44,439 nucleotides of DNA. It comes from Candidatus Woesearchaeota archaeon. GTDB taxonomy: Archaea > Nanobdellota > Nanobdellia > Woesearchaeales > GW2011-AR9. Below the pieces are notes generated by a model that was given only the letters and a program-made list of their open reading frames with translations, did no database searches and was not told the origin of the DNA. Of this stretch, positions 1 through 44,439 are shown piece by piece (the stretch's first letter is position 1; each line of letters begins with the position of its first letter). The position numbers and the translations under genes were made by a program. Location of the stretch: contig JACRPH010000047.1 of the NCBI GenBank assembly GCA_016214025.1, positions 1 through 44,439 of the forward strand. The letters are read 5' to 3'.

Positions 1-42
1 ACTGTGATGCGACGATAGCGTTTCCACTATTGGTGGCGGGAA
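1..42 (+). repeat. Direct repeat, left copy (right copy 3696-3737)
   Basis: A 42-nt stretch identical at 38 of 42 positions, without gaps, to 3696-3737 on the same strand. It is coding in both places. The two copies bracket the GNAT/RiPP block. The pattern fits either insertion at the 3' end of a gene with duplication of that end, or recombination between paralogues. Confidence 0.75.
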
Positions 43-56
43 CGTTGATAGAATAA
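1..56 (+). CDS. C-terminal end of a gene that begins before the window
   Basis: The first 56 bases read in one frame as CDATIAFPLLVAGTLIE followed by a TAA stop. The frame is supported by a second copy at 3696-3737, which encodes CDATLAFPLLVAGS. Two of the four base differences between the copies are silent, and a third and fourth together give an Ile/Leu exchange. I do not recognise the family. The rest of the gene lies outside the window, so its function cannot be judged. Confidence 0.5.
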   Translation, partial: CDATIAFPLLVAGTLIE

Positions 57-105
57 CTTTGGTCGTAGTCATATTAATAAAGAATTAAGTTTATTCTATT
101 GTAAT

Positions 106-651
106 ATGAAATTTGTCAAATTAAACCATCCAGATTCGCAGGAATTTAGAGAAGCATGGGAGATATATGAATCTTCTTTTCCATTGGATGAAAGAAGAGC
201 ATTAGGATTACAAAAAGAATTAATTAAAAATAAACTGTATCATTTTTTCATAGCATTAAAAAATAAAGTTTTAGTTGCAATAATTACTGATTGGGATCTT
301 GGAAATTTTTTGTTTGTAGAGCATTTAGCAGTTAAAGAAGAATTCAGGGGAAAAGGAATCGGAACAAAATTACTTAAAGAATACACCTCAAAAAACAAAC
401 AAAAAATGGTATTAGAAGTTGAAAGACCAGATAATGAGCTGGCTCGTAAAAGGATAAGATTTTATGAGAGAATTGGATTTAAACTAAATACGTTTGATTA
501 TCTCCAGCCATCTCTTGGAAAAGACAAAAATCCAGTTCCCCTGTTTTTAATGACCTATCCGGATAAGATAAATAATTCTGAGTTCTCTTCAACAAGAAAA
601 AAAATACATACTATTGTTCATGGATTAAAAAATCCTCTTTTAAGCAGCTAA
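106..651 (+). CDS. GNAT-family N-acetyltransferase
   Basis: A 181-residue protein with the GNAT core. The acetyl-CoA pyrophosphate-binding loop is visible at about residues 76-90 (VKEEFRGKGIGTKLL, the R/Q-x-x-G-x-G/A signature), followed by an [ER]-rich strand and the late helix RIRFYERIGF that is typical of the fold's C-terminal half. The family transfers an acetyl group from acetyl-CoA to amines; the substrate cannot be told from sequence. It lies alone on the plus strand, opposite the radical SAM operon. It could be a tailoring or resistance enzyme of that block, but nothing shows this directly. Confidence 0.85.
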   Translation: MKFVKLNHPDSQEFREAWEIYESSFPLDERRALGLQKELIKNKLYHFFIALKNKVLVAIITDWDLGNFLFVEHLAVKEEFRGKGIGTKLLKEYTSKNKQKMVLEVERPDNELARKRIRFYERIGFKLNTFDYLQPSLGKDKNPVPLFLMTYPDKINNSEFSSTRKKIHTIVHGLKNPLLSS

Positions 652-736
652 GTTAATTAAATCTCTTTTCAAGACATAGCTACTGCTGCAGACCTGCTGA
701 ATTTAAGCAAAAATAGATTATTAATCAGAAATTATC

Positions 737-2008
737 TTAAGATAGAATTTTTCCTAAATTATACTGAGCAATTCCTTTTCTAATTATACAAAGATCTTGA
801 CCTGTTATTCTAGTAGTTGGACAATCTCCAGCACAATGATATTTCACAAAACATTGATTACACTTTTCCGGTAAAGTAGTAGTTAATTCCGCTATTTTAG
901 CAACGCCTCTTTCATCATACCGAAAAACTCCTTGTTCAAATCTACCGTAATTATAGATAGTACCTTCAGCATCCCCCTCACAAGCAGTAACAATACCCTT
1001 AGTAGTAACCACAAAAGAAGGGCGGGCTAAAGAATTGCAATACGTGGAAATCACCCTATCAGTATTATCTGAAGAACAAGTAACTTTAATCCCAAGTTCA
1101 GTCCCTTTCTCTTTAGCAGCAAGATAATTCACTAAAAACAACTCTTGCGAGGGAGGAGAAGCCAGATGCATCTCTCTTGCCCGACCGACTGGGAAACAAG
1201 GCTCAAAAACTACATCTGCTTTGTTTCCTAACTCATCATCAAAAAAACTGATAATTTCTTCCATCCTTCGAACATTATAATCTGTAACCGTAACTCTTAC
1301 TGCAAAAGAATTAGAGTGAGAAGCAAAGTATCTTCCAGAGTCAATAACATCCGGGAAACTTTTTTTTCCATCACGTGTAGGCCTATGTTTATTCTGGATG
1401 TCTTCAGGACCATCAAGAGATAGATTAATATTCCCAAAATGTTCTACCAAGTATTTTCTCTCCAACTCATTATAATAGCCATTAGTAGTTATACTTAACC
1501 GAAAGGGTAAATTATGCTTCTTTCCTGCTTCATTTATCTTTTTAACACTACTCCTAAACAAAGGCCAATTTATTGTTGGCTCACCTCCAGCAACAAAAGA
1601 GACAATTACACTTTTGCAATTTCTCTCTACACTTGTTCTAAAAGCGTATTCTACTGCTGTTTCTAGAAGTTCTGGATTCATTGATTCTTTTCTTCCCGCT
1701 TCAGCATGACAATAAATACAGCTGAGAGTACAATCTCTGGTTAATTCCAGAGAAAGATGTAAATCAGAATTATCAACGGGTGGTTCCGGTACGATCTTTC
1801 TCTTAAGTCCTTCCAAAAGAGATTTTTTTAGGTAGTTAATATCATCACAATCAGAATCAAAACCGCTCTGACTGATGAGTTCCGCTAAACCATCTGAAAT
1901 CAAAAAAAGTTTTCGAAGCAGAGGAGCATAAAGCATAGTATTACTCCTAGAGGTAGGGATAAAGAAAAGTTCTCCTCCTTCGAAGGTTACCATCTTTGGT
2001 GTTCTCAT
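737..2008 (-). CDS. Radical SAM/SPASM peptide maturase
   Basis: A 423-residue radical SAM enzyme. The [4Fe-4S] motif is C93-x3-C97-x2-C100 (DCTLSCIYC), followed by the SAM-binding GGEP at 141-144. The C-terminal third has a cysteine-rich SPASM domain (TYCNS, TACEG, CNQCFVKYHC, AGDCP, DLC) of the kind that holds auxiliary clusters in sactipeptide and ranthipeptide synthases and in anaerobic sulfatase maturases. The first 75 residues precede the radical SAM core and may be a peptide-binding region, though no clear RRE/PqqD signature is visible. Its ATG lies 1 nt after the stop of the small Cys-rich gene 2010-2207, so the two are almost certainly co-translated. The likely job is post-translational modification of that peptide. 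Confidence 0.85.
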   Translation of the reverse strand: MRTPKMVTFEGGELFFIPTSRSNTMLYAPLLRKLFLISDGLAELISQSGFDSDCDDINYLKKSLLEGLKRKIVPEPPVDNSDLHLSLELTRDCTLSCIYCHAEAGRKESMNPELLETAVEYAFRTSVERNCKSVIVSFVAGGEPTINWPLFRSSVKKINEAGKKHNLPFRLSITTNGYYNELERKYLVEHFGNINLSLDGPEDIQNKHRPTRDGKKSFPDVIDSGRYFASHSNSFAVRVTVTDYNVRRMEEIISFFDDELGNKADVVFEPCFPVGRAREMHLASPPSQELFLVNYLAAKEKGTELGIKVTCSSDNTDRVISTYCNSLARPSFVVTTKGIVTACEGDAEGTIYNYGRFEQGVFRYDERGVAKIAELTTTLPEKCNQCFVKYHCAGDCPTTRITGQDLCIIRKGIAQYNLGKILS

Positions 2009-2009
2009 T

Positions 2010-2207
2010 TCAAAAGATGATACAATTGCTTCGATCGTAGTTTACGCAATTACATCCGTACCTTCCACAACCCCTTTCTGTTTCTAAATACCCTAGATTA
2101 ACCTCGCCAAGAATTCTTCTAGGTACGCTGTCTCTGTTTAGAGAAGATTCAACTCTCACTAAGGTGCTAGATTCACTCACTTTCTCTTCCAACATTAGTT
2201 TGCACAT
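2010..2207 (-). CDS. Candidate RiPP precursor peptide, Cys-rich C-terminus
   Basis: A 65-residue protein preceded by a strong GGAGG site about 9 nt before its ATG. The first ~45 residues are charged and cysteine-free apart from C2. The last 20 carry four cysteines, C47, C52, C54 and C62, in GCGRYGCNCVNYDRSNC followed by IIF. A leader plus a short Cys-rich tail directly before a SPASM maturase is the standard layout of ranthipeptide/sactipeptide precursors. The family is not recognised, and the precursor role is inferred from composition and position. A stand-alone small zinc-binding protein is the main alternative. Confidence 0.6.
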   Translation of the reverse strand: MCKLMLEEKVSESSTLVRVESSLNRDSVPRRILGEVNLGYLETERGCGRYGCNCVNYDRSNCIIF

Positions 2208-2240
2208 TTTCAGTTTCCTCCGTTATTTTAATTTTTTGTT

Positions 2241-2507
2241 TTAGTACTGCTCCGTTAATTCTCTGTGGATATTATACCCACACGAAGTTTTATTATACAA
2301 TTTTTCATCAAATCTGTCTTTTTCTTTCAGAGAACAGGCGATAACCGGATAACCCTCATCATTATATCTTCTAACCGCATATCCGCATAACACCTCTGAT
2401 CGGCCATCAGGATAAATGACTGCAATTATATCTCCTGAGTCTACATCATATGAATCTGGGATGTGACATCTAATCTCTCTTTGGAAAATATTATTCTCTC
2501 TTGGCAT
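2241..2507 (-). CDS. Small protein of unknown function in the RiPP operon
   Basis: An 88-residue protein with a likely beta-rich fold: alternating hydrophobics and several Asp-Gly turns (VDSGDIIAVIYPDGRSEVL). It contains four scattered cysteines at about residues 14, 41, 53 and 76. No family is recognised. It lies 13 nt after the 68-residue gene and 33 nt before the candidate precursor, on the same strand. It may be an accessory binding protein for the peptide or a second substrate. A weak purine-rich stretch precedes the ATG. Confidence 0.6.
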   Translation of the reverse strand: MPRENNIFQREIRCHIPDSYDVDSGDIIAVIYPDGRSEVLCGYAVRRYNDEGYPVIACSLKEKDRFDEKLYNKTSCGYNIHRELTEQY

Positions 2508-2519
2508 CTTGTATCCCTT

Positions 2520-2726
2520 TTATTTTTCAGTGTTTTTCTGGCTTTGTGTCCTATAATCAGAAGCATCTTTCAACGAACTCAGCATTGCGTTATATAACCC
2601 TCTGCCAAATCTTTCACCTGCTCTAGTTCTATCTCTTTCCTGCTGCAATCTTTCATTCATCATTTCATTTCTCTTTGATAATGAGTACATCCCAAACATT
2701 TGCTCAACAATTGTTCTTCTTTCCAT
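2520..2726 (-). CDS. Small charged helical protein, first gene of the RiPP operon
   Basis: A 68-residue, Arg/Glu-rich protein predicted to be mostly helical (SKRNEMMNERLQQERDRTRAGERFGRG). A TTATTATA box lies about 30 nt before the ATG, matching the leaderless promoters elsewhere in the window, so this is probably the first gene of the 2726-737 transcript. No family is recognised. It has no cysteines, so it is an unlikely substrate for the maturase. Confidence 0.55.
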   Translation of the reverse strand: MERRTIVEQMFGMYSLSKRNEMMNERLQQERDRTRAGERFGRGLYNAMLSSLKDASDYRTQSQKNTEK

Positions 2727-2816
2727 GCTTTCAACATTAACCAGAATCTATAATAATTCTTGGTTTAATCAAAATCAACCAAAAAGTTTAAGTGTATGTC
2801 CGTTTTACTTAAGTTT

Positions 2817-3644
2817 ATGCTTAAACCACTCGAGATGAAAAGTAAAGAGAAGATAATCAGTATCTTAGCTAATAAATATCCTTTAAGCATCATGCAAATC
2901 CATAATTCTTTGGGTGTTGATAACCTTTCTTATCAAGCAACATTTAAAAATGTCAAGGAGCTGGTTACAGATGGGATTCTACAAGAGGATCAGGCAAAAT
3001 ATAAATTAAGCTTATCTTGGATAATTGAACGGAAGAAGTTTTTTGAAAGATTAGAATTATATTACAACAAAACAAACCATTCTCTGCACTCGAAAGTATT
3101 TTCAAACAGGGAAACTTCTATTTATGAATTTGATAGCTTAGTCGAAAGCGATTTATTCTGGTGCGAGATTTTGATTAAAGGCGCATCAATAAGCAGAAAT
3201 CTGGTCACAACGTGGGAGGGCTCCCATGCGTGGGGGATAATCGGTAATTTGGAAAACGAAGATCGTCTTTTGAATAATTTGGCAAAATATAAAGTCAAAT
3301 CATATTTAAAAATCACCAGAAATACTTATTTGGACAAAATGTCAAATGAATATTATTCGCATAAAAATTGCTTTTCAAAAATTATTCCTGCGCCTAATAA
3401 CATTAATTATTATGGCACTTCTGGTCCGTTTTTGCTCAAGGTTTCAGTTCCAAAAGAATTAGCTGAGCAATTGGATGATTTATATCGAAAAGCAAAATCA
3501 TACGAAGACTTTAATCCGATCCAATTTATGAAAATAATCAATGGAAAACAAAAAATAAATTTGGAGTTGATTAATAATTATTTTCTTGCTGAAACGATTG
3601 CTAATAAGATTATCTCCGATATTAAAGAAAACGGTAAAGACTGA
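2817..3644 (+). CDS. Winged-helix transcriptional regulator with C-terminal ligand-like domain
   Basis: About 275 residues. The N-terminal ~65 residues look like a winged helix: KEKIISILANKYPLSIMQIHNSLGV, then a recognition-like helix, then ELVTDGILQEDQAKYKLS as wing. The rest is not recognised. The ATG at 2817 was preferred over an in-frame ATG at 2796 because a TTTAAG box near 2786 lies about 31 nt upstream, the usual leaderless spacing here. The gene diverges from the RiPP operon and shares its ~70-nt promoter region, so it may regulate that operon. A run of eight T follows the stop. Confidence 0.65.
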   Translation: MLKPLEMKSKEKIISILANKYPLSIMQIHNSLGVDNLSYQATFKNVKELVTDGILQEDQAKYKLSLSWIIERKKFFERLELYYNKTNHSLHSKVFSNRETSIYEFDSLVESDLFWCEILIKGASISRNLVTTWEGSHAWGIIGNLENEDRLLNNLAKYKVKSYLKITRNTYLDKMSNEYYSHKNCFSKIIPAPNNINYYGTSGPFLLKVSVPKELAEQLDDLYRKAKSYEDFNPIQFMKIINGKQKINLELINNYFLAETIANKIISDIKENGKD

Positions 3645-3649
3645 AAAAG

Positions 3650-3657
3650 TTTTTTTT
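3650..3657 (+). terminator. T-tract terminator
   Basis: Eight consecutive T residues begin 6 nt after the TGA of the winged-helix gene. Archaeal intrinsic termination needs only a T-rich tract, so this is a plausible end for that transcript. Confidence 0.45.
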
Positions 3658-3784
3658 GAGTAAAGTGAAAGTGAATGCTCCGCAGGTGAAGATATACTGC
3701 GATGCGACGCTCGCTTTTCCACTATTGGTGGCGGGAAGTTTTGCAGTAGAAGAGGATGCGAATAATACCGAGAAGCAAAATTAG
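3656..3784 (+). pseudogene. Gene fragment or 42-residue ORF carrying the CDATxAFPLLVAG motif
   Basis: The frame reads from TTG 3656 through KIYCDATLAFPLLVAGSF to the TAG at 3782-3784. No ATG exists in this frame. The central 14 residues match the gene end at the window's left edge. I read it as the displaced 3' end of a gene or a worn paralogue. A small intact protein with a TTG start is the alternative. The final 14 residues (EEDANNTEKQN tail) have no counterpart in the left copy. Confidence 0.4.
3696..3737 (+). repeat. Direct repeat, right copy (left copy 1-42)
   Basis: Identical at 38 of 42 positions to 1-42, in the same orientation. It contains a short dyad, CCAC-N5-GTGG, at the 3' side of the coding motif. 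Together with the left copy it delimits 3.65 kb holding the GNAT, radical SAM and regulator genes. Confidence 0.75.
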
Positions 3785-3809
3785 TGAAAGACGATAACCT
3801 CTACTCCGG

Positions 3810-5051
3810 CTACGGGGGCAGCAGCACATGATTAAACTTCCCTTTTTCCCCAACTTTCATGCATTTCATTCCTCGGCTGCATAACGAAGAGCAAGAAAAC
3901 CCGCCGATTACATATTTGGGATCGTACAGCAGCTTAGCTACTACTTCTTTCAGCGCATAGGCATCTTTATATTCAACAATAGAGAGCAATTGGGCTTCAT
4001 TAAACCTAAGGTCAGAAAAGAATTTATGGCAGTAGGCCATCTCTGTCGCTTTGTATTTATCATATAATTCCCATTCCTGGTGCAGCCGGGCATCATACTT
4101 ACGCACGATACCCATATACAGCCGCATGGGGTGCGTCATTCTCTCATCAATATCAGTGACTTCCCACAGTCCGTGCTTCTCAAACGCAAATTTCTTGAAT
4201 GCCAATTGCAGCATCGAGCGAACACTTCTAGCTCCTTTCTGGCCGCATAACTCCAGCACCTGCAAAAAAGCATCATAAGTGGCTTTAGAGCATTTTTTGA
4301 ATAGCATCTCAATGGGGCTTAGCGGTTCTGATGCTTCTCTGCTTCGGCGTTTCTTTTTCTGGCCCTTTTGCAGGAACATCTTGGTGCTGTTTAGGATGAA
4401 CAGATTCTTAAAACACTCAAAAATTCTCTTTTCCTCATTGAAACAGCCTATACTTTGGATATTGTGGATGCGGTCGGCTAATTTTATTTGAATTGCTTTT
4501 TCTTTTAGCTCGCTATCCGTGCAGTTGAAGATGGTAGAAATAGAGCGATAATAGAAGTGCCGCTTGTGCCGCGTCAGCATTCCTAATAGTTTAAGCACGT
4601 CATCGGTTTCAGTCAAGGGCAGCTGGTGCTGATCACAGAATAAAGTGAGTTCTTTTTTCAGCAGGCCGAATTGCTCTTCTTCATAATCATCCATTAATTT
4701 TACATCCGTAGCATTTTTCTTTAGAAGGTTATTCTGGTGCCGGAATAAGTCCACTTTCTCTTCGATATAATCATGCATTAATGCTGTGCTTAAAAGGGTA
4801 ATATCTCTAACTCCTGCTTTCTTTAAGTCCCACACTACATTCAGGGGATGCACAAACGCATCTTTTCCATCTTTTCTTTTAGGCAGACGTTGATATCCTG
4901 CTTTAACTTTAGCATAAATATGAGACAAGAACAGGGACTGTTTAGAATCAGCTAATTCTTTCTCCAGCGTAACTGCCTCTTCGGGCTTCCAGTGCTCTAT
5001 AACTTTGTAGGTCTTATGTTCAGGGCTTTCGTCCGGCAGGAAAGTGCGCAT
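3810..5051 (-). CDS. HD-domain phosphohydrolase related to the RelA/SpoT hydrolase fold
   Basis: A 413-residue protein. The metal-binding HD residues are visible: H68 in FVHPLNVV, H93-D94 in ALMHDYIEE, and D193 in KLADRIHNIQ. The order and context (HPL, then a helix, then HD with a following acidic pair, then LADRxHN) follow the SpoT/RelA/MESH1 hydrolase domain, so a (p)ppGpp-like or other nucleotide pyrophosphate substrate is plausible. The second half (about 215-413) is not recognised and ends in a Cys-containing tail (SCSSLCSRGMKC). It diverges from rpo11, with about 100 nt between the two genes. Whether it acts on alarmones is inference. Confidence 0.7.
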   Translation of the reverse strand: MRTFLPDESPEHKTYKVIEHWKPEEAVTLEKELADSKQSLFLSHIYAKVKAGYQRLPKRKDGKDAFVHPLNVVWDLKKAGVRDITLLSTALMHDYIEEKVDLFRHQNNLLKKNATDVKLMDDYEEEQFGLLKKELTLFCDQHQLPLTETDDVLKLLGMLTRHKRHFYYRSISTIFNCTDSELKEKAIQIKLADRIHNIQSIGCFNEEKRIFECFKNLFILNSTKMFLQKGQKKKRRSREASEPLSPIEMLFKKCSKATYDAFLQVLELCGQKGARSVRSMLQLAFKKFAFEKHGLWEVTDIDERMTHPMRLYMGIVRKYDARLHQEWELYDKYKATEMAYCHKFFSDLRFNEAQLLSIVEYKDAYALKEVVAKLLYDPKYVIGGFSCSSLCSRGMKCMKVGEKGKFNHVLLPP

Positions 5052-5118
5052 TTACGGTGGTGATTAATTGAACCTTTTAAGCTTTTTGCTCAGAAGTAGT
5101 AAAATCCACGGCGAAATG

Positions 5119-5126
5119 TTTATAAA
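5119..5126 (+). promoter_or_regulatory. TATA box of rpo11
   Basis: TTTATAAA begins 31 nt before the ATG of the Rpo11 gene, with no ribosome binding site between. This is the clearest example of the leaderless promoter layout seen throughout the window. Confidence 0.7.
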
Positions 5127-5149
5127 TCAGCCTCAAAGTTATCTTCAGC

Positions 5150-5419
5150 ATGGAATTCAAAGTTATTGAAGAAAGTAAAACCAAGCTGATATTTGAGCTT
5201 AAAGGAGAAACGCACACTTTCTGTAATGCCCTGAAACATGAGCTGGAAAGCGTTAAAGGGGTAGAGGTTGCAACTTACAGAATTGACCATCCTTTGATTG
5301 GCACTCCTCGGTTCCAAATAGAGACTAAAGGAATTGAGCCCAGGAAAGCTCTTAAAGAAGCTCTGGCGGCATTGAAGAAGAAGACTAAAGAGTTCCAGAA
5401 AGAGATAAGTGGCCTTTAA
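5150..5419 (+). CDS. rpo11: DNA-directed RNA polymerase subunit L (Rpo11)
   Basis: An 89-residue protein matching the archaeal Rpb11/RpoL subunit in length and sequence. It has the N-terminal strand-rich half and the HTFCNALKHEL helix (the alpha-like motif for Rpo3-Rpo11 dimerisation), then YRIDHPLIGTPRFQIETKG, then a long C-terminal helix. It forms the assembly platform of RNA polymerase with Rpo3. The leaderless start is fixed by the TTTATAAA box at 5119. The primase gene follows 40 nt downstream on the same strand. Confidence 0.93.
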   Translation: MEFKVIEESKTKLIFELKGETHTFCNALKHELESVKGVEVATYRIDHPLIGTPRFQIETKGIEPRKALKEALAALKKKTKEFQKEISGL

Positions 5420-5459
5420 GATAAAAAGTATTTTATACTTCCTCCCTTCTTGAATAAAT

Positions 5460-6977
5460 ATGCCCCTCGACAAAGGCACCTGCCTGCGATTCTACAAGCG
5501 TAAAGATATTCAGGAAGCTCTGGTAGAGCACGCTCAGGGTAAAGAATTCTCCGTCCGCTATAATGACAGCTTCGGCAAACGGCCCGATGCGCTGATGTAC
5601 CCCAAAGAAGTGCTGGAATTAGCGCTCAAAGGAGCTACTTCATTTCATTGCAGCGAAGAATTGTGGGACAATCCGTTAGAGTTGAGCACTGGCCTGTCTC
5701 CTAAAGAATTAGAAAAAATAAGAGTGGGCTGGGATTTAGTATTGGACATAGATTGCAAGTTCATTGATTACAGCAAAATCTGCGCCGATTTGATTGTCAA
5801 GCTGTTGCGAAATTGTGAAGTTAAAGACCTCTTCGTGAAATTTTCCGGAAATAAAGGTTTTCATATCGGAGTGCCATTTGAAGCGTTCCCTTCTACGGTA
5901 GGAACTATTGAGACTAAAACATTATTTCCCGAAGCGGCTAAGAAAATAGCGGCATATGTTAAAGAAAACATCAAAGAAGAATTAGGCAAAAAAATTCTGG
6001 CGTTTGAAAACAACGACTTTGGCAAAGTAAAAGAAAAAGTAGAATTGGAAGCAGGAGAGATTATCAGCTACCACAAAAACAGCTACGGTGATAAAGTAGC
6101 TAAGTTAAATGTGGACAAGTTCTTAGAAATTGATACGGTATTAATCTCTTCCCGGCATCTGTATCGCATGCCTTACAGCCTGCATGAGAAATCGGGGTTA
6201 GTTAGTTTACCGATTGATCCAGATAAAGTGATGGAGTTCCAACGGGAAATGGCGCACCCGGATAAAGTGCTTACACCAATGTTTATGTTCATGGACCGAG
6301 AGAAAGTTACTCCTGGAAACGCCAAGAGGCTATTAGTACAGGCATTGGATTTTGAAGTAAAAGTAACTCCTCCAGAACGGGAAAAGATTACTAATGCCGG
6401 TACTGATTTTGAAGGGGAAGAGATAATTATTCCTGCTCCCATAAAAGAAGAGTTCTTCCCGCCGTGTGTGAAGCTTCTGCTGAAAGGGATAGATGACGGC
6501 AAGAAAAGAGCGGTATTTTGCATGAGTAATTTCTTGGGGAAAGTGGGCTGGAGCAAGAAGGAAATCGAGCAGTTTTTAGTAGAATGGAATCAGGAGAAGA
6601 ATTCTGATAAGCTGCGCGATAATTATGTGATAAATCAATTACGTTATTTCAACCCCGGAGAAAAACTGCCGCCGAATTGCGATAATGATGCTTATTACCG
6701 AAGCATAGGAGTATGCAAGCCTGATTCGTTGTGTGCGCACATCAGGAATCCGGTGAATTACACTTTACTGCGCTGGAAAGACCATCTGAAAATACGCGAA
6801 GGGGAAGAGAAGCAGGAAAAGAAGGAAGAGAAGAGACGGAAGAAGGAAGAGACGGAAAGGATGAAAGAGGAAAAAGAGAAAGCAAAAGGAGAAAAAGTGA
6901 GAGAAGAGAATAATAAAGAAGGAGAAAAAGATAGTAAAACAGAAAGGAATGACAAACCGTCTGCGTTAACTATATAA
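5460..6977 (+). CDS. priS: DNA primase, fused catalytic (PriS) and Fe-S (PriL C-terminal) parts
   Basis: A 505-residue one-chain primase. The catalytic PriS part (about 1-300) has the metal-binding D96-x-D98 (LVLDIDCK) and the nucleotide-binding SGNKGFH at 129-135. Residues 330-440 match the PriL C-terminal domain that holds a [4Fe-4S] cluster, with C336 (FPPC), C407, C419 and C425 in the right order and spacing. The PriL N-terminal domain is missing, so one protein would replace the usual heterodimer, as in the monomeric primase of Nanoarchaeum equitans. Residues 445-505 are a Lys/Glu-rich low-complexity tail not expected in the family. Confidence 0.88.
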   Translation: MPLDKGTCLRFYKRKDIQEALVEHAQGKEFSVRYNDSFGKRPDALMYPKEVLELALKGATSFHCSEELWDNPLELSTGLSPKELEKIRVGWDLVLDIDCKFIDYSKICADLIVKLLRNCEVKDLFVKFSGNKGFHIGVPFEAFPSTVGTIETKTLFPEAAKKIAAYVKENIKEELGKKILAFENNDFGKVKEKVELEAGEIISYHKNSYGDKVAKLNVDKFLEIDTVLISSRHLYRMPYSLHEKSGLVSLPIDPDKVMEFQREMAHPDKVLTPMFMFMDREKVTPGNAKRLLVQALDFEVKVTPPEREKITNAGTDFEGEEIIIPAPIKEEFFPPCVKLLLKGIDDGKKRAVFCMSNFLGKVGWSKKEIEQFLVEWNQEKNSDKLRDNYVINQLRYFNPGEKLPPNCDNDAYYRSIGVCKPDSLCAHIRNPVNYTLLRWKDHLKIREGEEKQEKKEEKRRKKEETERMKEEKEKAKGEKVREENNKEGEKDSKTERNDKPSALTI

Positions 6978-7011
6978 ACCAATACATATTTCCTAGTTTT
7001 GTGGTGATAAG

Positions 7012-8256
7012 ATGGTTGAATTAGCGGTATTGGATAATTTCTTAGCAGCATTAGCTTTAGGAGCACTTATCGGGCTGGAACGCGAGTACGCCCGCTACAA
7101 GAGCCGGGGGCATGATTACGCTGGAATACGTACTTTTCCATTAATCTCTTTGTTTGGAGCACTGGCAGCTTATCTGGGACAAACTATCTCTCCATGGATA
7201 CTGTTAATAAGCATCTTTCTGATGGGGGGATTGATAGTAATGGCTTATTTTGCCACCAGCGAGCATACCCGGAAACATACCGGAGTAACTTCAGAAGTGG
7301 CCGGTTTTTTGGCGTTCTTTATTGGGATGCTCTGTTTTTACGGTGAAATAACTTTAGCGGTAATTCTAACTATTATCATTACTGTAATTCTATACTCTCG
7401 TTCTCTCTTGCATCATTTTGCCGAGAAGATAAAAAAACAAGAGATGGCCGATACATTAAAATTTGGAGTAATTGCGTTTGTTATTCTTCCGCTGCTCCCA
7501 AATCAGGGATACGGTCCGTATGAAATATTTAATCCATATATTATCTGGCTGATGGTAGTATTCATCTCAGGTATTGGCTTTGTAGGTTATGTGGCCATGA
7601 AATGGTTTGGGGAGAAAGGAGTAGTATTAGCTGGGGTCCTGGGAGGATTGATAAGCAGCACTGCAGTTACCTCTAGTTTTGCGGCGAGGAGCAAGAAGGA
7701 AGTTAAGCTGTTTAGGATTCTGGCATTAGGGGTGGTTTTAGCTAATGGAATTATGCTCATACGTATTTTAGTAGTAGTGTTTGCCATAAATAGAGAGCTG
7801 TGGGTTAAGTTGCTGTTGCCGGTAATCATATTAATTTTATTAGTGGCTGGATTTGGGTACATTTTATGGCGAAAGACTAAAGATGTTAAAGGAAAAGTAG
7901 AGTTAACCTCTCCGTTTACTTTAGGCCCGGCATTAAAATTTGGAGCGTTTTTTGCAGTTATTTTGGCCTTAGTTAAACTCGCTGACGTGTATCTTTCATC
8001 TAATGGTGTTTATATTGTTAGCCTGATTTCCGGTTTTGCCGATGTGGATGCGATAACTTTGTCTTTATCACAATTATCTAAAACTACCTTAGGTTTGGAT
8101 ACGGCAGTTAACGGAATTCTTATTGCCGCTTTGACCAATATTAGTGTAAAAGGAGGGATCGCTTATTTCTTCGGTGGAAGGGACTTTGGCAGAATTGTGG
8201 CTGCATTTTACGCAGTGCTGATTGTGATTGGAGTGGGGCTGATATTGGTGTTGTAG
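7012..8256 (+). CDS. MgtC/SapB-type membrane protein with DUF4010
   Basis: A 414-residue, strongly hydrophobic protein with about ten to twelve membrane segments. The first ~140 residues match the MgtC/SapB domain (ALGALIGLEREYARYKSRG, then AGIRTFPLISLFGAL). The remainder corresponds to DUF4010, commonly joined to it (VVLAGVLGGLISSTAVTSSFA; GFADVDAITLSLSQL). A GGTGATAAG site lies just before the ATG, and a TATATAAA box is 40 nt upstream, so this gene has a leader. MgtC proteins act in magnesium homeostasis; transport itself is unproven. A MgtA-like ATPase lies about 10 kb away. Confidence 0.85.
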   Translation: MVELAVLDNFLAALALGALIGLEREYARYKSRGHDYAGIRTFPLISLFGALAAYLGQTISPWILLISIFLMGGLIVMAYFATSEHTRKHTGVTSEVAGFLAFFIGMLCFYGEITLAVILTIIITVILYSRSLLHHFAEKIKKQEMADTLKFGVIAFVILPLLPNQGYGPYEIFNPYIIWLMVVFISGIGFVGYVAMKWFGEKGVVLAGVLGGLISSTAVTSSFAARSKKEVKLFRILALGVVLANGIMLIRILVVVFAINRELWVKLLLPVIILILLVAGFGYILWRKTKDVKGKVELTSPFTLGPALKFGAFFAVILALVKLADVYLSSNGVYIVSLISGFADVDAITLSLSQLSKTTLGLDTAVNGILIAALTNISVKGGIAYFFGGRDFGRIVAAFYAVLIVIGVGLILVL

Positions 8257-8319
8257 AAATGAATGCTGAAGACTGGTTCAAAGAAAGATTTATATTCTTA
8301 CTAAAAATACTCTAAACTC

Positions 8320-9192
8320 ATGGAATTGATAATTCTGGGCTCAGGTGGGTGTACCATGATTCCCAGGGCTGCTTGTTCTTGTAAAGTCTGCAAAGAGGCA
8401 CGCCGCAAAGGTCTTCCTTATTCTCGTAGCGGAGCAGCTCTATTCGTTAAAGACATTAATGCTTTAGTTGATACTCCTGAAGAGGTTTTTTCCCAGTTGA
8501 ATCGAGAGAATATATTAAAAGTAAGGCACATTTTTTACACCCACTGGCATCCAGACCACACTTTAGGGATGAGAGTAGTTGAACAAATAAGCACAGACTG
8601 GCTAAGAAAGTATCTTAAGCTGAAACCTGATAAGCCTAAAGTTAAAGTTTATGCTTTGAAAGAGGTTATGAACGACCTACAAGCAATAAAAAACAAATTT
8701 GGATCATACTTTTTGCACTATGAGACAATTGGTGCAATCGAAACAAAAACCATTACTGAAAATAAAGAGTTAACCCTTGGCAACATAAATGTTATTCCCG
8801 TTCCGGTTTTGGAGGGGCCAGGGAGAAGTTCTACGGTGTTTGTCTTTAAAGAAGGAAACAAAAAGGTCATTTATGCTCCTTGTGACCTTCGGCCTTTTCC
8901 AGAGACTAACCTCCTTTTGAAGAATTCAGATGTACTTATCTTGGGTGGAGCTATACCAGATGGCGCATTAAAAAAAGGTTATGTTGTCCCAGAGAACAAT
9001 GTTCTAAGAAAAGAACAGTTTTCATTTTCAGAGATAATCAAATTAATAAAAAAACTGAAAGCTAAGAGAACCATTTTAACGCATTTGGAAGAAGAATGGG
9101 GGAAATCTTACACTGATTACTTGAAGTTAGAGAAAAAATATGCAAGATATAATATTTCTTTTGCTTTTGATGGAATGAGAATAAAACTGTGA
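8320..9192 (+). CDS. MBL-fold metallohydrolase, PhnP-like
   Basis: A 290-residue metallo-beta-lactamase fold protein. The zinc motif HWHPDH is at residues 75-80. The N-terminus starts directly with a beta strand, ELIILGSGG, followed by a Cys cluster (C19, C21, C24) in the place where PhnP-type phosphodiesterases bind a structural zinc. A late ILTHLEEEW segment supplies a further metal ligand. A cyclic phosphodiester or similar phosphoester substrate is likely by family, but the exact one is unknown. Confidence 0.82.
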   Translation: MELIILGSGGCTMIPRAACSCKVCKEARRKGLPYSRSGAALFVKDINALVDTPEEVFSQLNRENILKVRHIFYTHWHPDHTLGMRVVEQISTDWLRKYLKLKPDKPKVKVYALKEVMNDLQAIKNKFGSYFLHYETIGAIETKTITENKELTLGNINVIPVPVLEGPGRSSTVFVFKEGNKKVIYAPCDLRPFPETNLLLKNSDVLILGGAIPDGALKKGYVVPENNVLRKEQFSFSEIIKLIKKLKAKRTILTHLEEEWGKSYTDYLKLEKKYARYNISFAFDGMRIKL

Positions 9193-9248
9193 ATGCTAAC
9201 CGTGACCACTAAAAAATAAAAAGGGGCAGAGCATGGAAAAAGGCAAAC

Positions 9249-9345
9249 TATACTCGATGACATAAATTTTTATACAAAAGAGTATGTCATCTCCTAATAA
9301 GTAAGTGACATTTTGTACAAAAACTAATGTCACTTACTATAATTG
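9249..9345 (+). repeat. Double-dyad repeat, copy A
   Basis: 97 nt, nearly identical to the reverse complement of 20636-20731. It contains two dyads. GATGACATA (9256-9264) pairs with TATGTCATC (9283-9291). AGTAAGTGACATT (9300-9312) pairs perfectly with AATGTCACTTACT (9326-9338). The start codon of the DUF1016 gene (9327) lies inside the second dyad. It could be an operator, a small non-autonomous mobile element or a paired-hairpin RNA. Confidence 0.85.
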
Positions 9346-10382
9346 TAAAAAACGAGTTTATTACGGTAGTCCAAGAAATAAAGTTGATAATCAATAAAGC
9401 CAGATATAATGCTTTTACTGCTGTAAATACAGAAATGCTGAAAGCATATTTTGAAATTGGCAGAAAAATTGTTGAAGAAGAGCAAAAAGGCCAGAAAAGG
9501 GCAGAATATGGCCAGAATTTATTGGAAGCAATAAGTAAAGAATTGACTTTGGAATTTGGTAGAGGATTCAGCGCTACTGCACTAAAAAACATGCGGATTT
9601 TTTACAAGATTTATAAAGATAAGATTGGTCAGTCAGTGACTGACGAATTCTACAAGCTAAGTTGGACACATTATTGTGAATTAATCAAAATAGAAGATGA
9701 ACCAAAAAGAAAGTATTTTGAGAAGTATGCCGTAGCTGAAAATTTAAGCGTCCGAGACTTGAAACGGCAAATGTATTCCCTTCATTATGAAAGATTACAT
9801 TTAAGTAAAGATAAAAAAGCTTTGATAGAGTATGAACGAAAAAGCAACATTCCAACTAGAAGTGAAGAATTAATCAAAGACCCTTATGTGCTTGAATTCT
9901 TGGATTTAGATGAAAAAAGTGAGTATACAGAAAAAGAGTTAGAAATCGGAATACTTGATAAGCTGCAAAGATTTATGCTGGAATTAGGACAAGGTTTTAG
10001 TTTTGTTGCCCGGCAGAAGAGGATTACTTTAGACAATGATCATTTTTATATTGATTTGCTATTCTATAATATTTATCTTAAATGTTATGTGGTGATTGAT
10101 TTGAAAACTCGAAAATTTAAGCACGAAGATGCTGGACAAATGAATTTTTATTTAAATTATATTAAAAAAGAGCTTAATAAAGAAGGAGATAATGAACCAG
10201 TTGGGATAATACTTTGTACTGAAAAAGATAGTGTTCAGGCGGAGTTTGCTATTTCAGGAATAGAGAATAAGATGTTTGCTTCTAAGTATAAATTATACTT
10301 GCCTACAGCAGAAGAATTGAAGCGGGAGTTGGTTAAAGAAAGAGAGATGGTTTTGAGAGAACGGGGCGTAGAATATGAATGA
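9327..10382 (+). CDS. DUF1016 (YhcG-type) PDDEXK nuclease
   Basis: A 351-residue protein with the usual two-part layout. The N-terminal helical DUF1016 domain (INKARYNAFTAVNTEMLKAYFEIGRKIVEEEQ, then TALKNMRIFYKIY) is followed by a PDDEXK nuclease core around residues 210-300 (IDLLFYNIYLKCYVVIDLKTRKF, with the Asp and the D-x-K pair visible). Family members are linked to mobile elements and restriction-like defence. The first four codons lie in repeat A, and an alternative start further in would cut the conserved helix. No methylase or partner gene is adjacent. Confidence 0.82.
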   Translation: MSLTIIVKNEFITVVQEIKLIINKARYNAFTAVNTEMLKAYFEIGRKIVEEEQKGQKRAEYGQNLLEAISKELTLEFGRGFSATALKNMRIFYKIYKDKIGQSVTDEFYKLSWTHYCELIKIEDEPKRKYFEKYAVAENLSVRDLKRQMYSLHYERLHLSKDKKALIEYERKSNIPTRSEELIKDPYVLEFLDLDEKSEYTEKELEIGILDKLQRFMLELGQGFSFVARQKRITLDNDHFYIDLLFYNIYLKCYVVIDLKTRKFKHEDAGQMNFYLNYIKKELNKEGDNEPVGIILCTEKDSVQAEFAISGIENKMFASKYKLYLPTAEELKRELVKEREMVLRERGVEYE

Positions 10383-10446
10383 AGTTATCTATTAAAACCG
10401 CAAAACGGTGGAATATTTTATAAACTTCAAAGTAAAGCAGTTCTCC

Positions 10447-11034
10447 ATGTCCAAACAAGTCTTCATCATCCACGGCTGGGGCGGAAGCCCGGATACAGAT
10501 TGGCACCCTTGGCTTAAACAGGAATTAGAAAGAAAAGGATTTAAAGTTGAGGTTCCGGCCATGCCCGATTCGTTTAATCCAAAGATTCATTCCTGGGTTT
10601 CTACGTTAAAGAAAGCGGTGGGAAAGAGTGATAAAGATACTTATTTTATCGGACATAGCATTGGCTGCCAAACTATTTTGAGATATGTTGAGAAATTAAA
10701 CCAAAGCGAAAAGGTTGGAGGCGTTATTTTTGTGGCTGGCTGGCTCCACCTAACCGTTGATACATGGGATGAGAATTATACTGAAGAAATTGCTGCACCC
10801 TGGTTGAATACGCCGATTGATTTTAATAAGATTAAAGAGCATGCCACCCAAATGGTAGATTTTTACTCTGAAAATGATCCTTACGTTCCCGTAACCGATT
10901 CTATCCTCTTTAAAGAGAAATTGGATGCCAAGAGCATTTCTGTGGGCAATAAGGGGCACGTATCGGGAGAAGACAGAGTAAAAGAAGTTCCTTTTGTGGT
11001 GGAGGAGTTGATGAGGATGGTGAAAATATATTAG
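10447..11034 (+). CDS. RBBP9/YdeN-family alpha/beta hydrolase
   Basis: About 195 residues starting MSKQVFIIHGWGG, where HGWGG is the oxyanion-hole motif. The nucleophile elbow GHSIGC supplies the serine, and DFYSENDPYVP and GNKGHVS supply the Asp and His of the triad. An in-frame start exists 39 nt earlier, but the TTTTATAAA box at 10416 lies about 30 nt before this ATG, so the shorter form is chosen. The family consists of small serine hydrolases of poorly known substrate. Confidence 0.82.
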   Translation: MSKQVFIIHGWGGSPDTDWHPWLKQELERKGFKVEVPAMPDSFNPKIHSWVSTLKKAVGKSDKDTYFIGHSIGCQTILRYVEKLNQSEKVGGVIFVAGWLHLTVDTWDENYTEEIAAPWLNTPIDFNKIKEHATQMVDFYSENDPYVPVTDSILFKEKLDAKSISVGNKGHVSGEDRVKEVPFVVEELMRMVKIY

Positions 11035-11098
11035 AAAAAGATTAAATTAATCCTCCTGCTTCTTCTGGCCGGATTATTTGTATTCCTCTCTTTCATAG

Positions 11099-11374
11099 TC
11101 AGTTCTTCTCTGCTCTGACCCTCTGAACAATTTCAGGAACGCTACTTTCTTTTATTCCCAAGAGTTCAGCTCTTTTTCTCCCTCTTAAAGCCATTGTTTT
11201 TAGGCTTTGAATCAATTCTTCCTTGCTCGGCGTAATAATCTTCTTTAAGATAATGGTGTCTTTAGTTCCCACTACCGCAAAAACAGTCCCTTCGTCCACG
11301 TGAACTTCCTCGCGTATGTCCTGAGGGATTACGATTTGCCCTTTGGATGACATCCTTACTGTTTCAACATTCAT
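11099..11374 (-). CDS. AbrB/MazE/SpoVT-type DNA-binding protein
   Basis: A 91-residue protein whose first 45 residues form the swapped-hairpin AbrB fold (VRMSSKGQIVIPQDIREEVHVDEGTVFAVV). The start is fixed by GGAGGT 7 nt before the ATG. The C-terminal helical tail is basic (LRGRKRAELLGI). Such proteins are often antitoxins or dimeric repressors. No toxin gene is next to it; the stretch from 11390 to 11556 holds only promoter-like AT-rich boxes and a doubtful 33-codon ORF. Confidence 0.8.
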   Translation of the reverse strand: MNVETVRMSSKGQIVIPQDIREEVHVDEGTVFAVVGTKDTIILKKIITPSKEELIQSLKTMALRGRKRAELLGIKESSVPEIVQRVRAEKN

Positions 11375-11574
11375 TTTAATTACCTCCAATTGTCTTACTT
11401 TCTTACTCTAAGCATAGCTTATTTAAATACTTTTCTATGGAATACGAAGACCACCCAATCAAAGAAAAATGGTTTTTATTCTTAATCTTCTACGATGCTA
11501 GCAATAATTGGAAGAAGAGGCTTACTATCAATAAGTAGCAAAACATTTATAAATGAGTGATGATTTTAAGACCT

Positions 11575-11865
11575 ATGATCCCTGAAGTGTTATTAAATAT
11601 AGCCAGATATAGAGTAAGTACGAGTGATGATTTAAGTGTTATTTGCAGAAACGCACAGACAATTAGAAGAATTGGAGAGAATACACCCTATTTATATGAA
11701 AGGGCCCAAAATGCATTTGATGCCGCATTAGGTAAATATAACACTCTGCTCAACCAGCGATTAGACAATTACTTAAAAATTATTCTAACAGAAAAAGGGG
11801 ATACAAATAGACATATAATTATAGTTGATCCCTCCACAATTGATACTAACTTAAGCGGGCTGTAA
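11575..11865 (+). CDS. Hypothetical 96-residue protein
   Basis: A small, probably helical protein (IPEVLLNIARYRVSTSDDLSVICRNAQTIRRIG) with no recognised family. ATG 11575 was chosen because TTTATAAA (11546-11553) is 29 nt upstream; in-frame starts at 11557 and 11560 would be too close to it. Its last codons overlap the 3' end of the convergent deacetylase gene by 15 nt. Confidence 0.5.
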   Translation: MIPEVLLNIARYRVSTSDDLSVICRNAQTIRRIGENTPYLYERAQNAFDAALGKYNTLLNQRLDNYLKIILTEKGDTNRHIIIVDPSTIDTNLSGL

Positions 11866-13041
11866 TCTTAAAGTTTTCATCGCACGCTCGATTAGCTGTT
11901 TAAATTTATTTATAACTTTAATCTTAAACATATAATTTGCACCAGTAATTCTTTTTGAAAATTCGTCTAAATCAACTTGATTAGAAATTTCAATTCTACT
12001 GATGTACCTTGGATCTGTAAACCGATGAATAAATGAAGAGAAAAGGTGTCTCAAAGAAATTAGAGCAGCCCATTGGTCTCTTTTTACAAGAGCAAAAATT
12101 GAATTAACATTATGCACATCTGTAGTTAACATCACTTTAAAACCTACTTTTTCAGCTATTTTAACCACATCTCTTTGATAAAAGTTGAAAGGCCAAGCTA
12201 ATACTTCATTATTTTGGTCCGGGAAATGAGTATCTAAATACCCTTTAGATTTTTTTAAATCAGCTTCCATTAAAGCCAAAAACTCTTCCCTGCTTTTAGT
12301 TTTAAAAAGAGTATTAATGTCGGATTCACCCAAATGATGTAAATCATGACTATGAGAAATAATCTGCCATCCTTCTCTTGAAAATTGTCTTAGCTGTGCG
12401 AGATCTAAGGTGCTTTCACAATCAGTTTTATTTATAAACACGGGTTCACCAACCCTCTTTGTTACAATTGATATTACCGCCCTAAAATTATATTGGGCCA
12501 TTATTGCTCTCACCAGGTTTAAATTTACAAATCCATCATCAAATGTTATTATAACTGGTTTTCTCAGAAGGATTTCACCTTTCAAATATTGTTGTAGTTC
12601 AATGAATGTTATCGGCTGATACCCCTGCTTTTTTAACCATTCCATCTGCTGTTCAAACTTTTTCTTACTAACGGTATACCTAGATTTAGGATTATTTTCT
12701 TCACTAATATTATGGTACATCAGAACAGGAACATTTACGATTTCTCCAATTAATTTTTCATGTGCTTTTATAATTTTTTCACCGACAACACGGATATGCT
12801 CTAAAGCATCCAAAGTTTGACTCTTTACATTGTCAGTTTTTATACAGGCAGCATAATTTATATTTATCTCAGCTTTAATTGCAATACACTCTTTTAATTT
12901 TCTAACTAGATCTTCTTCATGTTCTTTGGCTTTGCCACCGCCAATTTTTAGTCCTTCCTGAAAATTACTAACCTCTTTTCCAATCTGTTCTAATTTATTC
13001 TGTACTGACTTTAGAAAAGTTAAATAATCTGTTGTTTTCAT
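11851..13041 (-). CDS. Polysaccharide deacetylase (NodB-homology) with N-terminal helical region
   Basis: A 396-residue protein. Residues 1-105 are helical and unassigned. From about 110 the carbohydrate esterase 4 fold is clear: VPVLMYHNIS, then the metal/catalytic motif TFDDGFVN, then HSHDLHH (His ligands), then the AWPFNFY strand. The family removes N- or O-acetyl groups from cell-surface polysaccharides. No signal peptide is visible, which is unusual for a surface enzyme. A GGAGGT site lies 11 nt before the ATG. The gene ends convergently on the 96-residue gene. Confidence 0.82.
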   Translation of the reverse strand: MKTTDYLTFLKSVQNKLEQIGKEVSNFQEGLKIGGGKAKEHEEDLVRKLKECIAIKAEININYAACIKTDNVKSQTLDALEHIRVVGEKIIKAHEKLIGEIVNVPVLMYHNISEENNPKSRYTVSKKKFEQQMEWLKKQGYQPITFIELQQYLKGEILLRKPVIITFDDGFVNLNLVRAIMAQYNFRAVISIVTKRVGEPVFINKTDCESTLDLAQLRQFSREGWQIISHSHDLHHLGESDINTLFKTKSREEFLALMEADLKKSKGYLDTHFPDQNNEVLAWPFNFYQRDVVKIAEKVGFKVMLTTDVHNVNSIFALVKRDQWAALISLRHLFSSFIHRFTDPRYISRIEISNQVDLDEFSKRITGANYMFKIKVINKFKQLIERAMKTLRLQPA

Positions 13042-13127
13042 TATAGTGGTAACCTCCAGAGTAATGAATTAATTGAGGGATATAAATCTTTTGTATTCTT
13101 TTTCAGAGCTCCATCCGCCCTACCGTT

Positions 13128-13403
13128 TCAATACATCACAATCTTCGGTATCCCTTTGGGCTCTTCTTTCTTCTTCCCATCAACCAGATTCAGGAACGAG
13201 CCGAAGTTAGGTGCTGTATCTGGAGTTGCTTTAGGTGCAGGCTCATCTCCAAACATGCTCATTAAATTGGTAGAATCTGCTGGAGTAGCAGTTGGCTGGT
13301 TGGAATATATACCAGAACTGTTCCCAATCATTCCATTTAACAGCGCAATTACTTTCTTAATATCTTCATGATTATCTTCTTTAGTATCAATGGTTATTTT
13401 CAT
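13128..13403 (-). CDS. Hypothetical 91-residue protein with Pro/Ala linker
   Basis: It begins MKITIDTKEDNHEDIKKVIALLNGMIG, a short strand plus helix, followed by a Pro/Ala/Thr-rich stretch (EPAPKATPDTAPNFG) and a charged end. No family is recognised. It is a stand-alone gene between the deacetylase and tRNA-Gly, with ordinary codon use. Confidence 0.55.
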   Translation of the reverse strand: MKITIDTKEDNHEDIKKVIALLNGMIGNSSGIYSNQPTATPADSTNLMSMFGDEPAPKATPDTAPNFGSFLNLVDGKKKEEPKGIPKIVMY

Positions 13404-13479
13404 ACGGCGAGCACCACAGCTTAGAAAAACAAAAGAGTATTTAAAGTTTTAGGAGGTGTTTAAGAAAATAAAGGATGAT

Positions 13480-13598
13480 GCGTCGGCCGGGATTCGAACT
13501 TCCGAATGTCCATCCTTTAAAGACATTTCCCGGATCATCAGCTCTCATCACCTTCTGGTTTGGAAGGCTGAGATACTAAGCCATTATACCACCGACGC
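13480..13598 (-). tRNA. tRNA-Gly (anticodon UCC) with two introns
   Basis: On the minus strand a full cloverleaf can be drawn once two segments are removed. The acceptor is GCGTCGG/CCGACGC (7 bp). The anticodon stem is TCAGC/GCTGA with loop CTTCCAA (anticodon TCC). The T stem is CCGGG/CCCGG with loop TTCGAAT. Intron 1 (about 13543-13559, 17 nt) is at the canonical site after position 37. Intron 2 (about 13499-13528, 30 nt) interrupts the T arm next to position 53 and carries an AATGTC/GACATT hairpin. The mature length would be 72 nt. CCA is not encoded. Exact splice points are uncertain by a few bases. Confidence 0.85.
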
Positions 13599-13705
13599 AC
13601 TTTAGGTTCATTCAGAGGAGTTATTTATTAAAGTTTTGGCTGAATTGTTTCTCTTATACTCACACCACCAAAATGTTTTTAAACTGGTTTGTCTTGCTTG
13701 AGCTT

Positions 13706-14224
13706 ATGGCAACTGAACTTAAAGGACAGCTTTGTCCAGCGTGCGGAGAGAACAAATCCATACTTCGAGAGGATGAAGTAGATATACCGCACTTCGGCAA
13801 AGTTTACGTATTGACCTTAGAATGTGAAGCGTGCGGCTATAAAAAATCAGACCTAGAGCCAGCCGAAGAGAAAGAGCCATGTAGATTTACCTTTGAACTG
13901 GAATCCGATGTTGATCTAAATGTAAAAGTAGTCAAGTCCGGAGAAGCTACGTTAAAAATTCCTCACATCATCACCATTGAGCCGGGGGTGGCATCTGATG
14001 GATACATCACCAATATTGAAGGCCTGCTGGAAAAAGTCAAGAAGATGATAGAATCGTCAGTAGATGCAGAAGAAGACGATGATGATGCAGTAAAGAAATC
14101 GAAGAACTTAATTAAGAAATTAAACCGTGCTCTTGCCGGCCAGGAAAAGCTAAAGATAATCATTGAAGACCCGACGGGACATTCTGCGATTATATCCGAT
14201 AAAGCGGTGAAGAGCAAACTATAA
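13706..14224 (+). CDS. ZPR1-type zinc-finger protein
   Basis: About 172 residues. The zinc finger is CPACGENK with CEACGYKKSD (two C-x2-C pairs about 30 residues apart), followed by the beta-rich ZPR1 core (IPHIITIEPGVASDGYITNIEGLLEKV). Archaeal ZPR1 proteins are single-unit homologues of the eukaryotic translation-factor-associated protein. The start was chosen from the GTTTTTAAA box near 13675, about 30 nt upstream; the in-frame ATG at 13673 would overlap that box. A Glu/Asp-rich linker lies near residue 125. Confidence 0.85.
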   Translation: MATELKGQLCPACGENKSILREDEVDIPHFGKVYVLTLECEACGYKKSDLEPAEEKEPCRFTFELESDVDLNVKVVKSGEATLKIPHIITIEPGVASDGYITNIEGLLEKVKKMIESSVDAEEDDDDAVKKSKNLIKKLNRALAGQEKLKIIIEDPTGHSAIISDKAVKSKL

Positions 14225-14280
14225 CGCTTTCATTTTAGAGTAGTTAAGTTTATATATTAGTGGTCTCTCAGAAAAATAAG

Positions 14281-14724
14281 ATGGCACAAACTTCTGTCGT
14301 AGAAAATTTAGGCCAATTAAAGGACTTTTTCCGTAAAGGGTATTTAATATTCACCGATGATAGCGATAATTTAGGAATTGACGGGCATCTTCATGAAGTC
14401 GGATTAACTGTGGATATGGAAAAGGCCATGACCGTGTATCTGCCCAATGCATGGTATTTAAAAGGCAGGGACGGTTTTATTCGATATCATCCCGTGACAG
14501 CAGAAATGCCTTTTCAGGAGATAGCTGCAGAAGGGCTGATTACCAGAATTGATTTTCGTGGCGGGCAGCCTCCGCTGGTTTACGATGTCTGTAAAACTAT
14601 CTTAGACCATGGGTTTCGGGTGGGCCTTCCTGGCTTAGAAGGATTCATTGAAGATATTGCCGTATTTAAGAAAGAGAAAGAGTTGTACCTTCGAGAGAAA
14701 GTTATTGCCCGATGTACTCTTTAA
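14281..14724 (+). CDS. Hypothetical 147-residue protein
   Basis: A soluble, mixed alpha/beta protein beginning MAQTSVVENLGQLKDFFRKG. No family is recognised. It has a GIDGHLHEVG segment, a DFRGGQPPLVYDVC segment and a Lys/Glu-rich end. The TTTATATA box at 14249-14256 is 32 nt before the ATG, supporting a leaderless start here and not at the GTG near 14260. I compared it with tRNA-splicing endonuclease because of the intron-rich tRNA next door, but the required motifs are absent. Confidence 0.6.
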   Translation: MAQTSVVENLGQLKDFFRKGYLIFTDDSDNLGIDGHLHEVGLTVDMEKAMTVYLPNAWYLKGRDGFIRYHPVTAEMPFQEIAAEGLITRIDFRGGQPPLVYDVCKTILDHGFRVGLPGLEGFIEDIAVFKKEKELYLREKVIARCTL

Positions 14725-14770
14725 GTAAGTTCGGCATCCAGAAATCACGCCCATCGCCTTCTCCCTGAAT

Positions 14771-15160
14771 TTACTCTATTTTCCCTTCTTCACTGGCTTC
14801 TTTAAACAGATGAGGCAAATCTATAACATACTTCCCTTCTTCTAACTTAATTATCAGTGGGTCTTTCTTGAACAGATGCACTAAGTCCAATTCATACTTC
14901 CCCGGTTTTAAAATTCTAATTGCTTCTATATCCAATACTACTGGCGCATTAGGCTCTAATTTTAAAGTAAGAATCTCCGTAACATCTTCTTCTATCTGCT
15001 TCTTGTCTTCAACCGTTAAATTGCTGAGGATTTGCTTGCCTTCATCAATATGCTGCTGTTTAATGTAGAAAAACAACCTGCCGCCGCACTTGCAGCCTTT
15101 AAGAATCTCCTGGGCTCCCTCTTGATAGAAAGTATTACAACGAACGCATTGGTGTGGCAT
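14771..15160 (-). CDS. OapC-type (DUF2072) zinc-ribbon protein
   Basis: A 129-residue archaeal protein with an N-terminal zinc ribbon (CVRCN and GCKCGGRLFFY) and a C-terminal half made of two similar strand pairs (GKYELDLVHLF and GKYVIDLPHLF). In many archaea this family sits beside DUF2073 and an Era-like GTPase, exactly as here, all on the minus strand in the order GTPase, DUF2073, zinc ribbon. The molecular role of the trio is not established. Assignment rests on the ribbon, the length and the neighbourhood. Confidence 0.78.
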   Translation of the reverse strand: MPHQCVRCNTFYQEGAQEILKGCKCGGRLFFYIKQQHIDEGKQILSNLTVEDKKQIEEDVTEILTLKLEPNAPVVLDIEAIRILKPGKYELDLVHLFKKDPLIIKLEEGKYVIDLPHLFKEASEEGKIE

Positions 15161-15254
15161 ATTCTTAAGTAAGTAGCGTTGCTTTTTAATATTTTCTCTT
15201 CCAAAGGTGTTATTTCACTAGAGACCGCACCGAGCTAAACAAAATACTCAAGAA

Positions 15255-15623
15255 CTACTTATCTCTCATAAACAGCTCAATCTTATTGGGGTTCTTCTCA
15301 ATCTTCTTCACCATAGAAGCCGGGCCGATAATAGTCATTCCTTCTCTATCACCTAAAAGAACACCAGCCATAGTGCCCCTAAGCTTCTGTAAGAAATCGC
15401 CCTTATCTTTATCCGGGTACACTACACTTATTTCAATCCCTTTAAACTTGCCGGATATCTCTTCCATGGTTATTTCAATTAAATCGGCTTCTTCTTCTTT
15501 TTTCAGGCGGCCTTCCATCAGCACAATCTTGTTCTCTTTCACAATATTCAGAAGCTTATTGATTCGTTTAGCTGAAGATAAATTCTCTATGTCTGGATAT
15601 GGAACAAATTGAAACGTAACCAT
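15255..15623 (-). CDS. DUF2073 family protein
   Basis: A 122-residue archaeal protein beginning MVTFQFVPYPDIENLSSAKRINKLLN, a recognisable start of the DUF2073 family. It is followed by IVLMEGRLKKEEEADLIEITMEEI and the GVLLGDREGMTIIGPASMVKKIEK end. An upstream in-frame extension to 15680 is rejected because a TATATAAA box lies exactly in it, 30 nt before this ATG. It is separated from the upstream GTPase by about 190 nt containing repeat C, so it has its own promoter despite the conserved gene order. Confidence 0.8.
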   Translation of the reverse strand: MVTFQFVPYPDIENLSSAKRINKLLNIVKENKIVLMEGRLKKEEEADLIEITMEEISGKFKGIEISVVYPDKDKGDFLQKLRGTMAGVLLGDREGMTIIGPASMVKKIEKNPNKIELFMRDK

Positions 15624-15693
15624 CTTCTCTGATAAACCTCTTTTATTTATATATGGTGGCGGACATAAATAGTTGAGCAATCATTATCCGACA

Positions 15694-15747
15694 CTATATA
15701 TGAAGGACATAATGTTTTTGTATGATTATTTATGTCCTTCAGTATAG
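15694..15747. repeat. Dyad repeat, copy C (half-element)
   Basis: An 11-bp perfect dyad, GAAGGACATAA (15702-15712) with TTATGTCCTTC (15730-15740), extended by outer CTATA/TATAG arms. The loop and right arm resemble the first dyad of repeats A and B (…TTTGTATAATTATTTATGTC…), so this looks like a diverged half of the same element. It lies between the Era-like GTPase and the DUF2073 promoter. Confidence 0.7.
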
Positions 15748-15815
15748 GAAATAACCTGTAGTTTTTAAATGTTGTTTTTAATTGACATCTTTGTATTATA
15801 TATCTCACCTATATC

Positions 15816-17873
15816 TCACTTGGCAAGCTTAAACAGTTCTTCGTAAAACTCCTCCACATTTTTACCGTATTTGGCGGAGACGCCTACAACTTTATACTGG
15901 GGGAAAGCGGATTGAACGGCATCTATGCTTGCTTTCTTAAGGTCAACTTTGTTAGCGGCAATTAGCACCGGAATATCTCTTGCTTGTAGGTTTCCCAGAA
16001 TGGTAACGTTGACTTGGGAGTAAGGGTCTTGGGTCGCATCTAGGACTACGATAACGGAATCCATCTTATCCAGCCATTTGATGGAATCTATAACCCCTTT
16101 AGTAGCTTCTTTGGCTCTCTTCTTGGACTCGTCTTTGTTTAATCCTTTACGCATAAAATCCTCAAAATCCACTTTAGTAGCAATGCCGGGAGTATCTACC
16201 AGCGAGAAAGTAAGCTGTTTACCTCTTTTATTCTTTATGGTAACCTGCTCTTTCATGATAATCTCCCGGGTTTCATGCGGAATGTGAGAAACGGCAGACA
16301 TGCTTTCTCCCAGCCAGTCTTCGCAGATGCGGTTGGCTAGAGTGCTGTTATGGGCAATTAACCCATTAGAAATCATAAACGTGTGTGTGTCTTCAATAGT
16401 AAGGTCGTAAACATAACTATCGTAAGGCATCTTCTCTATGGAAATGATATTATCCCACCGGCAATCACTATTAGCAATTTTAGATATCAAAGGATGACTG
16501 TTCACCTCAGCCATATTCTTCAGCCGATGGTAGCTAATGCGGTTGTTATGTAGCATTCTAGCCCCATGTTTCCCATCCAGAAAGAATTCGGCTTGAGTTA
16601 ATCCCTGCTGCTTTCTAATCTTTTCCAAAAGCCCAACTATGGGGAGTGTAAAAGCGTTTCTTTTTAGGGGCACTGGATGATTATTCTGGCATAATTGTTC
16701 TAATCGCTCTTTCTTGTAGCCAATGGTAAATCCAATGTTATTTCGGAACAGCTTATGATTATCACTGCCTCTGATAGACAACCGGTAGTAAGACTGCCCT
16801 TTTACTTTCTTTTCCCAGAACTTGCCTACGATGCCAAACCGATTTAGCAGCAACTGCACCTGCTCTACTAATTTTCTGCTCTTACTGGAGTACTCAATTT
16901 CTTTTCCTCCCGCAGATTTAACGTTCTTGCTTACATATCCTTCACAATCATACAAAGTTTTAAGCAGCTCTGCAGTAAGGTTATCGGGCAGGCCCATTAA
17001 TTGAGCCGGAATTTCTTTGGATTCTGCTGTCCCCGGCTTTAAATGTAATATTTCTTCAAGGTAATCCGTAAGTGTTTTTGAGCTTACATCCAAAGCAACA
17101 GAACCCTTTCTAAATCTCTTGATTGGCTGCAGCTTAAACAGTTCTAGGCTAAGCTTCTCAAAATCATTAATAAGATTATCATCCTGATTGGTGAAAATTA
17201 TTCGATTTTGAGTGTGGTAGCTTTCAGTTATAGCATAACCTACGAATCGTACCAGCCGGTCGTCAACTATAGATGGCACAGTGATGCCTTTTGGATGATG
17301 CCACTTCGCCGGGGATATAAGCATTCCGTTTTCATACTGGTAGTGCGCTTCTTGTACTACAGGCAGAGTGATGGTAGAAGCCAGAGCTGCTTTTTGAGCT
17401 ACGGAGATACAGTCACCCACTTTTAATTCCGAGCTTAAGATTTTATTAATTCCACCGTTGGAAATGGTAATTAAGGGATGATTTGGGGTTACTTTAATCT
17501 CCCTTCCGCTGGAAGTAGTAATTTTGTAGATGTCTCCGGTATATTTCTGTGCATATACGAAAGAAATCTTCTTAGGAACGATCTTAAGGTTTTCAGTGTC
17601 AAGACTAGGTACAACTAAATCCAACTCACTACAATCAATAAACGTCTCTTGAAAATTAGCGCATGAATTAAAGTTACCTAGTTTGTCTCTGACTTCTTCA
17701 AATATCTCTTGGATGGATTTGATTTCTCCATTAAATTGTACAATTTTAGTATCGGAAGTAACGCACTTTCCACCATTCGGCGGCCCATATAACCCTAGCT
17801 TAACCTGATCCCGTTTAGCAAACGGATTAAATGAAAGTAACTTCAACAGCTTCTCGAAAAATGAATTTACCAT
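15816..17873 (-). CDS. Era-like GTP-binding protein interrupted by an intein
   Basis: A 685-residue precursor. The exteins (residues 1-36 and 510-685) form a small GTPase of 212 residues: P-loop GPPNGGK|ST, G3 DTPG, G4 NKVD, G5 SAK. This is the archaeal Era-like/COG1100 protein that neighbours DUF2073 and OapC. Residues 37-509 are an intein inserted between the invariant P-loop lysine and the following serine, so the protein cannot bind GTP until splicing occurs. There is a T-rich, AT-rich region upstream at 17874-17994. Confidence 0.9.
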   Translation of the reverse strand: MVNSFFEKLLKLLSFNPFAKRDQVKLGLYGPPNGGKCVTSDTKIVQFNGEIKSIQEIFEEVRDKLGNFNSCANFQETFIDCSELDLVVPSLDTENLKIVPKKISFVYAQKYTGDIYKITTSSGREIKVTPNHPLITISNGGINKILSSELKVGDCISVAQKAALASTITLPVVQEAHYQYENGMLISPAKWHHPKGITVPSIVDDRLVRFVGYAITESYHTQNRIIFTNQDDNLINDFEKLSLELFKLQPIKRFRKGSVALDVSSKTLTDYLEEILHLKPGTAESKEIPAQLMGLPDNLTAELLKTLYDCEGYVSKNVKSAGGKEIEYSSKSRKLVEQVQLLLNRFGIVGKFWEKKVKGQSYYRLSIRGSDNHKLFRNNIGFTIGYKKERLEQLCQNNHPVPLKRNAFTLPIVGLLEKIRKQQGLTQAEFFLDGKHGARMLHNNRISYHRLKNMAEVNSHPLISKIANSDCRWDNIISIEKMPYDSYVYDLTIEDTHTFMISNGLIAHNSTLANRICEDWLGESMSAVSHIPHETREIIMKEQVTIKNKRGKQLTFSLVDTPGIATKVDFEDFMRKGLNKDESKKRAKEATKGVIDSIKWLDKMDSVIVVLDATQDPYSQVNVTILGNLQARDIPVLIAANKVDLKKASIDAVQSAFPQYKVVGVSAKYGKNVEEFYEELFKLAK
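16347..17765 (-). mobile_element. Intein with LAGLIDADG-type homing endonuclease region
   Basis: A 473-residue intein. Block A is CVTSDTKIV (C1 nucleophile). Block B is GREIKVTPNHPLITI with the T-x-x-H residues. Block F is DSYVYDLTIEDTHTFMISNG. It ends in HN before the +1 serine. Between B and F are two degenerate LAGLIDADG-like helices, FVGYAITESYHT and LLKTLYDCEGYVS, each keeping an acidic residue, and an HTH-like stretch (LTQAEFFLDGKHGARML). All splicing residues are present, so protein splicing is expected. Endonuclease activity is uncertain. Confidence 0.9.
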
Positions 17874-17994
17874 AATACCATCCCCTTTTGTAGTAAATGA
17901 AGCAATTAAGCGGGGCTTATTAAAGTTTTTGGTGGTGGAGTGATAAGATGAATCAACAACAAAATATATAATCTACCGCACCATTACCTCGCTT

Positions 17995-20553
17995 ATGCTG
18001 GAAAAAGAGGGAGAGGCCTGGTCAATTGCTCTAAAAGAACTATTCAGCCAGCTTAAAAGCTCTGATACAGGCTTAACCACCTCCGAAGCAGAGAAAAGGC
18101 TGAAAGAGCAAGGTTTGAATGACCTAAGCCGGAAAGAAGAGCATGATGCGTGGGATATTCTATTCTACCAATTTAAGAATCCATTGGTTCTGGTGCTTCT
18201 GGCTGCAACTATCATCTCTTATTTTCTGGGAGAGAAGGTAGAAGCAATAGTGATTCTATCTATAGTTGCGTTGAATATCTTGTTGGGATTTGTTCAGGAA
18301 TTCCGTGCTGAAAAAGCCAGCCGCGAACTTAAAAAATATGTTTCATTGAAAGTTAAAGTGTTCCGAGAAGGAGAACTGAAAGAAATCGATTCCAAGCATC
18401 TGGTTCCTGGCGATGTAGTTTATCTTAATATTGGAGACCTGGTTCCGGCAGATATACGCTTGTTTTATGTAGATAATTTTACTACCGATGAATCTCCGCT
18501 GACTGGTGAATCGATTCCGGTGCTAAAGAAGATAACTTCAGTCCCGCCGCATCATGATTTGCCTTCACAATTGTTTAATATGGCGTTTATGGGCACCTTC
18601 GTTTCCAGCGGTTCGGGGAAAGGAATCGTAACTCATACTGGGGAGAAGACTTTTTTTGGCAGAACTGCAGCTTATCTCAAGAAAAAAGAGCCGGAAGCAA
18701 ATTTCCAGAAAAGCATCCATAAGTTCAGCAATTTCTTATTGAAAGTTATTTTAGCCATGACCGTGTTTATCTTTATTTCTAATGCCCTATTAGGCAAGGG
18801 CTATTTCAGCTCATTTATGTTTGCGTTAGCCTTAGCCGTAGGAATTACTCCGGAAATTTTACCATTGATTATGACCGTAACTTTATCTAACGGCGCATTA
18901 AAAATGGCGAAAGAGAAAGTTATTACCAAAAGGCTTGCTTCTATTGAAGATTTGGGTAATATCGATACGTTATGCTGTGATAAAACCGGAACTTTAACTG
19001 AAGGCAGGCTTACATTAGAGAAATATCTTAATCTGAACCAAGAGAAAGAGCCTCGATTAGTGCTGTATGGAATGTTGTGCAATTCCAGCCAAGGCCTGAA
19101 TAAAAAAGCATTAGATAATCCGATTGATAAATCTATCTGGGCCCATACACTGGCTAAGTCATTATTGCCTAAGCTGAAAGAGTATACTTTCATTGATGAG
19201 AATGAATTTGATTTTGAGCGAAGAAGGATGAGTGTAATTGTAAAGAAAGATGATATGCAGTTATTGTTAGTTAAAGGCGCTCCGGATGCGGTACTTAAAG
19301 TATGTGACTTTGCTCAACTTAATGATCACAAGTGTAAGTTATCTTCTGCATTGAAATTTGAAGTTGAGAGAAGAGTAAAAAGCTACGAGAGTAATGGGTA
19401 TAGAGTAATTGCTGTAGCCGAAAAGCCCTATTCTAAACATAAATCAACTAAATATGACGAAACCGGTCTGACTCTGCTGGGTTTTCTGCTGTTTTTAGAC
19501 CCGCCTAAAAAATCGGCTCGGGAAGCGTTAAGTCTGTTGGCCAAGTTGGGAGTTAAGGTTAAGGTTATCAGCGGAGATAGTCCCGTGGTTACTAAACATA
19601 TCTGCCACGAGGTGGGGTTGGTTATTGCTGAAAGAATAGTAATTACCGGAGAAGAATTAGAACTGCTTAGCCCGGCGCAGTTGGAGCAGTATGCTCAGCG
19701 ATATAATGTTTTTGCCCGGGTAACGCCGGAACAGAAGTATAAATTAGTGGCCAGTTTAAATCGTGAAGGCCATATCGTCGGATTTCTGGGAGACGGGATT
19801 AATGATGCGCCGGCATTAAGAGCTGCTGATGTAGGAATTTCAGTAGATACGGCCAGCGGAATCGCTAAAGATGCCGCAGATATAATTTTGTTGAACAAGA
19901 GTCTGCACGTGCTGATAGATGGAATAAAACAAGGCCGGAAAGTGTTTGGGAATATTACCAAGTATGTGTTGAATACCATCAGCGCTAATTATGGAAATAT
20001 GTTTACGGTAGCATTATCTTCATTGTTTATGAAATTTATCCCTTTGCTTCCAGTGCAGATATTATTGAACAATTTTATCAGCGATGTACCAAATTTAGCT
20101 ATCTCTACCGATAAAGTTGATGAAGAGTTGCTGCACAAGCCGCGCAAGTGGAATATCAAGCTTATCTCTCGATTTATGGTCTACTTTGGGCTGCTCAGCA
20201 CTTTTTTTGACCTCCTGTTGATTTTTGCGATGTTGTATGTGTTTAAAGTTAATTTAGAAGTATTTAGGACATCTTGGTTTGTAGAGTCAGTTATTTCCGA
20301 GATAATTATTTTGTTTGCCCTGAGGACGCATCTGTCTTTCTTTAGGAGCAAGCCCAGTGTATGGTTAGTGTTGGTATCTATTGGGGCAGTAGTGTTCTCA
20401 TTGGCTCTGCCGTTCTGGGCTTTTTCGCAGCAGCTGTTTGAGTTTGTGCCCCTAGACTGGAAGATGCTGGTATTAATTGGAGCGATATTAGGAGCTTACT
20501 TTACGACGATAGAATTAGCTAAGAAACGGTTCTTTAGGAAGTTCAGTGAGTAG
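17995..20553 (+). CDS. MgtA-like cation-translocating P-type ATPase
   Basis: An 852-residue P-type ATPase with all core motifs: actuator TGES (SPLTGESIPV), phosphorylation site D329-KTGT (CCDKTGTLTEG), nucleotide-binding KGAPDAV, and hinge GDGINDAPAL. Transmembrane helix 4 carries VGITPEILPLIMTVTLSNGA, which resembles the VGLTPEMLPMIV of magnesium ATPases (MgtA/MgtB) better than the calcium or proton pumps. Ten membrane helices are expected. An ATATATAA box lies 33 nt before the ATG. Magnesium import is inferred from helix 4, and the nearby MgtC-family gene fits it. Confidence 0.88.
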   Translation: MLEKEGEAWSIALKELFSQLKSSDTGLTTSEAEKRLKEQGLNDLSRKEEHDAWDILFYQFKNPLVLVLLAATIISYFLGEKVEAIVILSIVALNILLGFVQEFRAEKASRELKKYVSLKVKVFREGELKEIDSKHLVPGDVVYLNIGDLVPADIRLFYVDNFTTDESPLTGESIPVLKKITSVPPHHDLPSQLFNMAFMGTFVSSGSGKGIVTHTGEKTFFGRTAAYLKKKEPEANFQKSIHKFSNFLLKVILAMTVFIFISNALLGKGYFSSFMFALALAVGITPEILPLIMTVTLSNGALKMAKEKVITKRLASIEDLGNIDTLCCDKTGTLTEGRLTLEKYLNLNQEKEPRLVLYGMLCNSSQGLNKKALDNPIDKSIWAHTLAKSLLPKLKEYTFIDENEFDFERRRMSVIVKKDDMQLLLVKGAPDAVLKVCDFAQLNDHKCKLSSALKFEVERRVKSYESNGYRVIAVAEKPYSKHKSTKYDETGLTLLGFLLFLDPPKKSAREALSLLAKLGVKVKVISGDSPVVTKHICHEVGLVIAERIVITGEELELLSPAQLEQYAQRYNVFARVTPEQKYKLVASLNREGHIVGFLGDGINDAPALRAADVGISVDTASGIAKDAADIILLNKSLHVLIDGIKQGRKVFGNITKYVLNTISANYGNMFTVALSSLFMKFIPLLPVQILLNNFISDVPNLAISTDKVDEELLHKPRKWNIKLISRFMVYFGLLSTFFDLLLIFAMLYVFKVNLEVFRTSWFVESVISEIIILFALRTHLSFFRSKPSVWLVLVSIGAVVFSLALPFWAFSQQLFEFVPLDWKMLVLIGAILGAYFTTIELAKKRFFRKFSE

Positions 20554-20635
20554 AAGGCATGTGACCATAACAGTCACCGCTGCCCTGCCTACTGAGATAG
20601 GCACTAAATCTCTCTTCCTATTAAAAGAAGAACAT

Positions 20636-20731
20636 CAATTATAGTAAGTGACACTAATTTTTATACAAAATGTCACTTACTTATTAGGAGATGACATACT
20701 ATTTGTATAATTATTTATGTCATCGAGTATA
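20636..20731 (-). repeat. Double-dyad repeat, copy B (inverted relative to A)
   Basis: 96 nt whose reverse complement matches 9249-9345 apart from about nine differences concentrated in the loops. The dyad arms and the linker CTCCTAATAAGT are kept. It lies between the P-type ATPase and tRNA-Leu, away from any start codon, which argues against a purely operator role. A and B are about 11.3 kb apart in opposite orientation. Confidence 0.85.
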
Positions 20732-20747
20732 CTTCCAGCAATTAATT

Positions 20748-20755
20748 TTATATAC
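20748..20755 (+). promoter_or_regulatory. TATA box of tRNA-Leu
   Basis: A TTTATATA-type box lies about 31 nt before the first base of the tRNA acceptor stem, the same spacing as for protein genes here. Confidence 0.5.
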
Positions 20756-20778
20756 TACTCATGGTTTCACAACTCTGC

Positions 20779-20983
20779 GCGGGGATAGCAAAGTCTGGTC
20801 AAATGAAAACCAGAGTTTTCGATGGACGAAAACGAAGTTTTCGGACTATATGCGCAGGACTTAAGCCCATCAGAGGAACACCAGCAATTGAAGCTGGATG
20901 TAAGTCATCCTGTCCCTTAGTGGGTTCGAGGGTTCGAATGGCAAGCAATTAAATTTGCAGCTAAGAAATTCCCTTTCCCCGCA
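20779..20983 (+). tRNA. tRNA-Leu (anticodon UAA) with three introns
   Basis: A 205-nt gene folding into an ~86-nt class II tRNA. The acceptor is GCGGGGA/TCCCCGC. The D stem is GCA/TGC with GG in the loop. The anticodon stem is CAGGA/TCCTG with anticodon TAA. The variable arm is CCC/GGG. The T stem is GAGGG/CCCTT with loop TTCGAAT. Three segments interrupt it: D loop, about 20804-20850 (two hairpins sharing GAAAAC/GTTTTC arms); anticodon loop after 37, about 20866-20906 (CCAGC/GCTGG hairpin); T loop near 59-60, about 20940-20970. Boundaries are uncertain by a few bases. Mature stems pair fully, so this is unlikely to be a pseudogene. Confidence 0.85.
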
Positions 20984-21134
20984 CTCATTTTCTTTTTGAC
21001 GAAGGGAAATACAATATATAGCAACTTTTAAATATAGGTTGTAAAATATAGCTTTAAGTGTCTAAATGTTTAAATATACCTATCCTGCCCTAATTTTTCA
21101 GAGGTGGGGATGGAAAAATATCGGGGGTGTTAAA

Positions 21135-21407
21135 TTGATTAAAAAGAAGGGTATTTTTGACGTGTTTTTCCGAGAAAAACCCGCTATGATGTTGGTCGAG
21201 CTAAAAAATGCTGATGCCAATGTCTATGCTTCAGTTCTGGCGAAGCAGATCGACTGCACGTATTCACACGTAGTAAAGATATTGCAGGAAATGCAGAAAG
21301 CTGAATTGATTCGGTTTAAAAAAGAAGGCCGTTTAAAATTATTAGAGCTGACCAAGAAAGGCACGGATATTGCTTCTAACATTGAAAGCATAAGGACAAT
21401 GCTATAA
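21135..21407 (+). CDS. Small MarR-like winged-helix protein
   Basis: About 90 residues. LAKQIDCTYSHVVKILQEMQKAELIRFKKEGRLKLLELTKKGTDIA is a clear winged helix with recognition helix and wing, ending in a short helix. It is about the size of a single-domain archaeal MarR/PadR-like regulator. The TTG start at 21135 is chosen because GGGGGTG lies 6 nt upstream; the alternative ATG at 21066 would add an uncharacteristic segment and overlaps an AT-rich box. Two T-tracts follow the stop. Confidence 0.7.
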   Translation: MIKKKGIFDVFFREKPAMMLVELKNADANVYASVLAKQIDCTYSHVVKILQEMQKAELIRFKKEGRLKLLELTKKGTDIASNIESIRTML

Positions 21408-21433
21408 TTTTTTTTAATAGCTTTTATTTTTTT
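21406..21433 (+). terminator. T-tract terminator between convergent genes
   Basis: Two runs of eight T residues directly follow the stop codon of the winged-helix gene, consistent with archaeal T-tract termination. Confidence 0.5.
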
Positions 21434-21436
21434 TGT

Positions 21437-21667
21437 TTATTCCTTCTTCATCACTCTGCTCACACATAGTGCATCGTTAGTTCCAGGATTCATGCACACA
21501 TCTTCTGTCTGGGCAATTCTATCATCACAGTCAGAATCTTCGTAGCAGGCAACAGTCTCAGCTACAATCGCGCTGGTTATCCCAGAATTCTCTCCCATCA
21601 TAAAACCAATAACTGCGATTATCCCAATTAAAAGTACAATCATTATTGCTGACTTAATTCTATGCAT
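21437..21667 (-). CDS. Small membrane-anchored Cys-containing protein
   Basis: A 76-residue protein. One N-terminal membrane helix or signal anchor (IKSAIMIVLLIGIIAVIGFMMG) precedes a short outside domain with four cysteines in a C-x5-C, then C, then C pattern (ACYEDSDCDD…DVCMN…ALC). The segment resembles the C-x-x-D-x-D-C repeats of the lipoprotein at the end of the window. A GAGGTG site precedes the chosen ATG. Function unknown; probably exported. Confidence 0.6.
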   Translation of the reverse strand: MHRIKSAIMIVLLIGIIAVIGFMMGENSGITSAIVAETVACYEDSDCDDRIAQTEDVCMNPGTNDALCVSRVMKKE

Positions 21668-21753
21668 CTGTTTCACCTCTTTACAACCGATAAAAACAAA
21701 TAAAAATAAAAAACTTTCGGTTTATTGTGGCATCCAACGGCTTAAGTGAAATC

Positions 21754-21896
21754 AGTGATTTTAGCACTGCGGGTGCTCAGTTGATGTGAATACTCTAATG
21801 CACACTCCGCACCACAAGTTGTGCTTAGTAACCACAACGCTACGTGTGCCCTATGTGATAATTGATATTCGCACCCAAGGCAGTGCTAAAATCACT
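21754..21896. ncRNA. Long hairpin element downstream of S15
   Basis: AGTGATTTTAGCACTGC (21754-21770) pairs perfectly over 17 bp with 21880-21896. After a 3-nt bulge, GGGTGC (21771-21776) pairs with GCACCC (21871-21876). The inside holds further pairs, including a GTTGTG/CACAAC hairpin and GCACAC/GTGTGC. The result is a ~143-nt rod without a coding frame. It lies 21 nt after the stop of the S15 gene. A structured RNA, a transcript end or a palindromic mobile element are all possible. No RNase P, SRP or 5S signature is visible. Confidence 0.55.
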
Positions 21897-21917
21897 TAGT
21901 ATATTGGATGTCACGGT

Positions 21918-22370
21918 TTATTCCAGGTACATCTTCAGCCTATTTAAATCTAAGGTCCAATTCGTAGGCAGCCTGCCTGAACGCTTATAATACTTAACCA
22001 AGCGGTTTATCTTGGACATGGTTAAGATTAATCCTCTCTTAGCTGAATAATCATGTATATTCTTCTCTAAATGCTGTCTCACCCCAATCAATCTTCGAAT
22101 TAAAGCCACCACATCATCAGGTAATTCCGAGGTAATCTTGCTCTCTTTAAGCAGAGTGCTGATGCTTTTGTTGGTAATAGCTTTTACGCTGTTAATCCCA
22201 TGCACATCTCTTAAGATAAGCCCAATTTCTGAAGTGCTTTTGCCGGCTTTGGCATATTTCATAGCCAGCTTTTCTACTTCCTTTTCTTTATACGGTGCCC
22301 ATGACGGCACTTTCTTCACCGGCTTCTTGCTGCCGCTTTTTCCTCTTGCTCGGGAATGCATTTTTGCCAT
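21918..22370 (-). CDS. rps15: Small ribosomal subunit protein uS15
   Basis: A 150-residue protein of the long archaeal/eukaryotic S15 type (eukaryotic S13). The extended N-terminus (MHSRARGKSGSKKP, then PSWAPYKEKEVEKLAMKYAKAG) is followed by the S15 core with GVRQHLEKNIHDYSAKRGLILTMSKINRLVKYYKRSGRLP. It binds the 16S rRNA central domain. It is a stand-alone gene on the minus strand with the long hairpin element just beyond its stop. Confidence 0.95.
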   Translation of the reverse strand: MAKMHSRARGKSGSKKPVKKVPSWAPYKEKEVEKLAMKYAKAGKSTSEIGLILRDVHGINSVKAITNKSISTLLKESKITSELPDDVVALIRRLIGVRQHLEKNIHDYSAKRGLILTMSKINRLVKYYKRSGRLPTNWTLDLNRLKMYLE

Positions 22371-22540
22371 AGTTATTTACCTCGGTTTAATTATTTTAAA
22401 CGGTCAATGGAGAATTAACACTGCAACAACTTACGGTTGCATCTCCAGTATAAGCAAGTCCAGCTGAACCGACCTATCTCTCCACGATACCACTTCAGAA
22501 AAGAGCATTATTTATAAACATTTGGTGATTTCTTGAAATA

Positions 22541-23701
22541 ATGATAGAGACGATGTTACCAGATTATCATGGAAATAGTTTGGTTAACTTGATGAGTTGC
22601 ATCCTTCATGGTTTTGGAGGAAGAAGCAAGTATAAAGTCACTGATCCTGCTTTAGTTAAAGAAATAAAATCAGCTAAGAATGTAGTTTTGTTGCTTATCG
22701 ACGGAATGGGTGCAGACGTAGTAGCTAAGTTGAAGAAAGCGAACAAAAATAGTTTTCTGGCGAAATATTATTGCCGAAACTTAACTTCAGTATTTCCTTC
22801 GACGACTATCTCAGCAATCACTACTTCGTTTACTGGAATGGCTCCGGGAGAGCACGGATTAGTCGCATGGTATATGTATCTGAAAGAGTTTAAAGACGTA
22901 ATTGCGATACTTCCTTTGCATAATTGGGAGCATAAGAATGCAGATCGGAGCATTAAGTTTGCCTACCCCCAGCCTTTATTTGATAAAATCACTGTCGAGA
23001 GCCATACAATAATTAAGAAAGGCTTCTATAAGAGTTCCTATAACGAGCACTTTTGCCGGAAGCCGATAAAATGGGGTATAAATAACTTTAACGGATTATT
23101 AACCAAGCTCGAGAAAGCAGTGAAATACAGCGATAACCGAAAATACATTTATGCTTATTGGGGTGAATATGACCACTTCTGCCACTTTTATGGAAAAGAA
23201 AGCCCTAAGAGCTGGAAACATCTGCGGGAGCTTGATGCTAAGCTGGGAATACTGGTTAAGAAACTTAAAGGAACCGATACTTTACTATTGATAACTGCTG
23301 ACCATGGGCACATTAGTACTTCTAAACAGAGAACCATTATTCTAGACAAACATGCTCACTTCATGGAATGTCAGGAGCTTCCTACTGGAGGAGAGCCTAG
23401 AGCATTGTTTTGTTATGTGTTGCCGCAGAAAACCCAGCAGTTTGAGCAATACGTCCGGCATCACTTGCAGAAATATTGCACCTTGCATACGGCACAGGAA
23501 TTGGTAGATAAAGGCTATTTTGGGTTATTTAAACCGCATCCGCAATTGTTGAGCAGAATAGGAGATTATGTGTTAATCCTAAAAGAAAATTATGCGTTTA
23601 AAGAGCATCCACCGGAGAAAAAGAAGGAATTGTTCATTGGCAATCATGGCGGGGTTAGCAAAGAAGAGATGACCATTCCACTGGTTAAAGTGAAGTTGTA
23701 G
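22541..23701 (+). CDS. Type I phosphodiesterase / nucleotide pyrophosphatase family protein
   Basis: A 386-residue alkaline-phosphatase-fold enzyme. Metal-binding and nucleophile motifs are visible in order: VVLLLIDGMGADV (Asp ligand), LTSVFPSTTISAITTSFTG (nucleophile Thr), WGEYDHFCH (Asp/His ligands) and ITADHGH, then HAHF. The family splits phosphodiesters or pyrophosphates. No signal peptide is visible, so a cytoplasmic site is likely. A TTTATAAA box is about 31 nt before the ATG, and a GGTGAT site also precedes it. Confidence 0.85.
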   Translation: MIETMLPDYHGNSLVNLMSCILHGFGGRSKYKVTDPALVKEIKSAKNVVLLLIDGMGADVVAKLKKANKNSFLAKYYCRNLTSVFPSTTISAITTSFTGMAPGEHGLVAWYMYLKEFKDVIAILPLHNWEHKNADRSIKFAYPQPLFDKITVESHTIIKKGFYKSSYNEHFCRKPIKWGINNFNGLLTKLEKAVKYSDNRKYIYAYWGEYDHFCHFYGKESPKSWKHLRELDAKLGILVKKLKGTDTLLLITADHGHISTSKQRTIILDKHAHFMECQELPTGGEPRALFCYVLPQKTQQFEQYVRHHLQKYCTLHTAQELVDKGYFGLFKPHPQLLSRIGDYVLILKENYAFKEHPPEKKKELFIGNHGGVSKEEMTIPLVKVKL

Positions 23702-23815
23702 CCGCAGCTAAAATAAATTCCAGAAACTCTAGGCAGCTTTGGCACTTTCTGTCACGGCAAAACGGGCAATAATTGCTTCTTGTTGCTGGAATCCTTCTGG
23801 TAAGCCCATTTAAAC

Positions 23816-24451
23816 TCACGCCACTTTCATCAATTCATCCCAAATCCGGCGGGAAGAATAACCCATTGTATACAAACCCAAGCCATCTGCAATCTCCTTA
23901 ATCAGAGGCTCTAATGGCTCAGAAAGAACTTCCCGGTTTCCTTTTGCCCATCTTTGGACTTTCTCTTTCATCTTTCTAACTACCGGTGCGGGAATTACTC
24001 CTCGGGTATTGCAGAGAATCAGAGTATAATGTTGGGAAAGATAGTTTTTGATAGTGGCGATATTAGCTGTCACTCCCCGCTGAAGCTTATCCTGTAAAGC
24101 CGCTAACTCTGGAGCCTCTGGGGGAAGGCTCTCTATCGCTGCGCTTACCTGCCATTCCAAGTATTCCCGCAGCTTCTCCACGCAGTGATCCAAAGTATAG
24201 GGAGTACAGCTAGCTCTGCGATGATTCTTAGAGGGCCATTGCTTGCGGTTCTCTTCCGCCAGGCATTCGGTGATTCTCCAACGCACCTCGGGGCCTATTT
24301 CCAAAGTAGCCAGGCGATCCCGAATGCGGTTTATGGAGAAGAGTTCTAAATCTTTCAGAGCTTGGTAAGGCAGATTAGACTGTTCTGCACGCATTTCCAA
24401 ATGCTGTTCTTGCCGTTGCGGTTGGACATAGCCAGAGGTATCTTCAGTCAT
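23816..24451 (-). CDS. Hypothetical 211-residue helical protein
   Basis: No family recognised. It is mostly helical, with a Gln/Glu-rich N-terminus (VQPQRQEQHLEMRAEQ). Codon use appears richer in G and C than its neighbours, which may point to a different history. The leaderless start is supported by TTTATAAA about 29 nt upstream of the ATG. It stands alone between the phosphodiesterase and the possible SecB-like gene. Confidence 0.6.
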   Translation of the reverse strand: MTEDTSGYVQPQRQEQHLEMRAEQSNLPYQALKDLELFSINRIRDRLATLEIGPEVRWRITECLAEENRKQWPSKNHRRASCTPYTLDHCVEKLREYLEWQVSAAIESLPPEAPELAALQDKLQRGVTANIATIKNYLSQHYTLILCNTRGVIPAPVVRKMKEKVQRWAKGNREVLSEPLEPLIKEIADGLGLYTMGYSSRRIWDELMKVA

Positions 24452-24581
24452 GAACTAGCAGGAAAAGGCGGATTTTATAAAGATTGTGAAGAAAATTCTG
24501 CAGGAATTAATATGAGGGTTTGCTCAACATCCCGGCACATCATCGAGCAGTTCTGGGCCTTCTTCCAGTGTTATAAAGCTT

Positions 24582-25040
24582 TTATCCCGCTTTCTTCCCG
24601 CCTGACTTTCCTGCCAGGGGCACTGCTCCCAGTGCCGGACCGGTTTTAACTTTGGGCAAAGGCAACGGGCTAGGCAAGTTAACTTCTTCGCTAATTTTTA
24701 TCGCTTGAATATTTCCTTTGTGCAGAGCAGCATTAACTATCTGCTCCATGATGTCCATAGGAATCTTCTTCTCGCTCTCCCAGCCTTCTTTAACTCCTTT
24801 TATCTTAGCTGCGGTATCCACATATAGAATCTGTCCTTCTACTTCAATTTTGCCGTACTCTGGCTCGTAATTGCAGTTGAACGAGAACGTAAACTTCAAT
24901 CCTTTCTTTCCTTCAATATCAAACGATAGGTCTTCGATATTCTTAATCGAAACGTTGTTATTGATATTTATCTGTCCGCCGGGCGATTCTAAGTTTCTTT
25001 CCGCTACTAATTTATGCAAATTTATTTTAACTATAGTCAT
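24582..25040 (-). CDS. Possible SecB-like protein
   Basis: A 152-residue protein: beta-rich first half (FDIEGKKGLKFTFSFNCNYEPEYGKIEVEGQILYVDT), then an amphipathic helix (DIMEQIVNAALHKGNIQAIKISEEVNLPSPLPLPKV). This order and the late I-P/L-P-rich end recall SecB-type chaperones, which have small archaeal relatives. The match is by overall shape, not by strict motif, so confidence is low. A Gly/Lys-rich tail follows. Confidence 0.5.
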   Translation of the reverse strand: MTIVKINLHKLVAERNLESPGGQININNNVSIKNIEDLSFDIEGKKGLKFTFSFNCNYEPEYGKIEVEGQILYVDTAAKIKGVKEGWESEKKIPMDIMEQIVNAALHKGNIQAIKISEEVNLPSPLPLPKVKTGPALGAVPLAGKSGGKKAG

Positions 25041-25129
25041 GTTTGGGTCACCTTCTTTAGTTTAATGATGATTATTTAGGGGGTATGTTTATAAATTTTC
25101 CCTAATTTCTAAGTAAAAAGGTGCTCCCC

Positions 25130-25864
25130 ATGAATATTGTAAAATTCGGCGGCTCGATCGTTAATCCCGATGGAAAGTACGATAACTTAGTTATAAACCA
25201 GTTTATCCAGCTGGTGGAAGAAAGCAACGACAAATTTATTTTTGTAGTGGGTGGGGGAAAGTTGTGCCGAAGAGTGCAGGAAGCATCCAAGCCTTTTCTG
25301 CAAGAAGCATTGAATGAAACTGAAGCAGTACAGCGTGCTAATGATTGGCTGGGAATTTCTATCACCAAGATAAACGCCGAATATGTGCTGAAACAATTCC
25401 AGAAGAAGCTGGGAAAAGCAGTTTATCCGCAGTTGATTCTTGATCCAACTAAAAAACTCAATTCTAATTGTAAAGTGTTCTTCACCGGAGGCTGGGTCCC
25501 TGGCTGCAGCACCGATAAAGATATGATGCTATTAGCCAAAGCGTTCCACGCCAGTAAAGTATTCAAGCTCAGCGACTTTGAAATTGTTAAAAAAATCAAG
25601 CCGTTAGAATTAGCTAAAGCACTTCCGGAAAAGAAAGAAGAAATTCTAGCCCATGCCCAAGAGCTCAAACAGATGATGTGGAAAGAGTTAGTAACCCTCG
25701 TCGGAACAAAATGGGTTCCGGGGTTAAGTACGCCGTTTGATCCAGAAGCCGCAGCATTAGGATATACGTTGAGAAAGAAATTGACCGTTTACATTGGCCG
25801 AAAAGAACAGTTTCCTAAGATGGTGCGTGGAGAAAAGTTTAGGGGAACGGTAGTGAAAGGGTAA
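25130..25864 (+). CDS. Amino-acid-kinase-fold protein, UMP kinase-like
   Basis: About 244 residues starting MNIVKFGGSIV, the phosphate-binding start of the fold. VVGGGKLCRRV is the second glycine loop, and NDWLGISITKINAEYVL, WVPGCSTDKDMMLLAKAF and KLSDFEIV follow the layout of archaeal UMP kinase (PyrH). It likely makes UDP from UMP; carbamate kinase-like or other family members cannot be excluded. The ATG at 25130 is chosen over a GTG at 25121 because it begins directly with the conserved strand. Confidence 0.75.
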   Translation: MNIVKFGGSIVNPDGKYDNLVINQFIQLVEESNDKFIFVVGGGKLCRRVQEASKPFLQEALNETEAVQRANDWLGISITKINAEYVLKQFQKKLGKAVYPQLILDPTKKLNSNCKVFFTGGWVPGCSTDKDMMLLAKAFHASKVFKLSDFEIVKKIKPLELAKALPEKKEEILAHAQELKQMMWKELVTLVGTKWVPGLSTPFDPEAAALGYTLRKKLTVYIGRKEQFPKMVRGEKFRGTVVKG

Positions 25865-25865
25865 T

Positions 25866-26090
25866 CAATCCTGTACTGTTTCAAGTCGTCTTTACGATAA
25901 TACAAAACTAACTTTTCTTCATTCAAAATCAACTTTTAAAGGGGGATAACTATTATTTCTCATGAATAGATTTCTCATCGAAGAAAAAGTGTTATCTTCC
26001 TCTTTTGACCAGTGTTGTTTAGGGATAGCTTATCCTCATAATTGTTAATGATGTGAAGACGCAAAATAAGCTTGAAACAGTACAGAATTG
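25866..26090. ncRNA. 225-nt element closed by a 20-bp stem
   Basis: Positions 25866-25885 and 26071-26090 are reverse complements at 19 of 20 positions, with a perfect 15-bp core (CTGTACTGTTTCAAG). Inside are a CGTCTT/AAGACG pair (26056-26061 on the right), a GGATAAC/GTTATC pair and a GGATA-GCT-TATCC hairpin. There is no credible coding frame. It may be a structured RNA or the terminal repeats of a small element. No RNase P, SRP or box C/D signature is seen. Confidence 0.5.
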
Positions 26091-26141
26091 ATAAATGTTT
26101 CTGAGGGATATTGCTGGAAGCTACTGAATGTTAAAATTATA

Positions 26142-26254
26142 GATAACTGCGCAAGTTATATCACATTTGTGCGCAGTTGTCTAATAGTAAACTGCGTCGA
26201 AAAAGCAATACTGGTATAAACAAAAGGATGTGCTATAAGCTACGCAGTTTACTA
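26142..26254. repeat. Two neighbouring hairpins with shared ACTGCG arms
   Basis: Hairpin 1 pairs 26142-26153 with 26170-26181 (core AACTGCGCA/TGCGCAGTT). Hairpin 2 pairs TAGTAAACTGCGT (26185-26197) perfectly over 13 bp with 26242-26254. Both arms contain AACTGCG, so the second may be a diverged copy of the first. Together with the 225-nt element they fill the 452-nt gap between the UMP kinase-like and exonuclease genes. Confidence 0.6.
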
Positions 26255-26316
26255 TATATTCTCCAGAACAACAATCTTTTAAATAGATTGAACTAACTCT
26301 GCTTTCGGTGCAATAG

Positions 26317-27027
26317 ATGTTAAAGAATACTTTTTGCCATTTAGTGTCAGAAAATAAAGAACTAGAGTTATGGAAATCTAACCTCTTGCACTGGGATGAA
26401 ATCCAGGAAGCTCATGAGCTGCATTCTCAGATTCTGGAATCAAAACAAGCCCTGGAAAATAACAACTTTAATTTCTTCCTGCAAAGGCTGCCTAAAAACC
26501 AGCACTGGCGGGCATACAAAGAATTTCCCTGCTGTTTTTTAGATATCGAAACCACTGGATTAAGCAGGCATTTCAATGAGGTTACCGTAATTGGAATATA
26601 CGATGGCCAAAACACCAAACTCTTTGTTAAAGATCAGAATCTGCATGAATTCCCCCAGGAACTCTCTAAATATTCCGTCATCATAACTTATAACGGAAAA
26701 TGTTTTGATATCCCTTTCTTAAAAGCCAAATATCCGGAATTAAATTTGGAGAAGTTTCATATTGATTTGCGTTACGTTCTGAAAGAATTAGGTTATACCG
26801 GGGGATTGAAGTACATTGAAGGGGTAATGGGATTATCCCGAGATGAAGACATAAAAGAAGTAGACGGTTTTGAAGCGGTAAGATTGTGGTATAAGTACAA
26901 AAGAGGCGATGAAGAAGCGTTAAGATTGCTGTTGAAGTACAATCAAGCCGATATTGAGAATCTGAAGTTTCTGATGGACTTCGCTTATGGGAAGATGAAG
27001 GAAAGGCGATTTTTGGGATGGATTTGA
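26317..27027 (+). CDS. RNase H-fold 3'-5' exonuclease, YprB-like
   Basis: A 236-residue DEDD-type nuclease. FLDIETTGL is Exo I, ITYNGKCFDIPFLKAKYP is Exo II, HIDLRYVLKELGYTGGLKYIE is the DNA polymerase-like middle, and KYNQADIENLKFL is Exo III. It corresponds to the YprB ribonuclease-H-like family. The start codon follows a TTTTAAATA box by about 40 nt. The NAD kinase-like gene begins 11 nt after the stop, so the two are probably one transcript. Confidence 0.82.
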   Translation: MLKNTFCHLVSENKELELWKSNLLHWDEIQEAHELHSQILESKQALENNNFNFFLQRLPKNQHWRAYKEFPCCFLDIETTGLSRHFNEVTVIGIYDGQNTKLFVKDQNLHEFPQELSKYSVIITYNGKCFDIPFLKAKYPELNLEKFHIDLRYVLKELGYTGGLKYIEGVMGLSRDEDIKEVDGFEAVRLWYKYKRGDEEALRLLLKYNQADIENLKFLMDFAYGKMKERRFLGWI

Positions 27028-27038
27028 GGGCTTAACCA

Positions 27039-27974
27039 ATGACTAAAATGAAACTCGGCCTTGCCGCCAAACTGTCCAAAATAGAATGGGACATGCACCG
27101 TCTGCAATTGTCCTACGGTGAAATATTAAATACCTATCGGCAGCAAGGTAAAGATGTAGGCAAAATTGTAGCCAGCCATACGCGTCAGAAACAGAATATT
27201 GAAGAAATTCTTGCCCAAGTTCCGGGTGCAGAAGTGTTAGATGTAATTGCTCTTCAGAAAAACTGCACTCCAAAAGCAGAAGTGGAGATACTAATTGCTT
27301 TGGGCGGAGATAATTTCTTCCAGATCTGCTCGCATTTATTTCCGGAAGCGTATTTGGTGGGGGTAAATTCTGATCCACAAACCAGTTACGGGAAATTGCT
27401 GTACTTCACGCCGGACAGTTTAAGGCAGAGATTAAAGCAAATTGTCAAGGGAGATTTTAATACCGAATATTGGGCAAGAGTTGCAACCACTTTAAATGGA
27501 GCCAGAGTAGAAGATTCCACCTGCACGGTTTCTTTATCCATCAAAGCAACGGATATGATGAGCCGTTATTTGCTAAAACTGAACGGAGAAAGTGAAGAGC
27601 AGAAATGCACTGGAATTTTAGTAGTAAGCGGAGCAGGCTCAGGAACCGGGGCCAGGTATCGAAATGCGGGGTTATATCTACCTCAAGTTAAATCAGGATT
27701 GTATCCATTAGTAACCTCAGAATTTTCCCGTATTTCTCCGAAATTGCGCACGCTTACCCGAGAGCCATTCATGGGGGAAGAGTGTAAATACAAAGGGCTG
27801 AATCTTCGTGTTCAAGAAGGAGAAGAATTAACTTTAATGTACTGGGCGAATGATCCCTCGGAATTATCCATAGATTCTATTAATCGTTACGATGTCAAAG
27901 AAGGAGATGAATTAAAGTTTAAAGTTTCTGATAAGCCATTGAAAGTGATAAGTAAGATGAATAGAAAGTGGTGA
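27039..27974 (+). CDS. NAD kinase-like protein (NADK2-type)
   Basis: A 311-residue protein. ILIALGGDNFFQICSHL carries the NAD kinase GGD motif, with Asn in place of the usual Gly after it. LVGVNSDPQTSYGKLLYFTPD resembles the VNSDP segment of NADK2-type kinases. The later SGAGSGTGA segment corresponds to the second nucleotide-binding region. It probably phosphorylates NAD(H); the GGDN variant makes substrate choice less sure. It is downstream of the exonuclease with 11 nt between them. Confidence 0.75.
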   Translation: MTKMKLGLAAKLSKIEWDMHRLQLSYGEILNTYRQQGKDVGKIVASHTRQKQNIEEILAQVPGAEVLDVIALQKNCTPKAEVEILIALGGDNFFQICSHLFPEAYLVGVNSDPQTSYGKLLYFTPDSLRQRLKQIVKGDFNTEYWARVATTLNGARVEDSTCTVSLSIKATDMMSRYLLKLNGESEEQKCTGILVVSGAGSGTGARYRNAGLYLPQVKSGLYPLVTSEFSRISPKLRTLTREPFMGEECKYKGLNLRVQEGEELTLMYWANDPSELSIDSINRYDVKEGDELKFKVSDKPLKVISKMNRKW

Positions 27975-27984
27975 GTGAGCGGGG

Positions 27985-28110
27985 ATGGAAAGAGAAATAG
28001 TGATGGACAAGCTCCTGCATCCGGCTCATGTTCTGGTGCCCGTAACCCATTACCCACTTCATCAAAAACTGCTGGAGAGAGGACATCAGCATGAATATAA
28101 GTGCATATGA
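27985..28110 (+). CDS. Short His-rich ORF (41 residues)
   Basis: ATG 27985 to TGA 28108-28110, just after the NAD kinase-like gene. It reads MEREIVMDKLLHPAHVLVPV, then a His-rich end with six further histidines and one cysteine. A GCGGGGA purine run precedes the ATG by about 2 nt, too close for a normal ribosome site. Balanced composition and position suggest a real small gene, possibly metal-binding, but there is no homology evidence. Confidence 0.35.
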   Translation: MEREIVMDKLLHPAHVLVPVTHYPLHQKLLERGHQHEYKCI

Positions 28111-28135
28111 TGTTTCTTCCTTTTACTCTTCAAGT

Positions 28136-28516
28136 TTACTTCACCATTATCACTCTTTTCTTCTGTCTTAACGTTAGATACGGCCGGGTTAATCGCTTCT
28201 TTAAAGCTATATCCTGCGTCAGAATCAAAGAGCCTCGTTTAGAATAATCAACCAGCAAATCATCAACGTAGCCTTCCGGATGAAGCATCACTATCAGCTT
28301 TTTAGATTTAATGAGCTGCAGCAACAACTTTGCCGCTCTGCTTTCTTTACTTTTATCTTTCTCTGCCAGCTTCTTCAATTCATCTATGCTTCCTTTCAAC
28401 ACTGCTGCTTCATATTTGAAATCACAGCAGGGTTTCAGCTCTTCAAATATATCTACTTTAAATTGTACGAGCGCCATCAAAGCGTTGGTGTCGATAATTA
28501 TTCGTTTCATTGTCAT
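28136..28516 (-). CDS. PIN-domain endonuclease
   Basis: About 126 residues. It starts MTMKRIIIDTNALMALVQF with the first PIN aspartate (DTN); VLKGSIDELKKLAEK supplies the second acidic position, and VDYSKRGSLILTQDIALKKRL supplies the third (D). It matches the small archaeal PIN family near FCF1/UTP24. The start is set by an ATGA overlap with the stop of the AlbA_2/ATPase gene upstream, so the two are translationally coupled. It probably cleaves RNA, as a toxin or in processing. Confidence 0.8.
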   Translation of the reverse strand: MTMKRIIIDTNALMALVQFKVDIFEELKPCCDFKYEAAVLKGSIDELKKLAEKDKSKESRAAKLLLQLIKSKKLIVMLHPEGYVDDLLVDYSKRGSLILTQDIALKKRLTRPYLTLRQKKRVIMVK

Positions 28517-29832
28517 TTCACTTCCCAATGTCCGCCTTTATCTGGGCCAATTCTCCTAATCAAGTCATTTTCTTTTAGTTTTTTGAGTTGCCATTCTACT
28601 CCTTTTTCAGTGAGGTGTAATCTTCTTGCTATTTCGTCAGAGGTAATACTGTGATTTTCTCTAATAAGTGCAATAATCTTCTCCCTAGTTTTCTCCCTAG
28701 TTTTCTCCCCAGTTTTCATCATTCCTGCTTCAGCAAACTCTTGTCTCTCAAATATAACTGAAAATCCATATTTCAGCACGTCAAATTTTACTGGGACAAA
28801 ATCTAAATCACACGCTTCTTTTATTCTTCTAAGCCCTGAACCCCATTTTTCAATATCTGCGCTCAAATAAAGAATATTTGCGACCAGGGGATTTCTTAAA
28901 ATTGAGGGCAAATCAGCCGTGATAAAATCTAATGGAGTATATCCCGAAGGAAAATCCCCCGGATTCCAAATGTCCACCCTATCTTTATATATTGCTATCT
29001 TATTGCTTTCAGGAGCAAGATAATCCCTATGGCAAAAAGAATTTACTAGCGCTTCTGTGATCGCTCTAAGAGGTATTTCTGGAATCTCTTCTCTCGTTCT
29101 GGTCTCAAGTTTAGCTCGCCAATTAATATGTTCTTTGATATAAGACTCGGATAATCTAAGCAACTCGAAAATATTGCCTTTAAATTGTTTGATGTCCAAG
29201 AATGTAACTTTATTTATCCCCGCAAAAACAGCAGATTGTACTTCCAATGGGGCTTTATTTGAGAATAATAATTTTCCGGCTTGGGTGATCTTACCATCAA
29301 CTAATAACCCAAATTTAATAAGTACTTCCTTTTTGTTGGCATATTTATACGAAATTCTTTTTACTTCATTTGCTTTTAATATAAAGTTCTTCAAAGTTTC
29401 TTCATCAATATCGTCAATAGTGCAATCACTTTTTGAAGAATCAAATTTAGTGGCATTCTTACGCAGTATCAGATTTTCCAGTTCTTTGGCGGAGAGCTGC
29501 CTATCCTCATCTGCTACCCTCATATAAGCTTTCCCGTAAGCAAAGTATGGCTGCTCGTGCCCTTCAAATGAAACTTTTATGCAGCTCTTTCCTTCAATTT
29601 CTTCTGCTTTGATTTCAGGATAGACTTTTGGTTCAATATTGTTTACAATGGTTTGAGAAACCCCGCTTAATGTATTTTCCGTTATCTGCTGTCCGATAAC
29701 TCTTCCCTGATTGGATATTCCAAAGTATAATTCTCCTTTCTGGTGCTTGTTCAATATCGCAGAAATGGAGATGATGGCTTCCTTTAGTTCAGAAGTAGAG
29801 GTTTTCAATTCCAAAGTTTCAGATTCTTGCAT
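28513..29832 (-). CDS. AlbA_2 (Schlafen-like) / GHKL ATPase regulator with C-terminal winged helix
   Basis: A 439-residue protein. The N-terminal AlbA_2 domain (SETLELKTSTSELKEAIISISAILNKHQKGELYFGISNQGRVIGQ) is followed by a HATPase_c_4-type ATP-binding region (EIPLRAITEALVNSFCHRDYL; IAIYKDRVDIWNPGDFPSG) and a C-terminal winged helix (SITSDEIARRLHLTEKGVEWQLKKL). This layout is typical of proteins once called RecG-like regulators. A tandem 12-bp repeat (28680-28715) encodes KTRE-type units between the ATPase and the HTH. It is coupled to the PIN gene by an ATGA overlap. Confidence 0.82.
   Translation of the reverse strand: MQESETLELKTSTSELKEAIISISAILNKHQKGELYFGISNQGRVIGQQITENTLSGVSQTIVNNIEPKVYPEIKAEEIEGKSCIKVSFEGHEQPYFAYGKAYMRVADEDRQLSAKELENLILRKNATKFDSSKSDCTIDDIDEETLKNFILKANEVKRISYKYANKKEVLIKFGLLVDGKITQAGKLLFSNKAPLEVQSAVFAGINKVTFLDIKQFKGNIFELLRLSESYIKEHINWRAKLETRTREEIPEIPLRAITEALVNSFCHRDYLAPESNKIAIYKDRVDIWNPGDFPSGYTPLDFITADLPSILRNPLVANILYLSADIEKWGSGLRRIKEACDLDFVPVKFDVLKYGFSVIFERQEFAEAGMMKTGEKTREKTREKIIALIRENHSITSDEIARRLHLTEKGVEWQLKKLKENDLIRRIGPDKGGHWEVK
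28680..28715 (-). repeat. Triple 12-bp in-frame tandem repeat
   Basis: TCTCCCTAGTTT occurs twice, then TCTCCCCAGTTT, back to back. On the minus strand it encodes TGEKTREKTREK. It sits in the linker before the winged helix, so copy number could vary without breaking the frame. Confidence 0.85.
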
Positions 29833-29836
29833 TTTC

Positions 29837-30730
29837 TCACCACCTCGTTATCTTCCTGGTGTTATCTAAAGAAATATCTTTTTCATTGCTAATCAACTCC
29901 TGTGCATGTGCCACCCAGAGTATTCTGAGTATGGTTAGAGTAGGGATGCACAATATTGATAAGAGCATCATCAGCCATTGCAGCGGCTCGTAATTCATGG
30001 TAAGATATATCAGGCTAAACAAACTTCCCATAATTATTATACTAATCACTAACGCTAACAAAGTCCAGTGAATCTTCTTCAGCGAAACCGCCCACCAATT
30101 CTTAGCTAGAGCCTTCCAAGAGGAGTTGATAACTGCCAATCCGCACCACAACAGATAAATCAACACTCCTAAGAGGGCTAAAGTATATTTTGCTATTGAC
30201 ATTAACAAGTCTTCATTAGGTTCAGAAGAAATTAAATTTAGCGAGAAATATCCTATTAACACTGGTATCCCTAAGAAGATTAAACTCACTGTGATGTATT
30301 TCAACCAGAGGAGTCCTGCTTCTTTCAGATGTTTGACAAAAGATGATGATTGGCGTGGTTCTTTCTTTTCAGATAAGACTAGTTTATGTGTTCCCACCCA
30401 TAATGCTCCTTCCAATATTATAAATGTCCCCAGCAGCCATAATATCACTTCAGTGACGTGCTTTACTAACGCATTATAATTTTGGTACACTTTAAGCATA
30501 TCTGTAGAAAATGCTCCGCCTTCCTGAATATTGGTGACATTATAATTAGCGGCCTGTAACGGCTGCATTATTCCATTAACATCTTCCAGTATTTTCACCG
30601 GATAGGTTACGGCCAGAAAGAATATACCTATTATTGCCATCAATTGAAGCAGTACCAGTAAGCTGAACCATAGCTTATGCTGATGAATATGATGAAATGT
30701 TTTCCTGATGCTTTCTTTTAAGTGATGCAT
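29837..30730 (-). CDS. Integral membrane protein of unknown function
   Basis: A 297-residue protein with about six membrane segments, the clearest near residues 17-42, 90-115, 137-162, 170-197, 215-240 and 245-270. It has a long loop after the first helix. No family is recognised; the layout resembles DUF4013-type membrane proteins only loosely. A TATAAA-containing box about 30 nt before the ATG supports the start. It lies 5 nt upstream of the ATPase gene on the same strand. Confidence 0.65.
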   Translation of the reverse strand: MHHLKESIRKTFHHIHQHKLWFSLLVLLQLMAIIGIFFLAVTYPVKILEDVNGIMQPLQAANYNVTNIQEGGAFSTDMLKVYQNYNALVKHVTEVILWLLGTFIILEGALWVGTHKLVLSEKKEPRQSSSFVKHLKEAGLLWLKYITVSLIFLGIPVLIGYFSLNLISSEPNEDLLMSIAKYTLALLGVLIYLLWCGLAVINSSWKALAKNWWAVSLKKIHWTLLALVISIIIMGSLFSLIYLTMNYEPLQWLMMLLSILCIPTLTILRILWVAHAQELISNEKDISLDNTRKITRW

Positions 30731-30829
30731 CTTCTGGAGAACAAGAATGAGGTTTATAGACTTTTCTAAAGTGAGAATGCCACTTATTAGTGGAAAATTT
30801 TATAAAGTCCACCATCATCTAAGCTAATT

Positions 30830-31336
30830 ATGGAAAAGAAAACGGGGGCAGACCATTCTATGGAAGAAAGAATGAAACTTCTTACCGGAATGCAGGAAAG
30901 AGTACGTACTCAAATGAAGGGAGAGGAAAAAGTCTATGCTGCTCGCCGGGAAGAACTGTTGGGAAGCCGGGAACTTAAAGAAGTGGCGTATGGGTTTAAA
31001 ATGTCATCAATGCTAAATGAGGATCAAGCTATGATTGTTCTTAGTGCTTTGGGGCAGATAAGGTATGCGGGGAGAAAAGACTTTTACAACATTTATGAAA
31101 CAGACTATGGGGGGGATGAATTCGAGGTTGAATTGAGATGGCCCCAGCATTATGCAGGCTGGGTTGACAGCGTAAAGATTTGCGGCTCAGAACACAGCCC
31201 AAAGGCTGATTTAGGAGTACGCTTCTGGCGTCCAGCCCAGGAGATAGAATCTGCCCCGGAACAATCAGAACAAGAAGCGCAAGAGATATATCAACAGCTA
31301 GAACAACTCCTACGGAAAAAACAACCAATACTCTGA
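30830..31336 (+). CDS. Hypothetical 168-residue protein
   Basis: An unrecognised soluble protein: a charged helical first half (MEERMKLLTGMQERVRTQMKGEEKVYAARREELLG), a strand-rich middle with DYGGDEFEVELRWPQHYAGWVDSVKICGS, and a Glu/Gln-rich end. TTTATAAA at about 30798 lies 32 nt before the ATG. No partner genes are evident. Confidence 0.55.
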   Translation: MEKKTGADHSMEERMKLLTGMQERVRTQMKGEEKVYAARREELLGSRELKEVAYGFKMSSMLNEDQAMIVLSALGQIRYAGRKDFYNIYETDYGGDEFEVELRWPQHYAGWVDSVKICGSEHSPKADLGVRFWRPAQEIESAPEQSEQEAQEIYQQLEQLLRKKQPIL

Positions 31337-31349
31337 TAGCCTTACTCCT

Positions 31350-31547
31350 TTACGAGCTATAATAATTCAAATAGCCTTTCATCAATCCGTCTGGGGAAAG
31401 CTTAGTTAGGTTAATTCTTTTGGTTTTGCTTCCCGACGAGAACGTTACTTCGTCACTTCCTTTCTTATATGCCTCCTGAATTCGCTGCATTATCTCTTCA
31501 TCGCTGATATTAAACGAGTCCAAGCCTAGCAGCGTTTTCATCGACAT
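31350..31547 (-). CDS. Hypothetical 65-residue protein
   Basis: A small protein, LLGLDSFNISDEEIMQRIQEAYKKGSDEVTFSSGSKTKRINLTKLSPDGLMKGYL: one helix plus strands. It starts 1 nt after the stop of the 66-residue gene upstream on the same strand (GCATAACATG), so the two are co-translated. No family recognised. Confidence 0.55.
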   Translation of the reverse strand: MSMKTLLGLDSFNISDEEIMQRIQEAYKKGSDEVTFSSGSKTKRINLTKLSPDGLMKGYLNYYSS

Positions 31548-31548
31548 G

Positions 31549-31749
31549 TTATGCTTTCCCTAAGGGCCAGTCGGCAAACTTACAGTAATTTTCCTCTTCA
31601 TCTATCATCTCCTGCTCATATCCTTCCATAAACCCGTCGTCTTCATGCTTAAGAACGTCGTCATCCACCCACTTCTCTCTAACTCGTTTAGAATGGATAT
31701 GCTCTTCTTCCTCTTCCGGAAAAGTATTTTTTCTAGCTTTCGGATACAT
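31549..31749 (-). CDS. Hypothetical 66-residue acidic protein
   Basis: Starts MYPKARKNTFPEEEEEHIHSKRV; strongly acidic, with one cysteine near the end. The start is chosen from a GGTGGTG site about 5 nt upstream. An AT-rich box (ATTTAAATATAAATA) around 31807-31820 could drive it. It precedes the 65-residue gene directly; both are of unknown function. Confidence 0.55.
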   Translation of the reverse strand: MYPKARKNTFPEEEEEHIHSKRVREKWVDDDVLKHEDDGFMEGYEQEMIDEEENYCKFADWPLGKA

Positions 31750-31951
31750 TTTCACCACCCCCATTTTAGTCTTATGACTAATCCCCGATATATTTTACCA
31801 AAACATTTAAATATAAATACTTTTCCTAAATACTATATATCCCCAGTATGCAGGTATATACATAGATCGAAGGATTACGGATAATTGAATGAGTGTGGGT
31901 AAAGGTGTATTAAGATAATTGTTTAGAATAATAGTTTAAGGAGGCATTAAA

Positions 31952-32908
31952 ATGGAATACCGCAAATTAATCTCGTTTGGAAAGAGCAGCTTTGTCGTTT
32001 CTCTGCCTAAGGCTTGGCTCGTCCAGAACAAGCTGAAGAAAGGAGACCTGCTTTATCTGGAGGAAAACGGACCAAACTTGATGTTGAGCAAAAGCACAAC
32101 CAAAGACGAAGAGGAAGAGAAGACTAAAGTAATTAATATTGATGGGAAAGACCTGCTTCTGATAACGCGTGAAGTTAACTCGGCTTATATTCTAAATTAC
32201 CGCACCGTCATTTTGAAAGGGAGAGAATTGAAAAATAAAGTAAAAGAAATTCAGCAGTTGTTTCAAAATCTTATTGCATTAGAAGTAATGGAGCAGGCTT
32301 CTAATAGCGTAATTGCCAGAGATTTTCTGAACATGGAGCAGGTTTCTATTGAAGAGCTTATCCACAAGATGGACATCATCGCCAGAACCATGCTTAAAGA
32401 AACCATCAGCAGCATCTCTAAAGACAATTACGAGAACATAAATGAAAGGGATAGAGATGTTAATCGGTTATATTTCCTGTTATATCGCACTGTACTATAT
32501 AATCTGGAGCATCTGTCCCATGCCCTAAAAAAGTATGGTCTTGGTCCAGTTGACCTATTAAACAAGCACTTGGTTGGACGTTATATTGAATTAATTGCTG
32601 ATGAGGCTCGCCGGACGGCACGTTTTTCCCGTTTAATTAAAGGAAATGCTAAAAACAAAGCAGCATTGATTTCATGTTTAGGCAAGGTTGAGCAGTATTA
32701 TATTGAAACTATGAAAGCACATTATGCCAACGATGTGGAATTAGCACTTAAGCTATCCTGCTCAAAGGAAGAGTTTATTAAAGAATTAGATGCCATCGAC
32801 TATAAAAGCCAAGAGATCAGCTTTGTTACCGCTACCTCTAGGGTGAGAAGACTTATCAGCCACATCCACTGTTTGGGACAGGTGACTTACACCAGAAGTA
32901 ACTATTAG
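31952..32908 (+). CDS. PhoU-like regulator with N-terminal AbrB/SpoVT domain
   Basis: A 318-residue protein. Residues 1-45 are a SpoVT/AbrB DNA-binding unit (YRKLISFGKSSFVVSLPKAWLVQNKLKKGDLLYLEE). The rest is helical and matches PhoU-domain repeats (LNMEQVSIEELIHKMDIIARTMLKETISSI; VNRLYFLLYRTVLYNLEHL). This archaeal type is thought to link phosphate status to transcription. GGAGG lies 8 nt before the ATG. No phosphate transporter genes are near. Confidence 0.85.
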   Translation: MEYRKLISFGKSSFVVSLPKAWLVQNKLKKGDLLYLEENGPNLMLSKSTTKDEEEEKTKVINIDGKDLLLITREVNSAYILNYRTVILKGRELKNKVKEIQQLFQNLIALEVMEQASNSVIARDFLNMEQVSIEELIHKMDIIARTMLKETISSISKDNYENINERDRDVNRLYFLLYRTVLYNLEHLSHALKKYGLGPVDLLNKHLVGRYIELIADEARRTARFSRLIKGNAKNKAALISCLGKVEQYYIETMKAHYANDVELALKLSCSKEEFIKELDAIDYKSQEISFVTATSRVRRLISHIHCLGQVTYTRSNY

Positions 32909-32960
32909 AAAATAGTGAACCCCGAAAGGTTTATAAAGAAGTGCTTGTTTTAGGGGTGTG

Positions 32961-34454
32961 ATGGCAGATAGTGGAATAGAAAACAGAGTTAACGAGGAAC
33001 AATTAAGGAATTCATTGACTGATGAAAGATTAAAAGATTTTAAGAATTTTAAGCTAGTTGGTAAACAGTGGAGAAGTCATCATACTGTATTTGATAGAGT
33101 AATGCTATGCTTAAAAGGTGGCGAGGAAGTTGGAGTTGTGGTTAAGCAGTTTGTTTATCCTAAACGCGTTGGTGACCCTTTTTATTCTTTAATACACGAC
33201 CCTTTTTTCTTGTATACTAAAGAAAAAACCAATCTTAAATTAATAAGTGAGATATCTTCTAAAGATAAAATAGACCACCCCTTTGAAGTTCAGTTAGTGC
33301 CAGTAATGTATGGATACCATGATGGCTTGCGTATGATTCTTACTGAGGATTTGGGCAAGCCAAATATGAATAAACATTTGCTTAGCAAAGAGAAGAAACA
33401 GAGAGAAGAACTATTTGAGAAAGGTATAAAGATAATTGGTCGGTTTGGGGGGGTATGCAACCGATATCAAAGTGAGCTTGATGCTGGTGGCGACTACAAA
33501 GAACGCATCAACTCTCAGGAAAAGTATATGTTAGCAATACAGGCAGAGAACCTACTGAGGCTTTATTACCTTATTCATCCGGAGTGCCGCGATAAAGTGA
33601 AAGAATATGATTCCGGAGAAGTGAGAAGATTCCTTGAAGAAAAGGGAAGCAATTTAGAGTCTAAGCTGAAAGATATCTCTATTCGCAGAAAGGAGGGATT
33701 ACAAGAGGAGTTAAAGTTACAACATAATGACTGCAATGGTATCAACATAGTCAAAGGCAGACTGATAGACATGGAAGATTTTGGCTACAGTTCTTGGACA
33801 AGTGATATTAGCAGTTACTGTATAATTGTGGGATTGGGAAATAATGCCTTATTGAGAGATGACCAGTTTGCTCACTGCCGACATTTATTTTTAGCTTATG
33901 AACAGATTTGTAGGTACCCAGAATCAAGTAGTGTAAGCCGGAGGAAAATAAGCAAATTAGATAATGGAGATTTAAGTCGTTTTATTAGGGAAGAAGTATT
34001 CAAAAACAATGAGCAAAGATATGCTGACTGGACCTTTAGTTTCTTTGCAAATGCTATCGATAAAAATATACAACTTGCTGCAACTTTTGGTCGTTATGAT
34101 GACTTGAAAAGTGATAATGGAACTGTTAATGCTCTTGATACAGGAATTTTGGCTTACATTGCAGAGTTATTCTCTACCGTGGCTAAGATTGATGATAAAA
34201 TTTTCATGTGCAGTAATCCAAAAGGGGTGAGAGAATTTTTCTGTGCTTACGGGAATCTGTTATTAGATTTGGGAATCTACCCAGAAAACAGCCGTGAGAA
34301 GCCACAGCTTGAAAATTCAATCACTTCGATAGACCGAGGGGTGATTGCTGATAGTGTTAAAAAATATTGGGTTTTCTCTCCCATTTCATCTTCATCTGCT
34401 CTTTCATCTCTACCCGCACCTTCTGCTCCGGGGGATATTCCTGAAAAAGCTTAA
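32961..34454 (+). CDS. Aminoglycoside phosphotransferase/choline-kinase-fold protein
   Basis: About 497 residues. The catalytic loop LQHNDCNGIN fits H-x-D-x4-N and is followed by RLIDMEDFGYSSWTSDIS as the metal-binding D and the following helix. VGVVVKQFV would hold the ATP-anchoring lysine, so a kinase-like fold is clear, with a long, unassigned C-terminal half and a Ser/Pro/Ala-rich tail. The substrate is unknown. TTTATAAA at 32930 is 31 nt before this ATG; a GTG at 32958 is an alternative. Confidence 0.7.
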   Translation: MADSGIENRVNEEQLRNSLTDERLKDFKNFKLVGKQWRSHHTVFDRVMLCLKGGEEVGVVVKQFVYPKRVGDPFYSLIHDPFFLYTKEKTNLKLISEISSKDKIDHPFEVQLVPVMYGYHDGLRMILTEDLGKPNMNKHLLSKEKKQREELFEKGIKIIGRFGGVCNRYQSELDAGGDYKERINSQEKYMLAIQAENLLRLYYLIHPECRDKVKEYDSGEVRRFLEEKGSNLESKLKDISIRRKEGLQEELKLQHNDCNGINIVKGRLIDMEDFGYSSWTSDISSYCIIVGLGNNALLRDDQFAHCRHLFLAYEQICRYPESSSVSRRKISKLDNGDLSRFIREEVFKNNEQRYADWTFSFFANAIDKNIQLAATFGRYDDLKSDNGTVNALDTGILAYIAELFSTVAKIDDKIFMCSNPKGVREFFCAYGNLLLDLGIYPENSREKPQLENSITSIDRGVIADSVKKYWVFSPISSSSALSSLPAPSAPGDIPEKA

Positions 34455-34480
34455 ATAAAGAAAGTATTATTTCTGATTAA

Positions 34481-35617
34481 ATGGCTTTTGAAAACCCCTA
34501 CCACCCCTTCAACCTCGGCGAACTGCCGCCTGGCTGCCAGTATTGCGTGCGGGGAGAGAAATTAGTCCTGTTCGTCACCGGAGTCTGTCCTAGAACCTGC
34601 TATTTCTGCCCGGTTTCTGACCAGAAATTCCAGCAGGACGTTATTTATGCTAATGAACGAAAAGTAGAAAGCGCTGATGATATACTTAAAGAAGCACATC
34701 TGATGGATGCCAAAGGCGCAGGGATTACCGGTGGAGATCCTTTATCTAAGTTGGATAGAACTATTGAATACATTAAACTGCTTAAAGAAAAGTTTGGAAA
34801 GGGCTTTCATATTCATCTGTACACTTCGCTTAATTTAGCTACTGAAGAAAACTTGGGAAAATTGTGGGCGGCAGGATTGGATGAGCTCCGTTTTCATTTG
34901 GAGTTGGAATCTAAGCAGTTTTGGGAGAGATTGGCATTAGCCCGAAAATTCTCGTGGAAGATTGGAGTAGAAATTCCATTGATTCCAACCAAAGAAAAAG
35001 AAACTTTTGCAGTTTTAGAGTTCGTAAAAGACAAAGTGGATTTCCTGAATCTGAATGAGTTGGAAGTTGCAGATAATTCTCAATCTAAATTAGAGGAGAT
35101 GATGTTCCATACCAAAGATGAGCTGAGTTATGCGATTAAGGGAAGTTTGGAATTGGGATTGAAAGTGTTAGAGTTTGCCCAGAAAGAAAATTATGTTCTA
35201 CCCATCCATGTTTGTACCGCTAAGTTAAAAGATGCAGTTCAATTAGCCAATCGCCTTAAACGGGAAGCCCGGGGAGCTAAGAAAAAGTTTGATTTGGTAA
35301 GTGAAGAAGGAATGTTAACTCGGGGCGCATTATATCTTCCGGAGTTAGTGCCTGGATTTGGATATCGAAAGAAACTGGAAAATGTAAATAAAACCGAATT
35401 TGTGCAGAAGTTAGAGCCGTTGTTAATTCGGCTGAAGAAAGAGTTGAGAGTTGATGAAGATGATGTTTTTTTAGATGTATCCAAGCCACGGATTCTGCTT
35501 TCTAAAACGTTGCTCAAGCAGAATCGTAAATTGTTCAGGAAGCTGGGCTTGGTTCCAGCAGTGGTTTCAGAGTATCCTACGGCTGACCAATTGGAAGTGG
35601 AAGTGGAGCTGTTTTGA
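34481..35617 (+). CDS. Radical SAM protein of the COG2108 type
   Basis: A 378-residue archaeal radical SAM protein. LFVTGVCPRTCYFCPVSDQK carries C-x3-C-x2-C, preceded by PPGCQYC. AGITGGDPLSKLDRTIEYIKLLK is the GGD/GGE-like SAM motif, and the later FHIHLYTSLNLA and IGVEIPLIP strands follow the barrel. It belongs to the group related to pyruvate formate-lyase-activating enzymes. The reaction is unknown. It is separate from the SPASM maturase and lacks a SPASM domain. Confidence 0.82.
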   Translation: MAFENPYHPFNLGELPPGCQYCVRGEKLVLFVTGVCPRTCYFCPVSDQKFQQDVIYANERKVESADDILKEAHLMDAKGAGITGGDPLSKLDRTIEYIKLLKEKFGKGFHIHLYTSLNLATEENLGKLWAAGLDELRFHLELESKQFWERLALARKFSWKIGVEIPLIPTKEKETFAVLEFVKDKVDFLNLNELEVADNSQSKLEEMMFHTKDELSYAIKGSLELGLKVLEFAQKENYVLPIHVCTAKLKDAVQLANRLKREARGAKKKFDLVSEEGMLTRGALYLPELVPGFGYRKKLENVNKTEFVQKLEPLLIRLKKELRVDEDDVFLDVSKPRILLSKTLLKQNRKLFRKLGLVPAVVSEYPTADQLEVEVELF

Positions 35618-35627
35618 GAAAATTTCT

Positions 35628-35719
35628 GTTAATGAATTAACACTGGTGCAGTAATTTAATATTTCTGTTAATATATTAACCAAAAGCTTTATATATCCCT
35701 ACATCGTTAATACATTAAA
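35628..35719. promoter_or_regulatory. Three GTTAATNNATTAAC palindromes at a 39-nt pitch around the HEPN promoter
   Basis: GTTAATGAATTAAC at 35628, GTTAATATATTAAC at 35667 and GTTAATACATTAAA at 35706 start exactly 39 nt apart. The TATA box TTTATATA (35688-35695) lies between the second and third, and the third overlaps the ATG of the HEPN gene at 35719. A protein bound here would block transcription start, so self-regulation by the HEPN-MNT pair is likely. The 39-nt step is close to but not a whole number of helical turns. Confidence 0.8.
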
Positions 35720-36072
35720 TGGATGAAATCAGCTTAGGTTTACTGAACAACTTTAAAGATTTTATGAGCAGTGCTGAAAGAGATTTTCAGGAGGGAAAGT
35801 ATAATCCGGCCATGTCCTCATACTATAAAGCGATAGCGATACTATGCGACTTTTTTATATATAAAGAAAGAGGATTACTTCCTAAAAACCATCGTGAGAG
35901 ATTTCTGTTTTTAGAGATGAATTGGAAAGAAGCATATAATTTGGTTAGCCCTTTATTCAAAGAATACACTGATTCTTATAATCTTCGGATTCAGCGAGAC
36001 CAAACCATAAAAGTGAGGGATTGTATTGAAAAGCTTAAACGGATTTTCAATTTTGAAAAAGAAGTGGAATAA
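35719..36072 (+). CDS. HEPN-domain protein of a HEPN-MNT pair
   Basis: A 117-residue, all-helical protein (LNNFKDFMSSAERDFQEGKYNPAMSSYYKAIAILCDFFIY) of the small HEPN type paired with MNT nucleotidyltransferases. The RNase-type R-x4-6-H motif is not clear in its usual late position; only R-x6-H (RGLLPKNH) in the middle is present, so catalytic activity is uncertain. It overlaps the MNT gene by 47 nt. The leaderless promoter at 35688 is embedded in the palindromes. Confidence 0.8.
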   Translation: MDEISLGLLNNFKDFMSSAERDFQEGKYNPAMSSYYKAIAILCDFFIYKERGLLPKNHRERFLFLEMNWKEAYNLVSPLFKEYTDSYNLRIQRDQTIKVRDCIEKLKRIFNFEKEVE

Positions 36073-36583
36073 GCAGTGGAAAGCCAAGGTAGTAGATATT
36101 TTGCTCTTTGGCTCTGCAGTTAAAGGGAAGAATAATCCCAATGATGTTGATTTGTGTATTGTTTTCAGAGATAAAGTTGATTTGAACATTGTTAGAGAGA
36201 CGGGGCTTATTTTAGGGGATAAATTTCATGTTAGTTCTTTAGTGGTGGATAATTTCTTTACCAATGTTCATTCTTTAGCTAAAACCATTCTTTTTGAAGG
36301 GAAAAGTGTGATTGCCCGTAAAAATCTAAGCGAAACTCTGGGACTTAATAGTTCATTGCTTTTTTCTTATAATTTATCTAAAGAGGATAAAAGCAAGAAA
36401 GTCCGGTTTGTATATCTTCTGAGGGGCAGGGGAAATGATACAGGCTTAGTTAAAAAGTGGGGAGGAGAATTTATCTCCAATAATGCTTTCATCCTACCGG
36501 TAAATAAAGATAATGAAGCACAAGAAGTGTTTAATGGTTGGAAAGTTAACTTCAAGCGAAGGAGATTGTTGTTAATGGGTTAA
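36026..36583 (+). CDS. MNT-type nucleotidyltransferase of a HEPN-MNT pair
   Basis: A 185-residue protein with the NTase core LLFGSAVKGKNNPNDVDLCIVF (G-S then D-x-D). The TTG start is preceded by GAGGG about 6 nt upstream; a TTG at 36053 is a second choice. In known pairs the MNT protein acts as antitoxin by modifying the HEPN toxin. The extra ~100 residues after the core are longer than in the minimal family. Its stop codon lies inside the first of two downstream palindromes. Confidence 0.82.
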   Translation: MKSLNGFSILKKKWNKQWKAKVVDILLFGSAVKGKNNPNDVDLCIVFRDKVDLNIVRETGLILGDKFHVSSLVVDNFFTNVHSLAKTILFEGKSVIARKNLSETLGLNSSLLFSYNLSKEDKSKKVRFVYLLRGRGNDTGLVKKWGGEFISNNAFILPVNKDNEAQEVFNGWKVNFKRRRLLLMG

Positions 36584-36623
36584 CTATAGGCCTAAAATTT
36601 AACCGATGTGTTAATTGATTAAC
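36571..36623. promoter_or_regulatory. Two further palindromes, 39 nt apart, downstream of MNT
   Basis: GTTAATGGGTTAAC (36571-36584) overlaps the MNT stop codon, and GTTAATTGATTAAC is at 36610-36623. They start 39 nt apart, the same pitch as the upstream set. The pentapeptide gene begins about 110 nt later, so these could also act on its promoter. Confidence 0.75.
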
Positions 36624-36732
36624 TAGAAGACTTAATTCTTCTCTATTTGTATCTCTTATAAAACTATGCAAATCTACTATTAAGTAGTAAAGCACGAAAC
36701 ATTTATAAACCCCCTGCTTTTTTAATATTTCT

Positions 36733-38022
36733 ATGGTTCAAACACTAGTTGGCATCTTAACAAATGATTCAGGGGTAATGAATAGAAATTATAGGAGATA
36801 CTCCAGCAATGTAGATGCTTTTAACTGGGCAAGGAAACAAAGAGGTGCAGAAGATTATTATGGCTTAAACTTAAGTATAAATCTTCGGGGAATGAACCTA
36901 CCTGAAATCAATTTTGAAAAAGTTAATCTTAGTGATGCAGATTTAAATGGAGCTAATTTTGAAGGAGCAAATTTGAGAAAAGCTAACTTTGATTACACCT
37001 TTGCTGGTAATACTGTTTTTAGAAATGCTGATTTAAGAGAGTGTAGTTACTTGTACAAACTCAATGCTTGTGGCGCTAATTTTGAAAATGCAGACTTACG
37101 GGGAACGAATTTTCGGCCTAGCCAGAATGATGGCGGATATGATTTTTATATAAGAAAGTTATTACGAACGGCTCATTTTTCTGGTACAAAAATTACGTCA
37201 GAACAAAGAGAACAATTAATTGCTTGGTTTGGAGTTCCTGAAAGCGATTTTGAAAGTAGGTTTCTTATAGTGCCCAGAGGTAAATACAGGCATGGACCAA
37301 ATAGTTATTTCTATGAAAAAGGCCAAGAGGCATATGAACAAGCAAAGGAAGAAAGAAGAATTTTTACAGAAAAACTCAACGGCAATACATTAAAATTTGC
37401 GATTGTTCCTGTTCAGGGTAATGAAGATTTGTATCACAGAGGAGGTTACGCTTTTTCTCTGTGTAGAAGTTTACCTATTATGGAGGCTTTGTTAGGCAGC
37501 CAAGAAGCAAGATATAAAGGAAAATGGTTATATTTTGTGTTTGATGACGTTCCAGAACAATTTAGAGAGTTTGCTGCTGTTCATGAATTCGGCGAAAGAG
37601 TAGGCGGAAGTCACAAAGAAGCAATTATTATGGAGTTTGAAAGAGCAAGAAGTAAAGGAATGCTCGATGACTATTTAGCATGGATGGTTGCTGAGCATTC
37701 TGATAAATTAATCGGAGATGCTGTATATACTTTTGCGAAAGAAGGAATGGGAAGATTACCTCGCCAAGTTATTGAAGCGACTGAAAGTGTAATGCCCAAA
37801 AGTGTAAGAGCTTGGAAAAGAAAACAAGAGACAGAAAAAAATGGTCTTCCGTTTGATATCTGGAAGTTGGCTTGGAAAGGATTACTTGACGACGAAATTG
37901 TTAGTGGCTTAGTTAGAAAAGGATATGATGTTGCCGCCAGTTTGGTAGAGTACTGGAAAGAGCAAATGGAAATTCCGAATTATAAAGCTATACAGAAGTT
38001 AACTTACTTAGAGCCAAGGTGA
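36733..38022 (+). CDS. Pentapeptide-repeat protein with a long C-terminal region
   Basis: A 429-residue protein. Residues ~50-130 hold pentapeptide repeats of A(N/D)LxX type (LSDADLNGANFEGANLRKANFDYTF; FENADLRGTNF), which form a right-handed beta helix. The remaining ~300 residues are unrecognised and begin with VPRGKYRHGPNSYFYEKGQEAYEQ; an HEFGE sequence occurs but is not a full HExxH zinc motif. TTTATAAA about 30 nt before the ATG supports the start. Role unknown. Confidence 0.72.
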   Translation: MVQTLVGILTNDSGVMNRNYRRYSSNVDAFNWARKQRGAEDYYGLNLSINLRGMNLPEINFEKVNLSDADLNGANFEGANLRKANFDYTFAGNTVFRNADLRECSYLYKLNACGANFENADLRGTNFRPSQNDGGYDFYIRKLLRTAHFSGTKITSEQREQLIAWFGVPESDFESRFLIVPRGKYRHGPNSYFYEKGQEAYEQAKEERRIFTEKLNGNTLKFAIVPVQGNEDLYHRGGYAFSLCRSLPIMEALLGSQEARYKGKWLYFVFDDVPEQFREFAAVHEFGERVGGSHKEAIIMEFERARSKGMLDDYLAWMVAEHSDKLIGDAVYTFAKEGMGRLPRQVIEATESVMPKSVRAWKRKQETEKNGLPFDIWKLAWKGLLDDEIVSGLVRKGYDVAASLVEYWKEQMEIPNYKAIQKLTYLEPR

Positions 38023-38025
38023 TTT

Positions 38026-38613
38026 TTATTCTTCCATTCCTTTCGCTTCCTTTTCCCTTTCTGCTGCTACTCCTGCCAGCTGTACATACTTTTCCCGCTC
38101 TTCTCCTTGCGTCTGAAAAGCTCTGGATTCAAAGTATTGTTTAATGAAGCCTTCGGTTTCTGCTTCGGCTTTATATCCTGCCGCATGAGCTAATTCATGA
38201 GCTAGAACATATTCGGTAGTCGCTTCATGGGTTAAATGGTATTTGTCTGCCATCTCGCTGATTCTTTCTGCAAAGCCTTTTCCATCGTAATTGCTGAGCA
38301 GGATACCTTCTAAATCATTTCTGAGAATAGCTGCTACTACTCCTTCACCTAAATCTCCGGAGCCGATTCCTTTAATCTTCATGAATTCTTTTCCTCGGGA
38401 ATGAACGTAATCTACAAAACTATTTCCTGCTTCAGAATTTAAGTATCCCTGCACAATTTCATACGTGTTTTTGGCTTCTCGGGCATGAGCTTCCGGAGCA
38501 TCGCTGGAATAGATGTTGGTACGGTCGTGTTCATCTCTTACCGCCATGCCCATGTTGTATTGTTGTGCGTTTGGAATGATACACTTTTCTAACTGAGACG
38601 TTTTGGCTGCCAT
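38026..38613 (-). CDS. Small zinc-metallopeptidase-like protein
   Basis: A 195-residue protein with HELAH (in YVLAHELAHAAGYKAEAETEGFIKQYFE), a full HExxH zinc motif followed by a possible third ligand glutamate in E-x-E-T-E. It lacks a signal peptide, so it would act inside the cell. The N-terminal half is unassigned. It is the first of three minus-strand genes (38026-40308), the other two of which are paralogues of each other. Confidence 0.65.
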   Translation of the reverse strand: MAAKTSQLEKCIIPNAQQYNMGMAVRDEHDRTNIYSSDAPEAHAREAKNTYEIVQGYLNSEAGNSFVDYVHSRGKEFMKIKGIGSGDLGEGVVAAILRNDLEGILLSNYDGKGFAERISEMADKYHLTHEATTEYVLAHELAHAAGYKAEAETEGFIKQYFESRAFQTQGEEREKYVQLAGVAAEREKEAKGMEE

Positions 38614-38685
38614 GGAATACTATAGGTAGAACTAGCTTAAATTAGTTGCGTAGAAAAGTGAGACAGAAAAGGTAAATGAAGAAGA

Positions 38686-39414
38686 TTAGGTTCTTCGGCG
38701 TAAATAAGGAAGATCTTCAAGCTCCGGCTTTAATACTTTATCGCGAAGCTTGAGTAAAGCTCTTAAGTCTGCACCTAAATATCCTGCTTTATCACTTATT
38801 TCATAACCGGCTTGATCTAAGAGTGGCATCAAGTGAGCGGCAACTCGATATGGTTCGGTTTCATAAGTTCCAAATATTTGAGATACGGTTGAATTTGTTT
38901 TGATGTTAGAAGCAACTTCAACGTGATTAGGTTGTGCAGTATATAATTGTACTTGAAAACCATAAGTGCTCATTTTGCCCGAAGTTAAAGATTCAACTAA
39001 AGCTCCTAGCGTAGGCAATCTTTCCACTCTTCCATTTCCAATAGTTTTATCGTATTCTTTGATTAAAAAGTCAAATTGCTCTTCCTCACTTAAACCGATA
39101 GTATCCATAGAACTAAGCAAAGAAGGCGAGACTAAAGTGAAATATGCTCTTAATGATTTTGCTATACCTAATTTAACTTTTTGGACGTCTTCAGGAGAGG
39201 TGATTTTCTTATCCTCGCCGTTAAAATAAGTTTTGAATTCTTCACTTAAGGTAGAATATAACTTTGATTGGGCTTGGATGTAATAATTGTTGGCCATATT
39301 TAACTTGAAATCTTCAGAAGAGAGAAGATCGTATGCAGAGAAAGCGTTATCTAATCCAGTAGTTACGTTAAATAGTTCTAATAGTCCTTCTAAACTAGTT
39401 GGTCGGTCAGTCAT
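38686..39414 (-). CDS. Unknown protein, paralogue of 39529-40308
   Basis: A 242-residue protein of unrecognised family. It aligns end to end with the neighbouring protein: KLYSTLSEEF with ALYNTLVSEL; VKLGIAKSLRAYFTLVSPSL with VKKAVGKALKKYFEKVQPSI; EEEQFDFLIKEYDKTIGNG with DDEQYEFLTSMYDQHTGGG; and a shared C-terminal LRDKxxxxxLEDLPYL/LEEHEYI end. This looks like an old tandem duplication. No motif hints at function. Confidence 0.6.
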   Translation of the reverse strand: MTDRPTSLEGLLELFNVTTGLDNAFSAYDLLSSEDFKLNMANNYYIQAQSKLYSTLSEEFKTYFNGEDKKITSPEDVQKVKLGIAKSLRAYFTLVSPSLLSSMDTIGLSEEEQFDFLIKEYDKTIGNGRVERLPTLGALVESLTSGKMSTYGFQVQLYTAQPNHVEVASNIKTNSTVSQIFGTYETEPYRVAAHLMPLLDQAGYEISDKAGYLGADLRALLKLRDKVLKPELEDLPYLRRRT

Positions 39415-39528
39415 TTTTGGTTATCTAACCTTTTTAAAGTGCCTGTTATTTATAAATCTTTCGTAATTATTTAGTGATAACAGTGATTTGGGCTGTATTA
39501 TCCTCTTGAATTATAAAAATTAAGAAAA

Positions 39529-40308
39529 CTATTTCTTATCTTCTTCTTTTTTCTTGGTGATATACTCGTGTTCTTCGAGCTTTTTTTCAATCATTTTGTC
39601 CCTAAGATCAAGCAATTTTCCAGTACTTAAAGTAGCATATTCTAACTTATCTTTAATCTCTACTCCCGCTTTTTCTAACTTGGGTTTAAGGTATGCTGCA
39701 ATAGTGGTATGATGGTATCTTCCAAAGTGATGATTGATATATTTCTCTCCAAGTAAAGCCATTGCTCCTCCTAGTTGCTTTACTTTAGAATCATAAATAT
39801 CTTTCTTAATATGACCTATTGTTTTCTTCTTCTCAAGTAAATTGTCTATACTTGCTTTAATACTTTTAATCCCATGTTGTTGTCCGAATTGAGTTCCTCC
39901 ACCAGTATGTTGATCATACATACTTGTTAAGAACTCATACTGCTCGTCATCATCCATCTTCATATCATCAATGGTTTTACTAATGGAAGGCTGGACTTTC
40001 TCAAAATACTTCTTCAGGGCTTTACCTACGGCTTTCTTAACTTTATCTCTTTCCTCTTGCTTTTCAATCTTTTTATCATCTTTCTTCTCAAAAGCTTTAT
40101 CTAATTCGGAAACCAGAGTATTATATAACGCGTCCTGTCCAGGAACAAAAACATTAACATATAAATGATTTTGATTTTCTTCTTTCACGAAATCATCACG
40201 CGCTTTAAAGGCTTCATCTAAAGAGGTAGAATGCTCTGTCTCTAATCCTTTCAAAAAATCATCTAAGTGCTGTGGCTTTTTCTTCTCTTCCTCTTTTTTT
40301 CCTGCCAT
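39529..40308 (-). CDS. Unknown protein, paralogue of 38686-39414
   Basis: About 259 residues from ATG 40308 (MAGKKEEEKKKPQHLDDFLKG). The ATG is 31 nt after the start of a TTTATATA box, so a leaderless start is likely; an in-frame TTG at 40320 with GGAGG 6 nt upstream is an alternative, and a far upstream ATG (40419) is rejected. It is Lys/Glu-rich, with a DKKIEKQEERDKVKK insertion relative to its paralogue. Family unknown. Confidence 0.6.
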   Translation of the reverse strand: MAGKKEEEKKKPQHLDDFLKGLETEHSTSLDEAFKARDDFVKEENQNHLYVNVFVPGQDALYNTLVSELDKAFEKKDDKKIEKQEERDKVKKAVGKALKKYFEKVQPSISKTIDDMKMDDDEQYEFLTSMYDQHTGGGTQFGQQHGIKSIKASIDNLLEKKKTIGHIKKDIYDSKVKQLGGAMALLGEKYINHHFGRYHHTTIAAYLKPKLEKAGVEIKDKLEYATLSTGKLLDLRDKMIEKKLEEHEYITKKKEEDKK

Positions 40309-40460
40309 TAAACCAGACAAATAAAACCTCCTATATAAACATTTCTTTTCTGAATGAGTATGACCATTTTGTCCCACCCCTCTCCGAAACAAATATAACT
40401 CATTAAAGTATATTCTCAACCATATAATTAAATAGTCTCAATAATGGAGGAAAAACCAAA

Positions 40461-41831
40461 ATGTCAAAGAACAAGAACAAATCAATACAGCCTAAGAATA
40501 TTAAGCCAGTATCTGCTCCTGTGCAGAAGGATGGCCAAGCTCAACCCGGAGCACCCATCGGAATGCAGCTGCCCTCAAATATGCCTAAGCTTCCTCCGGA
40601 AGTGGAAAAGAAGCTGGAAGCCCTAAAAGTAAAATTAGACGGCTTTAAAGCTAAAGTTTTGGAGAAATTCGGAGATTATATCGTAGGAATAGCATTATTG
40701 CCTCCGGAAAAGCCCCTGCCTAAAGAAAGCGCACCAGAAGAAGCTCCTAAAGAAGAAAAGAAAGATGAGAAATCAAAAGAAGACAAAGCCAAAGAAGAGC
40801 AAAAAATCAGCCTGCTGGTAGTAGTTGACGACACCACCAGCCAAAAGATGACTAAAGATGAGCTGCATCAGAAGTTTTCTACTATCATTCAGAAAATAGC
40901 GGAAGAAACCGATAAAAATTTATCTCCGCAGAGCATTCTATTAACTGATTTGTGGCAAAATTCTTACGATGGTAAATATGACTTAAACAAGCTTATTTCC
41001 ATGAGTGCGCCAATTCATGATACCGGAATGTTAGCCGCATTAAAGATAGCTGAAATCCACAAGACTATGGTATTGAAGAAGTTTGATAAATACATCTTAA
41101 GTTATGTCTTAGCCGGCTCATTGACCCAGGGAAAAGCCACTCCTACTTCGGATATTGATGTGTGGATAGTAATTGATGATACCGATGTCAAGAAGATGAC
41201 CCGAATAGAGCTGAAAGATAAATTGAGAGCGATTATAATTGGGATGGGTATCGAAGCGGGAGAATTGACCGGGATTAAAAACAAGCTTAATATCCAAGTC
41301 TATATCTTAACTGACTTTTGGGAATCGCTTAAAGAAGCCAACCCCATCATTTTCACTCTGTTAAGAGACGGCGTTCCATTATATGACCGCAGTATTTTCA
41401 TGCCGTGGAAGCAGCTGTTGCGAATGGGAAGAATTAAACCTAGTAGAGAAGCGATTGAATTGTTCATGAGCACTGGAGAGCAGACTATCAGCAGAGTAAA
41501 GCTGAGATTAAAAGATATGGCGATGGAAGATACGTACTACGCTATTCTTACCCCCAGCCAGGCTGCGATAATGTTGTACGGGCTTCCCCCGCCTACACCC
41601 CGGGAAACTCCGGATGTGCTGGAAGAAATCTTTGTCAAAAAAGAAAAGATTCTGGAGAAAGAATATGTAGATATCCTCAGAAATAACGTCAAAATCAGAA
41701 AAGATATCGAGCATGGGACTAAAGCTGAGCTAAGCGGCACCGAAATGGACCAACTGCTCAAAAATGCGGAAAAATTCCTGGAGCGCATTAAAAAATTGTT
41801 CAAAGATATAGAAGAAACCCATGATAAGTGA
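40461..41831 (+). CDS. Tandem nucleotidyltransferase-fold protein, first copy degenerate
   Basis: A 456-residue protein. The second half has an NTase core, YVLAGSLTQGKATPTSDIDVWIVIDDTD (GS, then D-x-D). The first half repeats the same outline (KFGDYIVGIALLP, then ISLLVVVDDTTSQKMTKDELHQKF, then SILLTDLWQ, then SAPIHD) but without the GS/D-x-D residues and with a Lys/Glu-rich insertion between its strands. So an inactive copy sits before an intact one. GGAGG lies before the ATG. It overlaps the next gene by 11 nt. Confidence 0.75.
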   Translation: MSKNKNKSIQPKNIKPVSAPVQKDGQAQPGAPIGMQLPSNMPKLPPEVEKKLEALKVKLDGFKAKVLEKFGDYIVGIALLPPEKPLPKESAPEEAPKEEKKDEKSKEDKAKEEQKISLLVVVDDTTSQKMTKDELHQKFSTIIQKIAEETDKNLSPQSILLTDLWQNSYDGKYDLNKLISMSAPIHDTGMLAALKIAEIHKTMVLKKFDKYILSYVLAGSLTQGKATPTSDIDVWIVIDDTDVKKMTRIELKDKLRAIIIGMGIEAGELTGIKNKLNIQVYILTDFWESLKEANPIIFTLLRDGVPLYDRSIFMPWKQLLRMGRIKPSREAIELFMSTGEQTISRVKLRLKDMAMEDTYYAILTPSQAAIMLYGLPPPTPRETPDVLEEIFVKKEKILEKEYVDILRNNVKIRKDIEHGTKAELSGTEMDQLLKNAEKFLERIKKLFKDIEETHDK

Positions 41832-42396
41832 CGAAGTTGTAACTATCATCAGAGACGTATTGAAAGCAGAAGGGATTGAACGTGCCAGTGATGATACTAT
41901 CGTAAGCATATTTGAGAAAGAATTGATTCACACTGGAAAAGTTCCGGCCAGATTCTTAACTGACTTGAATGAGATAATTGAAGCTAAGCATAAGTTCGAT
42001 AAAGGCAAACTAGCCAAAACCGATATGGAAACAGCCCGAAAAGGCAGCTCCGGATTGATACAATTCCTGATAGAATACCTGCAGAGAAAGCGCGGCAGGG
42101 AATTAGAACGGGCTAAGATTAGAATCAAACGCGGAGATAAGTTTGCGGAGATAGTGCTGTTGGACAAAGTAGCGTTCGTTATTCACGATGTTGATGCCAA
42201 AGAGACCCAGAAGCTGGAGAAAGCCAAGATTAACGCTGATGGAAGCTTAGGTCCAAGAGAAGACAGCACTCTGGAAGAATTTGAAAAAGCGCTGGCTGGA
42301 GCTAAGTTCCCTCAGCGAGCGTTCATCAAAGAGCCTATATTTGAAGATATCAAGAACATCTTTGGAAAGGATGCGGAAGTGCTGGTGAATTATTAA
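41821..42396 (+). CDS. Hypothetical 191-residue protein coupled to the tandem NTase
   Basis: Begins inside the last codons of the NTase gene, so it is translationally coupled and probably works with it. It is mostly helical at first (ISDEVVTIIRDVLKAEGIERASDDTIVSIFEKE), then a basic stretch (FLIEYLQRKRGRELERAKIRIKRG), then strands. No family is recognised. RNA or DNA contact is possible from the basic segment but is speculative. Confidence 0.6.
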   Translation: MISDEVVTIIRDVLKAEGIERASDDTIVSIFEKELIHTGKVPARFLTDLNEIIEAKHKFDKGKLAKTDMETARKGSSGLIQFLIEYLQRKRGRELERAKIRIKRGDKFAEIVLLDKVAFVIHDVDAKETQKLEKAKINADGSLGPREDSTLEEFEKALAGAKFPQRAFIKEPIFEDIKNIFGKDAEVLVNY

Positions 42397-42537
42397 TTAT
42401 TTTCTGTTATTTCTTTCTTACTTTGAATGAGAAATGAACCAATACCTTTATATATTACTTCTTACTTAATAGTAATAAACTAAACGTATACCACAAAATG
42501 AGGTTTAAAATAAAATGAAATTAAACGGAGGTTAAAA

Positions 42538-42879
42538 ATGGATAAATACGATAATAGGAGAGAATTAGATTCTCATTGCGAACGGTGGGTTAAATACGAA
42601 CTGCCCAAAATTGGAATGATGCCAGAAATGCCTGAGTGGGATAACAAAGGAGTAGGCATTTACCTGTTTGGCTTGGTTGACGTAAACAGCCATGACCTTA
42701 AGCAAGAAGGAAAAAGAATTGGAAAAGGATTTCCCCCACCAGCGGGGAGTTTTAGTCTGCTTGACCCCAAAGGGCCTGATGATTTAGCAGCTAAAATGGC
42801 ATTAGAATATCCGCTTCCTGAAGATAATAAAGTAGAGGAAGGAAGTAAAGGATGCCGGTTGGTACCTTTGTTAAGATAA
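42538..42879 (+). CDS. Hypothetical 113-residue protein
   Basis: Starts MDKYDNRRELDSHCERWVKYELPKIG, soluble, with GVGIYLFGLVDVNSHDLKQEG in the middle. No family recognised. GGAGGT lies 6 nt before the ATG, and a TTTATATA box lies further up near 42450, so the transcript has a leader of several dozen bases holding a 6-codon ATG ORF just before the gene. Confidence 0.6.
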   Translation: MDKYDNRRELDSHCERWVKYELPKIGMMPEMPEWDNKGVGIYLFGLVDVNSHDLKQEGKRIGKGFPPPAGSFSLLDPKGPDDLAAKMALEYPLPEDNKVEEGSKGCRLVPLLR

Positions 42880-42898
42880 TTGGAGAGAAGTAAAACCG

Positions 42899-43444
42899 CT
42901 ACTTCACCTCAACGGTAAACTTCTGGGTGTTTCCGTACTGTGCATCTTTGCTGTCTTTAACTTTAACATTAAAAATATATTGTCCGACTAAAGCTTCTTT
43001 GGGCACTTTCACCAGAATTGATATTTTATCATGCTGACCTTCTGCTAACTTACCTGGTTCTGTATCGTCGTATAAGACCCATTTTGTTATTTCTTCTTTG
43101 TCTACACTTAACTCATTTCCTAATTTATCTACTGCAATAGAAAACTCTACTTCTATACTAAACGAATCTTCAGCGCCTACATTTAATATCCCTATTCCGA
43201 ATACGTGGTTATTTCCCCTTTCTACTGTAGCCACGTTTCTGGGCAGGGCCACTTCTTTACCCTCATCTACTAACAGACGTTCTAATTCGGCATTAGTTTT
43301 CTCGTCTAAGAGTGCTTTATTCTCTTCCGCTCCACTAATAAACTTGTAAATCAGAGTTACCCCACCAGCTAGAACGACTAACGAGATAATCACCACTACT
43401 AATGTTTCTACTGATAAGCCGATAGTTGCTTTTTTGTGGAGCAT
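42899..43444 (-). CDS. Archaeal pilin-like secreted or membrane protein
   Basis: About 181 residues. It begins MLHKKATIGLSVETLVVVIISLVVLAGGVTLIYKF, a short basic leader then a G-L-S-x-E-T junction and a hydrophobic helix, the class III signal layout of archaeal type IV pilin-like proteins. The rest is beta-rich with repeated strand pairs. The ATG at 43444 is chosen because a TTTATATA box is 30 nt upstream. It could be a pilus subunit or a membrane-anchored surface protein. Confidence 0.7.
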   Translation of the reverse strand: MLHKKATIGLSVETLVVVIISLVVLAGGVTLIYKFISGAEENKALLDEKTNAELERLLVDEGKEVALPRNVATVERGNNHVFGIGILNVGAEDSFSIEVEFSIAVDKLGNELSVDKEEITKWVLYDDTEPGKLAEGQHDKISILVKVPKEALVGQYIFNVKVKDSKDAQYGNTQKFTVEVK

Positions 43445-43521
43445 TATACCTTTTAAAACCACAAAATATATAAACTGTTCTAATTACTGAAGAGTATTAA
43501 ATTCATTATGGGGGTGGAAAT

Positions 43522-44439
43522 ATGGCAATAAACAACATCGTTAATAGTTTGAGAAAAGGAATGTTAGGTTTAGGATTAGTTTTGGCTGCTAGTTGTGGTG
43601 GCGGTGCAGGGGATGGAGCAACTTCTGCTGCTGGCTGTAAGAACGACACCGATTGCAAAGGCAATAGAATCTGTATTGACGGAGAATGTATAGAAGGAAG
43701 CAGAACCCCTCCTGGAAAGGATGCTTATACTCCTCTTCCGGATACGTATGATAATTTAGATACTTCCCAAAATTGTACTTCACATTTCGAAAAAGTTTGT
43801 TCGGACGGCGATTTGTACTGGAAAGACAGCTGCGGCAATTTAGAGAACAAACTGGAAAATTGTAAGTATGGCTGCAGCAATGGGAAGTGTAATGAACCGG
43901 GAAGTGATGATTTCCAGAATCAATGCCAGAATGGAAATTTGACTTATTGCGATGTAGATACAAATCAAACCGAAATGTTAAATTGCCAAAGTGAAGGCTT
44001 TTCTCATTGCGATTATGTGGAAATCGTGGGAAACAGCATTTGTTTTGGGGATGGCAAGAGTGGAGATAATTGTCCTACTGAAGCTTGGTTTGCTTATGGT
44101 GATCCGGCTCTTATAAAATCTGAATGTGATTATACAAAAGTTGATGTTTGCAATGTGCCGGGTCCTAATTTAGCTGAAGCTTACTGTACTAATTTTTGCC
44201 AGAATGATTCAGATTGCTCTTGGGGCTGCTGCAACTTGGATATAAAAATTAATGAAGAAACAATTAAGAACGGTTGCGGACCATGCATCTCCACCGGTTG
44301 TTCAAATGAAGAATACACTTGTAATTATGGAAGTTGCATTCCCGGAGATTATATGTGTGATGGCGAGAATGACTGCAATAATGGAGAAGATGAAGAAGGG
44401 TGTTGTACGGATGAATGTGACCATATTAACCAAAAGAAA
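43522..44439 (+). CDS. Cys-rich lipoprotein with an LDL-receptor class A module (runs off the end)
   Basis: Open from ATG 43522 to the window end (306 codons, no stop seen). The N-terminus ends in a lipobox-like LVLAASC at about residue 25. Several Cys-rich stretches follow, including CKNDTDCKGNRICIDGEC. Near 260-294 a complete LDLa pattern occurs: C260, C267, C272, C279, C285, C294, with CIPGDYMCDGENDC and GEDEEGC giving the calcium ligands D280, D284, D290 and E291. The family gives a surface-exposed, disulfide-rich protein. The C-terminal end is outside the window. Confidence 0.75.
   Translation, partial: MAINNIVNSLRKGMLGLGLVLAASCGGGAGDGATSAAGCKNDTDCKGNRICIDGECIEGSRTPPGKDAYTPLPDTYDNLDTSQNCTSHFEKVCSDGDLYWKDSCGNLENKLENCKYGCSNGKCNEPGSDDFQNQCQNGNLTYCDVDTNQTEMLNCQSEGFSHCDYVEIVGNSICFGDGKSGDNCPTEAWFAYGDPALIKSECDYTKVDVCNVPGPNLAEAYCTNFCQNDSDCSWGCCNLDIKINEETIKNGCGPCISTGCSNEEYTCNYGSCIPGDYMCDGENDCNNGEDEEGCCTDECDHINQKK

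Follow-up and report, generated by a model that had tools for sequence, protein, structure and literature searches.

The window, by which we mean the whole stretch of 44,439 nucleotides analysed here (contig C42), comes from the 1.43-Mb, 97% complete genome of a tiny archaeon of symbiotic type that belongs to the Woesearchaeales, or an equivalent order, of the DPANN archaea. Close to the start of the contig, four ORFs follow one another on the minus strand, transcribed in the order 68 aa (2520–2726), 88 aa (2241–2507), 65 aa (2010–2207) and 423 aa (737–2008), the last of which was recognised as a radical SAM (rSAM)/SPASM maturase by its ORF call and a Pfam match to PF04055. The 65-aa ORF, a Cys-rich candidate precursor peptide, was singled out by its ORF call, its Shine–Dalgarno sequence and the recurrence of the pair in other genomes; the two ORFs upstream of it are orphans known from ORF calls, and the 88-aa one may be co-transcribed. 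On the plus strand, a GNAT acetyltransferase gene (106–651) converges on the maturase gene from one side, and a 282-aa protein (2796–3644) is encoded divergently on the other. Two plus-strand deoxyhypusine synthase 3′ ends enclose this group: the last codons of the gene (CDATIAFPLLVAG..) at the very start of the contig (1–42), which form the left copy of a 42-nt direct repeat, and a right remnant copy (3656–3784) with the repeat at 3696–3737. An earlier sequence-only reading had described the layout of 737–2726, and its coordinates agree with our ORF list. Elsewhere in the window, a P-loop protein (15816–17873; motif GPPNGGK) continues as CVTSDTKIV right after the motif, which looks like an intein insertion, and a 120-nt Rfam tRNA match (13479–13598, minus strand), missed by ARAGORN, is probably an intron-containing tRNA.

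The 65-aa peptide (MCKLMLEEKVSESSTLVRVESSLNRDSVPRRILGEVNLGYLETERGCGRYGCNCVNYDRSNCIIF) can be divided into a leader of roughly residues 1–45 and a core of roughly residues 46–65 (GCGRYGCNCVNYDRSNCIIF). Besides C2, there are four cysteines, all within the final 20 residues, as had been claimed from the sequence, and arranged as C47-X4-C52-X-C54-X7-C62. At least four cysteines in the last 20 residues were seen in 2 of the 181 short ORFs of the window and in none of the 173 in the reversed sequence. The immediate vicinity of the gene bears out the same reading: a single base separates its stop codon from the maturase ATG, and the ribosome site is indeed strong, with GGAGG (2217–2221, minus strand) standing 9 nt upstream of the ATG, a placement shared by only 12 of the window's 1445 ATGs. 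The core peptide had been described as belonging to no recognised family, and neither Pfam nor NCBIfam gave a match. We do not claim homology between the window peptide and other precursors, for which pairwise alignment and leader profile gave only weak p-values: against the precursor of the sister locus L069 the Cys-fixed shuffle returned p = 0.019 and BLASTP no match, and a search of the window leader with the leader profile of the other precursors returned p = 0.08.

One likeness of the peptide would allow a different reading of its second half. Residues 24–54 resemble a conserved stretch of the archaeal ribosomal protein uS5 (VPxR...RGCGxxxCNC), and uS5 is the best non-self match of the peptide in related genomes (E = 0.003–0.08; 36% over 33 aa). 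Against a uS5 profile the peptide scores 14.3 bits, a value reached by 0 of 3000 Cys-fixed shuffles, and ranks first among 6556 short ORFs, the runner-up scoring 7.4 bits. The second half could thus derive from uS5 or mimic it, and the peptide could act on the ribosome or have been captured from it, in which case the maturase might still modify it. However, this is one borderline likeness, noticed after the fact; the Pfam uS5 models did not match the window peptide, and the sister precursors L069 and L071 are absent from the best uS5 matches. We consider this reading very unlikely.

The 423-aa enzyme (PF04055, 5.7e-13) consists of an N-terminal RRE-like domain (residues 1–75), an rSAM core with the motif C93-X3-C97-X2-C100 and a SPASM motif, C324-X13-G338-X4-C343 / C383-X2-C386-X5-C392-X3-C396 / C407, that is complete with 7 Cys by the criterion CX9-15GX4C / CX2CX5CX3C / C. 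Across an alignment of 29 sequences, the rSAM cysteines C93, C97 and C100 are invariant, as are the SPASM cysteines C324, C343, C383, C386, C392, C396 and C407. The best NCBIfam model was that of PapB (NF047865; 105.2 bits against a cutoff of 340), followed by the SCIFF, nif11 and CefB maturases, and the window maturase missed all curated cutoffs by far; the PapB, SCIFF, nif11 and CcpM peptide-maturase models match all 29 of the maturases. CteB came first in a profile search of PDB sequences (E = 5e-57). It was also found at the top by Foldseek with an AlphaFold model of the maturase (pLDDT 86.8, pTM 0.87), where the CteB structures 5WHY and 5WGG aligned over nearly the full length (E = 6.6e-22), ahead of anSME, ChlB, TigE and SuiB. 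The order of secondary structure in the N-terminal part of the model is bbbb-aa (residues 5–68), which comes near the strict order bbb-aaa of a RiPP recognition element (PMC12710340) without matching it exactly. Judging from the profiles and the predicted fold, the window enzyme is most likely an rSAM/SPASM peptide maturase with a fold nearest to that of the thioether-forming CteB.

Homologues of the maturase at about 25–31% identity were found in other DPANN archaea, in CPR bacteria and in several bacterial phyla. The genome contigs yielded them to an alignment query, whereas a single-protein query found nothing; many weaker rSAM matches in relatives, being maturases of other types, were not considered. 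As a pair we counted a maturase homologue with a same-strand ORF of 35–135 aa within 200 nt that has at least four cysteines and 10% Cys in its C-terminal 60%, and as controls we took a further 124 genes from these loci. With the window left out, such an ORF adjoins 19 of the 28 homologues, a share that may be somewhat inflated since the alignment whose best matches make up the 28 was itself seeded with members that have the pair, compared with 7 of the 124 control genes (p = 4e-12). A search for the same two-gene pair in related genomes, which the sequence-only reading had proposed as a check, is thus answered in the affirmative, and extends to unrelated genomes. In other families of the same order, maturases about 30% identical to that of the window adjoin Cys/Asp-rich ORFs: one of 71 aa with 8 Cys in G060, two paralogues of 104 and 108 aa in G120, one of 70 aa in G177, one of 68 aa in G157, and one of 60 aa downstream and another of 53 aa upstream in G099. 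Beyond the order, the pair occurs in Pacearchaeota, Phycisphaerales, KSB1, Bacteroidales, Tannerellaceae, deltaproteobacteria, WWE3, Dojkabacteria and Anaerolineae. Within the phylum the maturase family is rare (13 of 371 genomes), and the viral contigs scanned for the maturase held only distant rSAM proteins. At one locus (L073:4953–9995), uL3 and uL4 of a ribosomal protein cluster are separated by a maturase–peptide pair.

Only the peptide recurs as a neighbour in the ten contexts compared, which makes the unit just two genes; neither an exporter nor a peptidase gene recurs near the maturases in these contexts. The sactipeptide/ranthipeptide-type layout read from the sequence therefore holds for the pair, with a maturase nearest to CteB, but finds no support for a wider operon with a divergent regulator and two small upstream genes. 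The ORFs taken as the latter do lie on the same strand, but their status as genes is unsupported: a search of 96 related genomes turned up no convincing homologue of the 88-aa ORF, and the fetched loci contain none of the 68-aa ORF. For the divergent 282-aa protein, the label "winged helix" found no backing in Pfam, where the only match was RHH_1 at E = 0.06, and its place in a RiPP operon is unsupported as well: the only homologue found, 73% identical, comes from G011, where it occupies the same locus and adjoins a remnant of deoxyhypusine synthase, while the maturase is absent from that genome. From this comparison, the 282-aa gene is probably a component of the locus rather than of the RiPP unit. 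The G011 locus (L189:7786–11906) combines the deoxyhypusine synthase remnant and the 282-aa homologue with apparent arginase- and decarboxylase-type genes and a deoxyhypusine synthase paralogue, and may represent polyamine genes grouped at this site.

The spacing of cysteines in the recurrent peptides was compared with shuffled expectation for 20 precursors, the cores of which were delimited by eye. CXC exceeded expectation in 17 of the 20 cores, CX2[D/E] in 16 and CX3C in 14, whereas CXXC fell below it in 19, CC in 18 and CX3[D/E] in 14, the last being depleted over the family as a whole (z = −3.0). The CXXC spacing is typical of zinc sites. Favoured CXC and CX3C together with avoided CXXC and CX3[D/E] argue against both zinc knuckles and plain PapA-type peptides. 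The ten precursors that we scanned against the NCBIfam families had no match. The leaders of the recurrent peptides fall, by eye, into an RLED-like group in archaea and Phycisphaerales, an FG.V group in G099 and CPR, and an NDRL group in KSB1, Bacteroidales and deltaproteobacteria. At two loci, that of G120 (L041) and L080, the precursors behind one maturase are paralogues in which the leader is constant and the core varies. At L080:7361–8406, at least four such paralogues stand in a row, with a constant YRL.. leader and varied Cys-rich cores. The 18 Cys of a WWE3 peptide (L084:4708–4998) are spaced almost regularly, as repeats of CX3C/CXC (CDNDCSRDC).

These spacings bear on the alternative that the 65-aa product is a small zinc- or Fe–S-binding protein that adjoins an unrelated rSAM enzyme by chance. 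Four cysteines within 16 residues could bind metal, and about 6% of the control genes also adjoin Cys-rich short ORFs. On the other hand, Cys-rich neighbours of homologous maturases occur far above chance. An alignment to a zinc-binding protein, which the sequence-only reading had named as evidence against its proposal, did not emerge: the CX4CXCX7C pattern of the peptide lacks CXXC, no zinc family in Pfam or NCBIfam matches it, and the precursor set avoids CXXC. At the level of sequence, recurrence and spacing support a RiPP pair over a zinc protein, which we consider very unlikely.

Movement of the unit between lineages is suggested by two peptides from different domains. The upstream peptide of G099 (L044:2330–2491) and a Dojkabacteria peptide (L090:4978–5136) are almost the same, aligning over CYGDC.DNCDCYCE.YC.DDD with a score of 144 compared with 92 for the best of 2000 Cys-fixed shuffles, and the adjoining maturases are sisters in the tree (support 96/92). 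Near-identical peptides beside sister maturases point to exchange between DPANN and CPR, and the Dojkabacteria–Woesearchaeales match is a clear case of inter-domain transfer of a biosynthetic unit. In the same tree, the window maturase groups with that of L069 from Bacteroidales (96/91) and then with L071 from Ignavibacteriales (89/83), apart from the other Woesearchaeal copies, although the branches are long and its exact place is unsure.

The surroundings of the window's copy indicate how it may have arrived. The two copies of the 42-nt repeat are 90% identical, each corresponds to the C-terminal end of a deoxyhypusine synthase (PF01916), and their conserved 19-nt part is found only there in the genome; the first part of this genome's own deoxyhypusine synthase lies on contig C64. 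In G001, of the same genus, an uninterrupted deoxyhypusine synthase end is followed by the homologue of the 413-aa gene, that is, the site is empty. The duplicated gene ends and this empty site suggest that a 3.65-kb block (43–3695) with the GNAT gene, maturase, peptide, orphan ORFs and 282-aa gene was inserted where the deoxyhypusine synthase gene ends. Considering also the place of the maturase in the tree, the unit probably came in with this small block by lateral transfer. Its position between duplicated gene ends and at a contig end, along with the lack of a recognised integrase, exporter or peptidase near the unit, would also fit a decaying remnant that was brought in by the block and is no longer active. 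Yet the maturase ORF is intact and keeps every catalytic and SPASM cysteine, and the peptide gene retains its strong ribosome site, making decay improbable.

Taken together, we judge it likely that the genes at 2010–2207 and 737–2008 form a minimal RiPP unit in which the peptide is cross-linked by the maturase. In the mechanism that we propose, the N-terminal leader of the peptide would bind the RRE-like domain of the maturase, and cleavage of SAM at the CX3CX2C cluster would generate a 5′-deoxyadenosyl radical that could abstract hydrogen from an acceptor residue in the core. One or more thiolates of C47, C52, C54 and C62, held at an auxiliary SPASM cluster, could then close a thioether of the ranthionine or sactionine type, each link lowering the mass by 2 Da. 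A PapB-like option is offered by C54-X3-D58; D58 is the only acidic residue of the core, so that either one such link would form or other acceptors would serve. Other proteins, with genes outside this locus, would presumably remove the leader and export the product.

A variant of this scheme concerns the nature of the bond, namely that maturase and substrate do belong together but form something other than a Cys thioether, such as a C–C cyclophane, an epimerised residue or a Cys-derived cofactor, the cysteines being left free, joined in disulfides or bound to metal. SPASM enzymes with similar scores make other bonds (the window maturase also matches the quinohemoprotein amine dehydrogenase, DynA, YhhB and AmcB maturase models), its identity to its nearest relatives is only about 30%, and the peptide neighbouring the L071 maturase has just two cysteines and ends in CQWWT. 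Nevertheless, the nearest structure (CteB) and the best profile (PapB) both belong to thioether formers, and regularly spaced cysteines dominate the cores. We thus regard a different bond as rather unlikely, while giving it some weight.

DPANN archaea and CPR bacteria, whose genomes are small, are believed to live on other cells, and little is known of their small molecules. With a compact pair common to both groups, absent from curated sets and easy to express as one peptide and one enzyme, it would be possible to test directly if such cells make cross-linked peptides, and which bond this maturase clade forms. It is conceivable, though we advance it tentatively, that these precursors represent a class of Cys-cross-linked peptides of their own, marked by CXC, CX3C and CX2[D/E] instead of CX3D and encoded by a two-gene unit that moves among DPANN, CPR and larger bacteria, and that its product could, in symbiont-like DPANN and CPR cells, act during contact with host or competitor cells. 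Such systems had been called little described in DPANN, which needs qualification. In its accessible part, an antiSMASH survey reports ranthipeptide/sactipeptide-type clusters across archaeal superphyla including DPANN (PMC12144867), and RiPP clusters in DPANN are counted in the accessible part of another study (PMC12153355); with such bulk predictions at hand, mere presence is not new. What the accessible part of the former gives is counts and distribution, with no rSAM precursor, family or spacing described there, and our search of the open literature found no description of this maturase–precursor family.

Among characterised systems, the sactipeptide maturase RumMC (NF035951) is distant, the window maturase scoring 46.5 bits against a cutoff of 720. 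CcpM (TIGR04068), CefB (NF038107) and TIGR04463 share the arrangement of a SPASM maturase next to a Cys-rich precursor, but the window scores of 64, 80 and 48 bits compare with cutoffs of 500, 600 and 525, and the scanned precursors match no NCBIfam family. The SCIFF maturase CteB (TIGR03974; 5WGG, 5WHY) is the closest structure by profile and by fold, with the same domain order and an N-terminal leader-binding region; it differs in score (96.7 bits against a cutoff of 425), in having six core cysteines where the window peptide has four, in a precursor known to NCBIfam, which the window peptide is not, and in its clostridial host. PapB, which acts on PapA (NF047865; PMC9413430), gives the best profile, and likewise combines an rSAM and SPASM enzyme with a Cys-rich precursor. 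It joins Cys to Asp or Glu across zero to six intervening residues, CX3[D/E] being the PapA motif (PMC9413430). In this system the bond to Asp is a thioether at the beta carbon, formed with a change of −2 Da. The window core contains this motif once, as C54-X3-D58, and not as the repeated Cys-X3-Asp/Glu of PapA; the match of 105.2 bits remains far from the cutoff of 340, CX3[D/E] is depleted here while CXC, CX3C and CX2[D/E] are enriched, and the hosts include DPANN and CPR. The window pair is best grouped with the PapB/CteB-type maturase systems, as a variant outside the curated families.
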